This document shows positions 1-64,000 of a stretch of 64,000 nt of DNA, one piece after another. A program made the translations under genes and the position numbers. How positions within the stretch are numbered: the stretch's first letter is position 1; each line of letters opens with the position of its first letter. This DNA comes from an uncultured Rhodospirillales bacterium. GTDB taxonomy: Bacteria; Pseudomonadota; Alphaproteobacteria; ATCC43930; CGMCC-115725. The stretch spans positions 1-64,000 of the forward strand of contig CAIKMD010000006.1 of the NCBI GenBank assembly GCA_903828515.1, in the 5' to 3' direction. The notes under the pieces are model-generated. The model was given only the letters and a program-made list of their open reading frames with translations. It made no database searches and was not told where the DNA came from.

Positions 1-1
1 C

Positions 2-1132
2 GACCTCGGCGAATTGAAGACCGTCATGTCGATGGACTTCAGCCTGTTCGCCAACCAGGCGAACTACATCGGCACCTCGACCTCGAACAACAAGCCGAGC
101 CCGGGCGCCGGCAACTCCGAAGCGCCGCGTATCCTGTGGGCTTACGGCACCATCGGTCCGTGGTTGATCGGTCAGACCAACACGGCGTGGGCCGATCCGT
201 TGCTCTCGCCGTCGGACGTCGGCGATCCAAACACGATGGGGTTCGTCACGACCTCGAACGTGCGCCAGCCGCAGATTCGCTACACCTATCTCGCGGGCAA
301 CGGCATCACCCTGTCGGGTTCGTTGGAAGCCCATCCGAATGGCGCGCGATACATCACGCCGTCGAGCTCGACGGTTGCCACGATCGCCACGACGATGACC
401 CTGGCGACGGTGGGTTCGTTCGCATCGGATAACACCGATACGGGCGGCATCACCAACCTGCCGAGCTTCAACACCGGCATCGCCTGGGATCAACCCTGGG
501 GCCATTTGATGGCGCGCGTCGGCGTTGCCCAGGTCCAGATTCGCAATGCCACGAGCGGCACGCAGATCACCGGCACGTTCTGTGCGACCGGCACGGTCTG
601 CACCAACACCGCAACCAACAACCTGACCAAAACAGGTTGGGCGGCGGAAACGGGTTTTGCCCTCAACACGTGGGGCCAGGACCAGTGGAAGGGCCTCGTC
701 AACTATACGGCTGGCACGGGTAACTGGGACTCGGACCTGGGCTCGACCGGCGGCGAAGCGTTCATCAATGGCTACACCGGCCAGTTCTCGTTGGTGAAGA
801 CGCTGGCGGTGGAAACCAGCTACACGCACCGGTTCAACCCGAATTGGCGCATGACGGCGGAAGTCGGCGTGAACTTCTATAACAAGCCGAGCAGCGCGGC
901 CGGTCTGACCAACACCTGCGGCACCGGTCCGGCGACGTGTAACGCTACCGCGGCTCAGCTGGCTTCGCTTGAAAAGCGGCATTTATCGTCGCATCTCGTC
1001 GGTGTCTGGGCGCCCTTGCCCGGCCTGTTTGAAATTACCGCTGCGTGGAACCACTGGGAACGCACGGTGCAAGCCTCCAGCACATCCGGCCAGAGCAACT
1101 CATACAGTCTCCAGGCTGCCTTCTACTGGTAG
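2..1132 (+). CDS. outer-membrane porin, C-terminal part (5' end outside window)
   Basis: Reading frame is open from the window edge (DLGELKTVM...). Beta-barrel-like composition with alternating aromatic/Gly/Thr residues, terminal aromatic YSLQAAFYW, and a strong terminator follows. Confidence 0.7.
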   Translation, partial: DLGELKTVMSMDFSLFANQANYIGTSTSNNKPSPGAGNSEAPRILWAYGTIGPWLIGQTNTAWADPLLSPSDVGDPNTMGFVTTSNVRQPQIRYTYLAGNGITLSGSLEAHPNGARYITPSSSTVATIATTMTLATVGSFASDNTDTGGITNLPSFNTGIAWDQPWGHLMARVGVAQVQIRNATSGTQITGTFCATGTVCTNTATNNLTKTGWAAETGFALNTWGQDQWKGLVNYTAGTGNWDSDLGSTGGEAFINGYTGQFSLVKTLAVETSYTHRFNPNWRMTAEVGVNFYNKPSSAAGLTNTCGTGPATCNATAAQLASLEKRHLSSHLVGVWAPLPGLFEITAAWNHWERTVQASSTSGQSNSYSLQAAFYW

Positions 1133-1174
1133 CGCCACCGGTTCCAGTTCCACGGCTGGACCCATGGCGGATTG

Positions 1175-1207
1175 CCCGCCGGCCGAAAGGCCGGCGGGTT
1201 TTCTTTT
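1175..1207 (+). terminator. Rho-independent terminator after the porin gene
   Basis: Perfect 10-bp GC stem cccgccggcc-gaaa-ggccggcggg followed by ttttctttt. Confidence 0.9.
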
Positions 1208-1320
1208 GCGCGGATCGGGCGGCGCCCGATATTCCGGGGCGGCATTGCCGCCCGTGCGATGTTAGGCTCGGCCCCAATTGATGGCCGGTTTCGCGACCAT
1301 CTCGGGGAGGAGTATGTCCG

Positions 1321-2247
1321 GTGCCACGTCTTTTCATCGCCACGCTGGTGACTGCCGCGCTGACACTGGTTGCCGCGGCCCGCGCGGATACGCGAATCCG
1401 GGTCGGCCAGACGCCCGCCGCGTCGCTGGTCGCCAGTTATATCGCGCAGGAAAAAGGTTTCTTCACGCGCCGGGGGCTCGAGGTCGAGCTGCAGCCGATC
1501 GTTCTCAACTCGAACATCCCGGCCGGCATCGTCGCCGGCTCGACCGATATCGGTGGCACGACGACGACCGTGCTGCTGCAGGCGGTCGATAGCGGCATCG
1601 ACCTGGTGACCGTGTCGGGAACCAACGTGACCTTCAAGGAAAGCAAGAACAGCGCGATCATCGCGCGGAACGAATCAGGGATTTCCGCGCCGGCGGATTT
1701 CGTCGGCAAGAAGATCGGCGTGCCGGGCCTCGGCGCCCTCGCCCATGTGTCGCTGCGCAACTGGCTGACGCAGCACGGCGTCGACTACACACGCGTCAAC
1801 TATGTGGAGCTTTCGTTTCCGCAGCAGCGCGATGCGTTGCAGAGCGGTCTGGTCGACGCGGTGGTGACGGTCGAGCCGACCTATTCGCGGATCTTGGCAG
1901 CGGGTCTCGGCAAGGACGTCGGCCACGCCTTCGACAGCCTGCCGCCCGGCACCCAGACCATTCTTTATTCGACGACGCGCGAATGGGCGACCGCGCATCG
2001 CGACGCCGTTCGCGCCTTCCACGAGGCGAACGAGGAGGGCACGCGCTATGCGCTCGCCCATCTCGACGAAGCGCGCGCGGCGATCGCGAAATACATGAAG
2101 CTGCCGCCCGATGCCGCGAACGACGTCGAAATGCCCCGGCTCAGCGCGACGGTCACGGTCGCGGACCTCGCGGTCATCGCCGACATCATGAAGCAACAGG
2201 GCATGCTGCACGCGCCGATCGACCCGGCGAAATTACTCTTTCCCTAG
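1321..2247 (+). CDS. ABC transporter substrate-binding protein (NMT1/SsuA-like)
   Basis: N-terminal signal peptide followed by IRVGQTP...YIAQEKGFFTRRGLEVEL and ...SGIDLVTVSG, typical of the NMT1/THI5-like SBP fold. Confidence 0.85.
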   Translation: MPRLFIATLVTAALTLVAAARADTRIRVGQTPAASLVASYIAQEKGFFTRRGLEVELQPIVLNSNIPAGIVAGSTDIGGTTTTVLLQAVDSGIDLVTVSGTNVTFKESKNSAIIARNESGISAPADFVGKKIGVPGLGALAHVSLRNWLTQHGVDYTRVNYVELSFPQQRDALQSGLVDAVVTVEPTYSRILAAGLGKDVGHAFDSLPPGTQTILYSTTREWATAHRDAVRAFHEANEEGTRYALAHLDEARAAIAKYMKLPPDAANDVEMPRLSATVTVADLAVIADIMKQQGMLHAPIDPAKLLFP

Positions 2248-2295
2248 AGCAAGATCGCATCAGGTTGAATCAACCTGATGCGTGAATCTTGCTCT
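2246..2295. repeat. long palindromic intergenic repeat (REP-like)
   Basis: agagcaagat ... catcaggttga/atcaacctgatg ... atcttgctct; nested inverted repeat over ~50 nt. Confidence 0.75.
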
Positions 2296-2308
2296 GATTC
2301 TTGAATTT

Positions 2309-2333
2309 AGAGCCTGATCGATGATCAGGCTCT
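2309..2333. repeat. short palindrome, possible bidirectional terminator/REP unit
   Basis: agagcctgatcgatgatcaggctct; overlaps the stop codon of the minus-strand permease. The 15-mer tagagcctgatcgat recurs at 21373. Confidence 0.65.
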
Positions 2334-3090
2334 ATGCGCGCCAGCGCAGCAGCCAGGATTCGAGCAGGCTGACGATCTGCACGCTGGCATAGCCGATCAG
2401 GCCGAACAGCAGGACGCCGGCAAAGAGATCGGGCGCGCGGAAGGCCCGTGCCTGCAGCATGATCCAATAACCGAGGCCCGGACTGCCCGAGAGTATCTCG
2501 CCGGTGACCGAGAGGATCAGCGCGATGGTCAGGCTCAGGCGCATGCCGGCAAGGATTTCCGGCATCGCGTTGGGCAGGGCGATGCTGAGAATGAACTGGC
2601 GACGGCTCAACCGCATCAGCCGCGCCACTTCGTGGAGGCGTGGCTTGACCGTGGCGAAGCCGTTGATCGTCGCCAGCAGGGTCGGCCACAACGCGCCGAA
2701 GCCGATGACGACCAGCACCATGTTCTCGGTCAGGCCAAAAAACGCGATCAGGACCGGGAATAGCGCCGAGGCCGGCAGGGGACGGAAGAATTCGAGTGTG
2801 GGCGCGAGATAGGCGCGCGCGGTCGACGAAATCCCGACCGCCGAGCCGATGAGGATGCCGCCGAGCGAGGCGAGCAGCCAGCCATAGAACATGTGCTCAA
2901 GCGTAAGCAGAACGCGGCTGGCAAGATCGCCGCGCTCGATATCGAACAGCAACGCGGCCCAGGCGCGATCCGGTGGCGGCAGGAAGATCGGCGAGACCCA
3001 ATGAAGGTTGGACGCCAATTGCCATATCCCGACGATGAAGGCGGCGACGCCGACGCTGAGCAGCAGCAGGAGGAGGCGTTTCGGTGTCAT
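2332..3090 (-). CDS. ABC transporter permease (SsuC/TauC-like)
   Basis: MTPKRLLLLLLSVGVAAF...; BPD_transp_1-like with EVARLMRLSRRQFILSIALPNAMPEILAGMRLSL (EAA loop). The longer ORF to 3834 is a frame artefact over the neighbouring gene. Confidence 0.88.
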   Translation of the reverse strand: MTPKRLLLLLLSVGVAAFIVGIWQLASNLHWVSPIFLPPPDRAWAALLFDIERGDLASRVLLTLEHMFYGWLLASLGGILIGSAVGISSTARAYLAPTLEFFRPLPASALFPVLIAFFGLTENMVLVVIGFGALWPTLLATINGFATVKPRLHEVARLMRLSRRQFILSIALPNAMPEILAGMRLSLTIALILSVTGEILSGSPGLGYWIMLQARAFRAPDLFAGVLLFGLIGYASVQIVSLLESWLLRWRA

Positions 3091-3854
3091 GGCCGCGCCC
3101 TGAATGCGACGGTGCCGAAAATTCGCCGCTGAAACCACAGCAGCGCCGCGTTGATGAGCCAGCCGACGAGGCCGACCCAGAACAGATAGGCAAAGACGAG
3201 ATCGGGCCGCAGCGATTCCTGCGCGCGCATCATCGCGTAGCCGAGGCCCAGCGGGTTGGCGGCGATCTCGACGGTGACCGCCACCACCAGCGCCGCGCCG
3301 ACGGCGATGCGGAATCCGACGAAGATGCCGGGCAACGCCGCCGGAATGACGATCTTGAAGACGCGCGCGATCAGGCCCATGCGCAGCAATCGGGCCACTT
3401 CGAGGAGGCGTGGCTTGACGCCGCGCACCGCCGCAATGGTCAGCAACAGCACCGGCCAGAACGAGGTCTTGGCGATGAGGGTGATCTCCATCGCGTAGCC
3501 GAGGCCGAAGATGAGCAGCGCGATCGGGATCAGCGCGACCGATGGGATCGGGCGCAGCGATTCGACCGTCACCTCCATCAGCCGGTTGAAGATGACGAAG
3601 AGGCCCATCAGCGTGCCGAATATGAGCCCGAGGCTGGCGCCGATCGCCAACCCGCCCAGTGCCGACAGCAGGGTCTGCGCGGTCGCGTGCAGCATCGAGC
3701 CGTCGAGCAGCGCGGTGGCCGCGGCGGCAACGATCTCGCTGGGGCGCGGCAGGCTCGAACTTTGATAGTCGGTCAGTCGCGCGGCGATCTCGGCGGTCGC
3801 CAGAACCCCGACCGGCAGGACCGCGCCGCGCCAATCGATCGCGCGCAATCTCAC
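3087..3854 (-). CDS. ABC transporter permease (SsuC/TauC-like)
   Basis: Multiple TM segments and EAA loop EVARLLRMGLIARVFKIVIPAALPGIFVGFRIAVG; 4-nt overlap with the downstream permease. Confidence 0.88.
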   Translation of the reverse strand: MRLRAIDWRGAVLPVGVLATAEIAARLTDYQSSSLPRPSEIVAAAATALLDGSMLHATAQTLLSALGGLAIGASLGLIFGTLMGLFVIFNRLMEVTVESLRPIPSVALIPIALLIFGLGYAMEITLIAKTSFWPVLLLTIAAVRGVKPRLLEVARLLRMGLIARVFKIVIPAALPGIFVGFRIAVGAALVVAVTVEIAANPLGLGYAMMRAQESLRPDLVFAYLFWVGLVGWLINAALLWFQRRIFGTVAFRARP

Positions 3855-4636
3855 GTCTGGGTTCCGCGAATGAATTCGAGGAGGACGCGCCGCAGATGCA
3901 TGAATTCCGGCTGCTCGGGCGTGGTGCGCTGGTCGCGCGGATGCGGCAGGTCGACCGGATAGGTGGCGGCGATGCGGCCGGGATGCGGCTTCATCGCGAT
4001 CACGCGATGGCCGAGATAGATCGCTTCTTCGAGATCGTGGGTGACGAAGAACACCGTCGTGCCGGTGTCAGCGACGATGCGCAGGATCTCGTCCTGGAGG
4101 CTCTGGCGGGTGATCGCATCGAGCGCGCCGAACGGCTCGTCCATCAGCCAGACCTTAGGCTCCTGCGCCAGACAGCGCGCGATCTGCAAGCGCTGCTGCA
4201 TGCCGCCCGAGAGCTGCGACGGGTATTTGTCGGCATGCTCGGCAAGCCCGACCCGCGCCAGGACCGACGCGATGCGGTCGGCGCGCTCGTCGCGCGGTGT
4301 GCCCAGCGTCTCATAGACCAGCGAGACATTGCCCGACGCGGTGCGCCACGGCAGCAGCGCATCGCTGTAATCCTGAAACACCACGGCGACGTCGCGCTGC
4401 GGGCCGACGATGTCGTGGCCTTCATAGAGAACCCGGCCGGCGCTCGGCGGCAACAGGCCGGCCGCCAGGCGCAGCAGCGTGGTCTTGCCGCAGCCCGAGG
4501 GGCCGACGACGCAAAGGAATTCGCCCTTGTGCATGTCGAGATCGATGCCGGTCAGGATCGGCTTGCCGCCGAACGCCACCTCGATGCCGCGAAAGGCGAT
4601 CAGCGCCGGCTCGGCTGGTGCGGCCGCCTCGCTCAT
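3851..4636 (-). CDS. ABC transporter ATP-binding protein (SsuB/TauB-like)
   Basis: Walker [10 protein letters not shown], signature LSGGMQQR, Walker [14 protein letters not shown]-loop VTHDLEEA. Confidence 0.93.
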
Positions 4637-5586
4637 GGGGAGATAAGCTTGCTCGCGTCCAGTTTCGTGCGCAGGCGGTCCTGCTCGATCATCGTATCGA
4701 GCCACCACTTGAAATCCGCGGCGGCGACGTTCGACGACAACGGCGCCAGTTCGGTTGTGGCCATGACTTCCGGTTTGAGATTGAGGGTTCGCCCGACGAT
4801 CTCGATCGCCTCTTTCGGATTGGCCTTGCCGAACGCGACGGCTTCGACGATGGCGGCGCGAAACGCCGTGAGTTCCTGGGGATGAGCCTGGACCCAGGCC
4901 CGGGTCGAACTGTTCACGATCGACGAAATGCTCGGGGCGGACGGAATGCTGCCCACCACCTCGGCGATATAGCGCGCCATGACCTTGCCGGTGCCGGCGG
5001 ACACGATCGCGCTCATGAACGGATCCGGAATCAACACGCCGTCGATATTGCCGGTCTTGATGACGTTCGGCATGTCGGAATAGGCGACCTCGAGCATCGT
5101 GACGCTCTTGAGGTCGAGGCCTTTGACCGTCAGCCATTTGTCGAACATGATTTCGGAAACGCCGCCGATCGTGCTGGTGGCGATGCGCTTGCCCTTGAGG
5201 TCGGCCGGCGTCTTGATGGTGCTGTCGGTGCGGATCACGATGCCGCTGTCGTTGAGGTTCGCGGTGAAGACCGACAGGCCCGTCACGGCCACGAGATCGA
5301 TGCCGCCATCGGCGGCCTGGATCATCGTCGGTGTCGCCAGGGTGCCGATCTGGATGGAATTGGCGACGAGGCTCGGGACGAGGACGCTGCCGCCGCGCAC
5401 CAGCAGCAGGTCGACATCGAGGCCGTGCTTGGCGAAGAAGCCTTTGTCCTTGGCGATGTAATCGGCGGCGTTGCCGCCGACCGCCGTATAGCCGATGACG
5501 ATCTTGTCGAGGGCCGAGGCCGGCGCTGCGCCGAGGATCGACGCGGCAAGGAGTATTGCCGCCGTGATGTGATGGATGATTTTCAT
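4633..5586 (-). CDS. ABC transporter substrate-binding protein (NMT1/SsuA-like)
   Basis: Signal peptide ...[45 protein letters not shown]; close paralogue of the 9501-10439 product. Confidence 0.87.
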
Positions 5587-5608
5587 CGTTTCCTCGTGGG
5601 CGTTGCGC

Positions 5609-6652
5609 TCAATACCCGGAAAGTTCGCGATGAAGGTCCAGGAGAGCCGGTATCGTCGCGACCGGACGTTGTCCCCAACCGCATTCCGTCGCGATGAGAA
5701 AGTCCGATCGAAATGTTTGTGCGCTTTTCATGCGCGTCCGTCCGCCGCTGACGCCGTCCGCCGGGTGAACGAGGCCGAGCGCGATTTCGGTTTCGGGGTG
5801 AAGCCGCAATCGGGCCAGCGGCGCGAAATAGCCTGCGTCGGACCGGTTCTGCGGCACCGGCATGTGAATGAGATCGATCGGGCGCTTGATCCGCTCGCTG
5901 ACCCGGTTGGCCATCGCGACCATATCGCCCATGTCGCTGGGCTCGACCGTATGCTTTTCGCCGGTGTAGCCGTAGCAGAAGTGATACATCAGCTCGACTT
6001 GTTCCGGGACGCCCTCGCCCAAGGCCACCAGATTGGCGGTGAAGGTCTCGATCATCGCTGCCTTGGTGGCGCCGTACCGCGTCGGCTGATTCCATTCGAG
6101 CCGGGCAAACACGCGCGAGGCGATGTCCCATTGGATCGCCAGTTCGTGCGCGGGGATGACCTTGAGCATCTCGCCAATCTGGCCGATCAGCGCGCGGTCG
6201 TAAGCCGGCTCCAACACCTCATGTAGTTCCTCGACGAACCAGCGCCAGATGACGACATGCCCCGGCGCTAGGTCGAACTGGAAACGGCAGGCCGGCGGAA
6301 TTTTGCCGGCCTTTTTCAATGTCTCGAACGCCCGATAATCCTCGATCGCGAAGCGCGCATGGGGAAGATTGAAGCGCACGTCTTTCGCGGCGAGGCCCGG
6401 TGCGATGGTGTATTTCGCGACGCCCGGATCGCCGGGCTTGTCGGCGAGGCTGTGAATCGTACCGGTTTTGACGAATTGCGGATCGGCCGCGAAGATTTTG
6501 TCCTGCCACGCCGACCAGCCGCGGCGCGCGCCGGTTTCGCCGTCCGGCAAACGCTTGAGCCGCGGGCCCAACGCGTCGCTGAGCACGTCGAAGCCTTGTG
6601 CGGCGTTCGCGAACGGCATGCTGCCGACGACGTGGATATGGCGACCGGTCAT
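5609..6652 (-). CDS. single-barrel MetE-like / cobalamin-independent methionine synthase II-family protein
   Basis: MTGRHIHVVGSMPFANAAQGFDVL...LPDGETGARRGW; HFCYGY and ATECGWG resemble the MetE Zn-ligand regions. Start placed at 6652 inside the longer ORF. Confidence 0.65.
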   Translation of the reverse strand: MTGRHIHVVGSMPFANAAQGFDVLSDALGPRLKRLPDGETGARRGWSAWQDKIFAADPQFVKTGTIHSLADKPGDPGVAKYTIAPGLAAKDVRFNLPHARFAIEDYRAFETLKKAGKIPPACRFQFDLAPGHVVIWRWFVEELHEVLEPAYDRALIGQIGEMLKVIPAHELAIQWDIASRVFARLEWNQPTRYGATKAAMIETFTANLVALGEGVPEQVELMYHFCYGYTGEKHTVEPSDMGDMVAMANRVSERIKRPIDLIHMPVPQNRSDAGYFAPLARLRLHPETEIALGLVHPADGVSGGRTRMKSAQTFRSDFLIATECGWGQRPVATIPALLDLHRELSGY

Positions 6653-6663
6653 CCGCAAGGGCC

Positions 6664-7689
6664 TCAGCCGGGCAGCCAGGTGATCGCGCGAATTTCGCCG
6701 AGCCGTCGCTTGACCGCGCTCCACGTCTCGCCGCCGTCTTCGCTGCGATAGATCTGGCCGAGCGTCGCGGCGAGATAGATCAGGTTCGGGTCGGCATGAT
6801 GGACGCCGAGGAAATAGGCCGAGCTTTCGACCGTGCCCGGCAGGCTCACCTCGTTCCAGGTCTCGCCGTGGTCGCGGCTGCGGAACAGTTTGCCGCCGCT
6901 GCCCGGTGGGCCATTGCCGTTGGTGACGAACATCACGCCGGTATGGTCCATGCGCTCGAGGATGCTGCGCGTGTACTGCCAGGGCGATTCGAGGCGGATA
7001 TGCCGCCAATGCGTGCCCGCATCCGCGCTGACATGGATGCCGGAGGGCGAGGTGATGAACAGTTTTTGCGCGCCCTTGGCATCGTCGATACAGGCGAGGC
7101 CGTGAATGTCCTGCGTGTCGAGACTGTCGGAGATGCGTTCCCAGCTGTCGCCGCCGTCGCGGCTGCGCCATGCGCCGTCGATCTCGACGCCGGCCCAGAC
7201 CTGGCGGGAATCCTTCGGGTCGAACAGGACCTGCGTCACGCGCGTCCAATGCTTCACCGCGTTGGCCGGCGGCGTTTTGGTCTTCGAATCCTTTTCGCCG
7301 CCGTAAAAGCCGCTGCTGGTGTAGGGCTTCACCGGCGCATTGAGCTGACGCCAGGTATGTCCGCCGTCGTCGGTACGAAACAGCGCCGAAGGCTGCGTGC
7401 CGAGGATCATCACCTGCGGATTGTCCGCCGCGATGGCGATCGCCGTCACCATCATCGTGTCCGTCGGCGACGGGATATGCGTCCAGAAATTCTCGCGCTG
7501 GTCGAGGCGATAGAGCCCGCTATCGGTGCCGGCGAACAGCATGTTCGGCAGATCGCGGTGACTTGCCAAGGCCCAGACCTGGCTGCCGCTGTACATGCCG
7601 GTGCCGCTGGGCATGCGCGAAATCTTCGCGCCCATCGCGTCGCAGCTCCAGACCGACAATCCGTTGGTGGCGACATAGAGATGCGACAT
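6664..7689 (-). CDS. Asp-box/BNR-repeat beta-propeller protein (sialidase/YVTN-like)
   Basis: Five Asp-box-like motifs: RTDDGGHTW, RSRDGGDSW, VSADAGTHW, RSRDHGETW, RSEDGGETW. No signal peptide. ATG at 7689 preferred (alternative TTG at 7707). Confidence 0.75.
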   Translation of the reverse strand: MSHLYVATNGLSVWSCDAMGAKISRMPSGTGMYSGSQVWALASHRDLPNMLFAGTDSGLYRLDQRENFWTHIPSPTDTMMVTAIAIAADNPQVMILGTQPSALFRTDDGGHTWRQLNAPVKPYTSSGFYGGEKDSKTKTPPANAVKHWTRVTQVLFDPKDSRQVWAGVEIDGAWRSRDGGDSWERISDSLDTQDIHGLACIDDAKGAQKLFITSPSGIHVSADAGTHWRHIRLESPWQYTRSILERMDHTGVMFVTNGNGPPGSGGKLFRSRDHGETWNEVSLPGTVESSAYFLGVHHADPNLIYLAATLGQIYRSEDGGETWSAVKRRLGEIRAITWLPG

Positions 7690-7703
7690 GACCGATACCT
7701 CGC

Positions 7704-8639
7704 TCAATGGCCGCGATAGACCGGCTCGGGTTGGGAAAAGAACGACAACAGGATGTGATAGACCACCGCGTAATTCTTCTGCTGGAACGACGCGTGCGAG
7801 ATGCCGGGCATCACCGCGAATTGCTTGTCGGCGTTCGGCAGCTTGGCGAAGAATTTGACCAGATCGTCGAAACTGGCGATGCCGTCATATTCGCCGCGCA
7901 TCAAAATCGTCGGCACGACGATCTTTTCCGGATCGACCAGCGGCAGTTTCGAGCACATATCGACATAGGTGCCGGTTGGCATCGAATCGTCGAGCGCCAG
8001 GATCGCGTCGGCAAAGACATCGACGACGGCGGTGTCGGCGGTGCCGGCATGGTCGCGGGTGAAGATCGAATGGACGAAAGCGCGGTCGATCGGACGCCGG
8101 TTGAGCGCCTGATATTCCGCGAGGCGCTTGCGCCGCTCGATCAGGGTCGGACTGCCGTCGCCGGTCCACACCATGGCGTCGAGCGCGAGACGCTTCACGC
8201 GGTCGGGCCGGCGTTGCGCGAAGAGCGCGGCGCGCAGCGCGCCCGACGAGATGCCGTAGACCATGAGCGGCACCGGTCCTTCGACCGATGCGATATAGGC
8301 GGCGGCGGCCTCGAGGTCGTCGGCGCCGTTGGCGATGTCGGAGTTGATCGGCCGGTTCTTGTCCGAGCGGCCATAGCCTTCCATGTCGACGCACCAGGTC
8401 GAGAAGCCACGAGCGGCGAACCAATCCATCGCCGAGGCATCGGGTTTTCCCTTCATCTGCAGATCGAAGGTCGGCTGCGACGCCATCGACGAGCCGTGGA
8501 CGAAGAGGATGGTGCCGCGCGCCGGCATGGTGGCGGCTGCCGGCTTCTGCCAGAGAAACAGGCGCACATCGCCCTTTTTGGTCCAGTGCTCGCGACCGGT
8601 TCCACCGTCTTTCGGACGAGGGTTTGTTTCACCCGACAT
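7704..8639 (-). CDS. alpha/beta hydrolase
   Basis: GTILFVHGSSMASQPTFDL, YGISSGALRAALFAQRRPDRVKRLAL (nucleophile elbow GISSG), C-terminal MPGISHASFQ. ATG at 8639 preferred. Confidence 0.82.
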   Translation of the reverse strand: MSGETNPRPKDGGTGREHWTKKGDVRLFLWQKPAAATMPARGTILFVHGSSMASQPTFDLQMKGKPDASAMDWFAARGFSTWCVDMEGYGRSDKNRPINSDIANGADDLEAAAAYIASVEGPVPLMVYGISSGALRAALFAQRRPDRVKRLALDAMVWTGDGSPTLIERRKRLAEYQALNRRPIDRAFVHSIFTRDHAGTADTAVVDVFADAILALDDSMPTGTYVDMCSKLPLVDPEKIVVPTILMRGEYDGIASFDDLVKFFAKLPNADKQFAVMPGISHASFQQKNYAVVYHILLSFFSQPEPVYRGH

Positions 8640-8675
8640 TGACCGCCGCTCCCTGATCGGCAAGGTCATGAGTTA

Positions 8676-8697
8676 GACCATCATAATCGGAATGGTC
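8676..8697. promoter_or_regulatory. candidate operator in divergent hydrolase/GntR intergenic region
   Basis: Inverted repeat gaccat-N10-atggtc. A second one, accaat-N7-attggt, lies at 8764-8782. Confidence 0.4.
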
Positions 8698-8770
8698 AAG
8701 GCAGATTCGCCAGATCGTGCCCTTGTATTGGGCATTTCCACGAATTAGAAGATCGTGATATAGACCAATT

Positions 8771-9514
8771 ATGAGTATTGGTATGAATTCAAAGAGCGAT
8801 CGGATTCTGAGCGAACTGCGCCACCGGATCGTCGACGGACGCTTCCCGCTGCACAGCCAGCTTCCCGCCGAACGGCTGCTGGCCGAGGAGCTCGCCACCA
8901 GCCGCGTCACCCTGCGCAAGGCGCTCGCGCTGCTCGAAGCCGAGGGGCGCATCTGGCGGCATGTCGGACGCGGCACCTTCATCGGTTCAGGCCCGCCGGC
9001 GCCGACGGGTGGCGCTTTGGCGATCGGTACGGGAGCGAGCCCGCTCGAGCTTCTGGAGGCGCGGCTGGTGATCGAGCCCGCGATTGCGGCTCATGCCGCC
9101 ACGTCGGCATCGAGCGCCGACATCGCCTACCTGAAGCTTTGTCTCCAGAAGCGTGAAGACGCGCCGACCGCCGAACTCTACGAATTGTGGGATCATCGCC
9201 TGCATCGGGCGATCGCCGATGCCACGCATAATCCGCTGCTGATCGCGATCCTCGAGATGCTGAACCAGTTGCGCCAGCAGCCGGAATGGAAGGCCTATCG
9301 GCGCACGACGTTGACGGCCGGGCGCCGGGTCGAATCCGCGCAACAGCATGGCGCCATCGTCGCGGCGATCGAGGCGCGCGATCTGCAGTCGGCATTCACC
9401 GGCATGCAGACTCACATCCGGACGATTCAAACCAACATCGATCATTCGCAAAGCACGGGCAAAGAAGTCGTCGACGCCCAACGTGACGTGTCGCCGTCGC
9501 TCATGGAGCGATAA
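8771..9514 (+). CDS. GntR/FadR-family transcriptional regulator (FCD domain)
   Basis: wHTH SDRILSELRHRIVDGRFPLHSQLPAERLLAEELATSRVTLRKALALLEAEGRIWRHVGRGTF plus FCD-like C-terminus. Alternative start at 8783. Confidence 0.9.
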   Translation: MSIGMNSKSDRILSELRHRIVDGRFPLHSQLPAERLLAEELATSRVTLRKALALLEAEGRIWRHVGRGTFIGSGPPAPTGGALAIGTGASPLELLEARLVIEPAIAAHAATSASSADIAYLKLCLQKREDAPTAELYELWDHRLHRAIADATHNPLLIAILEMLNQLRQQPEWKAYRRTTLTAGRRVESAQQHGAIVAAIEARDLQSAFTGMQTHIRTIQTNIDHSQSTGKEVVDAQRDVSPSLMER

Positions 9515-10439
9515 GTTTGCTCGCGTCGAGTTTTGTGCGCAGGCGATCCTGCTCGGTCATGGCGTCGATCCACCATTTGAGATCGTCCGGCGTGATCGTC
9601 GCGGTGATCGGCGCCAGCCCCATGGTGGCCACGATTTCCGGTTTGAGGTTGAGCGTCTTGCCGATAATTTCCTTGGCCTTGGCGGGATTGGCCTCGGCGA
9701 AGGCGACGGCCTCGACGGTCGCGGCGCGGATCGCCGCCACTTCCGGCTTGTGCGTCTCGGCCCAGGCGCGGGTCGTGGCATTGACCAGGGCGGGGAACCG
9801 GGCGCCGGCCTCGCCATAGTAATAGGACAGGATCTTGCCCGATCCCGCCGCGACGATCGCGCTCATGAACGGATCGGGGATGAGGACCGCGTCGATGTTG
9901 CCGGCTTTGATCACATCGGGCATTTCGGCATAGGCGACCTCGACCATCTTCAGGGTCTTGAAGTCGACGCCTTTGAGCTTCAGCCAGTGATCGAAGACGA
10001 TCTCGGAGACGCCGCCGATCGTGCTGGTGCCGACGCGCTTGCCCTTGAGGTCGGCGGGGACGTTGATGTTCGCGGCGTTGCCGACGACGACACCGCTATC
10101 CTTCATCCCCGGCTCGAAGACCGAGAGGTTGGTGATTGCGACCAGGTCGATGCCGCCATCGGCGGCCTGAAGCAGCGTCGAGGCGCCGACCGTGCCGACC
10201 TGGGCCGAATTGGCGACGAGGCTCGGGACCAGCACGTTGCCGCCGCGCATCAGCAGGAGTTCGACGTCGAGACCGTGCTTGGCGAAGAAGCCCTGGTCCT
10301 TGGCGATGAAGTCGGGAACGTTGCCGTTGACCGCCGTGTAGCCGAGCACGATCTTGTCGAACGCGGATGCCGGATCGGCACCGGCGAGCGACGCGGCGAG
10401 AGCCAAGGCCGTGATCGGCCATTGAAATCTTTTCATCAC
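9501..10439 (-). CDS. ABC transporter substrate-binding protein (NMT1/SsuA-like)
   Basis: Shares [44 protein letters not shown] with the 4633-5586 product. Confidence 0.87.
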   Translation of the reverse strand: MMKRFQWPITALALAASLAGADPASAFDKIVLGYTAVNGNVPDFIAKDQGFFAKHGLDVELLLMRGGNVLVPSLVANSAQVGTVGASTLLQAADGGIDLVAITNLSVFEPGMKDSGVVVGNAANINVPADLKGKRVGTSTIGGVSEIVFDHWLKLKGVDFKTLKMVEVAYAEMPDVIKAGNIDAVLIPDPFMSAIVAAGSGKILSYYYGEAGARFPALVNATTRAWAETHKPEVAAIRAATVEAVAFAEANPAKAKEIIGKTLNLKPEIVATMGLAPITATITPDDLKWWIDAMTEQDRLRTKLDASKLIAP

Positions 10440-10530
10440 GTCTCGCGCCCCCGTCCGTTCTCACCCTTGCCGAGGAGTATCGCCGCCGGTTCGCGGCGGT
10501 ATGTCCCTCGGGGAGAGGACAGTTGACGGA

Positions 10531-11319
10531 TCAGCGCATGACGAGGCGGCCGAGTTCGTAAGCGCTGGTCACGTTCAATCGCTGATAGGCGCGTTTGCGA
10601 TAGGTCAGGATCGACGAGACCCCGATGCCGAGATCGAGCGCCGCGCCCTCGGCGGTCATGCCGATGGCCGCCCGCGCGCAGGTCTCGCGCTCGCGCCGCG
10701 TCAGGGCGGGAAACAGTCGGGCAAAGCGGCTCTCCAATTCGTCGATCGCGCCTTGCGTGTCGAGCGAACCCTGATGGGCGAGCGTCTCGTTGCGCTCGAT
10801 CATCGGCATCAGCAATCGCGCGAACCCGCCAAGCAGCTCCAATTCCCCGTCGTCGAACCCGCCGCTACTGGTCTTGCGCGCCACCGTCATACAGCGCCAG
10901 CCGTCGTTGGACCGGCGAATGAACGACACGCGCTCGACGATCCCGGCATGTTCCAGCATCCGGCGATAGCAATCGGCGACGATGTCGCGCGGCTTGACCC
11001 GAAGCTGGATCGTCGCCTGCGGCTCGTCGAGGGCGTCGATCGCGCGCCGGATCGGGTCGCGCGGGAGAAACTGGCTGGCATACATCCCGTCGGCGACGTG
11101 CGGCTTTTCCGGTTCGCAGAAATGGATCAAGGGCCGTAAGCCCCCAGCGCCGCCCGCGATGTCGAAGACATAGAACCGGTCGACATGGGTGAGGCCCTCG
11201 ACCGCTTCGGTCGCGGCGCCGACGAAGCGCTCGGAGCCGAGCGCGCCCATCGCATGCGCGTGGGCGTCGAGAACCGCCGCGGCAATCGGCGCCGATTCGA
11301 TATGTTTGAGGCTCGCCAT
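10531..11319 (-). CDS. LuxR-family transcriptional regulator
   Basis: C-terminal HTH LTRRERETCARAAIGMTAEGAALDLGIGVSSILTYRKRAYQRLNVTSAYELGRLV; ggggaggatc upstream of ATG at 11319. Confidence 0.82.
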   Translation of the reverse strand: MASLKHIESAPIAAAVLDAHAHAMGALGSERFVGAATEAVEGLTHVDRFYVFDIAGGAGGLRPLIHFCEPEKPHVADGMYASQFLPRDPIRRAIDALDEPQATIQLRVKPRDIVADCYRRMLEHAGIVERVSFIRRSNDGWRCMTVARKTSSGGFDDGELELLGGFARLLMPMIERNETLAHQGSLDTQGAIDELESRFARLFPALTRRERETCARAAIGMTAEGAALDLGIGVSSILTYRKRAYQRLNVTSAYELGRLVMR

Positions 11320-11508
11320 GATCCTCCCCAAGTGTCTTACGGCTTGTCCTTGACCGGAATGCTACTCCGAAGCGGCGTCAACGCCTAGGCGCCTGTCCCT
11401 TTGGCGGTGGACATATCCGTGGCCCCCCTTTGCGTATGAAGATCAGGGTCGTGCATGACGGGATGCGGCCAGGCTTGGTTTGTCGCCGCGGCGACCGGAG
11501 GACCTTCG

Positions 11509-12519
11509 ATGAAGTTCGGGCTGTTCATGGGAATTTGGGAAAACCCGAAGGCCGAGGGCGATCTCCACAAGATCCTGCATCAGGTCGTCGACTACATCCT
11601 CCATGCCGAACGGCTCGGCTATATCTCGACCTTCCTGACCGAGCATCATTTCACCGGCCTGCCGCAAATCCCGTCGTCGCTGACCGTGCTGTCCTATCTC
11701 GCGGCGCGCACGACGACGATGCGGCTCGGCACCGCGGTCACGATTCTGCCCTGGCACAATCCGCTGCTGCTCGCCGAGGAAATCGGCACCCTCGATCTCT
11801 TGTCCAACGGGCGCTTCGATTGCGGCATCGGGCGCGGCTTTCGCTACACCGAATGCCGCGGGTTCGGCATCCCCGGCGAGGAACTCGGCGCGCGTTTCGA
11901 CGAAGCGCTCGAGGTGCTGCAAAAGGCTTGGGCGGCGAAGGGCCGGTTTTCCCATCACGGTAAATACTGGAATTTCGACGACGCGATCATCGACCCGCGG
12001 CCGATTCAAAAGCCGCATCCGCCGGTCTGGGTATCAGCCGCCAGCGAAGCGTCGCTGCGCCGCACCGCGCAACTCGATTACAACCTCCTGCTGGCGCAAT
12101 TCGGCGACGCCACGGAGATCGGCAAGAAGCTGCGCTGCTACAAGGAGGCGACCGAGGCATGCGGCCGCCGCTTCGATCCGATGCGGGTCGGCGTCACCCG
12201 CGCCTTCCATCTCACGAACAACGAGGCCGAGACCCAGGCGGCGCTCGACCATCATCATCATGTGCTGGCCAATAACCGCAAACTATCGTCGGACCCGAAC
12301 AATACCGGCGGGTCGGTCTATCGCGCGCCGGCCGCCTCGGGCGACGCCGACAACATCTGGCTGATCGGCACCCACGACCAGATCGTGCGCCGGCTCAATT
12401 CATTGAAAGATGAAGGTGTCGAATACGTCATGCTGATCGACACGGCGGGCGATATCGGCAGCCTCGAACGCTTCGCCGCCGATATCGTGCCGATCTTCGA
12501 TCGTCCGGGCGCCGTTTAG
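11509..12519 (+). CDS. LLM-class flavin-dependent oxidoreductase
   Basis: MKFGLFMGIWENP...AERLGYISTFLTEHHFTG...RLGTAVTILPWHNPLLLAEEIGTLDLLSNGRFDCGIGRG, luciferase-like monooxygenase pattern. Confidence 0.9.
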   Translation: MKFGLFMGIWENPKAEGDLHKILHQVVDYILHAERLGYISTFLTEHHFTGLPQIPSSLTVLSYLAARTTTMRLGTAVTILPWHNPLLLAEEIGTLDLLSNGRFDCGIGRGFRYTECRGFGIPGEELGARFDEALEVLQKAWAAKGRFSHHGKYWNFDDAIIDPRPIQKPHPPVWVSAASEASLRRTAQLDYNLLLAQFGDATEIGKKLRCYKEATEACGRRFDPMRVGVTRAFHLTNNEAETQAALDHHHHVLANNRKLSSDPNNTGGSVYRAPAASGDADNIWLIGTHDQIVRRLNSLKDEGVEYVMLIDTAGDIGSLERFAADIVPIFDRPGAV

Positions 12520-12854
12520 ACCGCCGGCATCAGCTGCGCGGTGATCGCTTCCTCGGTCATCGTGCCGTTGCCGAGGGGATCGACGATCGAGTAGACGACG
12601 AATCCCATTTGCAGGAATTTCTTCGCCCGTTCGAGCGCCGCGCCACGGGTGGCGTCCTGCGCCGTGTTGAAGACGCCATCGCGCCGTTTGGTGTCCCAGG
12701 TGATGAGCCATTGGGTCGCCTGTTCGACGCCCTCGGCCATCTTGATGCGATGCCAGTTGGGCGTGCTGACCTTGCCTTCGATGGTGGTGAGCGGCGGCAA
12801 TTGGGTGCCGAATTTGCCCGTCGACTTGGTCCATTTGGGTTTCTGCGCGGCCAT
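12516..12854 (-). CDS. hypothetical protein, 112 aa
   Basis: Well-formed small ORF (MAAQKPKWTKSTGKFGTQLPPLTTIEGK...) with ggagaag upstream; shares stop-codon bases with the LLM gene. Confidence 0.55.
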   Translation of the reverse strand: MAAQKPKWTKSTGKFGTQLPPLTTIEGKVSTPNWHRIKMAEGVEQATQWLITWDTKRRDGVFNTAQDATRGAALERAKKFLQMGFVVYSIVDPLGNGTMTEEAITAQLMPAV

Positions 12855-13121
12855 GGGCTTCTCCTGTTAACGAGGGCGAACGACGCTCTGCCGGCGGGCG
12901 AGCCCGCCGGATGCCGCATCACGCGAAGTGCATTGATGAAATCAGTATAGCCGATAATCACGCTCTTGGGGGGCCGCCCGGTCCGATTTCCCAAACCGTC
13001 GGATTTCGCCCGGTTTTCCGGGGGTTTTGGGTGCCAAGGGCCGGGGCGACTTGACCTGGCAGCGGCGGCGGCGACAATAAGCGTTCCTAATGGCGGTACT
13101 CGCCCCGGAGGTTCGTCGCCC

Positions 13122-13514
13122 TTGTATTCGGAAATCACGCGGTCGATCAAAGTCGTGGTAAAGCCCTATTACCTTGAAGACCAGTCCTCGCCGGCGGAAA
13201 ACCGCTATGTCTGGGCCTATCACGTCCGGATCGAGAATCAGGGCGGCGAGACGGTGCAGTTGCGCCGCCGCCATTGGCAGATCACCGACGCGATGGGGCG
13301 GCTCCAGGAAGTGCGCGGCCCCGGCGTGGTCGGCGAGCAGCCGGTTTTGGCCCCCGGCCAAAGCTTCGAATACACCTCGGGCACGCCGCTCGCGACGTCG
13401 TCGGGCATCATGGTCGGCAGCTATGAAATGGAAACCCCCAACGGCGAGTGTTTCGCGGTCGCCGTTCCTGCCTTCTCGCTCGACAGCCCGCACGAGCCCC
13501 GCCGCCTGAACTGA
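13122..13514 (+). CDS. apaG: ApaG (Co2+/Mg2+ efflux-associated) protein, TTG start proposed
   Basis: [78 protein letters not shown]. Confidence 0.92.
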
Positions 13515-13536
13515 TCCCCGATCGGAGCGATCCGCC

Positions 13537-14178
13537 ATGCCAGCGAAATCCACGCGCCGCAAGAGCGCGCCCAAATCGAAACGTCCCGCGAAACCCAGCC
13601 GCGCCGCCGCCGAAGAGGCGGTGCGCACGCTGATCCGCTGGGCCGGCGACGATCCGAACCGCGAAGGCCTGCTCGCGACGCCGTCGCGCGTGGTGCGTTC
13701 CTATGAGGAATTTTTCTCGGGCTATACGACCGATCCGGTCGAGCAGTTGCAGCGCACCTTCGAGGAGACCGACGGCTACGACGAGATGGTGGTCCTCAAG
13801 GACATCCGCTTCGAGAGCCATTGCGAGCATCACATGGTGCCGATCATCGGGCGTGCCCATATCGCCTATCTGCCGGATGCCCGCGTGGTCGGCATCTCGA
13901 AGCTCGCGCGCCTCGTCGAGGTCTATGCGCGTCGCCTGCAGATCCAGGAAAAGATGACCGCGCAGATCGCCAATACGCTATCGCAGGTGCTGCGCCCCAA
14001 GGGCGTCGCCGTGGTGGTCGAGGCGGCGCATCAATGCATGACGACGCGCGGCGTGCACAAGCCCGGCGTCACCATGATCACCTCGCACATGCTGGGCGCG
14101 TTCCGTGACGACGCCTCGACACGGCGCGAATTCCTCGTCCATATCGGCACGCTCGACAGCCGCAACGCGAACGTTTAG
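13537..14178 (+). CDS. folE: GTP cyclohydrolase I
   Basis: [63 protein letters not shown]. Confidence 0.95.
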
Positions 14179-14190
14179 CGCCCCTTAAGC

Positions 14191-14277
14191 CGTCATCGCC
14201 GGACTTGTTCCGGCGATCCACGTCTTGCGTTGAGAGGGTTTAAGTCGTGGATGGCCAGGTCAAGCCCGGCCATGACG
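14191..14277. repeat. composite palindromic repeat (two hairpins forming a larger inverted repeat)
   Basis: cgtcatcgccggacttgttccggcgatccacg ... cgtggatggccaggtcaagcccggccatgacg; imperfect ~32-nt arms. Confidence 0.75.
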
Positions 14278-14289
14278 AGGAACTTAGAT

Positions 14290-14868
14290 TCAGCGCGACA
14301 GCAGGTACGTGCCGAAATTGTTGCGCATCTGCTCTTCGATCTGCCGGTCGAAATCGGTCATCGTCGCTTTGACCAGATCGTAGCGCGCCTGATCGCGATC
14401 GTTGATCGTCGAGCTTTGCAGCACGGTCATGGCGCGCGCGGCGGTGGCGCGCACGGTCCGTATCGCCATCTGGTGATCGTCGAGAAGTTCGAGCGTGCCG
14501 TCGACCGTGACGTCGTATTGTTGCGAGATCTGATCGGTGACCGCGCCGCTGATGCCGCTGGTGTTCGCCGGAATGTTCTTTACCGCGGCGCTCGCGTTGA
14601 TGGTGAACCGCGCCGGCCCGCCTTGGCCGTTGGGGCGCAGCCGGTCATTCGCCCAGTTCTCCATCGCGTGAGCCGGCTGGACCGGATAGCCCGGATCGCC
14701 GGCCGTGGCGCTCTGGTTGCGGATGACGATCTGGCTCGCCTGCAGCGCCAGCGGCCGCTCGCCGGTAAAGTGAATGTCGGCGAAGTTCGGCGTCATCGCC
14801 GGCGGTCCGCACGATGCGAGCAGGAAAGTGGCAACGGCGAGCGTCAGCAGATGATGGCGTGCGATCAT
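14290..14868 (-). CDS. putative lipoprotein
   Basis: MIARHHLLTLAVATFLLASCGPP lipobox. Confidence 0.75.
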   Translation of the reverse strand: MIARHHLLTLAVATFLLASCGPPAMTPNFADIHFTGERPLALQASQIVIRNQSATAGDPGYPVQPAHAMENWANDRLRPNGQGGPARFTINASAAVKNIPANTSGISGAVTDQISQQYDVTVDGTLELLDDHQMAIRTVRATAARAMTVLQSSTINDRDQARYDLVKATMTDFDRQIEEQMRNNFGTYLLSR

Positions 14869-14884
14869 GGTGTCGGCCTCCAGC

Positions 14885-15796
14885 TCAGGTGGTGGCGAGC
14901 GCTTTCAGCGCGTCCGCATCGAAGGGATAGGACGTGTTGCAGAATTCGCAAGTGACGACGATCTGGCCGTCGACCTTCATATCCTCGAGGTCGTCCGGCG
15001 GCAAGGCGCGCAGCATGTCCTCGACCCGGCCTTGCGAGCAGCGGCATTGCGCGGCGAGAAGATGCGGCGGATGCGCGCGCACGCCGTCTTCGTGAAAGAG
15101 ACGGAACAGCAATTGTTCGGCCGGCAATGACGGATCGACCAGTTCGGCCGAGGTCGACGAGGCCATGAAGATGGTGGCGCGCCGCCACGCCTCGTCTTCT
15201 TCCTCGCGCTCCAAGGTGAAGCTCTCGCGCGGCAGGCGCTGGATCATCAGCGCGCCGGCGCGCCAGTGGAGCGCGCCCGTTTCATCGGGCACGCGCGCGA
15301 CCGCGACCTTGATCGCGGCTTCGACCTGCTCGCTCTGGCGAAAATAATGATGCACACATTCTGCCAAGGTCGCGCCCTGCAATTCGACAATGCCCTGATA
15401 GCGTTCGGTGTGCTCGCCCTGATCGACGGTGAGCGCGAGATACCCGGCGCCGAGAAGCCGAGGTACCGCTGCGCCGCTTGCCGGCGCAGCAGCAAGGCGT
15501 TCGTGATCGACCTGGGCATAGCCGCGGATGGCGCCGGCGGTGGTGACGTCGGCGACCAGCAGCTTGATCGGCCCATCGCCCTTGGTTTGGAGCGTGAAGA
15601 CGCCTTCGTATTTGAGCGCGCCCGCCAGCGCCACGGCGAGCGCGATTGCCTCGCCGAGCATGACGGCCGCGCGCTCGGGATAATCGTGCTGGGTGAGAAT
15701 CTTGTCGATCGCGGGGCCGAGCCGAATCAGCCGGCCGCGCACGGCGAAGGGTTCGATCTGGAAGGGATGAATGCGATCGTCGGCGACCGGCGCCAT
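14885..15796 (-). CDS. hslO: Hsp33 redox-regulated chaperone
   Basis: C-terminal zinc site CRCSQGRVEDML...CEFCNTSYPFD; RGYAQVDHE. Confidence 0.93.
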   Translation of the reverse strand: MAPVADDRIHPFQIEPFAVRGRLIRLGPAIDKILTQHDYPERAAVMLGEAIALAVALAGALKYEGVFTLQTKGDGPIKLLVADVTTAGAIRGYAQVDHERLAAAPASGAAVPRLLGAGYLALTVDQGEHTERYQGIVELQGATLAECVHHYFRQSEQVEAAIKVAVARVPDETGALHWRAGALMIQRLPRESFTLEREEEDEAWRRATIFMASSTSAELVDPSLPAEQLLFRLFHEDGVRAHPPHLLAAQCRCSQGRVEDMLRALPPDDLEDMKVDGQIVVTCEFCNTSYPFDADALKALATT

Positions 15797-15801
15797 CGTG
15801 A

Positions 15802-16731
15802 TCAGGCCAGGCACCAGGCCAGGATCGCCTTCTGCGCGTGCATGCGGTTCTCGGCTTCGTCCCACACCACCGATTGGGGGCCGTCGATCACCCCGGCGGT
15901 GACTTCCTCGCCGCGCTTGGCCGGCAGGCAATGCATGAAGATCGCATCGCGCTTGGCGTGCGCCATCAACGCTTCGTCGACGCGATAGGGCGCCAAAAGA
16001 TCGGGCCGAAAAAGTTTCGGATCGGCGCCCATCGACACCCAGGTGTCGGTGACGACGCAGTCGGCGTCCTTCGCCGCGGCGCGCGGATCGGACATCACGC
16101 TGACTTTGCCGTTCTCGCGCTTCGCCCAGGCGAGCGCCTGCGCGGAAGGCTGGACGTTGGCCGGACAGGCGAGGCGCAACTCGAAGCCGAAGCGCACGGC
16201 GGCGTGGATCCAGCTCGTCGCGACATTGTTGCCGTCGCCGCTCCAGCACACGATCTTGCCGGCGGCCGGGCCTTTATATTCTTCGAGCGTCATCACGTCG
16301 GCCATGATCTGGCACGGATGGCTCGCATCGGTCAGGCCGTTGATCACCGGTATGCTGGCATTGGCCGCGAGGTCTTCGAGCTTCGCCGGTGCTGCGGTGC
16401 GGATCATGATCGCATCGACATAGCGCGACAGGACCTTGGCGGTGTCGGCGATCGGCTCGCCGCGCGCGATCTGGCTTTCGGCCGCCGTCATGGTGATGAC
16501 GTCGCCACCCAACTGGCGCATCGCCACTTCGAAGGAGAGGCGCGTGCGCGTCGAGTTCTTCTCGAAGATCATCGCCAGCGTCTTGCCCTTGAGGAGCGGC
16601 GTGCGATCCTGGGTCGCTTTCCACTGCGCGGCCTGATCGAGCATGCGGCGCAACTCGACCGCGCTCAGGCGGTCGAGATCGAGGAAGTGGCGGGGCGCCG
16701 CCTTGGTCGGGGCCTTGGTCACAATTTCCAT
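15802..16731 (-). CDS. argF: ornithine carbamoyltransferase
   Basis: FEKNSTRTRLSFEVAMRQLGG, NGLTDASHPCQIMAD, FMHCLPAKRGEEVT. Confidence 0.95.
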   Translation of the reverse strand: MEIVTKAPTKAAPRHFLDLDRLSAVELRRMLDQAAQWKATQDRTPLLKGKTLAMIFEKNSTRTRLSFEVAMRQLGGDVITMTAAESQIARGEPIADTAKVLSRYVDAIMIRTAAPAKLEDLAANASIPVINGLTDASHPCQIMADVMTLEEYKGPAAGKIVCWSGDGNNVATSWIHAAVRFGFELRLACPANVQPSAQALAWAKRENGKVSVMSDPRAAAKDADCVVTDTWVSMGADPKLFRPDLLAPYRVDEALMAHAKRDAIFMHCLPAKRGEEVTAGVIDGPQSVVWDEAENRMHAQKAILAWCLA

Positions 16732-17891
16732 TGCCCGGCCACCTGATCGAGAATCTGCGCGGCCTCGCCGACATGCTGCTCGGTGATGATGAGCGGTGGC
16801 AAAAGGCGCACGACGTTCTCGCCCGCGCCCACGGTGATGAGCCCGGCGTTGCGCAGCTTCTCGACCATGTCGACGTTGAGCACCTGGCATTTGAGGCCGG
16901 TGAGCAGGCCCTTGCCGCGCTGTTCGGCGAAGATCGTCGGATGGCTGCCGACGACATCCTCGAGCCGCTGGCGCAACAGGCCGGCGATGCGATTGACCTG
17001 ATCGAAGAATCCGGGCGCCAGCATGATGTCGAGCACCGCGTTGACGCAGGCCATCGCGAGAAGATTGCCGCCGAAGGTCGAGCCATGCGTGCCGGGCGTC
17101 ATGCCGACGCCGGCGCGTTCGGTGACCAGCACCGCGCCGACCGGGAAGCCGCCGCCGAGCCCCTTGGCGAGCGCCATGACGTCGGGCGTGATTCCCGCCC
17201 ATTCATGCGCGAAGAGTTTGCCGGTGCGGCCCATGCCGGTTTGCACTTCGTCGAACACCAACAAGATGCCGTGCTGATCGGCGAGCGCGCGCAGGCCGCG
17301 CAAATATTCGGGATTGCCGACGGTCAGGCCGCCTTCGCCCTGCACCGGCTCGACGATGATGCCGGCGGTTTCGGGGCCGATCGCGGCTTTCATCGCGGCG
17401 AGGTCGTTATAGGGAACATGGTCGAAGCCCGGCGCGGGCGGGCCGAAGCCGCGCAGATAGCGCTCGTTGCCGGCGGCGGCCAATGTCGCGAGCGTCCGGC
17501 CGTGGAACGAACCGGTGCAGGCGATCAGCCGGAATTTCTCGGGATGGCCGGTTTCGGCGTGGTATTTGCGCGCGACCTTGATCGCGCCCTCCATCGCCTC
17601 GGCGCCGGAGTTACAGAAGAACACTGCATCGGCAAAGCTTGCCGCGACCAGCCGCTCGGCGGCGCGGATCTGCGGCGCGATCTGATAGAGATTCGAGCAG
17701 TGCCAGAGCTTTTCGGCCTGCTGGGTCAGGGCGCCGACCAGATGCGGATGGGCATGGCCCAACGCGGTCACGGCAACGCCGCTGCCGAAATCGAGATATT
17801 TGCGGCCATCGGTCGAGAAGAGGTAGGGGCCTTCGCCCCGCTCGAACGTCACCGGGGCCCGAGCATAAGTCGGTAAAATGGCTGGAATCAC
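16719..17891 (-). CDS. argD: acetylornithine aminotransferase
   Basis: FCNSGAEAMEGAIKVARK, LLVFDEVQTGMGRTGKLFAHEW, ALAKGLGGGFPVGA, HGSTFGGN. Confidence 0.95.
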   Translation of the reverse strand: MIPAILPTYARAPVTFERGEGPYLFSTDGRKYLDFGSGVAVTALGHAHPHLVGALTQQAEKLWHCSNLYQIAPQIRAAERLVAASFADAVFFCNSGAEAMEGAIKVARKYHAETGHPEKFRLIACTGSFHGRTLATLAAAGNERYLRGFGPPAPGFDHVPYNDLAAMKAAIGPETAGIIVEPVQGEGGLTVGNPEYLRGLRALADQHGILLVFDEVQTGMGRTGKLFAHEWAGITPDVMALAKGLGGGFPVGAVLVTERAGVGMTPGTHGSTFGGNLLAMACVNAVLDIMLAPGFFDQVNRIAGLLRQRLEDVVGSHPTIFAEQRGKGLLTGLKCQVLNVDMVEKLRNAGLITVGAGENVVRLLPPLIITEQHVGEAAQILDQVAGQWKL

Positions 17892-18190
17892 GGAAGCTTC
17901 TCCTGCGCGAAAAGGGTCAGAGGGACGCGAACGACGGCGAGGCTCAGCCTCGTCGCTTCGATCCCAGACGGCGCTGACGCCGGTCCCTTTGGCACATGTT
18001 GATCTCCAACCCCTTGGAGCGAAACAAAAAGTATGGGGAGGAAGGGTGACGCTGTCAATCGCGCCGGGTTTTGGCTCAGTTTGGATTTTCCTCGTCTAAG
18101 CGGCCCCTATCGAGACCCGAGGCGCTGGCGCTATTGGAATGCTCAAACAAGGCGGGCGAGGATTAGGGCCGCCAGCGCAAAGGCCGCCGT

Positions 18191-18511
18191 CTAACTCGCC
18201 GGTCGCCGTAGAGGCGGGGGGTCACAGCGCGGGGGCGGGTCTCGCCGCGCTGCCTGCATGAGGTCAGAAACCCGATTGCGAGCCGCGCGCCGGCATCGCT
18301 TCATGTTTCCGGGGTTCTCGGCAACTGCGTTAAGCCAAACGATGTCGCTTGAGGCGTTTATCACCTTGCGGGCGTTCTTGAGGGTGTGCAGGTCAGCGAT
18401 TTGGAACCACGCGATCCCTAGTATGATGAAGGCCGCTATGCACAGAAAAGGATGCACGAAAACCAGAAGCCCGCAGACGACGGCGGCCACAATTAGGAGG
18501 AAAAGTTTCAT
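18191..18511 (-). CDS. small putative membrane protein
   Basis: MKLFLLIVAAVVCGLLVFVHPFLCIAAFIILGIAWFQ, two hydrophobic segments. Basic/Pro-rich tail may be poorly conserved. Confidence 0.4.
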   Translation of the reverse strand: MKLFLLIVAAVVCGLLVFVHPFLCIAAFIILGIAWFQIADLHTLKNARKVINASSDIVWLNAVAENPGNMKRCRRAARNRVSDLMQAARRDPPPRCDPPPLRRPAS

Positions 18512-18560
18512 GGGCTCCATGGGCTAGCCCTTTCTAGGTCACTTAATAGAGGAGGATCAC

Positions 18561-18773
18561 ATGCAAACCTTCAAAGTTAAATGCTATAATGCCGGTGTCT
18601 GGGACGGAAAAGAGCCGCGCGACGTACAAGGCGACAACGAACAGGACGCCGCAGAACGTATATGCGGTGCCAAGCTCACTGATGGCGGAAAACCCGGGCA
18701 ATATAGAGCCGAAGTGTGGCTGCCATCCAAGCCCGGCGCGAAGAAGTGTTTCTACGTTCCGATTTCAAACTGA
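18561..18773 (+). CDS. small hypothetical protein, 70 aa
   Basis: Strong RBS gaggaggatcac-ATG; MQTFKVKCYNAGVWDGKEPRDVQGDNEQDAAERICGAKL. Confidence 0.6.
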   Translation: MQTFKVKCYNAGVWDGKEPRDVQGDNEQDAAERICGAKLTDGGKPGQYRAEVWLPSKPGAKKCFYVPISN

Positions 18774-18829
18774 GACAGTGCCGGGTTTTGTCTAGCCTCG
18801 CCGCCCATCGCGCCGGAGGCAAATTTCCC

Positions 18830-20089
18830 ATGCAAGTCATGGTGATCGGCGGCGGGATCAGCGGCCTGACCATGGCCCTGAGCCTGCATCAGATCGGCGT
18901 GCCGGTCCGGGTTTACGAGGCCGCGCGCGAAGTGGCGCCCCTGGGCGTCGGGATCAACATCCAGCCCAACGCGGTGCGCGAACTGACCGAGTTGGGCTTG
19001 GGGCAAGACCTCGCCGCGCTCGGCACCGCGACCCAGGCTTTGAGCTTTTTCAACAAGCATGGCCAGCTCGTCTGGACCGAGAAACGCGGGCGCGAAGCCG
19101 GCTTCGACTGGCCACAATATTCGATCCATCGCGGCAAGCTTCAGGTGATGCTGACCGAGGCGACACGCGCGCGGCTCGGCAGCGCCAATCTGCGCACCGG
19201 CCATGTGTTCGAGAGCTTCGAGCAACGCGGCGACAAGGTGGTGGCGCGCTTGCGCGACCGGCGGAATGGCGACGCGGTGATCGAGGATGAAGCTGACATC
19301 CTCGTCGGCGCGGACGGGATTCATTCGGCGGTGCGCCATCAGCTCTACCCGCAGGAAGGCGAGCCGCAATTCGCGCAACAGATTTTGTGGCGCGCCGCGA
19401 TCGATACCGCGCCGTTCCTCGGCGGCGCCACCATGGCGGTGGCCGGGCACTTCCATCAGCGCGTGATCGCTTACCCGATCGGGCCCGGAACCAAGCCTGG
19501 CACGCTGCTCACCAACTGGATCGCGCAGATGACCGTGCCCGACAGGGCGCCGCCGCGCGAGGACTGGTCGCGCAAAGTGCCGAAGGAGCGCTTCTTCGAT
19601 GCGTTCAAGGATTGGCGCTACGACTGGCTCGACATGCCGGCGTTGATCGAAGCGACCGACGAGATTTTCGAATTCCCGTTGGTCGACCGCAACCCGATCG
19701 ACCGCTGGAGCTTCGGGCGTGTGACGTTGATCGGCGATGCGGCGCATCCGACCCAGCCGACCGGCTCGCAGGCGGGCTCGCAAGCCATCGTCGACGCGCG
19801 CATCCTGACCGGCGAATTATTGCGCCAGACCGATCCGGTCGCGGCGCTCGCACATTACGACGCAACGCGCCGCCCGCCGATGAACGATGTCACCTTGCGC
19901 AACCGCAATTTCGGCCCCGAGGCGGCTTTGCAGCTGGCCGAGGAGCGCGCGCCGCAGGGCTTCGTCGATATCGACGACGTGATCCCGCGCGCCGAGATGG
20001 AAGAGATTTCAAGCTCGTTTCAGAAGATCGCCGGGCTCGATCCGAAACTGCTGAACGAACGCGCGTCGTTCGTTCCTAGCCGTGCTTGA
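18830..20089 (+). CDS. FAD-dependent monooxygenase (UbiH/PHBH-like)
   Basis: MQVMVIGGGISGLTMALSLHQIGVPVRVYEAA, DILVGADGIHSAVRHQLY, VTLIGDAAHPTQPTGSQAGSQAIVDA. Confidence 0.93.
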   Translation: MQVMVIGGGISGLTMALSLHQIGVPVRVYEAAREVAPLGVGINIQPNAVRELTELGLGQDLAALGTATQALSFFNKHGQLVWTEKRGREAGFDWPQYSIHRGKLQVMLTEATRARLGSANLRTGHVFESFEQRGDKVVARLRDRRNGDAVIEDEADILVGADGIHSAVRHQLYPQEGEPQFAQQILWRAAIDTAPFLGGATMAVAGHFHQRVIAYPIGPGTKPGTLLTNWIAQMTVPDRAPPREDWSRKVPKERFFDAFKDWRYDWLDMPALIEATDEIFEFPLVDRNPIDRWSFGRVTLIGDAAHPTQPTGSQAGSQAIVDARILTGELLRQTDPVAALAHYDATRRPPMNDVTLRNRNFGPEAALQLAEERAPQGFVDIDDVIPRAEMEEISSSFQKIAGLDPKLLNERASFVPSRA

Positions 20090-20348
20090 GCTTGAGGACG
20101 AGGATCGTACCGGCCAGCCCGAATGAAATCACGTTGGCGATGATGATCGGCAGATCGTTGATCAGGAGCCCATAGCTCAGCCACAAGACGATCCCGGTCA
20201 TCATCAGCGAGAACATGCCGAGCGAGATGTCGTGGGTCGAGCGGGTGCGCCAGGTCCGGATGACCTGCGGCAGATAGGCGAAGGTGGTGCAGAGTCCGGC
20301 GATGAGGCCCAGCCATGTCACGCTATTCATCATTCCAGTCCCACCCAT
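20076..20348 (-). CDS. SemiSWEET / PQ-loop family sugar transporter
   Basis: GLIAGLCTTFAYLPQVIRTWRTRSTHDISLGMFSLMMTGIVLWLSYGLLINDLPIIIANVISF. Confidence 0.88.
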   Translation of the reverse strand: MGGTGMMNSVTWLGLIAGLCTTFAYLPQVIRTWRTRSTHDISLGMFSLMMTGIVLWLSYGLLINDLPIIIANVISFGLAGTILVLKLKHG

Positions 20349-20418
20349 CCCCGCGTTTGCGCTCCGATATTAGCGCGGGCTAGAAATCCGTACCTCATTG
20401 ACCAGAAGGATCGCCGCG

Positions 20419-21375
20419 ATGGAACTGCGCAGCCTCGGCAAGAACGGCCCCCAGGTTTCGGTGGTGGGGCTCGGCTGCAACAATTTCGGCGGGCGGCTCG
20501 ACGCCGAGGGGTCGAGCCGCGTCGTGGCGAAGGCGATCGATCTCGGCATTACCCTCTTCGACAATGCCGATATCTATGGCGGGCGCGGGTACAATAATTA
20601 CGGCGGCGCCGAGGAGCATCTCGGCATGGCGCTCGGGTCGCGGCGCAAGGATATCGTGCTGGCGACCAAGTTCGGCATGCAGATGGGCGAGCCCGGCAAG
20701 CGTGGGGCGTCGCGCGCCTATATCATGTCGGCGGTCGAAGACAGTTTGCGTCGGCTGCGCACCGACTGGATCGATCTCTATCAGGTTCACACGCCCGATG
20801 CGCAAACCCCGATCGAGGAGACGCTGCGCGCGCTCGACGATCTGGTGAAGCAGGGCAAAGTGCGATACATCGGCTGCTCCAATTTTAGCGCGGCGCAAGT
20901 CAACGAAGCGATGGCGATTTCGAAACGCGCGGGCCTCGCCAGCTTCGTCTCGTCGCAGGACGAGTATTCGATTCTCGAGCGCGGGGTCGAAAGTGATCCG
21001 CTGCCGGCGGTGAAGGCGCATGGGCTCGGCCTGTTGCCCTATTTCCCGCTGGCGAGCGGCCTGCTCACGGGCAAATACAAGCGCAACGCGCCGCCGCCGA
21101 AGGGTGCGCGGCTTTCGGGGCCGGGCCTCAGCGGGCGCTATCTCGTTGCCGATAATTGGGCGATCGTCGAAAAGCTCGAAGCGTTCTGTGCGCCGCGCGG
21201 CAAGACCCTGCTGCAACTCGCCTTCGCCTGGCTGCTCGCGCATGATTATGTGCCGAGCGTGATCGCCGGTGCGACCTCGCCCGAACAGATCGAGCAGAAT
21301 GTCGCGGCGGCCACGTCGTGGAAACTGACCGTCGCGGAAAAAGCCGAAGTCGATCGGATCGCGACGAAAACTTAG
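20419..21375 (+). CDS. aldo/keto reductase
   Basis: ITLFDNADIYGGRGYNNYGGAEEHLG, LRTDWIDLYQVHTPD, KVRYIGCSNFSAAQ. Confidence 0.93.
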   Translation: MELRSLGKNGPQVSVVGLGCNNFGGRLDAEGSSRVVAKAIDLGITLFDNADIYGGRGYNNYGGAEEHLGMALGSRRKDIVLATKFGMQMGEPGKRGASRAYIMSAVEDSLRRLRTDWIDLYQVHTPDAQTPIEETLRALDDLVKQGKVRYIGCSNFSAAQVNEAMAISKRAGLASFVSSQDEYSILERGVESDPLPAVKAHGLGLLPYFPLASGLLTGKYKRNAPPPKGARLSGPGLSGRYLVADNWAIVEKLEAFCAPRGKTLLQLAFAWLLAHDYVPSVIAGATSPEQIEQNVAAATSWKLTVAEKAEVDRIATKT

Positions 21376-21403
21376 AGCCTGATCGATTCGGATTGAACTA
21401 GCA

Positions 21404-21536
21404 CACCTCACCCTCCCATTGCTTGCGCAATGGGCCCCTCCCTCTCCCCGCTTTGCGCGGAGAGGGGCTGATCGTACCAACCCTCTCCGCCCATCGGGGG
21501 GAGAGGGTGCGAGCGTCAGCGAGCGGGTGAGGTGGG
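21404..21536. repeat. interspersed two-module palindromic repeat, copy A
   Basis: Module 1 21404-21467 (cacctcaccctcccattgcttgcgcaatggg...ctctccccgctttgcgcggagagggg). Module 2 21481-21536 (ccctctccgcccatcggggggagagggtgcgagcgtcagcgagcgggtgaggtggg). Related copy at 42358-42496. Confidence 0.85.
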
Positions 21537-21562
21537 CGCGCGCCAGCCGAAACGATCGTACT

Positions 21563-22366
21563 CTAAGCCTTCAGCTTGTAGCCGCGCTCGATCATCAGAT
21601 AGGTCAGCGCAAAAAGCGCCGCATCGATGGCGAGGAGCATGGCCGCGCCGACCAGCAGTGATGCCTCGGCGTGGCCGGTGAAGCCGTAGCGGAATCCGTC
21701 GATCATGTAGAAGAACGGATTGCACAACGCGACGTCGTGCCAGATCGTCGGCAATTGCTCGATCGAATAGAACGTGCCCGAGAGGAACGACAAAGGCGTG
21801 ACGATGAAATTGGTCACGGCCGCGAGGTGGTCGAATTTGTCGGCCCAGATCGCGCCGATCACGCCCAAGAGTGAGAGCAGCATCGAGGCGGCGCTGGCGT
21901 AAAAGATCACCGCCCAGAGCGCGTCGACATGCACGGGCACGAAGAACGCCATCGCGATGGTGACGGCCAGCCCGACCACCAGGCCGCGCGAGAGCCCGCC
22001 CAGCGATAACCCCAGTGCCAGTTCCCAGGCTGCTAAAGGCGGCATCAGCAAATCGACGATATTGCCCTGCATCTTCATGATCATGATCGACGAGGTCGTG
22101 TTGGCGAAGGCGTTCTGGGTGATCGCCATCATCACCAGGCCGGGCGCGAGGAATTCGAGGAACGGCACATTGCCGATGAGGCGGCTCTGCCCGTTCATCG
22201 CGAGAAGGAAGATGGCGAGGAAGATCAGCGTCGAGACCACCGGCGCAAGCACGGTCTGCATCCCGACCTTGAGAAAACGATGGACCTCGCGCACATAGAG
22301 GGTCCAAAGACCCTGCCAGTTCACGGCGCCGAAACGGCGCACCGAGGGTGCGAGGGGGGCGTGCAT
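21563..22366 (-). CDS. ABC-2 type transporter permease
   Basis: NWQGLWTLYVREVHRFLKVGMQTVLAPVVSTLIFLAIFLLAM...FLEFLAPGLVMMAITQNAFANTTSSIMIMKMQGNIVDLLMPPL; YadH-like. Confidence 0.88.
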   Translation of the reverse strand: MHAPLAPSVRRFGAVNWQGLWTLYVREVHRFLKVGMQTVLAPVVSTLIFLAIFLLAMNGQSRLIGNVPFLEFLAPGLVMMAITQNAFANTTSSIMIMKMQGNIVDLLMPPLAAWELALGLSLGGLSRGLVVGLAVTIAMAFFVPVHVDALWAVIFYASAASMLLSLLGVIGAIWADKFDHLAAVTNFIVTPLSFLSGTFYSIEQLPTIWHDVALCNPFFYMIDGFRYGFTGHAEASLLVGAAMLLAIDAALFALTYLMIERGYKLKA

Positions 22367-22432
22367 GACCTATCCTTTATTCAAGCGCGAAACATAGCGC
22401 GCACCGGGACGATCGCAAGGCGGGATGCGGAC

Positions 22433-23005
22433 TTGGCGGAGACCAGAAACCCCAGAGAGCGAAAGCCGCCGCGCCCGGTTACGGCGAAATCGCTCGACAA
22501 TGCGGCGGTGTTTTACCTGTCGCGCTTTGCCAGTTCGAGCGGCAATCTGCGCCGTGTCCTGATGCGCAAGGTGGCGCGCGGCGGCGGCGATAGCGCCGAG
22601 GGCGCGGCGCTGATCGAGGCGTTGATCGCGCGGTATCTCGCCAGCGGCCTGCTCAACGATCAGGCCTATGCCGCATCAGCGGCGGCGAGCCTCGCGCGTC
22701 GTGGCGCCTCGCGATATGTGGTCGCCGGCAAGCTCGCGCAAAAAGGCGTGCCTGCCGATCTGGTGAAGGAAGCCATCGCGAACCTTGCTGACAACGGCAG
22801 CAGCGAACTTACGTCGGTGTGCGCGCTGATCCGCCGTCGCCGTCTCGGCCCCTATCGCGATCCGGCGAAGCGCGACGACTACCGGCAGAAGGATCTCGCG
22901 ACCTTGGCGCGGGCGGGGTTCGGCATCGACCTGGCGCGCCGCGCGCTTCAGGTCGCCGACGTCGAGGGGCTCGAAGCGTTGGCGCGCGGCGATGCCGAGG
23001 ACTGA
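22433..23005 (+). CDS. recX: RecX-family regulatory protein (TTG start proposed)
   Basis: FYLSRFASSSGNLRRVLMRKV...YLASGLLNDQAYAASAAASLARRGASRYVVAGKLAQKGVPADLVKEAI. Confidence 0.75.
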   Translation: MAETRNPRERKPPRPVTAKSLDNAAVFYLSRFASSSGNLRRVLMRKVARGGGDSAEGAALIEALIARYLASGLLNDQAYAASAAASLARRGASRYVVAGKLAQKGVPADLVKEAIANLADNGSSELTSVCALIRRRRLGPYRDPAKRDDYRQKDLATLARAGFGIDLARRALQVADVEGLEALARGDAED

Positions 23006-25167
23006 TCGGCGATCTGTTTGATGTAGTTGACCTGATTGACCGACGCCATTTCGATGCCATGACGGTCGAAGGTCTTCTTGACCAGCAGGTTGAACGCGCG
23101 CGCCATTTCGAGCTGACGCGGCGGCGCCGCCTTGATGCGGGCGCGAATGATCATCGCCGTATCGGTGAAGCGGTCGAGCCCCATGATTTCGAGCGGCGCC
23201 AGGACGTAACGCTTCCACGCGTCGCTCTCGGCGAGTTCCTTGCCGGCCTCGCGCAACGCGACGATGGCCCGCTCGGGGTCCTCGCGATAGGCGATGCCCG
23301 CGTCGCACAGCACATAGGCGAAGTCGCGGCTCATGTTGAGCACGGCGGTGACCTCGCTGAACGGCACGGTGTGCACGATGCCGGCATTGTCGCGCAGTCG
23401 GAAATTGCGGATCGACATGGCTTCGATCATGCCGACATGGCCCTTCCCCACATCGACCAGGTCGCCGACCGCGAACGTATCCTCGAGCAGGATCAGAAAG
23501 CCGGTGATGACGTCCTTGACCAGAGCCTGCGCGCCGAAGCCGACCGCGACGCCGGCGATGCCCGCGCCGGCGAGCAGCGGCGCGATGTTGAGCCCCACTT
23601 CCGACAGGACCATCAGCGCCGCGACCGCGATCAGGATGACGAGAATCGTGGTGCGCAGGAGCGGCAGGATGGTGCGCGCGCGCGACCGTCCGCTGTGATC
23701 GATGCGCGCGAGCTTGCGCTCGATACCGGCGCTGAACAATTCCCACAGGAATACGCCGCCGATGGCGAGAATGCCGAGCGAGATGATGCTGCTGGTGGCT
23801 TTGTGCTCGGCGATGGCGCGCAGCCAGGTGACGACGTCGACGCCCCAGGCCTGCATCAGGGCAAGCGCGGCGGCGACATAGATCGCGGTCGAGCTGACGA
23901 AGGTCAGGATCGCGGTATAGCGGTTGGCGCGGCTCTCGAGCGCGGGGAAGCGCGCCTTGACCTGCGGGTCGAGCGCCAGGCCGGACCGGAAGGCGCGCTC
24001 GACGAAACGCACCAGCAGCAGGGCCGCCGCCACGACGACGAGGCTCAGCGCGGTCGCGCGCAGCAATAACGCAAAGCCGCCTTCGGCGTTGAGCATGAAG
24101 ACGCCGAACGTGCCGACGACATAGATCAGCGCGAGGACATGCCAGGTTTCGGCCAGCCGGTTGCGCAACATGCGCCAGCCGCGGTCGCCGTTTTCGTGGT
24201 CGTCGCGCAGCCATGTCGCGACCGTGCCGCGATTTTGCAGAACGAAAATGATCGCGAGGATCGCCAGCACCAGCACGGTGACGCGCAGCAGCAGCCCGTC
24301 GATCGCGCCGACCGCGCCGAGCCACCACGCGCCGACCGATGCGGCATAGCCATAGGCCGCCCAAGTCGTGAAACGCCGGATCCAGATATAGAGATAATGC
24401 CGCGTCTCCGCGCCGAGATCGTAGAGTCGTTGGGACGCCGGCGAGAGCAGGGCGACCCGCGCCAGGGCGGCGATCTCGCCGGCCCACAGCGTGGCGATGA
24501 TGATGACGCCGCTGACGCCGCGCGTGGCGGTCCCAGGCTCGGTCAGCGGCAGGACGAAGCTCGCCGTCGCGACGAAGGCGATGGTCGGCAGGATCTCGAC
24601 TACGAGCGCGAGCGCCAGGGTGATCAGCGCTGCCGCTTTTTCCTCGTTCGTCCGGTTGTTGAGCAGGGCGGCGGGCCGCCGCATCAGCCAACGCGCGATC
24701 AGATTGGCGACGAGGCCGGCGCCGAAAATCGTGATCAGTTTCACCGCGAGGTTGAACCAATGCTGGCGCTGCTCGGGGTCGCTCGCCTGGGCGTGAAGCC
24801 AGCCGAAAATCTGCGGCGTCTGCAGCAGGACGGGCGCCGCCGCGAGTACCTCGCCGCCGACCGCGTCGAGTTGCGCCGGGAGGGTCGAGAACCAGGCGAG
24901 CGGTGACGGCGTCGGTTTCTTGGCGGTTTCGTCCTGCGCCGCGATCAGGGCCTGCAATTGATCGACGAGAACCGCGCGCGCCTTGTCGTCTTTCAGCGTG
25001 ACGACGAGCTGCTGGAGTTGCGCGACGCTCGGCGGCGTCGCGGTTGCCGTCCCTGCGGACACGGAGGCGGATGCGGTGGCGGATACACTCTGCGCGCGCG
25101 TGTCGGACGGCGACCACGCGGCGACCACGAATGCCAGGACGGCGACAAGGAGACGGCACGAAACCAT
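22948..25167 (-). CDS. MscS-family mechanosensitive channel (large, multi-TM N-terminus)
   Basis: LLAGAGIAGVAVGFGAQALVKDVITGFLILLEDTFAVGDLVDVGKGHVGMIEAMSIRNFRLRDNAGIVHTVPFSEV. Start set at ATG 25167 after signal-peptide reading. Confidence 0.92.
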   Translation of the reverse strand: MVSCRLLVAVLAFVVAAWSPSDTRAQSVSATASASVSAGTATATPPSVAQLQQLVVTLKDDKARAVLVDQLQALIAAQDETAKKPTPSPLAWFSTLPAQLDAVGGEVLAAAPVLLQTPQIFGWLHAQASDPEQRQHWFNLAVKLITIFGAGLVANLIARWLMRRPAALLNNRTNEEKAAALITLALALVVEILPTIAFVATASFVLPLTEPGTATRGVSGVIIIATLWAGEIAALARVALLSPASQRLYDLGAETRHYLYIWIRRFTTWAAYGYAASVGAWWLGAVGAIDGLLLRVTVLVLAILAIIFVLQNRGTVATWLRDDHENGDRGWRMLRNRLAETWHVLALIYVVGTFGVFMLNAEGGFALLLRATALSLVVVAAALLLVRFVERAFRSGLALDPQVKARFPALESRANRYTAILTFVSSTAIYVAAALALMQAWGVDVVTWLRAIAEHKATSSIISLGILAIGGVFLWELFSAGIERKLARIDHSGRSRARTILPLLRTTILVILIAVAALMVLSEVGLNIAPLLAGAGIAGVAVGFGAQALVKDVITGFLILLEDTFAVGDLVDVGKGHVGMIEAMSIRNFRLRDNAGIVHTVPFSEVTAVLNMSRDFAYVLCDAGIAYREDPERAIVALREAGKELAESDAWKRYVLAPLEIMGLDRFTDTAMIIRARIKAAPPRQLEMARAFNLLVKKTFDRHGIEMASVNQVNYIKQIADQSSASPRANASSPSTSAT

Positions 25168-25190
25168 GGCGGCGATTCTAGCGTTGCCGC

Positions 25191-25814
25191 TCAGCTCAGG
25201 CCAATCCCCGCGAGGATCACCAGCGCCGCGCCCGAGGCGAGCAGGATCGTGCCCGAGACCCGGTTGAGCCACAGCATCACCTGCGCGCCCGCCATGTTGC
25301 GCAAACCGGCGATGCCGAAGCTCAGCCCGAGCCACCACAGCAGCGAGCCGAGAAAGACGCCGCCGACCAATACCGAGACGTCGCCGATGCCGGTGATCGC
25401 GGCGGCGCCGACCTTGGCGAAGATCACCGCGAAAGAGAGGAGGGTGATCGGGTTGGCGATGGTGAGCGCGAAGGTCGAGGCGAAGGCACTGAGCATCCGC
25501 TCGCCGCCGAGCGGCTCGGGCTCGGAGGGATGCCGCACCAGCATCGCCTTCGTACCGATGAACAGCAGGAACACCCCGCCGGCGAGGCCGAACCAATCCT
25601 CGTTCGCCAACAGCCAGTCGCGCACGAAGGTGAAGCCGAAACCGGCGATGCCGCCGAATGTCGCATCAGCGGTGGCCGCGCCCATGCCCGATATGAAACC
25701 GAAGCGCGCGCCCTCGAACAGGGTGCGCCGCACGCACAACACGCCGACCGGGCCGACCGGCAGGGCGATGACGATGCCGACGGCGATGCCCTTTAACAAC
25801 GTGATGAACAGCAT
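25191..25814 (-). CDS. LysE-family translocator
   Basis: GIVIALPVGPVGVLCVRRTLFEGARFGFISGMGAATADATFGGIAGFG... LysE/RhtB pattern. Confidence 0.85.
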   Translation of the reverse strand: MLFITLLKGIAVGIVIALPVGPVGVLCVRRTLFEGARFGFISGMGAATADATFGGIAGFGFTFVRDWLLANEDWFGLAGGVFLLFIGTKAMLVRHPSEPEPLGGERMLSAFASTFALTIANPITLLSFAVIFAKVGAAAITGIGDVSVLVGGVFLGSLLWWLGLSFGIAGLRNMAGAQVMLWLNRVSGTILLASGAALVILAGIGLS

Positions 25815-25884
25815 GATTCCCGATCGATCCCCATGTCCCTTATCGGCGATTGAACGCCGTGCGTCACGCGCTAATCTTGAAATC

Positions 25885-26550
25885 ATGAGCGACGATCCCG
25901 ACGACAAGCTCGAGCAGACGCGGCCGAAGCTGGTCGCGAGCAAGGAGCGTTGGGCGCGCGAGGGCCGGTTGCTGACCGGCAAGCCGGCGCCGCGCGGCGA
26001 GCGCCTGCCGCCGGGCCAGCATCTCGTGCGCGATTGGCCGGTGCTCGATCTCGGCATCGTCCCAAACAACGCCACCGATTCCTGGCGCATCGCGGTCGAT
26101 GGGCTGGTGGAAAATCCGCTCGACTGGAGCTGGGCGGATTTCATGGCGCAGCCGCAGGCGAGCTTCGTCTCCGACATTCATTGCGTCACCGCCTGGTCGC
26201 GTTACGACAATCGCTGGGACGGCGTCGGCGCCCTGCACATTCTCGATCTCGCGCGCCCGAAGCCCGAGGCGGAATTCGTCATTCTTCATTCCTATGACGA
26301 TTACGAGACCAACCTGCCGCTCGCCGATTTCGCCGATGACGACGTGCTTTTGGCGCATGCCTGGCAGGGCGAACCCTTGTCGCGCGAGCATGGCGGGCCG
26401 GTCCGCGCGATCGTGCCGAAACTTTATTTCTGGAAAAGCGCCAAATGGATTCGCCGGATCGAACTGGTCGCGCATAACCGTCCCGGTTTCTGGGAAGAGC
26501 GCGGCTATCACGATCGCGGCGACCCATGGAGCGAAGAACGCTACAGCTAG
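25885..26550 (+). CDS. sulfite oxidase-like molybdopterin-dependent oxidoreductase
   Basis: WRIAVDGLVENPLDWSWADFMAQPQASFVSDIHCVTAWSRYDNRWDGV...HGGPVRAIVPKLYFWKSAKWIRRIEL. Confidence 0.88.
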   Translation: MSDDPDDKLEQTRPKLVASKERWAREGRLLTGKPAPRGERLPPGQHLVRDWPVLDLGIVPNNATDSWRIAVDGLVENPLDWSWADFMAQPQASFVSDIHCVTAWSRYDNRWDGVGALHILDLARPKPEAEFVILHSYDDYETNLPLADFADDDVLLAHAWQGEPLSREHGGPVRAIVPKLYFWKSAKWIRRIELVAHNRPGFWEERGYHDRGDPWSEERYS

Positions 26551-26560
26551 GAGGCTCGAC

Positions 26561-27040
26561 ATGAGCGCGTATGATTATTCCTTTCGCAAGATCGATGGCG
26601 GTGACCTGCCGTTGAAGCAGTTTCAGGGCAAGCCGGTGCTGGTGGTCAACACCGCGTCGGAATGCGGCTTCACCCCGCAATACGCCGATCTCGAAGCGTT
26701 GTGGAAAAAGTATCGCGACCGCGGCTTCGTGCTGCTCGGCGTGCCGTCCAACGATTTCGGCGGACAGGAACCCGGCGCCGAGGCCGAGATCAAAACCTTC
26801 TGCGAGAAGAATTACGGCGTCGATTTCCCGCTCGCCGCCAAGGAAAAGGTGGTCGGCAGCGACGCGCATCCGTTCTATCGGTGGATCGTGTCCGAACTCG
26901 GCGAGACCGGGGCGCCGCGCTGGAATTTCCACAAATACCTGATCGGCCCCGACGGCAAGCTGGCGGGAGCCTGGGCGTCGAAGGTCAAACCCGGCGATGC
27001 CGCGATCACCGCCCCGATCGAGGCGGCGTTGAAGGGATAA
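26561..27040 (+). CDS. glutathione peroxidase
   Basis: VLVVNTASECGFTPQYADLEALWKKYRDRGFVLLGVPSNDFGGQEPG...WNFHKYLIGPDG; Cys-type GPx. Confidence 0.93.
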   Translation: MSAYDYSFRKIDGGDLPLKQFQGKPVLVVNTASECGFTPQYADLEALWKKYRDRGFVLLGVPSNDFGGQEPGAEAEIKTFCEKNYGVDFPLAAKEKVVGSDAHPFYRWIVSELGETGAPRWNFHKYLIGPDGKLAGAWASKVKPGDAAITAPIEAALKG

Positions 27041-27197
27041 GCCCCAGGGACGCCAAGAGCCCCGTTTTCCTCAACATTACAGCGAATTAAGACCCTCCTG
27101 CGGTGCGCAGGCTTGATTTTCGTGGCTAAAGCAAGGCAGATGGCGCGGGTTCAACAAGAAGCCGTCAGGCCGCCACACCGGGAGCAATCGCACCACC

Positions 27198-28148
27198 ATG
27201 GACGCCATGATCGAGGTTCGTCGCCTCACCCGCCGCTTCGGCCCGGTGACCGCGGTGGACGACGTTTCATTCTCCGTGCGGCGCGGCGAGGTACTGGGTT
27301 TTCTCGGTCCCAACGGCGCCGGCAAATCCACGACCATGAAGGTCATCACCGGGTTCCTGGCCCCGTCGTCGGGCACGGTCGTGGTCTGCGGCGCCGACAT
27401 CGTCAACGATCCGATCGCGGCCAAGCGCCATATCGGCTACCTGCCTGAGGGCGCGGCCGGTTATCCCGACATGACGACGCTGGGCTTCCTGCGCTTCATC
27501 GCCCGCATTCGCGGCTTCGACGGCGCCGAGGCCAAGAGCCGCATCGACCTCGCGATCCAGCGCACCTCGCTGCAAGGTGTGCTGCAGCAGCCGATCGAAA
27601 CCTTGTCCAAGGGCTTCAAGTGCCGGGTCGGTCTGGCGCAGGCTCTGTTGCACGATCCCGACGTGCTGATCCTCGACGAGCCGACCGACGGGCTCGATCC
27701 GAACCAGAAGCATGAAGTCCGCACCCTGATCACCGAGCTGGCGCCGACCAAGGCGATCATCATCTCGACCCACATCCTCGAGGAAGTCGAAGCCGTCTGC
27801 ACCCGCGCCACCATTCTGGCGCACGGCAAGCTTCTCGCAGACGGCACGCCGCAGGAACTCGAGGCGCGCTCGCGCCATCACAACGCGGTGCGCCTCTCCA
27901 TCGCGGGCAGTTCGGACGACGCGGTGACGGCGCTGCTGCGCCTGCCCGGCGTGCTCTCGATCGAACCGGTCACCGACGCGGAAGGTGCGGGGATCATGAT
28001 CTTCCCGCGCGACGGCCGCGCGATCGTCGGCGAGGTCACCGATCTGGTGCGCACCGCCGGTTGGCCGATCACCGGCCTGCGCGTCGAGCGCGGCCGTCTC
28101 GACGACGTTTTCCGCGCGGTTACCGCGCGCCCCTCCGCAGCCGCCTGA
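27198..28148 (+). CDS. ABC transporter ATP-binding protein (GldA/CcmA-like)
   Basis: GPNGAGKSTTMKVITGFLAPSSG, LSKGFKCRVGLAQALLHDPDVLILDEPTDGLDPNQ, ISTHILEEVE. Confidence 0.92.
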   Translation: MDAMIEVRRLTRRFGPVTAVDDVSFSVRRGEVLGFLGPNGAGKSTTMKVITGFLAPSSGTVVVCGADIVNDPIAAKRHIGYLPEGAAGYPDMTTLGFLRFIARIRGFDGAEAKSRIDLAIQRTSLQGVLQQPIETLSKGFKCRVGLAQALLHDPDVLILDEPTDGLDPNQKHEVRTLITELAPTKAIIISTHILEEVEAVCTRATILAHGKLLADGTPQELEARSRHHNAVRLSIAGSSDDAVTALLRLPGVLSIEPVTDAEGAGIMIFPRDGRAIVGEVTDLVRTAGWPITGLRVERGRLDDVFRAVTARPSAAA

Positions 28149-28159
28149 TCGGTCAATCC

Positions 28160-28894
28160 ATGCGCAGCACCTACGTCATCTTCTGTCGCGAGCTCGCCAG
28201 CTATTTCGCCACGCCGCTCGCTTATGTCTTCATCGTGATCTTCCTGGTCCTTGCCGGGTCGCTCACCTTCTTCATGGGCAATTTCTTCGATCGCGGACAG
28301 GACGACCTCGTCGCCTTCTTCAGCTTCCATCCCTGGCTCTATCTCGTGCTGATCCCGGCGCTGTCGATGCGGCTCTGGGCCGAAGAGAGGAAGAGCGGGA
28401 CGATCGAGCTGTTCCTGACGCTCCCGGTCTCGATGACCGCCGCCGTGCTCGGCAAGTTCCTCGCCGCCTGGGCGTTCTCGGGCATCGCGCTGGCGCTGAC
28501 CTTCCCGTTCTGGATCACCGTCAATATTTTCGGCCATCCCGATAACGGCGTCATTCTCGCCTCCTATATCGGCAGCCTGCTGATGGCGGGCGCCTATCTC
28601 GCGATCGGCTCGGCCTTGTCGGCGCTGACCAAGAATCAGGTCATTGCGTTCGTCCTGACCGCCGCCGTTTGTTTCGCCTTCACCGTCAGCGGCTCGACCA
28701 TGGTCTTGGGCTTCCTGCAGGGCTGGGCGCCGGCCGGACTGGTCGAGGCGGTTTCCTCATTCAGCTTCTTCAGCCATTTCAGCACCATCCTGCGCGGCGT
28801 CATCGATCTGCGCGACGCGGTGTTCTTCCTCTCGGTGATGGCGCTGTTCCTCTACGCCAACGCCGTGATCGTCGATCTCAAGAAGGCGGATTGA
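28160..28894 (+). CDS. ABC transporter permease (GldF-like)
   Basis: ELASYFATPLAYVFIVIFLVLAGSLTFFMGNFFDRGQDDLVAFFSFHPWLYLVLIPALSMRLWAEERKSGTIELFLTLPVS. Confidence 0.9.
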   Translation: MRSTYVIFCRELASYFATPLAYVFIVIFLVLAGSLTFFMGNFFDRGQDDLVAFFSFHPWLYLVLIPALSMRLWAEERKSGTIELFLTLPVSMTAAVLGKFLAAWAFSGIALALTFPFWITVNIFGHPDNGVILASYIGSLLMAGAYLAIGSALSALTKNQVIAFVLTAAVCFAFTVSGSTMVLGFLQGWAPAGLVEAVSSFSFFSHFSTILRGVIDLRDAVFFLSVMALFLYANAVIVDLKKAD

Positions 28895-28901
28895 GCGCGC
28901 C

Positions 28902-30881
28902 ATGAGCTTTTTCCCGCTGTCCCGCCGCGCCGCCGGCATCACCGGCCTTCTCGCCGCCGCGATCCTCTTCGTCGCCGTGAACGTCATCGCCAACCGCACC
29001 GTCGGCGGAACGCGCATCGACCTGAGTCAGGGCAAGCTCTACACGCTGTCGCCCGGTACCCGCGCGACCCTGTCGAAGATCGACGAGAAGCTGGTCCTGC
29101 GCTTTTACTTTTCGAAGAAGCTCGGCGACGAGATTCCGTCCTACGGCGTCTATGGCCAGCGCGTGCGCGAACTGCTTCAGGAATACACCGCCGCCGCGAA
29201 CGGCAAGATCGAGCTGCAACTGCTCGACCCGCTGCCGTTCTCCGACGTCGAGGATCGCGCCGTCGCCTTCGGGTTGCAGGGCGTGCCGCTCGACCAGGGT
29301 GGCGAGCAGGTTTATTTCGGCCTCGCCGCGACCAACTCGACCGACGATCAGCAGGTCATCGCGTTCTTCCAGCCCGAGCGCGAACGCTTCCTCGAATACG
29401 ATCTGACCAAGCTCATTCACAGCCTCGCTTTCCCGAAGAAGACGGTGGTCGGCCTGATCACCGACCTGCCGCTCGAGGGCGATCTGATGGCGGCGATGCA
29501 GGGTCAGCCGATGATCCCCTATCAGGTCATCAGCCAGATCAAGCCGCTCTATGACATCCAGGACCTGTCCGAGGATCTCGACGTCGTTCCCGACAATGTC
29601 GACGTGCTGATGGTCGCGCATCCGCAGCATTTGACCGACAAGACGCTCTACGCGATCGACCAGTACGTGTTGAAGGGCGGCAAGGCGCTGGTCTTCGTCG
29701 ATCCGAACTCGGAAACGCAGCAGATGCATCCGAGTCAGCTCAATCCGCCGGGCACGCCGCTCGACAGCAATCTCGAGAAGCTGTTCAAGGCGTGGGGCGT
29801 GACGGTGGAGCCGAAGATGGTCGCGGGCGACCGCCGGGCCGCGCGCCGCGTCAATGCCGGCACCGCCGAGCACGTCGTGGCGATGGATTACCTCGCCTGG
29901 TTGTCGCTCGACCAGACCAACGTCAATCACGACGACCTGATCACCGCCGATTTGAGCCACGTCAACATGGCCTCGGCGGGCATCGTCGATCCCTTGCCCG
30001 ACGCGAAGACCAGCTTCACGCCGCTGATCACCACCTCGGTCGATTCGATGGCGATCCCGGTCGCGAAGATTCAGGTTGCCGGCGGCGTTCCCGATATCGG
30101 CGGGCTGCTGAAGGACTTCCAGGCCGGCGGCAAGAAGCTGGCGCTCGCCGCCCATGTCACCGGACCGGCCGCCACGGCGTTCCCCGACGGCCCGCCCAAA
30201 GACGAAAAGAAAGACGCGGCCGCTGCCAAGGACGCGGGGGGCAAAGACGCCGCCGCGCCGGCGACACCCGCGCCCGCGACGCCGCCCGGTCCGCCGCAGC
30301 TCAAGAATTCGGCCGAGCCGATCAACGTCGTGGTCGTTGGCGACACCGACATTCTCGAAGACCGCTTCTGGGTCCAGACCCAGGATTTCTTCGGTCAGAG
30401 CGTGGTCATTCCGGTCGCCAATAACGGCGATTTCGTCGCCAACGCGATCGACGTGCTGTCGGGCGGCAACGATCTCATCAGCCTGCGCAGCCGCGGCACC
30501 TCGGCGCGTCCGTTCGAGCTGATCGTCGATATCCAGCGCGTCGCCGACGCGCGCTATCAGGCGACCGAGAAGGATCTCGAATCGAAGCTCAAGGACACGC
30601 AGGACAAGATCAAGCAACTGCGCGATCAGGGCGGCCGGCCGGGCGCGGCGCTTGCCGCCGAGCAGGAGCAGACGATCGACAGCTTCCGCGGCGACATGAT
30701 CGCCATCCGCCAGCAACTGCGTCAGGTCCAGCTCGCATTGCGCCAGGACATCACGCGCCTGCAGGGGGTGACCGAGTTCTTCGACATCGCCTTCATTCCG
30801 ATCGTGGTCGGCGTCGTCGCCATGATCGTCGGCATCGTGCGGCTGCGCCGCCGCAAGCGTCACGCCGACGCGGTTTCCTGA
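28902..30881 (+). CDS. GldG-family ABC-type auxiliary protein
   Basis: N-terminal TM then RIDLSQGKLYTLSPGTRATLSKIDEKLVLRFYFSKKL...YGQRVRELLQEYTAAANGKIELQLLDPLPFSDVEDRAV; C-terminal TM; internal Pro/Ala/Lys linker. Confidence 0.9.
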   Translation: MSFFPLSRRAAGITGLLAAAILFVAVNVIANRTVGGTRIDLSQGKLYTLSPGTRATLSKIDEKLVLRFYFSKKLGDEIPSYGVYGQRVRELLQEYTAAANGKIELQLLDPLPFSDVEDRAVAFGLQGVPLDQGGEQVYFGLAATNSTDDQQVIAFFQPERERFLEYDLTKLIHSLAFPKKTVVGLITDLPLEGDLMAAMQGQPMIPYQVISQIKPLYDIQDLSEDLDVVPDNVDVLMVAHPQHLTDKTLYAIDQYVLKGGKALVFVDPNSETQQMHPSQLNPPGTPLDSNLEKLFKAWGVTVEPKMVAGDRRAARRVNAGTAEHVVAMDYLAWLSLDQTNVNHDDLITADLSHVNMASAGIVDPLPDAKTSFTPLITTSVDSMAIPVAKIQVAGGVPDIGGLLKDFQAGGKKLALAAHVTGPAATAFPDGPPKDEKKDAAAAKDAGGKDAAAPATPAPATPPGPPQLKNSAEPINVVVVGDTDILEDRFWVQTQDFFGQSVVIPVANNGDFVANAIDVLSGGNDLISLRSRGTSARPFELIVDIQRVADARYQATEKDLESKLKDTQDKIKQLRDQGGRPGAALAAEQEQTIDSFRGDMIAIRQQLRQVQLALRQDITRLQGVTEFFDIAFIPIVVGVVAMIVGIVRLRRRKRHADAVS

Positions 30882-30891
30882 GGAGGCTCGG

Positions 30892-31923
30892 ATGCAGAAC
30901 AAAGGCCTCGCCTGGCTTCTCGGCGCCACGATTGTCGCTGTCGTCGTTGCCGTGCTGGTTTCGCGCGGGACGGCGCCGCGGATCGATCCGCTCGCCGGCC
31001 AACCCGTCCTGCCCGAAGCGGCCAAGCGTCTCGGCGATATCGGCCGCATGGCGCTGATCCACGGCGATCAGAAGACCACGCTCACGAAGAGCGGCGAGGC
31101 CTGGTCGGTGGTCGAGCGCGGCGGTTACGCCGCCGAGACCATCAAGGTGCGCCAGGCGCTGCTGGGTCTCGCCGATCTGAAATACGTCGAGCCGAAAACG
31201 GCGCAGCCGAACGCCTATCCGCGCCTCGCGGTCGAGGATGCCGGCGCCAAGGATTCGAAATCGACGCTGGTGACGCTCGCCGATGCCAACGGCGCGCTGC
31301 TGGGCGAGGTGCTCGCCGGCAATCATCGCGCCGGCCAGCTCGGCGGCGGCGAGGGCGGCGTCTATGTGCGCAAACCCGGCACCACCCAATCCTGGCTCGC
31401 GCGCGGCAATCTCGATCTCGCCGGCGACACCGCCGCATGGCTCGACAAGAAGCTGATGGACTTGCCGGCGGCGCAGGTGAAGCAGGCGGTGCTGACCCAG
31501 CCCGACGGCAGCAAGGTCACGCTGACCCGCGACAAGCCCGAGGACAAACTGCGCCTAGTCGAATTGCCCAAGGACAAGAAGCTCAAATATGACAGCGTCC
31601 TCGACGACGCGGCGGGTGTGCTCGGCGGGTTGACGCTCGACGACGTGCGCCCGGCCAAGGATTTCACCTTTCCGAGCGACGGCGTATCGAAGGCGCAATT
31701 CACCGCGTTCTCGGGTCTCGTCGTCAGTGTCGATCTGGTCGACAAGGACGGGCTGAGCTTCGCGCGGATCACCGCGACGGGCAGCGGCGACGGCCAGAAG
31801 CCGGCGACCGATCTCGCCGCCCAGACATCGCCGTGGATCTATGTGCTGTCGAGCGCCAAGGCCAAAACCCTGCGCGACAAGCTCGACGATCTCACCGAAG
31901 CGCCGACGCCCAAGGGCTCCTGA
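30892..31923 (+). CDS. DUF4340 domain-containing protein
   Basis: N-terminal TM; RMALIHGDQKTTLTKSGEAWSVVERGGYAAETIKVRQALLGLADLKYVEPKTAQP; position after GldG. Confidence 0.82.
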   Translation: MQNKGLAWLLGATIVAVVVAVLVSRGTAPRIDPLAGQPVLPEAAKRLGDIGRMALIHGDQKTTLTKSGEAWSVVERGGYAAETIKVRQALLGLADLKYVEPKTAQPNAYPRLAVEDAGAKDSKSTLVTLADANGALLGEVLAGNHRAGQLGGGEGGVYVRKPGTTQSWLARGNLDLAGDTAAWLDKKLMDLPAAQVKQAVLTQPDGSKVTLTRDKPEDKLRLVELPKDKKLKYDSVLDDAAGVLGGLTLDDVRPAKDFTFPSDGVSKAQFTAFSGLVVSVDLVDKDGLSFARITATGSGDGQKPATDLAAQTSPWIYVLSSAKAKTLRDKLDDLTEAPTPKGS

Positions 31924-31963
31924 CCGCTCGCGCCGGCGCCGGGTTTTTCGCTAAGCTCGGCGC

Positions 31964-32485
31964 ATGAAGCTGCTTATCGGCGCGCGCGACAAGTATCCCG
32001 GTTGGGAAACCCTCGATATCGAGCCGGGCCCCGAGGTCGACCATGTCGGCGACTGCCGGGACCTGTCGCGTTTCGCCGATGGCGCGGTGGAGACGATCTA
32101 CGCGAGCCACGTGCTGGAGCACGTCGCTTTCGCCGACATCGCGGCGACGCTCAGGGGGTGGCACCGGGTACTGGCGGACGACGGCACCGTGATGATCAGC
32201 GTGCCGGACCTCAATATCCTCAGCCAGATCTATCTGTCGCCGCAGTTGCAGGGCGAAGAGAAATTCAAGGTCGTCACGATGATCTTCGGCGGCCAGAGCG
32301 ATCCGCATGATTTCCACTACATGGGATACGACCTGGAGACGTTGGCGTTCTGCCTCTATCAGGCGGGTTTTCGCGACATGGCGCGGGTGGTGGATTTCGG
32401 TTTGTTCGACGATACCAGCGTCACGAAATTCCACGGCGTCGCGATCAGCCTGAACGTCACCGCGCGCAAGGCCGGAGCGGACTGA
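31964..32485 (+). CDS. SAM-dependent methyltransferase-like protein
   Basis: LDIEPGPEVDHVGDCRDLSRFADGAVETIYASHVLEHVAFADIAATLRGWHRVLADDGTVMISVPDLNIL. Confidence 0.85.
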   Translation: MKLLIGARDKYPGWETLDIEPGPEVDHVGDCRDLSRFADGAVETIYASHVLEHVAFADIAATLRGWHRVLADDGTVMISVPDLNILSQIYLSPQLQGEEKFKVVTMIFGGQSDPHDFHYMGYDLETLAFCLYQAGFRDMARVVDFGLFDDTSVTKFHGVAISLNVTARKAGAD

Positions 32486-32553
32486 TCGCCGATCTCGCAT
32501 TGTCGTCTGCGCATCCCCATATCGGGATCGGAGATTTTGCGACGGAGGCGGGG

Positions 32554-33405
32554 ATGCTCGATCAGGCAAACGGTACGCGGCAGGTTCAGACGCTGTCGCG
32601 CGGCGAGGCGACCAGCGACGGCGCGGGCGTGAAGCTTCATCGCGTCATCGGCAATCGCGCGCTCGGCGAACTCGATCCGTTTCTGCTGCTCGACGAATTC
32701 CGCTCCGAGGATGGAGCCGACTATATCGGCGGTTTCCCCGATCATCCGCATCGCGGCTTCGAGACGGTGACCTACATGCTGGCAGGGCGCATGCGCCATG
32801 CCGACAACAAGGGCCATAGCGGCCTGCTGCGTCCGGGTAGCGTGCAGTGGATGACCGCCGGTCGCGGCATCGTCCATTCCGAGATGCCCGAGCAGGAGGA
32901 AGGCCTGATGTGGGGCTTTCAGCTCTGGGTCAATCTGCCGGCCAAGGACAAGATGACCGCGCCGCGCTACCAGGAATTCGATCCTGCCGACGTGCCGCTG
33001 GCGGAGCTGCCGGGCGGCGTGCGCGTCCGCGTGATCGCCGGCACGATCGCCGGTGTTACTGGTCCGGTCAACGGGATCGCGACCATGCCGACGCTGATGG
33101 ACGTTGAATTGCCGGCGGGTGGCACGTTCGCGCACGATCTTCCGGCGGGCCACAACGTCTTCGTCTATCCGTTCGAGGGCGATGTCTCGGTCGGCGATCC
33201 GGCGGTCGCGGTGCCGAGGGGCACGCTCGCGGCGTTGGGGCCGGGCACGCGGGTGTCGTTTGTGGCCGGATCCGCGCCGTCGCGCGTGCTGCTGGCGGCG
33301 GCACAACCGCTCGACGAGCAGATCGTGCGGTATGGTCCCTTCGTGATGAACACGCCGGATCAGATCCGCGCGGCGATCGCGGATTTCCAGGCGGGTCGGT
33401 TCTAG
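32554..33405 (+). CDS. pirin family protein
   Basis: LDPFLLLDEFRSEDGADYIGGFPDHPHRGFETVTYMLAGRMRHADNKGHSGLLRPGSVQWMTAGRGIVHSEMPEQ. Confidence 0.95.
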   Translation: MLDQANGTRQVQTLSRGEATSDGAGVKLHRVIGNRALGELDPFLLLDEFRSEDGADYIGGFPDHPHRGFETVTYMLAGRMRHADNKGHSGLLRPGSVQWMTAGRGIVHSEMPEQEEGLMWGFQLWVNLPAKDKMTAPRYQEFDPADVPLAELPGGVRVRVIAGTIAGVTGPVNGIATMPTLMDVELPAGGTFAHDLPAGHNVFVYPFEGDVSVGDPAVAVPRGTLAALGPGTRVSFVAGSAPSRVLLAAAQPLDEQIVRYGPFVMNTPDQIRAAIADFQAGRF

Positions 33406-33417
33406 GGCCGATCGGTT

Positions 33418-33702
33418 CTAGGGTTTGGACTTGGGTGGCGGGGCGATGGTATCGGGGTCGGGATAGACGCCCATATAGCCGCTCAACCGCTCGGGCCGAG
33501 CCTCGGTGTAGCAATCGACCGAAGCGAGCGTGCGATAGCAATATTGCGCGGTGATCGGTGGCGGCGCCGCGTTGGCGGCGACCGGCGACGGGAAATTGGC
33601 CGGCCAGCGGCTTTGCGGGGCGGCGAATTCGGCGCGGTTTTGCCAGGCGTTACAGCCGGACAATAGCAAGGTCAGGGCGATGAAAGTGAATCGGAACGCC
33701 AT
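33418..33702 (-). CDS. putative small lipoprotein
   Basis: MAFRFTFIALTLLLSGCNAWQNRAEF lipobox. Confidence 0.7.
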   Translation of the reverse strand: MAFRFTFIALTLLLSGCNAWQNRAEFAAPQSRWPANFPSPVAANAAPPPITAQYCYRTLASVDCYTEARPERLSGYMGVYPDPDTIAPPPKSKP

Positions 33703-33851
33703 GCCGCGCGAAAACTCCGAATGAAAGACGAGCAAGAGGGCCGAATTGGGACAAGACGAGAACCCGATCCGCGGCTAGTCTACGGGCGAGACCGTTAACC
33801 AAACCTTGCCGGTGGCCGCGTCTGGCTGTCGCAAGAAGGATCGAAGACGCA

Positions 33852-34163
33852 ATGAAGCGCATCGTGATGCTCGCCGCTGTCGCCCTGCTCGCGGGCTGTT
33901 CCAGTTCCCCCAGTTGGGTCAAGGACGGGTCGCCGCCGCCCCAGACCGCACGGGCCATCTCGGATTGCGAAGCCCAGGGCCGCGAGGCGACGCGGCGCGA
34001 TACCAACATCATGAACGACATCATGGCGACGCGCGGCGGCGATTGGGCGCGCAGCGGCGTGAAGGAAACCCAGGTTCAGATGTTCACCGCGTCGAACGAG
34101 CCGCGCTTCGAAGACGTGGTCAAACGCTGCATGGCGGCCAAGGGCTACATTCCGAGCCCTTGA
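33852..34163 (+). CDS. putative small lipoprotein
   Basis: MKRIVMLAAVALLAGCSSSPSW lipobox; two further Cys. Confidence 0.75.
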   Translation: MKRIVMLAAVALLAGCSSSPSWVKDGSPPPQTARAISDCEAQGREATRRDTNIMNDIMATRGGDWARSGVKETQVQMFTASNEPRFEDVVKRCMAAKGYIPSP

Positions 34164-34182
34164 GCCGTCCGCTCCCCAACCG

Positions 34183-35028
34183 TCAGGCTTGAGTCTTGCG
34201 CTTTTCGGGCGCCGCGGCGCCATAGGTGTGCTCGGGCCCGGGGAAGCGGCGCGCCCGCACGTCGTCGGCATAGGCCGAGGCGGCCGCGGAAATCGCGCCG
34301 CTCAGTTCCGCATAGCGTTTGACGAAGCGCGGACGGAACACGTCGAAGATGCCGAGGATGTCCTCGGTGACCAGAATCTGTCCGTCGCAGGCCGCCGAGG
34401 CGCCGATGCCGATCGTCGGGATCGGCGCGAGTTCGGTCAAGCGTCGGGCGACCGGCTCGGCGGTGCCCTCGACCACCATCGCGAAGGCGCCGGCTTCGGC
34501 GACCGCCAAGCCGTCGGCGATCACATGCTCGGCCTCGATCGCGGTGCGGCCCTGGGCATGGAATCCGCCCAGTGCGTTGACCGATTGCGGCTGCAGTCCG
34601 ACATGGGCAAGGACCGGCACGCCGCGCTCGGCGAGAAAACGGATGGTCTCGGCCATCACCGTGCCGCCTTCGAACTTCACCCCGGCACAACCGGTCTCGG
34701 CCATGATGCGCGCGGCGTTGCGGAAGGCTTGCTGCGGGCTTTCCTGATAGGAGCCGAACGGCATGTCGACGATGACGCAGGCGCGGCTGGCGCCGCGCAC
34801 CACCGCCGCGCCATGCGCGATCATCATGTCGAGCGTCACCGGCAGCGTGGATGTGAAGCCGTAAACGACCATGCCGAGGGAGTCGCCGACCAGCAGCAGA
34901 TCGGCATGCGGGTCGAGCATCTTGGCCTGGGGCGTGGTGTAGGCGGTTAGCGAGACGATCGGCACGCCGCCCTTGCGGGCGCGCAGACTGGCGGGTGTCT
35001 GCTTCTTGGCGACGGCAGCGATGCTCAT
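34183..35028 (-). CDS. panB: 3-methyl-2-oxobutanoate hydroxymethyltransferase
   Basis: [76 protein letters not shown]. Confidence 0.95.
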
Positions 35029-35109
35029 GGCGGGATCGTCCCCTCGGCGTTGATGCGGGGGACTATATCCCTCGCGGCGGCGGCAGACTGGAATTTCCCA
35101 TGAGCGGGG

Positions 35110-35646
35110 TCAAGGAGCGATCCCATTTTTGAGCCTAAGGCTCAGAACAATCATGGAAATTCCGAATAAAAGCGCATAGGTGCCGATCCACCAGGCCCAC
35201 ACCAGAACCCCGGCGGCGGGGAACAACAGCACCAAAACCCCCCAGATCAGCGACAACCCGCCGCTCACCAGCAGCATCCATTCGCCGTGCTCGCGGTGCA
35301 GCCGGATGGCACTGGCCAGCAGGGCACTCCCCGTCACGATGGCCCAGAACGCGGCGAAATAGATGAAGGCGAGGAGCGAGGGCGCCGGCCACATCACGAT
35401 CACGACGCCGGCGGCGAGGTCGACGAGACCCTCGAAAGCGAGCATCCCCCAGCGTTCGTGGCGTTCGGCGGCGCGTACCCCGGCGATCAGGGCAAAGATG
35501 CCATCGACGACGAGATAGACCCCGAAGACCAGCAGCAGGAGGCCGAGGGTCAGGCCGGGCATCACGAAAGCGGTAATCGCGAAGAGGATCGCCAGCACGC
35601 CGCGCAGGGCGAGCGCCCACCAGTTTTTGGCCAGGACTTGGTTCAT
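35110..35646 (-). CDS. HdeD family acid-resistance-like membrane protein
   Basis: NWWALALRGVLAILFAITAFVMPGLTLGLLLLVFGVYLVVDGIFALIAGVRA. Confidence 0.87.
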   Translation of the reverse strand: MNQVLAKNWWALALRGVLAILFAITAFVMPGLTLGLLLLVFGVYLVVDGIFALIAGVRAAERHERWGMLAFEGLVDLAAGVVIVMWPAPSLLAFIYFAAFWAIVTGSALLASAIRLHREHGEWMLLVSGGLSLIWGVLVLLFPAAGVLVWAWWIGTYALLFGISMIVLSLRLKNGIAP

Positions 35647-35776
35647 CGCGTGATCTCTCCAATATGCTCATTCACGCCCCTACCATGCACCCGAAACGGG
35701 ACAAATTGGAGGCGAATCCCTTGTCAATTCGGGCTGTCTCCATTAAGGGGACGGCGGTTTCCCGGGAGTATTTATC

Positions 35777-36823
35777 ATGGCTTTTAAGGTCGCGGTGGTC
35801 GGCGCCACCGGCAATGTCGGCCGCGAAATTCTCAGCATTCTGGCCGAACGCAAGTTTCCGGTCTCGGAAGTCATTCCGCTTGCCTCCAAGGCCAGCGCCG
35901 GCAACGAAGTCTCGTTCGGCGAGAAAGATATCCTCAAGGTCCGGGACCTCGAAACCTTCGACTTCCGGGGCGTCGATATCGGCTTGTTCTCGCCGGGCGC
36001 GAAAGTGTCGGCCATCCATGCGCCGCGTGCCGCCAAGGCGGGCACCGTGGTGATCGACAACACCTCGCAGTTCCGCATGGACATGGACGTGCCGCTGGTC
36101 GTACCCGAGGTGAACCCCGAGGCGATCGCCCAGCACGACAAGCGTGGCATCATCGCCAATCCCAATTGCTCGACCATCCAGATGGTGGTCGCGCTGAAGC
36201 CGCTACACGACATCGCCAAGATCAAACGCGTCGTGGTCGCGACCTATCAATCCGTCTCGGGCGCCGGCCGCGCCGCGATGGACGAATTGTTCACTCAGAC
36301 GCGCGGCGTCTACGTCAACGACGCGATGAGCCACGAGCATTTCACCAAGCAGATCGCGTTCAACGTCATTCCGCACATCGACATCTTCATGGACGACGGC
36401 TCGACCAAGGAAGAATGGAAGATGGTGGCGGAGACCAAGAAGATCCTCGATCCCAACATCGCGGTGAGCGCGACCTGCGTGCGCGTGCCGGTGTTCATCA
36501 GCCACGGCGAGGCGATCAACATCGAGTTCGAGACTCCGATCACCGAGGATCAGGCGCGCCGCGCGCTGACCAACGCGCCGGGCGTGCTCGTGGTCGATCA
36601 CCGCGCCAATGAAGGCTATGTCACGCCGGTCGAAGCGGCGGGCGAAGACGCGGTCTATGTCAGCCGCATCCGCAAGGACCCGACGGTGCCGAACGGCCTC
36701 TCCATGTGGGTGGTGGCCGATAATCTGCGTAAGGGCGCCGCGCTCAACGCGGTGCAGATCGCCGAAACGCTGGTCGGCGGTTATCTGAAGAAGCGCACGC
36801 CGACGCCGCAAAGTGCCCTTTAA
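35777..36823 (+). CDS. asd: aspartate-semialdehyde dehydrogenase
   Basis: VAVVGATGNVGREILSILAERKFPVSEVIPLAS, IIANPNCSTIQMVVALKPL, YQSVSGAGRAAMDEL. Confidence 0.96.
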   Translation: MAFKVAVVGATGNVGREILSILAERKFPVSEVIPLASKASAGNEVSFGEKDILKVRDLETFDFRGVDIGLFSPGAKVSAIHAPRAAKAGTVVIDNTSQFRMDMDVPLVVPEVNPEAIAQHDKRGIIANPNCSTIQMVVALKPLHDIAKIKRVVVATYQSVSGAGRAAMDELFTQTRGVYVNDAMSHEHFTKQIAFNVIPHIDIFMDDGSTKEEWKMVAETKKILDPNIAVSATCVRVPVFISHGEAINIEFETPITEDQARRALTNAPGVLVVDHRANEGYVTPVEAAGEDAVYVSRIRKDPTVPNGLSMWVVADNLRKGAALNAVQIAETLVGGYLKKRTPTPQSAL

Positions 36824-36835
36824 ACGGGCCTAACC

Positions 36836-37699
36836 GTGAACGCGCCGCGCGCCCGTCGCAGCGTTCTCTTCCTGCCGGGTGACAAGCCGCGCACGCATGA
36901 AAAGGCGCGCGGTCTCGCCGCGGACGGGTTGATTTTCGATCTCGAGGATTCGGTGGCGCCCGATGCCAAGGAAGCGACGCGCGCGCAAATCGCGGCGTCG
37001 CTGGCGGCGGGCGGCTATGGCGCGCGCGAGTTGGTTGTCCGCGTGAACGGCGCGGGAACATCGTGGCAGGAAGACGATCTGCGCTTTGCCGCGACGCAAC
37101 CGATCGCGGCAATATTGCTGCCCAAAGTCGATGACCCGGCGCAGGTGCGCGCGGCGGAAAGCATTCTCGACGCGGCGGGCGCCGGGGCGGACCTCGCGAT
37201 CTGGTGCATGATGGAGACGCCGCTCGCGTTTCTGAATGCCGCCGCGATCGCCGCGTCCAGTCGACGCGTCGGCGCGCTGGTGATGGGGACCGAGGATCTC
37301 GGCAAGGATCTGCGCACCCGCAAGCTGCCCGACCGCGCCGCGTTCGCCACCGCGCTGCAGCTTTGCGTGCTGGCGGCGCGCGCGCATGGTTTGACGCCGC
37401 TCGATTCCGTCTATGCCGATTTCGGCGACGCGCAAGGCTTTGCCGCGCAATGCCGCCAAGGCCGCGATTGGGGATTCGCCGGCAAGACATTGATCCATCC
37501 CGGACAAATCGGTCCGGCCAACGACGCGTTCGGGCCGAGCGCGCAAGAACTCGACGAGGCGCGCCGAATCATTGCCGCGTTCGCGGCAGCGACGGCGGCG
37601 GGAAAAGGTATCGCCGCGCTCGACGGAAGGATGATCGAAAAACTCCACGTCGAGAGCGCCAAGGCGCTGCTCGCGCTGGCCGCCGCGACGACTCCTTAG
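36836..37699 (+). CDS. HpcH/HpaI (CitE-like) CoA ester lyase, GTG start
   Basis: RSVLFLPGDKPRTHEKARGLAADGLIFDLEDSVAPDAKEATRA, DWGFAGKTLIHPGQI. Confidence 0.93.
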   Translation: MNAPRARRSVLFLPGDKPRTHEKARGLAADGLIFDLEDSVAPDAKEATRAQIAASLAAGGYGARELVVRVNGAGTSWQEDDLRFAATQPIAAILLPKVDDPAQVRAAESILDAAGAGADLAIWCMMETPLAFLNAAAIAASSRRVGALVMGTEDLGKDLRTRKLPDRAAFATALQLCVLAARAHGLTPLDSVYADFGDAQGFAAQCRQGRDWGFAGKTLIHPGQIGPANDAFGPSAQELDEARRIIAAFAAATAAGKGIAALDGRMIEKLHVESAKALLALAAATTP

Positions 37700-37761
37700 G
37701 GTCGTCACTTATCCCCAGGGTTTTCCACAAATTCCGCAATGCAGCACTGTGGCGTGCGGCG

Positions 37762-37790
37762 TTGACTTGCCCATCCCCTCGGGGTTAAAC
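37762..37790 (+). promoter_or_regulatory. putative sigma70-type promoter upstream of sdhC
   Basis: ttgact-N17-ttaaac, 57 nt before the sdhC ATG. Confidence 0.35.
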
Positions 37791-37846
37791 CAACGCCGCC
37801 TCACGTTTTCGCCCTTCCCGCCCGCGATCGAGCCGAGAATCTCCGG

Positions 37847-38236
37847 ATGTCGCACGCCCAACGGCCGTTATCGCCCCATCTGCAAATCTACAAGCCGCAG
37901 CTCACGACGGTTCTGTCGATCGTGCATCGCGCGACCGGGATCGCCCTGGCGGCCGGCACCATCCTGCTGGTCTGGTGGCTCCTGGCCGCCGCGATCGGCC
38001 CGGACGCCTTCGCCACCGCCCAGGCCTTCTGGTTCTCGTGGATCGGCCGGCTGATGCTCTTCGGCTGGACCTGGTCGCTGATGTACCATTTGTGCAACGG
38101 CCTGCGTCATCTGGCCTGGGATGCCGGCTGGGGCTTCGAGCTGAAACAGGCCTATCTCTCGGGCTGGATTGTGGTCACGGCCAGCGTGGTCCTGACGGTC
38201 GTCGCCTGGGTCGCCGGCTATGCGGTACGGGGCTAG
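37847..38236 (+). CDS. sdhC: succinate dehydrogenase cytochrome b556 subunit
   Basis: RPLSPHLQIYKPQLTTVLSIVHRATGIALAAG, MYHLCNGLRHLAWD. Confidence 0.95.
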   Translation: MSHAQRPLSPHLQIYKPQLTTVLSIVHRATGIALAAGTILLVWWLLAAAIGPDAFATAQAFWFSWIGRLMLFGWTWSLMYHLCNGLRHLAWDAGWGFELKQAYLSGWIVVTASVVLTVVAWVAGYAVRG

Positions 38237-38239
38237 GCG

Positions 38240-38632
38240 ATGAACGAAGACACCCGCCTTCGCACCCCGCTTGGCCGCGCGGTCGGCCTCGGCTCTGCCA
38301 AGGAAGGCGTCGCTCACTGGTGGGCGCAACGCGTTACCGCCGTCGCGCTCGTCCCGCTGGTGATCTGGTTCGTCATCGACATCATCGCGCTGACCGGTTC
38401 GCCGCGCGGCGCCGTCGTCGCCTGGCTGCATGCGCCGTTTCCGGCGATCGCCACCGTCCTGCTGCTGATCGCGGTCTTCTATCACATGGCGCTCGGGCTG
38501 CAGGTCGTGATCGAGGACTACGTCCACAGCGAATGGCTGAAGATCTCGGCGATCGTGCTCAACAAGCTCGTCGCTTTCGCGCTCGCCGCCGCGGGCATCT
38601 TCGCGGTGCTGCGCATCGCGTTCCAGGGATAA
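38240..38632 (+). CDS. sdhD: succinate dehydrogenase membrane anchor subunit
   Basis: RTPLGRAVGLGSAKEGVAHWWAQRVTAVALVPL, YHMALGLQVVIEDYVHSEWLK. Confidence 0.95.
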   Translation: MNEDTRLRTPLGRAVGLGSAKEGVAHWWAQRVTAVALVPLVIWFVIDIIALTGSPRGAVVAWLHAPFPAIATVLLLIAVFYHMALGLQVVIEDYVHSEWLKISAIVLNKLVAFALAAAGIFAVLRIAFQG

Positions 38633-38638
38633 GAAACG

Positions 38639-40429
38639 ATGCCGCAAGCCTATCCGGTCACCGAGCATCTCTATGACGTCATCGTCGTGGGCGCCGGCGG
38701 CGCCGGCCTGCGCGCGACGCTCGGCATGGCGGCGGCCGGCCTCAAGACCGCCTGCGTCACCAAGGTATTCCCGACCCGCTCTCACACTGTCGCGGCGCAG
38801 GGCGGTATCGGCGCCGCGCTCGGCAACATGGGCGAAGACGACTGGCGCTGGCACATGTACGACACGGTCAAGGGCTCCGACTGGCTCGGCGACCAGGACG
38901 CGATCGAATACATGTGCCGCGAGGCGATCCCCGCGGTCATCGAGCTCGAACATTTCGGCGTGCCGTTCTCACGCACCGAAGACGGCAAGATTTATCAGCG
39001 CCCGTTCGGCGGCCACACCGTCAATTACGGCGGCGAGATGGCCAAGCGCGCGGCCGCCGCCGCCGATCGCACGGGCCACGCGATCCTGCACACGCTCTAT
39101 CAGCAATGCCTCAAGGCCGACGCCGAGTTCTTCGTCGAGTATTTCGCCATCGACCTGATCATGGACGAGGAAGGCACCTGCCGCGGCGTGCTCGCCTGGA
39201 ATCTCGCCGACGGCACGCTGCATCGTTTCCGCGCGCACATGGTGGTGATGGCGACCGGCGGTTATGGCCGCGCCTATTTCTCCTGCACCTCGGCGCATAC
39301 CTGCACCGGCGACGGCAACGCGATGGTGTTGCGCGCCGGTCTGCCGCTGCAGGACATGGAGTTCGTCCAGTTCCACCCGACCGGGATTTACGGCGCGGGC
39401 TGCCTGATCACCGAAGGGGCGCGCGGCGAGGGCGGTTACGTCACCAATTCCGAGGGCGAGCGCTTCATGGAGCGCTATGCGCCGTCGGCCAAGGATCTCG
39501 CCTCGCGCGACGTGGTCAGTCGCGCGATGACGATCGAGATCAACGAAGGTCGCGGCTGCGGTCCCTTGAAGGACCACATCATGCTCCATCTCGAGCATCT
39601 CGATCCGAAGGTGTTGCACGAGCGCCTGCCCGGCATTTCCGAAACCGCGAAGATTTTCGCCGGCGTCGAAGTGACGCGCGAGCCGATTCCGATCCTGCCG
39701 ACCGTGCATTACAACATGGGTGGCATCCCGACGAACCATTACGGCCAGGCCCTGTCGCCGACCGCCGACGATCCCGATCACATCGTGCCGGGCCTGATGG
39801 CGATCGGCGAAGCAGCCTGCGTTTCGGTGCATGGCGCCAATCGTCTCGGCACCAACTCGCTCTTGGACATCGTGGTGTTCGGCCGCGCCGCCGCGCTGAA
39901 GACCGCCGAGATCGTGAAGCCCGGCCAGGCGCACAAGCCGCTGCCGGTCAATCGCGAGGAAGGTGCGCTCGCGCGTTTCGACCGTTTGCGCAACGCCAAG
40001 GGCAAGCTCAAGACCGCCGAGATTCGCGCGGCGATGCAGCAGGTCATGCAAAAGGACTGCGCGGTCTTCCGCACCGCCGAGACGCTCGAAGCCGGCGCCA
40101 AGAAGATCGACGAGATCGCGGCGTCGGCCGCTGATATCGCGGTCAGCGACCGCTCGATGGTGTGGAACAGCGATCTGGTCGAAGCGCTCGAACTCGAAAA
40201 TCTTCTGGCCCAGGCGAAGGTCACGATCCACGGCGCGGTCAATCGCACCGAAAGCCGCGGCGCCCATGCGCGCGAGGATTATCCCAATCGCGACGACGTG
40301 AAGTGGATGGTGCACACCGTGTCGTGGCTCGGCGCCGACGCCAAGGTGAAGCTGACGACGCGACCGGTGCACATGTACACGATGTCGAACGAGGTTCAGG
40401 TCTTTCCGCCCAAAGCGCGCGTCTATTGA
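38639..40429 (+). CDS. sdhA: succinate dehydrogenase flavoprotein subunit
   Basis: [48 protein letters not shown]. Confidence 0.98.
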
Positions 40430-40435
40430 GGCATC

Positions 40436-41215
40436 ATGGCTGAGTTCTCGCTTCCGCAAAATTCCAAGGTCGGCACCGGCACGACGCATCCGGCGCCCGG
40501 CGGTGCCAAGCGCACGAAAGCGTTCAAGGTCTATCGCTGGAATCCGGACGACGGCAAGAACCCGGTCGTCGATACCTATACGATCGATCTCGATAAATGC
40601 GGTCCGATGGTGTTGGACGCGCTGATCAAGATCAAGAACGAGACCGACACCACGCTGACCTTCCGCCGCTCGTGCCGCGAGGGCATTTGCGGTTCCTGCG
40701 CGATGAACATCGACGGCACCAACACGCTCGCTTGCCTGAAGGCGATCGACGACGTGAAGGGCGACGTCAAAATCTATCCGCTGCCGCATATGCCGGTGAT
40801 CAAGGACCTGGTTCCCGATCTCGAACACGTCTATGCGCAATACCGCTCGATCGAGCCGTGGCTGCAGGCGGAATCGGCGCCGCCGCCCGATCGCGAGCGC
40901 CGCCAGTCGGTGGCCGAACGGCAAAAGCTCGACGGGATGTGGGAATGCATCCTGTGCTTTTGCTGCACGACGAGCTGCCCGTCCTATTGGTGGAACGGCG
41001 AGCGCTATCTCGGCCCGGCGATCCTGCTGCAGGCCTATCGCTGGCTCGCCGACAGCCGCGACGAGAAGACTGGCGCGCGGCTCGATGCGCTCGAGGATCC
41101 GTTCCGCCTCTATCGCTGCCACACCATCATGAACTGCACAAAGACCTGTCCCAAAGGCCTCAACCCGGCCAAGGCGATCGGCGAGATCAAGCAGATGATG
41201 GTCGCCCGCCGTTGA
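40436..41215 (+). CDS. sdhB: succinate dehydrogenase iron-sulfur subunit
   Basis: [56 protein letters not shown]. Confidence 0.98.
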
Positions 41216-41315
41216 CGGCGGAAGGCGCTGCATCCTGAACCAGGCCGACCGTCAAGCCGGGCCGCTCGCCCTCTTTCATTCCCGACTGACTGCCGGCGAG
41301 ATCGTCGCCGACGAC

Positions 41316-42353
41316 ATGCAGGAGCGCGCGGTCGTGAAGCTGCAGCTCCTGTGGGAGCGGTTGCGCGATTACGATCCGGCGGCCAAGCAAAGCTGGCGCG
41401 TGCGGCTCGGGTTCGCCAGTCCGCGCCCGGTGCCGCGCGGCATCTACATTCATGGCCGGGTCGGGCGCGGAAAATCCATGCTGATGGATGCGTTCTTCGC
41501 CACGGCGACACCTGCGAAAAAACGCCGCGTGCATTTCTACGCGTTCATGGCCGAGGTGCATGCCCGCATCCATGCGCGGCGCGAGGAAAAGGGCGATCCG
41601 ATTCCGCCGGTCGCCGCTGCTATCGCCGCCGAGGCGACCTTGTTGTGCTTCGACGAATTTCATGTCGTCGACATTGCCGATGCGATGATCCTCGGCCGGT
41701 TGTTCGCCGCGCTCTGGGATTCCGGCGTCGTCGTGGTGGCCACTTCGAATCGCGCGCCCGAGATGCTCTATGCGGGCGGGTTGCAGCGCGAACGGTTCCT
41801 GCCGTTCATCGACCTGCTGAAGCAAAAGCTCGACGTGGTCCAGCTCGACGGGCCGCGCGATTATCGGCTGGCGCGCTTCGCGGGCCGGCAAGTCTATTTC
41901 ACCCCGATCGACGATCAATCCTATCGCGCGCTCGAACACGCCTTTGGCGATCTGACCGACAACGCATCCGCTGTCGTCGAAGCGGTGACGGTGCTGGGTC
42001 GCGAGGTGAAAGTGCCGCGCGCCGCCAAGGGCGTGGCGTGGTTCCAGTTCGACGAATTATGCGGCGCGGCGCTGGGCCCGCAGGATTTTCTCGCCCTGGT
42101 CGCGCGCTATCACACCTTCATCCTCGAAGCGATTCCGCGCCTCGGTGTCGAGCAGCGCAACGAGGCCAAGCGCTTCAACATCTTCATCGACGCGCTCTAT
42201 GACGCGCACGGCAATCTGATCTGCTCGGCGGCGGCACCGCCCGAGAAATTGTACGAGAGCGGTGAAGGCGCCTTCGAGTTCCAGCGCACGGTGTCGCGGT
42301 TGTTGGAGATGCAAAGCGACGACTACATCGCGGCCAGAAAAGACGCCGATTAG
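41316..42353 (+). CDS. zapE: AFG1/ZapE-family ATPase (true start may be upstream)
   Basis: GIYIHGRVGRGKSMLMDAFF, LLCFDEFHVVDIADAMILGRLF, VVATSNRAPEMLYAGGLQRERFLPFI. Confidence 0.92.
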   Translation: MQERAVVKLQLLWERLRDYDPAAKQSWRVRLGFASPRPVPRGIYIHGRVGRGKSMLMDAFFATATPAKKRRVHFYAFMAEVHARIHARREEKGDPIPPVAAAIAAEATLLCFDEFHVVDIADAMILGRLFAALWDSGVVVVATSNRAPEMLYAGGLQRERFLPFIDLLKQKLDVVQLDGPRDYRLARFAGRQVYFTPIDDQSYRALEHAFGDLTDNASAVVEAVTVLGREVKVPRAAKGVAWFQFDELCGAALGPQDFLALVARYHTFILEAIPRLGVEQRNEAKRFNIFIDALYDAHGNLICSAAAPPEKLYESGEGAFEFQRTVSRLLEMQSDDYIAARKDAD

Positions 42354-42357
42354 TTAT

Positions 42358-42496
42358 CCCTCTCCGCGCGAAGCGGGGAGAGGGCGGGGCCCATTGCGAA
42401 AGCAATGGGAGGGTGAGGTGTGGTTCCGTTTGCGCGACCCACCTCATCCGCTCGCTCACGCTCGCACCTTCTCCCCCCGCAAGCGGGCGGAGAAGG
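42358..42496. repeat. interspersed two-module palindromic repeat, copy B
   Basis: Module 1 42358-42420 and module 2 42438-42496 are each the reverse complement of the corresponding copy A module, in the same order. Confidence 0.85.
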
Positions 42497-42573
42497 TTCA
42501 TTGAGGGCCCTGTTAAAGCGACCCCCGCCGTACAATATCTAAGCCGCAATTTGCCTCTGGAGAGGAAACGATC

Positions 42574-42951
42574 ATGAAACGGCTCGGTGTTGCCATCACG
42601 TCGGCGGTTCTATCGCTTGCCACGCTGCCCGCCTGGGCCCAGCAGGCCGGCGCGGATGCGCCGCCGCCAGGACCTTATGGGCATGGCGGGATGATGTGGG
42701 GCGGCGGCTACCACCATCACATGGGGTTCGGCTTCTTCCATCCGTTCCTGACGATCCTCGCCGTCATCCTCGTCATCGCGGTGTTCCGCCGCCTGTGGTG
42801 GCATCATCGCGGTTATGGTCGCTGGCGTCATGCCGGCATGGGCCATGGCAGCCCGGCCCTCGACATTCTCGAAGAGCGCTTCGTGAAGGGCGAGATTGCC
42901 AAAGAAGAGTTCGAGGAAAAGCGCAAGGCGCTCCGCCGCGGCTGTTTCTAA
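42574..42951 (+). CDS. SHOCT-domain membrane protein with His/Gly-rich segment
   Basis: Signal peptide, HGGMMWGGGYHHHMGFGFFH, TM, C-terminal LDILEERFVKGEIAKEEFEEKRKAL (SHOCT). Confidence 0.85.
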   Translation: MKRLGVAITSAVLSLATLPAWAQQAGADAPPPGPYGHGGMMWGGGYHHHMGFGFFHPFLTILAVILVIAVFRRLWWHHRGYGRWRHAGMGHGSPALDILEERFVKGEIAKEEFEEKRKALRRGCF

Positions 42952-42960
42952 GGCGCGGTT

Positions 42961-43704
42961 CTAACCGCGCCCTACAAAGGGCATCTTGGTCGCCATCACC
43001 GTCATGGTGAGGACGTTGGCGTCCAAGGGCAGAGACGCCATGTAGATCACCGCGCGGGCGACGTGGTCGAGGTCGAGGACCGGCTCGGGCGCGATCTGGC
43101 CGTTGGCCTGGACGACGCCTGCCTTGAACTTGTCGGCCCAGCCGGTATCGGCGTTGCCGATGTCGATCTGGCCGCAGGCGATGTCGTATTTGCGTCCGTC
43201 GAGCGCGGTCGATTTGGTCAGGCCCAGCACGCCGTGCTTGGTCGCGGTATAGGGCGCGGTGTTGGGGCGCGGCGTGTGCGCGCCGATCGAGCCATTGTTG
43301 ATGATCCGGCCGCCGCGCGGGTTCTGGTCCTTCATCAGCGCGAAGGCCGCGCGGGTGCAGAGGAACACGCCCGTCAGGTTGGCCGCGACCACCTCGGTCC
43401 ATTTGGCGACCGGCAATTCCTCGATCGGCACCGACGGCGCGTTGACCCCGGCATTGTTGAACAGCAGGTCGAGCCGCCCGAAGCGCTGTTTGATCGCGGC
43501 GAAGAGGGCGGCGACCGATGCCTCGTCGCTGACATCGGCGGCGATGGCGACGGCTTTATCGCCGCCTTCGCGCGCCGCCGCGTCGAGCTTGTCGCGGGTC
43601 CGCCCGGTCAGGACCACGGCATAGCCTTCCTTCAGCAGCGCCAGCGCCGCCGCCTTGCCGATGCCGCTGCCGGCACCGGTGACGAGCGCGATTTTGTCGG
43701 CCAT
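42961..43704 (-). CDS. SDR family oxidoreductase
   Basis: [61 protein letters not shown]. Confidence 0.93.
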
Positions 43705-43813
43705 ACCGATTCTCCTGGTCTGCCATTCCACGTCGCTCAAGTCTCGCGGATTGCCCGTTTTCGCGCCAGTGGTGGAAGCACTTACCCTTGCCGGAAAGGG
43801 CGAATCGCGGTAA

Positions 43814-44815
<1,002 letters not shown>

Positions 44816-44827
44816 CCGCCGACGCCT

Positions 44828-44868
44828 AACGCCCGATTCGGAGCCGAAAAGCGCTCGAATCGGGCGTT
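44828..44868 (+). terminator. stem-loop after mdh (terminator-like)
   Basis: aacgcccgattcg(g)agc-cgaaaagc-gctcgaatcgggcgtt, long stem with one bulge. A T-rich segment follows a few nt downstream. Confidence 0.7.
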
Positions 44869-44904
44869 CCTAACCTTTTGTTAAGCAAAAAAGAAACATT
44901 TAGG

Positions 44905-44947
44905 GGGTACGTATGGGGGGCCAATCCCCAAATGTATTGTCGTACCC
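44905..44947 (+). promoter_or_regulatory. nested inverted repeats in the sucA leader
   Basis: Outer gggtacg...cgtaccc (44905-44911/44941-44947) enclosing tgggg...cccca (44914-44918/44926-44930), ending 18 nt before the sucA ATG. Confidence 0.4.
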
Positions 44948-44965
44948 TCGCAACCCGGAAACGTG

Positions 44966-47830
44966 ATGTCCCAGCCTGATCAGACGAGCTTTCTCACCGG
45001 CCAGAACGCCGACTACATCGCCGAGCTTCACGCCCGCTACCTCGACAATCCCGCGAGCGTCGACCAGAGCTGGCAGGAATTCTTCGCCGAACTGGGCGAT
45101 GATCAGGAAGACGTCGAGAAGGAGCTGACGGGGCCGGGCTGGGGCAAGCCCCCCGGTGCCCAGATCATCAACGGCCACGCCGTGCCGGTCGCGGCGGCCA
45201 TCGCGCCGGCGACCAACGGCCACGCCGCCGACGCCCTGCCGCAGGAAGTCCGCCAGGCGGCGCTCGATTCGGTGCGCGCGATGAACCTCATCCGCGCCTA
45301 TCGCACCCGCGGCCACATGATCGCCGATCTCGATCCGCTCAACCTCTGTAACCGGACCTATCACCCGGATCTCGATCCCGCGACCTACGAATTCACCGAT
45401 GCCGACTACGACCGCCCGATCTTCGTCAACCGGCTCCTCGGTTTCTCGATCGCGACGCTGAAGGACATTCTCATCGCCCTCAAGGCGACCTATTGCGAGA
45501 AGGTCGGCATCGAATACATGCACATCCAGGAACTCGAGCAGCGCCAATGGATTCAGGCGCGCATCGAAGTGCCGCGCAACCACACCGAATTTACCCTGCT
45601 CGGCAAGCGCGCGATCCTGCAGCGTCTGACCGACGCGGAAATGTTCGAACGCTTCTGCGACAAGCGCTACACCGGCACCAAACGCTTCGGCGTCGATGGC
45701 GGCGAGGCATTGATCCCGGCGCTCGAACAGGTGATCAAGCGCGGCGGCCAGCTCGGCATGAAAGAGCTGGTGATCGGCATGCCGCATCGCGGTCGCCTCA
45801 ACGTGCTCACCAACATGATGGGCAAGCCGTTCTCGGCCGTGTTCTCGGAGTTCCAGGGCAATTCCGCCAACCCCGAAGATGTCCAGGGTTCGGGCGACGT
45901 GAAATACCATCTCGGCACCTCGTCGGACCGCGCCTTCGACGGCACGACGGTTCATCTCTCGCTGCAAGCCAATCCGTCGCATCTCGAAGCCGTGAACCCC
46001 GTGGTACTCGGCAAGGTGCGCGCCAAGCAGCGTCAGCGCGGCGACACCGAACGCAACGAAGTCGTCGGCCTCCTCATGCATGGCGACGCGGCTTTCGCGG
46101 GCCAGGGTCTGGTTGCCGAGTCGCTCGATCTGTCCGATCTCAAAGGCTATCGCACCGGCGGCACCATCCATTTCGTCGTCAACAACCAGATCGGCTTCAC
46201 CACCAGCCCGGCTTACGCGCGCAGCGGTCCGTACTGCACGGAAGTCGCCAAGGAAGTTCAGGCGCCGATCTTCCACGTCAACGGTGACGATCCCGAAGCC
46301 GTCGTGCACGTGACGCGCATCGCCACCGAATTTCGTCACCGCTTCAAGAAGGACGTGGTGATCGACATCTTCTGCTATCGCCGCCACGGCCATAACGAAG
46401 GCGACGAGCCGTCTTTCACCCAGCCGATCATGTATCGCGCGATCGCCGCCCATCCCTCGACGCGCGAGATCTACGCCAAGCGCCTCGTCGCCGAAGGCGT
46501 GGTGACCGACGCCGACGTCGACAAGATGGCGCAGGACTTCACCGCCAATCTCGAAACCGCTTACGAAGCGTCGAAGAGCTACAAGCCCAACAAGGCCGAT
46601 TGGCTCGAAGGCGCCTGGACCGGCCTGCAGGCCGCTTCGGGCGAGGATCGCCGCGGTGAAACCGCGGCGCCGATGGAGCTGCTGAAAGAAGTCGGCGCGG
46701 CGCTGACCACGGTACCCGAAGGCTTCAGCCTCAATTCAAAGATCAAACGCCAGCTCGACGCCAAGCGTCAGGCGATCGACACCGGCGAGGGCATCGACTG
46801 GGCGACCGGCGAAGCGCTCGCGTTCGGCACGCTCTGCGCCGAAGGCACGTTCGTGCGTCTCTCGGGTCAGGATTCGGGCCGCGGCACGTTCTCGCAACGC
46901 CATTCGGTGCTGGTCGATCAGGAAACCGAGGCGCGCCACATTCCGTTGACGCAGGTGCGCGAGGGCCAGGCGCCGTTCGAAGTGATCGACAGCCCGCTGT
47001 CCGAAGCCGCCGTGATGGGTTTCGAATACGGCTACAGCCTTGCCGAGCCGCATGCGCTGATCCTGTGGGAAGGCCAGTTTGGCGATTTCGCCAACGGCGC
47101 GCAGGTCATCATCGACCAGTTCCTCGCCTCGGGCGAATCGAAATGGCTGCGCATGTCGGGCGTCGTGCTGCTCCTGCCGCATGGTTATGAAGGCCAGGGA
47201 CCGGAACATTCCTCGGCCCGGTTGGAGCGCTATCTCCAGCTGAGCGGCGAGGACAATTGGCAGGTTTGCAACCTGACCAGCTCGGCGAATTACTTCCACG
47301 CCCTGCGCCGTCAGGTTCGCCGCGACTTCCGCAAGCCGCTTATCATCATGACGCCGAAGTCGATGCTGCGCGCGCCGGAATTCGCCTCGAAGCTCGCCGA
47401 TATGGGCCCCGGCACGTCGTTCCATCGCGTCTTCGACGATGCTGCGATTGCCGATCCGGCGAAAGTCACCCGCGTGATCCTGACCACCGGCAAGGTGCAT
47501 TTCGATCTCGCCGCGCATCGCCGCAATCAGAAGATCGAGGACATCGCGCTGGTGCGGATCGAACAGCTTTATCCGTTCCCCTACAACACGCTGGCCCAGG
47601 TGCTCGGGCGCTACAAGAACGCCGAGTTCGTGTGGTGCCAGGAAGAGCCCGAGAACATGGGCGCGTGGAATTTCGTGGATCGCAAGATCGAGCGCGTGCT
47701 GTCGAAGCTCGATGTGAAAGGCAAGCGCCCGCGTTACGTCGGCCGGCCCGAAGCCGCGTCGACCGCGACCGGTAATCTGAGACGTCATAACGCGGAACAG
47801 GCGCGGCTCGTCGCCGAAGCGCTGGCCTAA
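44966..47830 (+). CDS. sucA: 2-oxoglutarate dehydrogenase E1 component
   Basis: SFLTGQNADYIAELHARYLDNPASVDQSWQEFF, KRFGVDGGEALIPALEQV, GMPHRGRLNVL. Confidence 0.97.
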   Translation: MSQPDQTSFLTGQNADYIAELHARYLDNPASVDQSWQEFFAELGDDQEDVEKELTGPGWGKPPGAQIINGHAVPVAAAIAPATNGHAADALPQEVRQAALDSVRAMNLIRAYRTRGHMIADLDPLNLCNRTYHPDLDPATYEFTDADYDRPIFVNRLLGFSIATLKDILIALKATYCEKVGIEYMHIQELEQRQWIQARIEVPRNHTEFTLLGKRAILQRLTDAEMFERFCDKRYTGTKRFGVDGGEALIPALEQVIKRGGQLGMKELVIGMPHRGRLNVLTNMMGKPFSAVFSEFQGNSANPEDVQGSGDVKYHLGTSSDRAFDGTTVHLSLQANPSHLEAVNPVVLGKVRAKQRQRGDTERNEVVGLLMHGDAAFAGQGLVAESLDLSDLKGYRTGGTIHFVVNNQIGFTTSPAYARSGPYCTEVAKEVQAPIFHVNGDDPEAVVHVTRIATEFRHRFKKDVVIDIFCYRRHGHNEGDEPSFTQPIMYRAIAAHPSTREIYAKRLVAEGVVTDADVDKMAQDFTANLETAYEASKSYKPNKADWLEGAWTGLQAASGEDRRGETAAPMELLKEVGAALTTVPEGFSLNSKIKRQLDAKRQAIDTGEGIDWATGEALAFGTLCAEGTFVRLSGQDSGRGTFSQRHSVLVDQETEARHIPLTQVREGQAPFEVIDSPLSEAAVMGFEYGYSLAEPHALILWEGQFGDFANGAQVIIDQFLASGESKWLRMSGVVLLLPHGYEGQGPEHSSARLERYLQLSGEDNWQVCNLTSSANYFHALRRQVRRDFRKPLIIMTPKSMLRAPEFASKLADMGPGTSFHRVFDDAAIADPAKVTRVILTTGKVHFDLAAHRRNQKIEDIALVRIEQLYPFPYNTLAQVLGRYKNAEFVWCQEEPENMGAWNFVDRKIERVLSKLDVKGKRPRYVGRPEAASTATGNLRRHNAEQARLVAEALA

Positions 47831-47848
47831 GCGGCCAAGGGGGGAAAC

Positions 47849-49060
47849 ATGGCAACCGAGATCAAAGTCCCGGCACTGGGTGAATCCGTTACCGAGGCAA
47901 CCGTCGCGCGCTGGCTGAAACAGCCGGGCGATACGGTGGCACTCGATGATCCACTCGTCGAACTCGAAACCGACAAAGTCACGCTCGAAATCAACGCGCC
48001 GGCCGCCGGCACGCTGATCGAAATCGTCGTGCCGGAAAGCAGCAATGTCGGCGTTGGCGCCGTACTCGGCCTCATCGGTGAGGGCGCGGCGAAACCCGCC
48101 CCCGCCGCTGCGAAGCCGGCCCCTGCCGCCGCCAAACCCGCGCCCGCCGCTCCGGCGCCGAAGCCTGCCGCACCCGCCAGCAACGGCGCCGACGTGCTCG
48201 CGCGCTCGGGTCCCGCCGTGCGCAAGGCCGTCGCCGATTCCGTCGTCGATGCGTCGAAGATCGCAGCCACGGGCAAGGACGGTCGCCTGACCAAAACCGA
48301 TATCGCTTCTGCCGCGGCGAAACCCGCCGCACCCGCGCCACAGACACCGCGCGAACCCGGCGCCCGCGAAGAACGCGTGCGGATGACGCGGCTGCGCAAG
48401 CGCATCGCCGAACGTTTGAAAGAAGCCCAGAACACCGCCGCCATGCTCACCACCTTCAACGAGGTGGACATGACCGAGGTGATGGCGCTGCGCGAACGCT
48501 ATCGCGACAGTTTCGAGAAGGCGCATGGCGTGAAGCTCGGCTTCATGTCGATCTTCGCCAAGGCCTGCATCGTCGCGCTGAAGGAAATCCCGGCGGCCAA
48601 TGCCGAGATCGACGGCGACGACATCGTCTACAAGAACCATTACGACGTCGGTATCGCGGTCGGCACCGAGCAGGGCCTGGTCGTGCCGGTCGTGCGCGAC
48701 GCCGATCTGCTGAGCTTCGCCGAAATCGAAAAGCGAGTGGCCGATCTGGGCCGCCGCGCGCGCGACGGCAAGCTCGCGCTCGAGGAACTCTCGGGCGGCA
48801 CGTTCACGATCACCAATGGCGGCGTCTACGGCTCGCTCTTGTCGACGCCCATTCTCAATCCGCCGCAATCGGCGATCCTCGGCATGCACAAGATCGAAAA
48901 GCGCCCGCATGTGATCGGTGACAAGATCGAGGCGCGGCCGATGATGTATCTCGCGCTCTCCTACGATCACCGCATCATCGACGGACGCGAGGCGGTCACC
49001 TTCCTCGTGCGGGTCAAGGAATGCATCGAGGACCCACAGCGCATGTTGTTCGGCGTCTGA
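47849..49060 (+). CDS. sucB: dihydrolipoamide succinyltransferase (E2o)
   Basis: [26 protein letters not shown]...ETDKVTLEI lipoyl domain; Ala/Pro linker; [33 protein letters not shown]. Confidence 0.97.
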
Positions 49061-49063
49061 ATC

Positions 49064-50458
49064 ATGGCCGACAGCTACGACGTCATCGTGATCGGTTCGG
49101 GTCCGGGCGGCTATGTCGCGGCGATCCGCGCGGCACAGCTCGGGATGTCTGTTGCGTGTATCGACAAACGCGCGAGCCCTGGCGGCACCTGCCTCAATAT
49201 CGGCTGCATCCCGTCGAAGGCCTTGCTCGAATCCTCTCATAAATTCGAGGAAGCGGGTCACGCGCTGGCGGTTCACGGCATCAAGATGGGCAAGCCCGAA
49301 CTCGATCTGGCCGTCATGCTGGCGCGCAAGGACAAGGTCGTCGGCGAGAACACCAAGGGCGTCGAGTTTCTCTTCCGGAAAAACAAAGTCGATTTCGTCA
49401 AAGGCGCGGCGAAGATCACCGCGAAGAACAAGGTCGAGGTCGAGGGCAAGACCCTGACCGCGAACAAGGCGATAATCGTCGCCACCGGCTCCGACAGCGT
49501 CGGCCTGCCCGGCATGACGATCGACGAGAAGACCATCGTCAGTTCGACCGGCGCGCTGTCCTTGTCGGCGGTGCCGAAGCACCTCGTCGTCGTGGGCGGC
49601 GGCTATATCGGGCTCGAGATGGGTTCGGTGTGGAAGCGTTTGGGATCGCAAGTCACCGTGGTCGAATTCCTCGACCGCATCACCCCGACGATGGACATGG
49701 AAGTCGGCAAGGCCTTGCAGGCCTCGCTGACCAAACAGGGTTTCACCTTCCGCCTCTCGACCAAGGTCATGGGCGCGAAGAAGACGAAAGACGGCATCAC
49801 CCTCTCGCTCGATGCGGCGCAGGGCGGCAAGCCCGAGGAACTGGCTTGCGACGTCGTGCTGGTCTCGGTCGGTCGGCGTCCGTTTACCGACGGGCTCGGT
49901 CTCGAGACGGTCGGCGTCGCGCTCGACAACAAGGGCCGCATCACGGTCGATGCGAAATTCGCCACCAACGTGCCGGGCATCTATGCGATCGGCGACGTGA
50001 TCACCGGACCGATGCTGGCGCACAAGGCGTCGGAAGAAGGCGTCGTGCTGGTCGAAACACTCGCGGGCCAGAAACCGCATGTCGATTACGACGCCATCCC
50101 GGCAGTGATCTTCACCCATCCCGAAGTGGCCTCGGTCGGCAAGACCGAGGAAGAATTGAAGGCCGCGAACGTGGCCTATCGCGTCGGCAAGTTCCCGTTC
50201 ACCGCCAATGGCCGCGCGCGCGCGAATGCCGATACCGAGGGCTTCGTCAAAATCATCGCGGACACGGCGAGCGACAAAGTACTGGGCGTTCACATCATCG
50301 CGGCCGATGCCGGCACGATGATCGCGGAAGCGGCCCTGGCGATGGAATTTGGCGCCAGCGCCGAGGACATCGCGCGTACCGTCCACGCGCATCCGACGCT
50401 CAACGAGGCGGTCAAGGAAGCCGCCCTCGCCGTCGAAGGCCACCCGATCCATATCTGA
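49064..50458 (+). CDS. lpdA: dihydrolipoyl dehydrogenase
   Basis: VIVIGSGPGGYVAAIRAAQLGMSVACIDKRASPGGTCLNIGCIPSKALL. Confidence 0.97.
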   Translation: MADSYDVIVIGSGPGGYVAAIRAAQLGMSVACIDKRASPGGTCLNIGCIPSKALLESSHKFEEAGHALAVHGIKMGKPELDLAVMLARKDKVVGENTKGVEFLFRKNKVDFVKGAAKITAKNKVEVEGKTLTANKAIIVATGSDSVGLPGMTIDEKTIVSSTGALSLSAVPKHLVVVGGGYIGLEMGSVWKRLGSQVTVVEFLDRITPTMDMEVGKALQASLTKQGFTFRLSTKVMGAKKTKDGITLSLDAAQGGKPEELACDVVLVSVGRRPFTDGLGLETVGVALDNKGRITVDAKFATNVPGIYAIGDVITGPMLAHKASEEGVVLVETLAGQKPHVDYDAIPAVIFTHPEVASVGKTEEELKAANVAYRVGKFPFTANGRARANADTEGFVKIIADTASDKVLGVHIIAADAGTMIAEAALAMEFGASAEDIARTVHAHPTLNEAVKEAALAVEGHPIHI

Positions 50459-50467
50459 GCCGACGCC

Positions 50468-51682
50468 ATGAATGGCGAGGGCGTTGTGCAACAAAGTTTG
50501 CGCTCGTCCGCTTGGCTCGTCGCTCTGCTGATGCTGACCATGATGCTGGGTCTGCTCGGCACGGCGAGCTTTGCCGCGCTTCAGCCCGACTTCGCCGTGT
50601 TGTGGAATCTCACCAACACGGAGTCGGGATGGATCAACGGGATCTTCTTTGCCGGCTATGTCGCGGCGGTGCCGGCATTGGTCGGATCGACCGATCGCGT
50701 CGACCCGCGCAGCGTCTATCTGCTTTCGCTGATCGTCGGCGGCGCTGCGGCGCTGGGTTTTGCATTTCTCGCGCAAGGGTTCTGGACCGCGATGGTCTTT
50801 CGCACCCTCGCCGGGATCGGCGTTGCCGGCATTTATATGCCGGGTCTGAAACTTCTCACCGACCGCATCGACGGACGGGGTCAGCCGCGCGCGGTCGCGA
50901 TCTATACGACCGGATACAGTCTTTCGAGCGCGCTCTCGCTCGTCGCGACCACGGCAATCGCCGATCTCGCCAACTGGCAGACGGCGTTTGCCGCCGGCGG
51001 GATTGGCGGCGCGATCGGGTTCGTGCTGATCTGGCGCTGCGTCGCGCCGTCGCCGCCGAAACCGGGGCTCGCGCGGGCAGCCCTCGATTTCCGTCCGGTC
51101 ATTCGCAATCGTGCCGCGCTCGCGTTCATCCTGGCTTATGGCGGCCACAGTTTCGAGCTCTTCGCCTATCGCTCATGGCTGGTCGCCTATCTCGTCTATA
51201 TCGGTCTGGTCGATCACGACAGCGCGGGACTTGCCGTCGCGGGCTGGGTCGGCGCCGCCATTCAACTCGTCGGCATGGCGAGTAGTTTGTGGGGTGCCGA
51301 GATCGCGGCACGTGCCGACCGCCGCACGATCATTGGCCGGATCATGCTGTTCTCGTTCGTCGCGGCGACGGCGACCGGGTTCGGTTCCGTCCTGCCGCTG
51401 GTTGCCGTGGTGGGGCTTTGCCTGATCCACAATCTCGCCATCATGGGCGATTCGGCGGCGCTGACCGGTGGCGTCGTCATCGCCTCGGCGGTCGAAGAGC
51501 GTGGCGCGACGCTCGCGCTGCATACGATCTGCGGCTTCACCGGTGGTTTCCTCGGTCCGTTGGCCACCGGCATCGCACTCGACATCGGCGGTGGCGCGAC
51601 GAGTTATTGGGCCTGGGGCCTGGCTTTCATGACGATGGGCTTGGGGTCGGCGCTCGCCCGCATCGCCATCGCGCGAGTCTAG
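50468..51682 (+). CDS. MFS transporter
   Basis: 12-TM-like; AGIGVAGIYMPGLKLLTDRIDGRGQPRAVAIYTTGYSLSSALSLV. Confidence 0.9.
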   Translation: MNGEGVVQQSLRSSAWLVALLMLTMMLGLLGTASFAALQPDFAVLWNLTNTESGWINGIFFAGYVAAVPALVGSTDRVDPRSVYLLSLIVGGAAALGFAFLAQGFWTAMVFRTLAGIGVAGIYMPGLKLLTDRIDGRGQPRAVAIYTTGYSLSSALSLVATTAIADLANWQTAFAAGGIGGAIGFVLIWRCVAPSPPKPGLARAALDFRPVIRNRAALAFILAYGGHSFELFAYRSWLVAYLVYIGLVDHDSAGLAVAGWVGAAIQLVGMASSLWGAEIAARADRRTIIGRIMLFSFVAATATGFGSVLPLVAVVGLCLIHNLAIMGDSAALTGGVVIASAVEERGATLALHTICGFTGGFLGPLATGIALDIGGGATSYWAWGLAFMTMGLGSALARIAIARV

Positions 51683-52665
51683 TTCTTGGCGCGCGGATGC
51701 GCCTTGTCGTAGACCGCCAGTAACCGCGCCGAATCGACGGCGGTGTAACGCTGTGTCGTCGATAGGCTGGCATGGCCGAGCAATTCCTGAATCGCGCGCA
51801 GATCGGCGCCGCCGCCCAAGAGATGCGTCGCGAAACTGTGGCGCAACGCATGCGGTGTCGCGTGTTCGTCGAGCCCCAAGAGCGCGCGTAATTGCGCCAT
51901 CTGGCCCTGGACCTGACGCGGGTTGAGAACCTTGCCGCGCGTGCCGACGAAGAGTGGTCCGTCTTGCGTGAGTTCGTGCGGACAAGCTTCGATGTAATCG
52001 CTGACGGCTTCCGCGACCGCCGGCAGCACCGGCACCATGCGCGCCTTGTTACCCTTGCCGGTGATGGTGATGGCGCCAGGTTTCACGGGTGCTGCGCGGC
52101 GCGACAGCGACAATGCCTCGCCGATGCGCAAGCCGCCGCCATAGAGCAGCATGAAGATGGCAAGGTTGCGCTTGTTCTCCCATGGCCGCGACCCCAGCGT
52201 TGCCGCGAGTTCGAGCGCGTCGTCGGCTTCCTCGACGGTCAGGGCTTTCGGCACCGATTTCGGAATCTTCGGCGAGCGCACGGAGGCGAGCGCCGCGTTC
52301 TTCACCAGGTCGCGGCGATCGAGAAAGCGGAAGAAACCACGCAACACCGACATCGCGCGCGCTGATGAACTGCGTTTCAGATCGTCGCCGCTGCGCCGCG
52401 CCAGCCAGGCACGAAAATCGGCGGTGCTCAGGGTTTCGAGCATAGAGAGACCGGGCAACCCGCCCTGATGCTGTCCCAGAAAATCGAGGAACAGCGCGAG
52501 GTCGCGCCCATAGGCGGCGATGGTGTGCGGCGAGGAGCGTCGTTCGGAGGTCAGCCAGGATTGCCATGCGGCGATGGCGTCGAGCAGGTCGGGTTTGGCG
52601 GCGAAGCGCGACGACGCGATCGCCGCGGGACCGGCGGTGGCCTTCAGATCGGCAGGTCGAGCCAT
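51679..52665 (-). CDS. xerC: tyrosine recombinase XerC
   Basis: SPHTIAAYGRDLALFLDFL, LLYGGGLRIGEALSLS, PHALRHSFATHLLGGGADLRAIQELLGHASLSTTQRYT. Confidence 0.94.
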   Translation of the reverse strand: MARPADLKATAGPAAIASSRFAAKPDLLDAIAAWQSWLTSERRSSPHTIAAYGRDLALFLDFLGQHQGGLPGLSMLETLSTADFRAWLARRSGDDLKRSSSARAMSVLRGFFRFLDRRDLVKNAALASVRSPKIPKSVPKALTVEEADDALELAATLGSRPWENKRNLAIFMLLYGGGLRIGEALSLSRRAAPVKPGAITITGKGNKARMVPVLPAVAEAVSDYIEACPHELTQDGPLFVGTRGKVLNPRQVQGQMAQLRALLGLDEHATPHALRHSFATHLLGGGADLRAIQELLGHASLSTTQRYTAVDSARLLAVYDKAHPRAKN

Positions 52666-53423
52666 GCCGCGATGGTGATGCCGAGCGCGCGGGCGAGGAA
52701 CGAGATCAGTTCGGTGCCCTGGCCGGCCTGGAACTTACCGGCCTTGCGGGTGCCGATGCAGAGCAGACCGGGCGGCGCCTTCGGGCTGACCGGCAGGCGG
52801 ATCAATGCCGCCGAGCGCACCAGCCCGGCGCCGTCGCCGAACAACACGGGATCGGCATGCTCGTCGGATTGAAAGACGACATCGTGATCGGTGCCGAGCA
52901 GGGCGGCGACCGTGCCGGGTTCCAAAATCTGCACGCCGTGATGGGCGATGCGGGGTTTCACATGATTGGCGCTTGGACGCTCGACCGCGATGGTCACCAC
53001 ATCAGCGTCGATCAATGCCGCGAGATCGGTGGTGACGACCTGAATGAGCTGCTCGAAGGTCGAAGCGGCCATGATCGCCAGCACCGCGCCATGGACCCGC
53101 GCCTGGGCGGCAAGGTTGGCGCGGCTGGTCGAGATGAGGCTTTTCTGCTGCGCCTTCAGACGGGCCAGTTCGGCGCGCTGGTGCTGCACCATGAAATGCT
53201 GCATGTCGATCACGCGGTCGCCGCGATCGAGCTTCGGCGGGGTCAGCACGTCGAGCAGATCGGGATGCTCGATCAGGAAATCGGGATGGCGGCGCAGGAA
53301 AGTGGCGACCTGCTCGGCTGAGGGAACCGGTGCGGTGACCGCCGGTGCCGGCAACACGGCGGCGGGCGCCGTGGGACCGGTCACGAGCGGCGGCAACACG
53401 GGCTTGTCCTGCGGCAGATCCAT
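52644..53423 (-). CDS. DUF484 family protein
   Basis: VATFLRRHPDFLIEHPDLLDVLTPPKLDRGDRVIDMQHFMVQHQRAELARL; directly upstream of and overlapping xerC. Confidence 0.87.
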   Translation of the reverse strand: MDLPQDKPVLPPLVTGPTAPAAVLPAPAVTAPVPSAEQVATFLRRHPDFLIEHPDLLDVLTPPKLDRGDRVIDMQHFMVQHQRAELARLKAQQKSLISTSRANLAAQARVHGAVLAIMAASTFEQLIQVVTTDLAALIDADVVTIAVERPSANHVKPRIAHHGVQILEPGTVAALLGTDHDVVFQSDEHADPVLFGDGAGLVRSAALIRLPVSPKAPPGLLCIGTRKAGKFQAGQGTELISFLARALGITIAAWLDLPI

Positions 53424-53452
53424 AACCTTTTCCTGAACGACTCTCGTCTTTG

Positions 53453-54136
53453 CTATTCGGCGGCGACCTTCTCGCCGTCGGCCAAAATCGACTGCCCGGT
53501 CTTTTTCCAATCCGCGAGGAAGGTCGCGAGACCTTTCTCGGTCAGCGGATGCGCGAACATCTGGCGCAACACCGCCGGCGGCAAGGTTCCGACATGCGCG
53601 CCCATCCGGGCGGCCTCGGTCACATGCATCGGGCTGCGGATGGAGGCGACGAGGACCTCGGTCTTGAAATGGGGATAGTTGCGATAGATTTCCACGATCT
53701 CGCGAATGAGCTCCATGCCGCTCTGGCCGATATCGTCGAGTCGTCCGACGAAGGGCGAGATGAAGCTGGCGCCGGCCTTGGCCGCGAGGATCGCTTGCGC
53801 CGACGAAAAGCACAACGTCACGTTGACCATCGTGCCTTCGGAACTGAGCACCTTGCAGGCTTTCAGGCCGTCAGGCGTGAGCGGCACCTTGACCGTGACG
53901 TTCTTGGCGATCTTGGCGAGCTTGCGGCCTTCGGCGAGCATCGTCGCGGTATCGGTCGCGGTGACTTCGGCGCTGACCGGTCCCGGAACGACGGCGCAGA
54001 TTTCGCGCACCACGTCGAGGAATTGTCGTCCGGTCTTTGCGACCAGCGACGGGTTGGTGGTGACGCCGTCGACGAGGCCGGTTGCGGCCAGGTCGCGGAT
54101 TTCGGCGAGGTCGGCGGTATCGATAAAGAATTTCAT
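53453..54136 (-). CDS. transaldolase / fructose-6-phosphate aldolase-like
   Basis: [68 protein letters not shown]. Confidence 0.94.
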
Positions 54137-54225
54137 GCGCGTGCCTCTGTTGCTCGCCTCTGTCGCGCCCACCCCTGTCGTCGACAAGTGGCGCATGAGG
54201 TGCTTTGGTCTTAAAAGTCTAGCCC

Positions 54226-56439
54226 ATGCCCGAGCGCCACGCCAGTTCTGCCGAGCCTGCGGAGCGACGCGTGAGCGTACTGCTGCCGCTGCCGCTTGCC
54301 GGCGCGTATGATTATCGCGTGCCGTCCGACATGAACGTGGCACTGGGCGATTTCGTTGCCGTGCCGCTGGGCCGCCGCAAGCTCACCGGCGTGGTGTGGG
54401 GCGATGCGTCGGGCGATGTCGCGCCGGGCAAGCTGAAAGAAATTGCCGAGCGTTTGCCGGCGCCGCCCTTGTCGGACGAATTGCGCCGCCTCGTGGATTG
54501 GGTCGCGAATTACACGCTGTCGCCGGCGGGCGCCGTGCTGCGCATGGCGATGAGCGTGCCCGATGCGCTGCTGCCGCCGCGTCCGATGACGGCCTATGGA
54601 TTGAGCGAAAAAGGCCGCGTCGCGCTTGACGATCTCTCGGTGATGACCAAAACGCGCGCGCGGGTGCTGCAGGTCGTCGCTGACGGCGCGCCCGAGCCCG
54701 CCGCCGATCTGGCGCGGCGGGCAGCGTCGAGCACGAGCGTGGTGCGCGCGCTGGCTGACGCGGGTTATCTCGCGATGATCGAGTTGCCGCGCCGCCTGCC
54801 GCCCGATGTGCCCGATTTTCGCCATGCCGGGCCGACCCTCTCGCCGGCGCAGACCGAGGCCGCGCGCGAATTGTGCGAGAAGGTCGATGCCGGCGGCTTC
54901 TCGGTCACGCTGCTCGACGGCGTCACCGGTTCGGGCAAGACCGAAGTTTATTTCGCCGCCATCGCCGCGTGTCTCGCCAAGGGCAAACAGGCGCTGGTGC
55001 TGTTGCCCGAGATCGCGCTCTCGGCGCAGTTCCTCGCGCGCTTCGGCGAACGCTTCGGCGCGCCGCCGGTGCTGTGGCACTCGGAACTCGGCCACGCGCA
55101 TCGCCGCGATAGCTGGCGCGATGTCGCCGAGGGCAAGGCGCCGGTCGTGGTCGGCGCGCGCTCGGCCCTGTTTCTGCCGTTCCCCGATCTCGGCCTCATC
55201 GTCATCGACGAGGAACAGGACGGTTCGTTCAAGCAGGAAGAAGGCGTGATCTATCACGCGCGCGACATGGGCGTGGTGCGCGCGTCGCTGGCGAAGATTC
55301 CGATCGCGCTGGTCTCGGCGACGCCGTCGCTCGAGACTCTCGTGAATATCGAGCAAGGCCGCTATCGCCGCCTGCACCTGCCGTCGCGCTTCGGCGTCGC
55401 GCGCTTGCCGGAAATCCGCATCGTTGACATGCGCGCCGAGCCGCCCGAGCGTCAGCGCTTTCTCTCGCCGCCTCTGGTGAAAGCGTTGACCGAAACGCTC
55501 GAAGCCGGCGAGCAGGCGATGCTCTTCCTCAATCGCCGCGGCTATGCGCCGCTGACCTTGTGCCGGACCTGCGGCCATCGGCTCGAATGTCCCAACTGCA
55601 CCGCCTGGCTCGTCGAGCATCGCCTGGCGGGACGGCTGCAATGTCATCACTGCGGCCATAGCGAGACGTTGCCGCCGCTTTGTCCCCATTGCGGCGACGC
55701 CAAGAGCTTCGTGCCCTGCGGTCCCGGCATCGAGCGTCTGTCCGAGGAAATGACCGCACGGTTTCCCGACGCAAGGCTCGGCGTGATGGCGTCCGACACG
55801 CTGACCGGTCCGCGTTCGGCCGAACAGCTCATCCGCGCGGTCGAGGATCACAGCGTCGACGTGCTGATCGGCACGCAAGTGGTGGCGAAGGGCCATCACT
55901 TCCCGTTGCTGACGCTGGTCGGCGTGGTCGACGCCGATCTCGGCCTCGAAGGCGGCGATCTGCGCGCGGCCGAACGCACCTTCCAGCTCCTGCATCAGGT
56001 CTCGGGCCGGGCCGGCCGCGCCGAGCGGCCGGGCATCGTCCTCATTCAGACCTGGATGCCCGATAACGGCGTGATTGCCGCGCTCAAGGCCGACGACCGC
56101 GACCGCTTTTTCGCGCTTGAGGCGGAAAGCCGCAAAGCCCATGGCATGCCGCCGTTCGGCCGGCTTGCCGCGCTGATCATTTCGGGGCCGGACGATTCGT
56201 CCGCCGACCTGGCCGGCCGGGCCTTTGCCCGCACCGCGCCGCATCTGCCGGGGGTCGAGACGCTGGGGCCGGCCCCGGCGCCGCTGCGCCTGCTGCGCGG
56301 TCGCCACCGAAGGCGTTTCCTGGTCAAGGCGCGCCGCGACATCAATCTGCAGGCCGTCTTACGCGAATGGCTCGGCCGGGTGAAAGTGCCGAACAGCGTC
56401 CGGATTCAGGTCGATATCGATCCCTATAGCTTCATGTGA
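54226..56439 (+). CDS. priA: primosomal protein N' (PriA helicase)
   Basis: [40 protein letters not shown], zinc motifs [31 protein letters not shown]. Confidence 0.97.
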
Positions 56440-56673
56440 GGGCGGCAGCCGGCGGCGACCCGAAAAGGCCCCGATTCTTCCGGGACTTACCCGGTTGTCG
56501 CAGGGCGCACGCGGCGGGTTGCGCCGCAGCGACGCCCGTGTTAGAAACCGCGCGCTTTCCGGGCGGCCCGCCGAGGGGGCCTCACGATCACGGTGGCCGC
56601 AAAGAAAGCAAGTCTTTTCAGGTACTTCCGGCGCAAACGCGCTTCGTCCCGGATTAACGAGGGCTCTTTCGAC

Positions 56674-58765
<2,092 letters not shown>

Positions 58766-58783
58766 GGGAACCGGCGCCCGGCC

Positions 58784-61097
<2,314 letters not shown>

Positions 61098-61102
61098 TCG
61101 CG

Positions 61103-61567
61103 ATGGCCGATAAGCTGCAATTCGAGCTCGTCTCGCCGGAGAAACTGCTGCTCTCCGAGCCGGTCGGCATGGTCGTCGTGCCGGGCACCGAAGGCAATTT
61201 TGGTGTCCTGCCGGGCCATGCTCTCTTCATCTCGACGGTGCGGCCCGGCGTCATCGACGTCTATGCGAACTGGCAGACCAACCAGCAGATCAGCGAACGC
61301 ATCTTCGTCTCGGGTGGCTTTGCCGAAGTGACGCCCGAACGCTGCACCGTGCTCGCCGACGAGGCCGTGCCGGTCTCGTCGCTCGATCGCGGCGCCGCGG
61401 AAGCGCAGGCCCGTACCGCCGAAGCGTTGGTGGCGACGCTGAAGGACCAGGTCGCGCGCGCCAACGGCGCCGAACGCGACGAGGCGGCAGCCAAGCTGCG
61501 CGCCGCCGAACGCCAACTGGCGGTCGCCAACGCCAAGCTCGCGGCGCTCGCCCAAACCACCCACTAA
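61103..61567 (+). CDS. atpC: F1F0 ATP synthase epsilon subunit
   Basis: LQFELVSPEKLLLSEPVGMVVVPGTEGNFGVLPGHA. Confidence 0.96.
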   Translation: MADKLQFELVSPEKLLLSEPVGMVVVPGTEGNFGVLPGHALFISTVRPGVIDVYANWQTNQQISERIFVSGGFAEVTPERCTVLADEAVPVSSLDRGAAEAQARTAEALVATLKDQVARANGAERDEAAAKLRAAERQLAVANAKLAALAQTTH

Positions 61568-61639
61568 AGCCGGCCCCGCTTGACGGGGTAAGCCGCCTGC
61601 CTATGCTTTCCGCGAGGGACGGATAGCCGGAGCGGAATC

Positions 61640-62869
61640 ATGGATGCATCGACGGCGACCAAATTCAACGTGGGCGGCGTGCTGCTGGATCAGCCGTTCA
61701 AGATCCGCCGCCTCTGCCATTTCGGCTTCAATCTCTACAAAATGACCGAGGGGCTGCATTTCTATCGCAACCTTCTCGGTTTCCGCATCACCGACATCAT
61801 GGATCAGACGCGCGGCGGCAAGGTCGCGATCCCCGATTCCTATAAGGAATTCGGCGACATCAACGGCTACTTCATGCGCTACGCGCACGATCACCACGCC
61901 TTCGTGCTCTATAACCACCGCTATCGCGCGGCGACCGACAAGTTCCACAAACCCGAAGTCACGATGAACCAGTTGACCTGGCAGGTGCAGAGCCTGCGCG
62001 AGACGGTCGACGGTTACGCGTGGTTCGCCGGGCGCGGGGAGACGGTGGTGCGCGCCGGGCGCGACATGCCGGGCTCGAACTGGCACGCCTATCTGATGGA
62101 TCCCGACCAGCATAAGAACGAAATCTGCTACGGCATGGAGCAGATCGGCTGGGACGGGCATTCGAAGCCGCGAATCATGGGCGAGCGCGCCTTTCACCAA
62201 TCGCCTTCATTGCCGCAGATCGCCGAATACACCGAGGTCAACGAGGCGGTCGCCAAGGGCACCGATCTCCTGTCGGGCTTCCGCGACGTCGAGGATTTCC
62301 CGCTGACCCACGATGTCGGCGGCGTGTTGCTGGCAAGGCCGTTCCGCATCGTGAAGCATGGGCCGGTCGGGCTCTTCGTTGAGGACATCGACGCCTCGCT
62401 CGCGTGGTATCGCGACGTGATGGGCTTCACGCTGACTGAAGAGACGATCTATCAGGGCCATCGCTGCCTCTTCCTGCGCAACGGCACCGAACATCATTCG
62501 CTCTCGCTGCTGCCGATCGCATTGCGGTCGGTGCTGGGCTTCCGGCCCGATTCGACCATCGCCAGCTTCGGCGTGCAGTTTGGCACGTATCAGCAATTGC
62601 TCGACGCGGCCGCGTTCCTCAAAAGCCACGGCGTCACGTTGCGCGAATTGCCGCCGGAACTGACGCCCGGCATGGATCACACCATCCTCGCGCACGATCC
62701 CGACGGCCATGCGGTGCAGCTTTACTGGAGCATGGAGCAGGTCGGCTGGGACGGAAAGCCACGCCCGGCTGCGTCGCGCCGCAAGATCGTGCAAGGCGCC
62801 TGGCCGAAAGCGCTGGAGGCGAATGCGGACTCTTACACGGGCGAACCGCTGCTGGGGCCGTGGGGCTGA
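61640..62869 (+). CDS. two-domain VOC (glyoxalase/extradiol dioxygenase-like) protein
   Basis: Two related halves: GGVLLDQPFKIRRLCHFGFNLYKMTEGLHFYRNLLGFRITD and GGVLLARPFRIVKHGPVGLFVEDIDASLAWYRDVMGFTLTE. Confidence 0.87.
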   Translation: MDASTATKFNVGGVLLDQPFKIRRLCHFGFNLYKMTEGLHFYRNLLGFRITDIMDQTRGGKVAIPDSYKEFGDINGYFMRYAHDHHAFVLYNHRYRAATDKFHKPEVTMNQLTWQVQSLRETVDGYAWFAGRGETVVRAGRDMPGSNWHAYLMDPDQHKNEICYGMEQIGWDGHSKPRIMGERAFHQSPSLPQIAEYTEVNEAVAKGTDLLSGFRDVEDFPLTHDVGGVLLARPFRIVKHGPVGLFVEDIDASLAWYRDVMGFTLTEETIYQGHRCLFLRNGTEHHSLSLLPIALRSVLGFRPDSTIASFGVQFGTYQQLLDAAAFLKSHGVTLRELPPELTPGMDHTILAHDPDGHAVQLYWSMEQVGWDGKPRPAASRRKIVQGAWPKALEANADSYTGEPLLGPWG

Positions 62870-62908
62870 CCGTCACGAAAGCGCAACCGGGCGCTCTATA
62901 ATTCGCCG

Positions 62909-63724
62909 ATGGCGCACTGGACCCTCGACGACATTCCGTGGACGACATTCGATCGCGCGAAACTCGATCCCGACATCGTGCGCCTGGTCAAAGCGGCGAG
63001 CCTCGTCGAACAGAACGGCGCGGATTACGCGCGCTATCTCCACGGCGTCTTTGCCGGCGATCCGGCCTTTCAGGCCGATGCCGCGCGTTGGGGCGAGGAA
63101 GAGATTCAGCACGGGCAGGCGCTCGGGCGCTGGGCGGAATTGGCCGATCGGGGCTTCGATCACGCGACGGCCTGCGCGCGTTTCACCGCCGGGTTCCGCG
63201 TCGATCTCGACGCGCAAACCTCCTTGCGCGGCTCGCGTTCGGGCGAACTGGTTGCGCGTTGCATCGTCGAGACCGGCACGAGTTCCTATTACACCGCGCT
63301 CGCCGAAGCATCCGCCGAGCCGGTGCTGAAAGCGATCTGCCGCAAGATCGCGGCTGACGAATTGCGCCACTACAAACTGTTCCTCACCCACCTCGAACGC
63401 TATCTCGCGTCGGAAGGATTGGGCTTCTGGGGCAGGCTCGGCGTGGCGCTCGGGCGGATTCGGGAATCAGAGGATGACGAACTCGCTTTCGCCTATCACG
63501 CCGCCAACGATGCGGATGCGATCTATGATCGTCGCCGCGCCAATCGTGCCTATGCGCGTCGTGCTTACGCGGTCTATCGCCGCCATCACGTCGAACGCGG
63601 GATGGCGATGATATTGAAAGCGGTTGGGCTGACGCCGAACGGCCGGCTCAATCGCGTGGCCACCGGTATCGCCTGGTGGGGCCTGCAACGCCGCGCCGCC
63701 AGCCTCGCGCGCGCGGCGGCTTAA
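62909..63724 (+). CDS. ferritin-like (diiron) domain protein
   Basis: GEEEIQHGQALGRWAEL and ADELRHYKLFLTHLERYL diiron-type E..H motifs. Confidence 0.78.
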   Translation: MAHWTLDDIPWTTFDRAKLDPDIVRLVKAASLVEQNGADYARYLHGVFAGDPAFQADAARWGEEEIQHGQALGRWAELADRGFDHATACARFTAGFRVDLDAQTSLRGSRSGELVARCIVETGTSSYYTALAEASAEPVLKAICRKIAADELRHYKLFLTHLERYLASEGLGFWGRLGVALGRIRESEDDELAFAYHAANDADAIYDRRRANRAYARRAYAVYRRHHVERGMAMILKAVGLTPNGRLNRVATGIAWWGLQRRAASLARAAA

Positions 63725-64000
63725 GGCCGCAACAACGCGGCAAACTCCGCGAACACGTCCACATAAAGCGGCCGCTTGAACTCGACGATGCTGGCGAGCA
63801 AATCGTCGCGACCGATCCAGCGCCAGGCGTCGAATTCGGGTTCGTGCAGGTCGAGCCTGATGTCGCTGTCCTGGCCCAGAAACCGCATCGCGAACCATTT
63901 CTGGATCTGGCCGCGATAGCGTCCGCCCCACGCCTGGAGGTGCATGTCGCCGGGCAGTTCATAGGTCAGCCAGCGCGATGTCTCGGCGATGATTTCGGCG
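63721..64000 (-). CDS. rppH: RNA pyrophosphohydrolase (Nudix), C-terminal part, continues beyond window
   Basis: ...AEIIAETSRWLTYELPGDMHLQAWGGRYRGQIQKWFAMRFLGQDSDIRLD...EFDAWRWIGRDDLLASIVEFKRPLYVDVFAEFA. Frame stays open to the window edge. Confidence 0.9.
   Translation of the reverse strand, partial: AEIIAETSRWLTYELPGDMHLQAWGGRYRGQIQKWFAMRFLGQDSDIRLDLHEPEFDAWRWIGRDDLLASIVEFKRPLYVDVFAEFAALLRP

Follow-up and report, generated by a model that had tools for sequence, protein, structure and literature searches.

A putative GntR-controlled uptake-and-processing operon with a single-barrel MetE-fold protein in an uncultured Rhodospirillales bacterium

Three closely packed minus-strand genes, encoding an alpha/beta hydrolase, an Asp-box beta-propeller and a single-barrel protein with the MetE fold, raise the question of whether they form a dedicated catabolic module or were brought together locally beside an importer. 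They lie in a 64 kb stretch of genomic DNA from an uncultured Rhodospirillales bacterium (the whole stretch is hereafter called the window). An initial annotation, made from the sequence alone, had read them as a module with gaps of about 11–14 nt, placed just upstream of ABC importer genes and divergent from a GntR regulator. This layout was borne out, with measured gaps of 14 and 11 nt and a regulator gene with an FCD domain on the opposite strand (Table 1). The three protein identities were also confirmed, by Pfam for the hydrolase and propeller and by profile matches and Foldseek for the MetE-fold protein. The link to the importer had been understated, as the trio and the importer constitute one seven-gene run on a single strand, in the order hydrolase, propeller, MetE-fold protein, solute-binding protein (SBP), ATPase and two permeases. 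The intergenic gaps along this run are 14, 11, 22, −4, −4 and −4 nt; that is, the SBP gene starts 22 nt past the MetE-fold gene, and the ATPase and both permease genes each overlap their predecessor by 4 nt. The hydrolase gene has an alternative ATG start at 8669. From the sequence, we infer that the seven genes are probably co-transcribed under GntR control.

Table 1. Coordinates of the seven-gene run, the divergent regulator and a neighbouring solute-binding protein gene in the window.
Feature	Position	Strand	Size or evidence
Alpha/beta hydrolase, first gene of the run	8639-7704	minus	311 aa
Asp-box (BNR) beta-propeller	7689-6664	minus	341 aa
Single-barrel MetE-fold protein	6652-5609	minus	347 aa
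NMT1/SsuA-type solute-binding protein (SBP)	5586-4633	minus	Pfam NMT1 1.5e-28
ABC ATPase, nitrate/taurine type	4636-3851	minus	Pfam ABC_tran 1.7e-32
First ABC permease	3854-3087	minus	Pfam BPD_transp_1 4.3e-17
Second ABC permease, end of the run	3090-2332	minus	Open frame, position, BLAST relatives adjacent to ABC ATPases elsewhere
GntR-family regulator with FCD domain	8771-9514	plus, divergent	Pfam FCD 3.5e-22, GntR 2e-17
Second NMT1-type solute-binding protein, beyond the GntR gene	10439-9501

A candidate GntR operator, ACCAAT-N7-ATTGGT, was found at 8764-8782, where it overlaps the start of the GntR gene, and it was the only exact match in the 64 kb. A repeat search revealed a second inverted repeat, GACCAT-N10-ATGGTC, at 8676-8697, and no Rfam RNA elements were detected in positions 1-16000 of the window. 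The N-terminus of the SBP resembles a signal peptide. Its score against the aliphatic-sulfonate family model TIGR01728 was 127.8 bits, lower than the cut-off of 163.5, and the taurine models scored far below their cut-offs; the ATPase matched TIGR01184 with an E value of 1e-66, likewise below the cut-off. None of the seven genes identifies a substrate, and no genes for a methyl donor, a corrinoid protein or C1 oxidation are present within the run. Two additional solute-binding proteins of the NMT1 type and a luciferase-like monooxygenase are encoded around the operon, at 1321-2247, 9501-10439 and 11455-12519, and these surroundings hint at a larger uptake region.

If the three genes formed a conserved functional module encoding one dedicated pathway, as their tight spacing on a single strand might indicate, the triplet should recur in related genomes. 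It was therefore searched for in 39 genomes of the family (all three genes), 43 of the order (propeller), 386 of the class (propeller and hydrolase), a plasmid collection and 80 loci from genome contigs. None of the 80 MetE-fold loci (39–53% identity) had a relative of either the hydrolase or the propeller in the examined flanks, and none of the hydrolase or propeller loci carried the other two genes. No close propeller turned up in any other genome of the family (39 genomes) or order (43 genomes); hydrolase and MetE-fold relatives exist in these genomes at other places. The sole genome of the same genus had no propeller match and encoded 45–46% identical relatives of the hydrolase and MetE-fold protein at separate places. 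Among the 386 class genomes, a close hydrolase was found in 19 and a close propeller in seven (the window's own genome is included in both counts), and only one other genome contained both, on different contigs. The combination of a hydrolase and a propeller could still be a repeated theme, since a gene for an LVIVD-type beta-propeller lies near hydrolase relatives in six importer-operon loci (L071, 14097-15368; L072, 14132-15403; L198; L201, 9289-10698; L204; L205). Overall, the proposal of a module, for which the neighbourhood search found no second instance in the loci examined, is largely refuted at the sampled depth, and we consider a conserved dedicated pathway very improbable. As the triplet occurred in no other sampled genome or locus, it appears, within the reach of this search, to be an arrangement particular to this locus.

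Although no second triplet was found at this depth, the nearer members of each family usually adjoin importers of organic solutes. An importer gene was located within 4 kb in 30 of 38 loci of MetE-fold relatives (the set with 44–53% identity; Fisher p = 0.0015), 14 of 17 loci of hydrolase relatives (p = 0.007) and six of seven loci of propeller relatives (p = 0.03), compared with seven of 20 random loci, a small control set from the window's genome and one other, and some of the test loci are related to each other. The flanks were searched with importer proteins as probes, some of which were taken from the same loci. Importers are common in the window's genome, lying near 30–45% of random loci. 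The distant MetE-fold relatives (Chloroflexota, Nocardia) were importer-associated in only one of 38 cases, and the propellers with 30–35% identity in none of 13. These results suggest that the operon is a locally assembled uptake-and-processing set. They also bear on the explanation that the neighbours are functionally unrelated, that is, accessory-region enzymes sharing a promoter with the importer by chance. Such an origin would fit the lack of conserved pairings beyond the importer association and the generally importer-rich region, with its further solute-binding proteins and luciferase-like monooxygenase; however, all three families are separately enriched near importers and the spacing is typical of operons, which makes a chance assemblage rather unlikely. 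Two observations, the layout of the operon and the frequency of importers beside the nearer relatives of each gene, thus support the earlier proposal that a small organic substrate is imported and processed.

The hydrolase belongs to the Hydrolase_4/Abhydrolase group (Pfam E value, 7e-20), and its putative triad, S131 (in a G-x-S-x-G motif), D252 and H282, was invariant in all 22 aligned sequences. Its relatives occur mostly with TctABC, in Skermanella and others, and several also with a GntR-FCD regulator; in three loci (L075, L200 and L203), an Afu/Pot-like ABC importer is found beside them. The catabolic clusters of Skermanella with a tripartite tricarboxylate transporter (NZ_CP086113, NZ_CP086107) share with the window a 74–78% identical hydrolase, a GntR-FCD gene and importer genes. 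They differ from it in having TctABC rather than an ABC importer, an LVIVD-type rather than an Asp-box propeller and, in place of the MetE-fold gene, genes for aldo/keto reductase, FAH-family and CoA-ester-lyase proteins. The only solved structures matched by the LVIVD-type propeller were haloalkylphosphorus hydrolases, and these matches were weak. Its assignment as a selenium-binding protein/methanethiol oxidase was rejected, as the SBP56 match covered a short stretch and was below the cut-off.

The propeller of the window matched Sortilin-Vps10 (3.9e-21) and PSII_BNR (2.5e-13) in Pfam, and the GH74 and 3b7f propellers in profile searches. It shares the Asp-box repeat type and sequence similarity with 3b7f, Ycf48/HCF136 and GH74 xyloglucanases, but differs from these in being a single propeller of 341 aa with no apparent signal peptide. 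Folding from the single sequence gave no confident model (pLDDT 40). Eight residues (H44, E169, D194, H196, Y239, R241, E332 and R334) are invariant among the relatives, and these conserved polar positions suggest a binding or catalytic pocket. A sialidase or glycosidase function was considered and rejected, because the similarity was at the level of the fold family and no glycan genes were seen around the propeller.

The MetE-fold protein matched no Pfam or NCBIfam model, and neither it nor any of 17 family members matched Pfam PF01717; searches of the literature collection that was available turned up no account of the family or of the gene set. Its fold was nevertheless predicted with high confidence (AlphaFold with 62 sequences; pLDDT 94.3, pTM 0.93). 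The Foldseek matches ranked 1–12 were all MetE/B12-independent methionine synthases (probability 1.00) and spanned about one of the two MetE barrels, with 12–14% identity in the structural alignments. A profile of 17 relatives matched 1ypx, which belongs to the B12-independent methionine synthase family (E value, 7e-4), and when profiles were compared with those of the Meth_synt_2 paralogues from the window's own genome, the probability was 92% (E value, 7e-7). In comparison with MetE, the protein has the barrel fold of the C-terminal (Meth_synt_2, PF01717) barrel, the H-x-C and C-G zinc motifs and the Ser/Glu/Asp residues of the homocysteine site, whereas it is a single barrel lacking the folate domain and a Pfam match.

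In a joint alignment with 10 Meth_synt_2 paralogues, the inferred zinc site of the MetE-fold protein was H224-C226-H263-C324. His224, Cys226 and Cys324 were kept in 62 of 62 homologues and, together with S11, E39 and D176, coincided with the same residues of the paralogues. The homocysteine-site residues were also retained (S11 in 60/62, E39 and D176 in 62/62); we take these, from motif knowledge and PMC7857596, to correspond to Ser433, Glu484 and Asp599 of Escherichia coli. The fourth zinc-ligand column was His263 in all 62 members but Glu in nine of the 10 paralogues, and thus the family departs from the His, Cys, Glu/Asp, Cys ligand set of MetE and Mes. Membership of the MetE/Mes family therefore fails on the zinc feature, whereas the fold and the substrate-site residues agree. 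Retention of the homocysteine site makes homocysteine, or a thiol resembling it, the more likely acceptor, and the methyl or C1 transfer suggested earlier would fit with the conservation of this site and of the zinc residues. A single MetE-like barrel without a folate domain is also the architecture of the core methionine synthases MesA-MesD (PMC7857596) and bacterial core-MetE (PMC7005905). The present family shares this architecture but differs in its inferred H-C-H-C zinc set, in place of H-C-E-C or H-C-D-C, and in that its nearer members usually adjoin organic-solute importers.

This resemblance raises the alternative that the MetE-fold protein acts as a Mes-type core methionine synthase, forming methionine from homocysteine, and that the operon supplies methionine or sulfur through an importer of the aliphatic-sulfonate type. 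The MetE fold, the kept homocysteine-site residues and the best NCBIfam matches of the SBP, to the aliphatic-sulfonate and taurine families albeit below cut-off, are consistent with this role, as is the position of the gene beside recJ in some relatives, with homoserine dehydrogenase close in two. Against these points, the genome of the window encodes a complete MetH elsewhere and nine genes of the MetE-fold family, and a methionine synthase operon would have no place for a hydrolase or a propeller. The genome also contains 19 further Meth_synt_2 single-barrel genes, giving approximately 28 single-barrel MetE-type genes in 4.8 Mb; no open frame among its listed Meth_synt_2 genes was long enough for a two-barrel MetE. 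Across 144 alphaproteobacterial genomes, it had the highest number of Meth_synt_2 matches at an E value of 1e-5 or better (15, followed by 8), and 91 genomes had none. Given the nine family genes, the approximately 19 other single barrels and the full MetH, methionine synthesis is an improbable role for this protein. The recJ linkage was observed in several Alphaproteobacteria MAGs, mostly Hyphomicrobiales (L088, L091, L092, L097, L101 and L103), and the homoserine dehydrogenase gene in L092 and L103.

We therefore prefer, at a probability of roughly 0.5, to read the locus as a GntR-controlled, co-transcribed uptake-and-processing operon that was assembled locally, rather than as a conserved module, from families in which the nearer members are regularly found with importers. 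In this operon, the ABC importer would bring in a small organic substrate, and the cytoplasmic alpha/beta hydrolase might split an ester or lactone linkage or one like it. A zinc-bound thiol (homocysteine or similar) on the MetE-fold enzyme could then take up a methyl or another alkyl group, donated by the substrate or by what is made from it, and the propeller may bind or convert an intermediate. The substrate, the order of reactions, the zinc binding and the alkyl transfer in this scheme are all predictions from sequence. In itself, such an operon would be an unremarkable gene set for import and breakdown in a soil-type bacterium. A broader and more tentative idea, to which we give clearly less weight, is that an undescribed family of enzymes with an H-C-H-C site moves methyl or alkyl groups from imported compounds to a homocysteine-like thiol and thus represents a branch of the MetE fold devoted to catabolism. 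If so, a set of Pfam-less genes in Proteobacteria, Chloroflexota and Actinomycetota of soil and groundwater could be credited with stripping alkyl groups from compounds in the environment, and the functions of the MetE fold would extend beyond making methionine.

In the family tree, the MetE-fold protein of the window forms an isolated, long branch (1.08 changes per column) within the importer-associated clade, and position 229, at which its relatives keep Asp, is occupied by Tyr. Because of this isolated branch and the Tyr substitution, its own function may have drifted or may not be the one that its relatives perform. Elsewhere, MetE-fold genes are often found as neighbouring pairs, one approximately 50% and the other approximately 36% identical to the window's protein (L089, L090, L093, L102 and L126), and the two members of a further pair (L036) are 45% and 42% identical to it. 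This pairing suggests that the products could be paired subunits.
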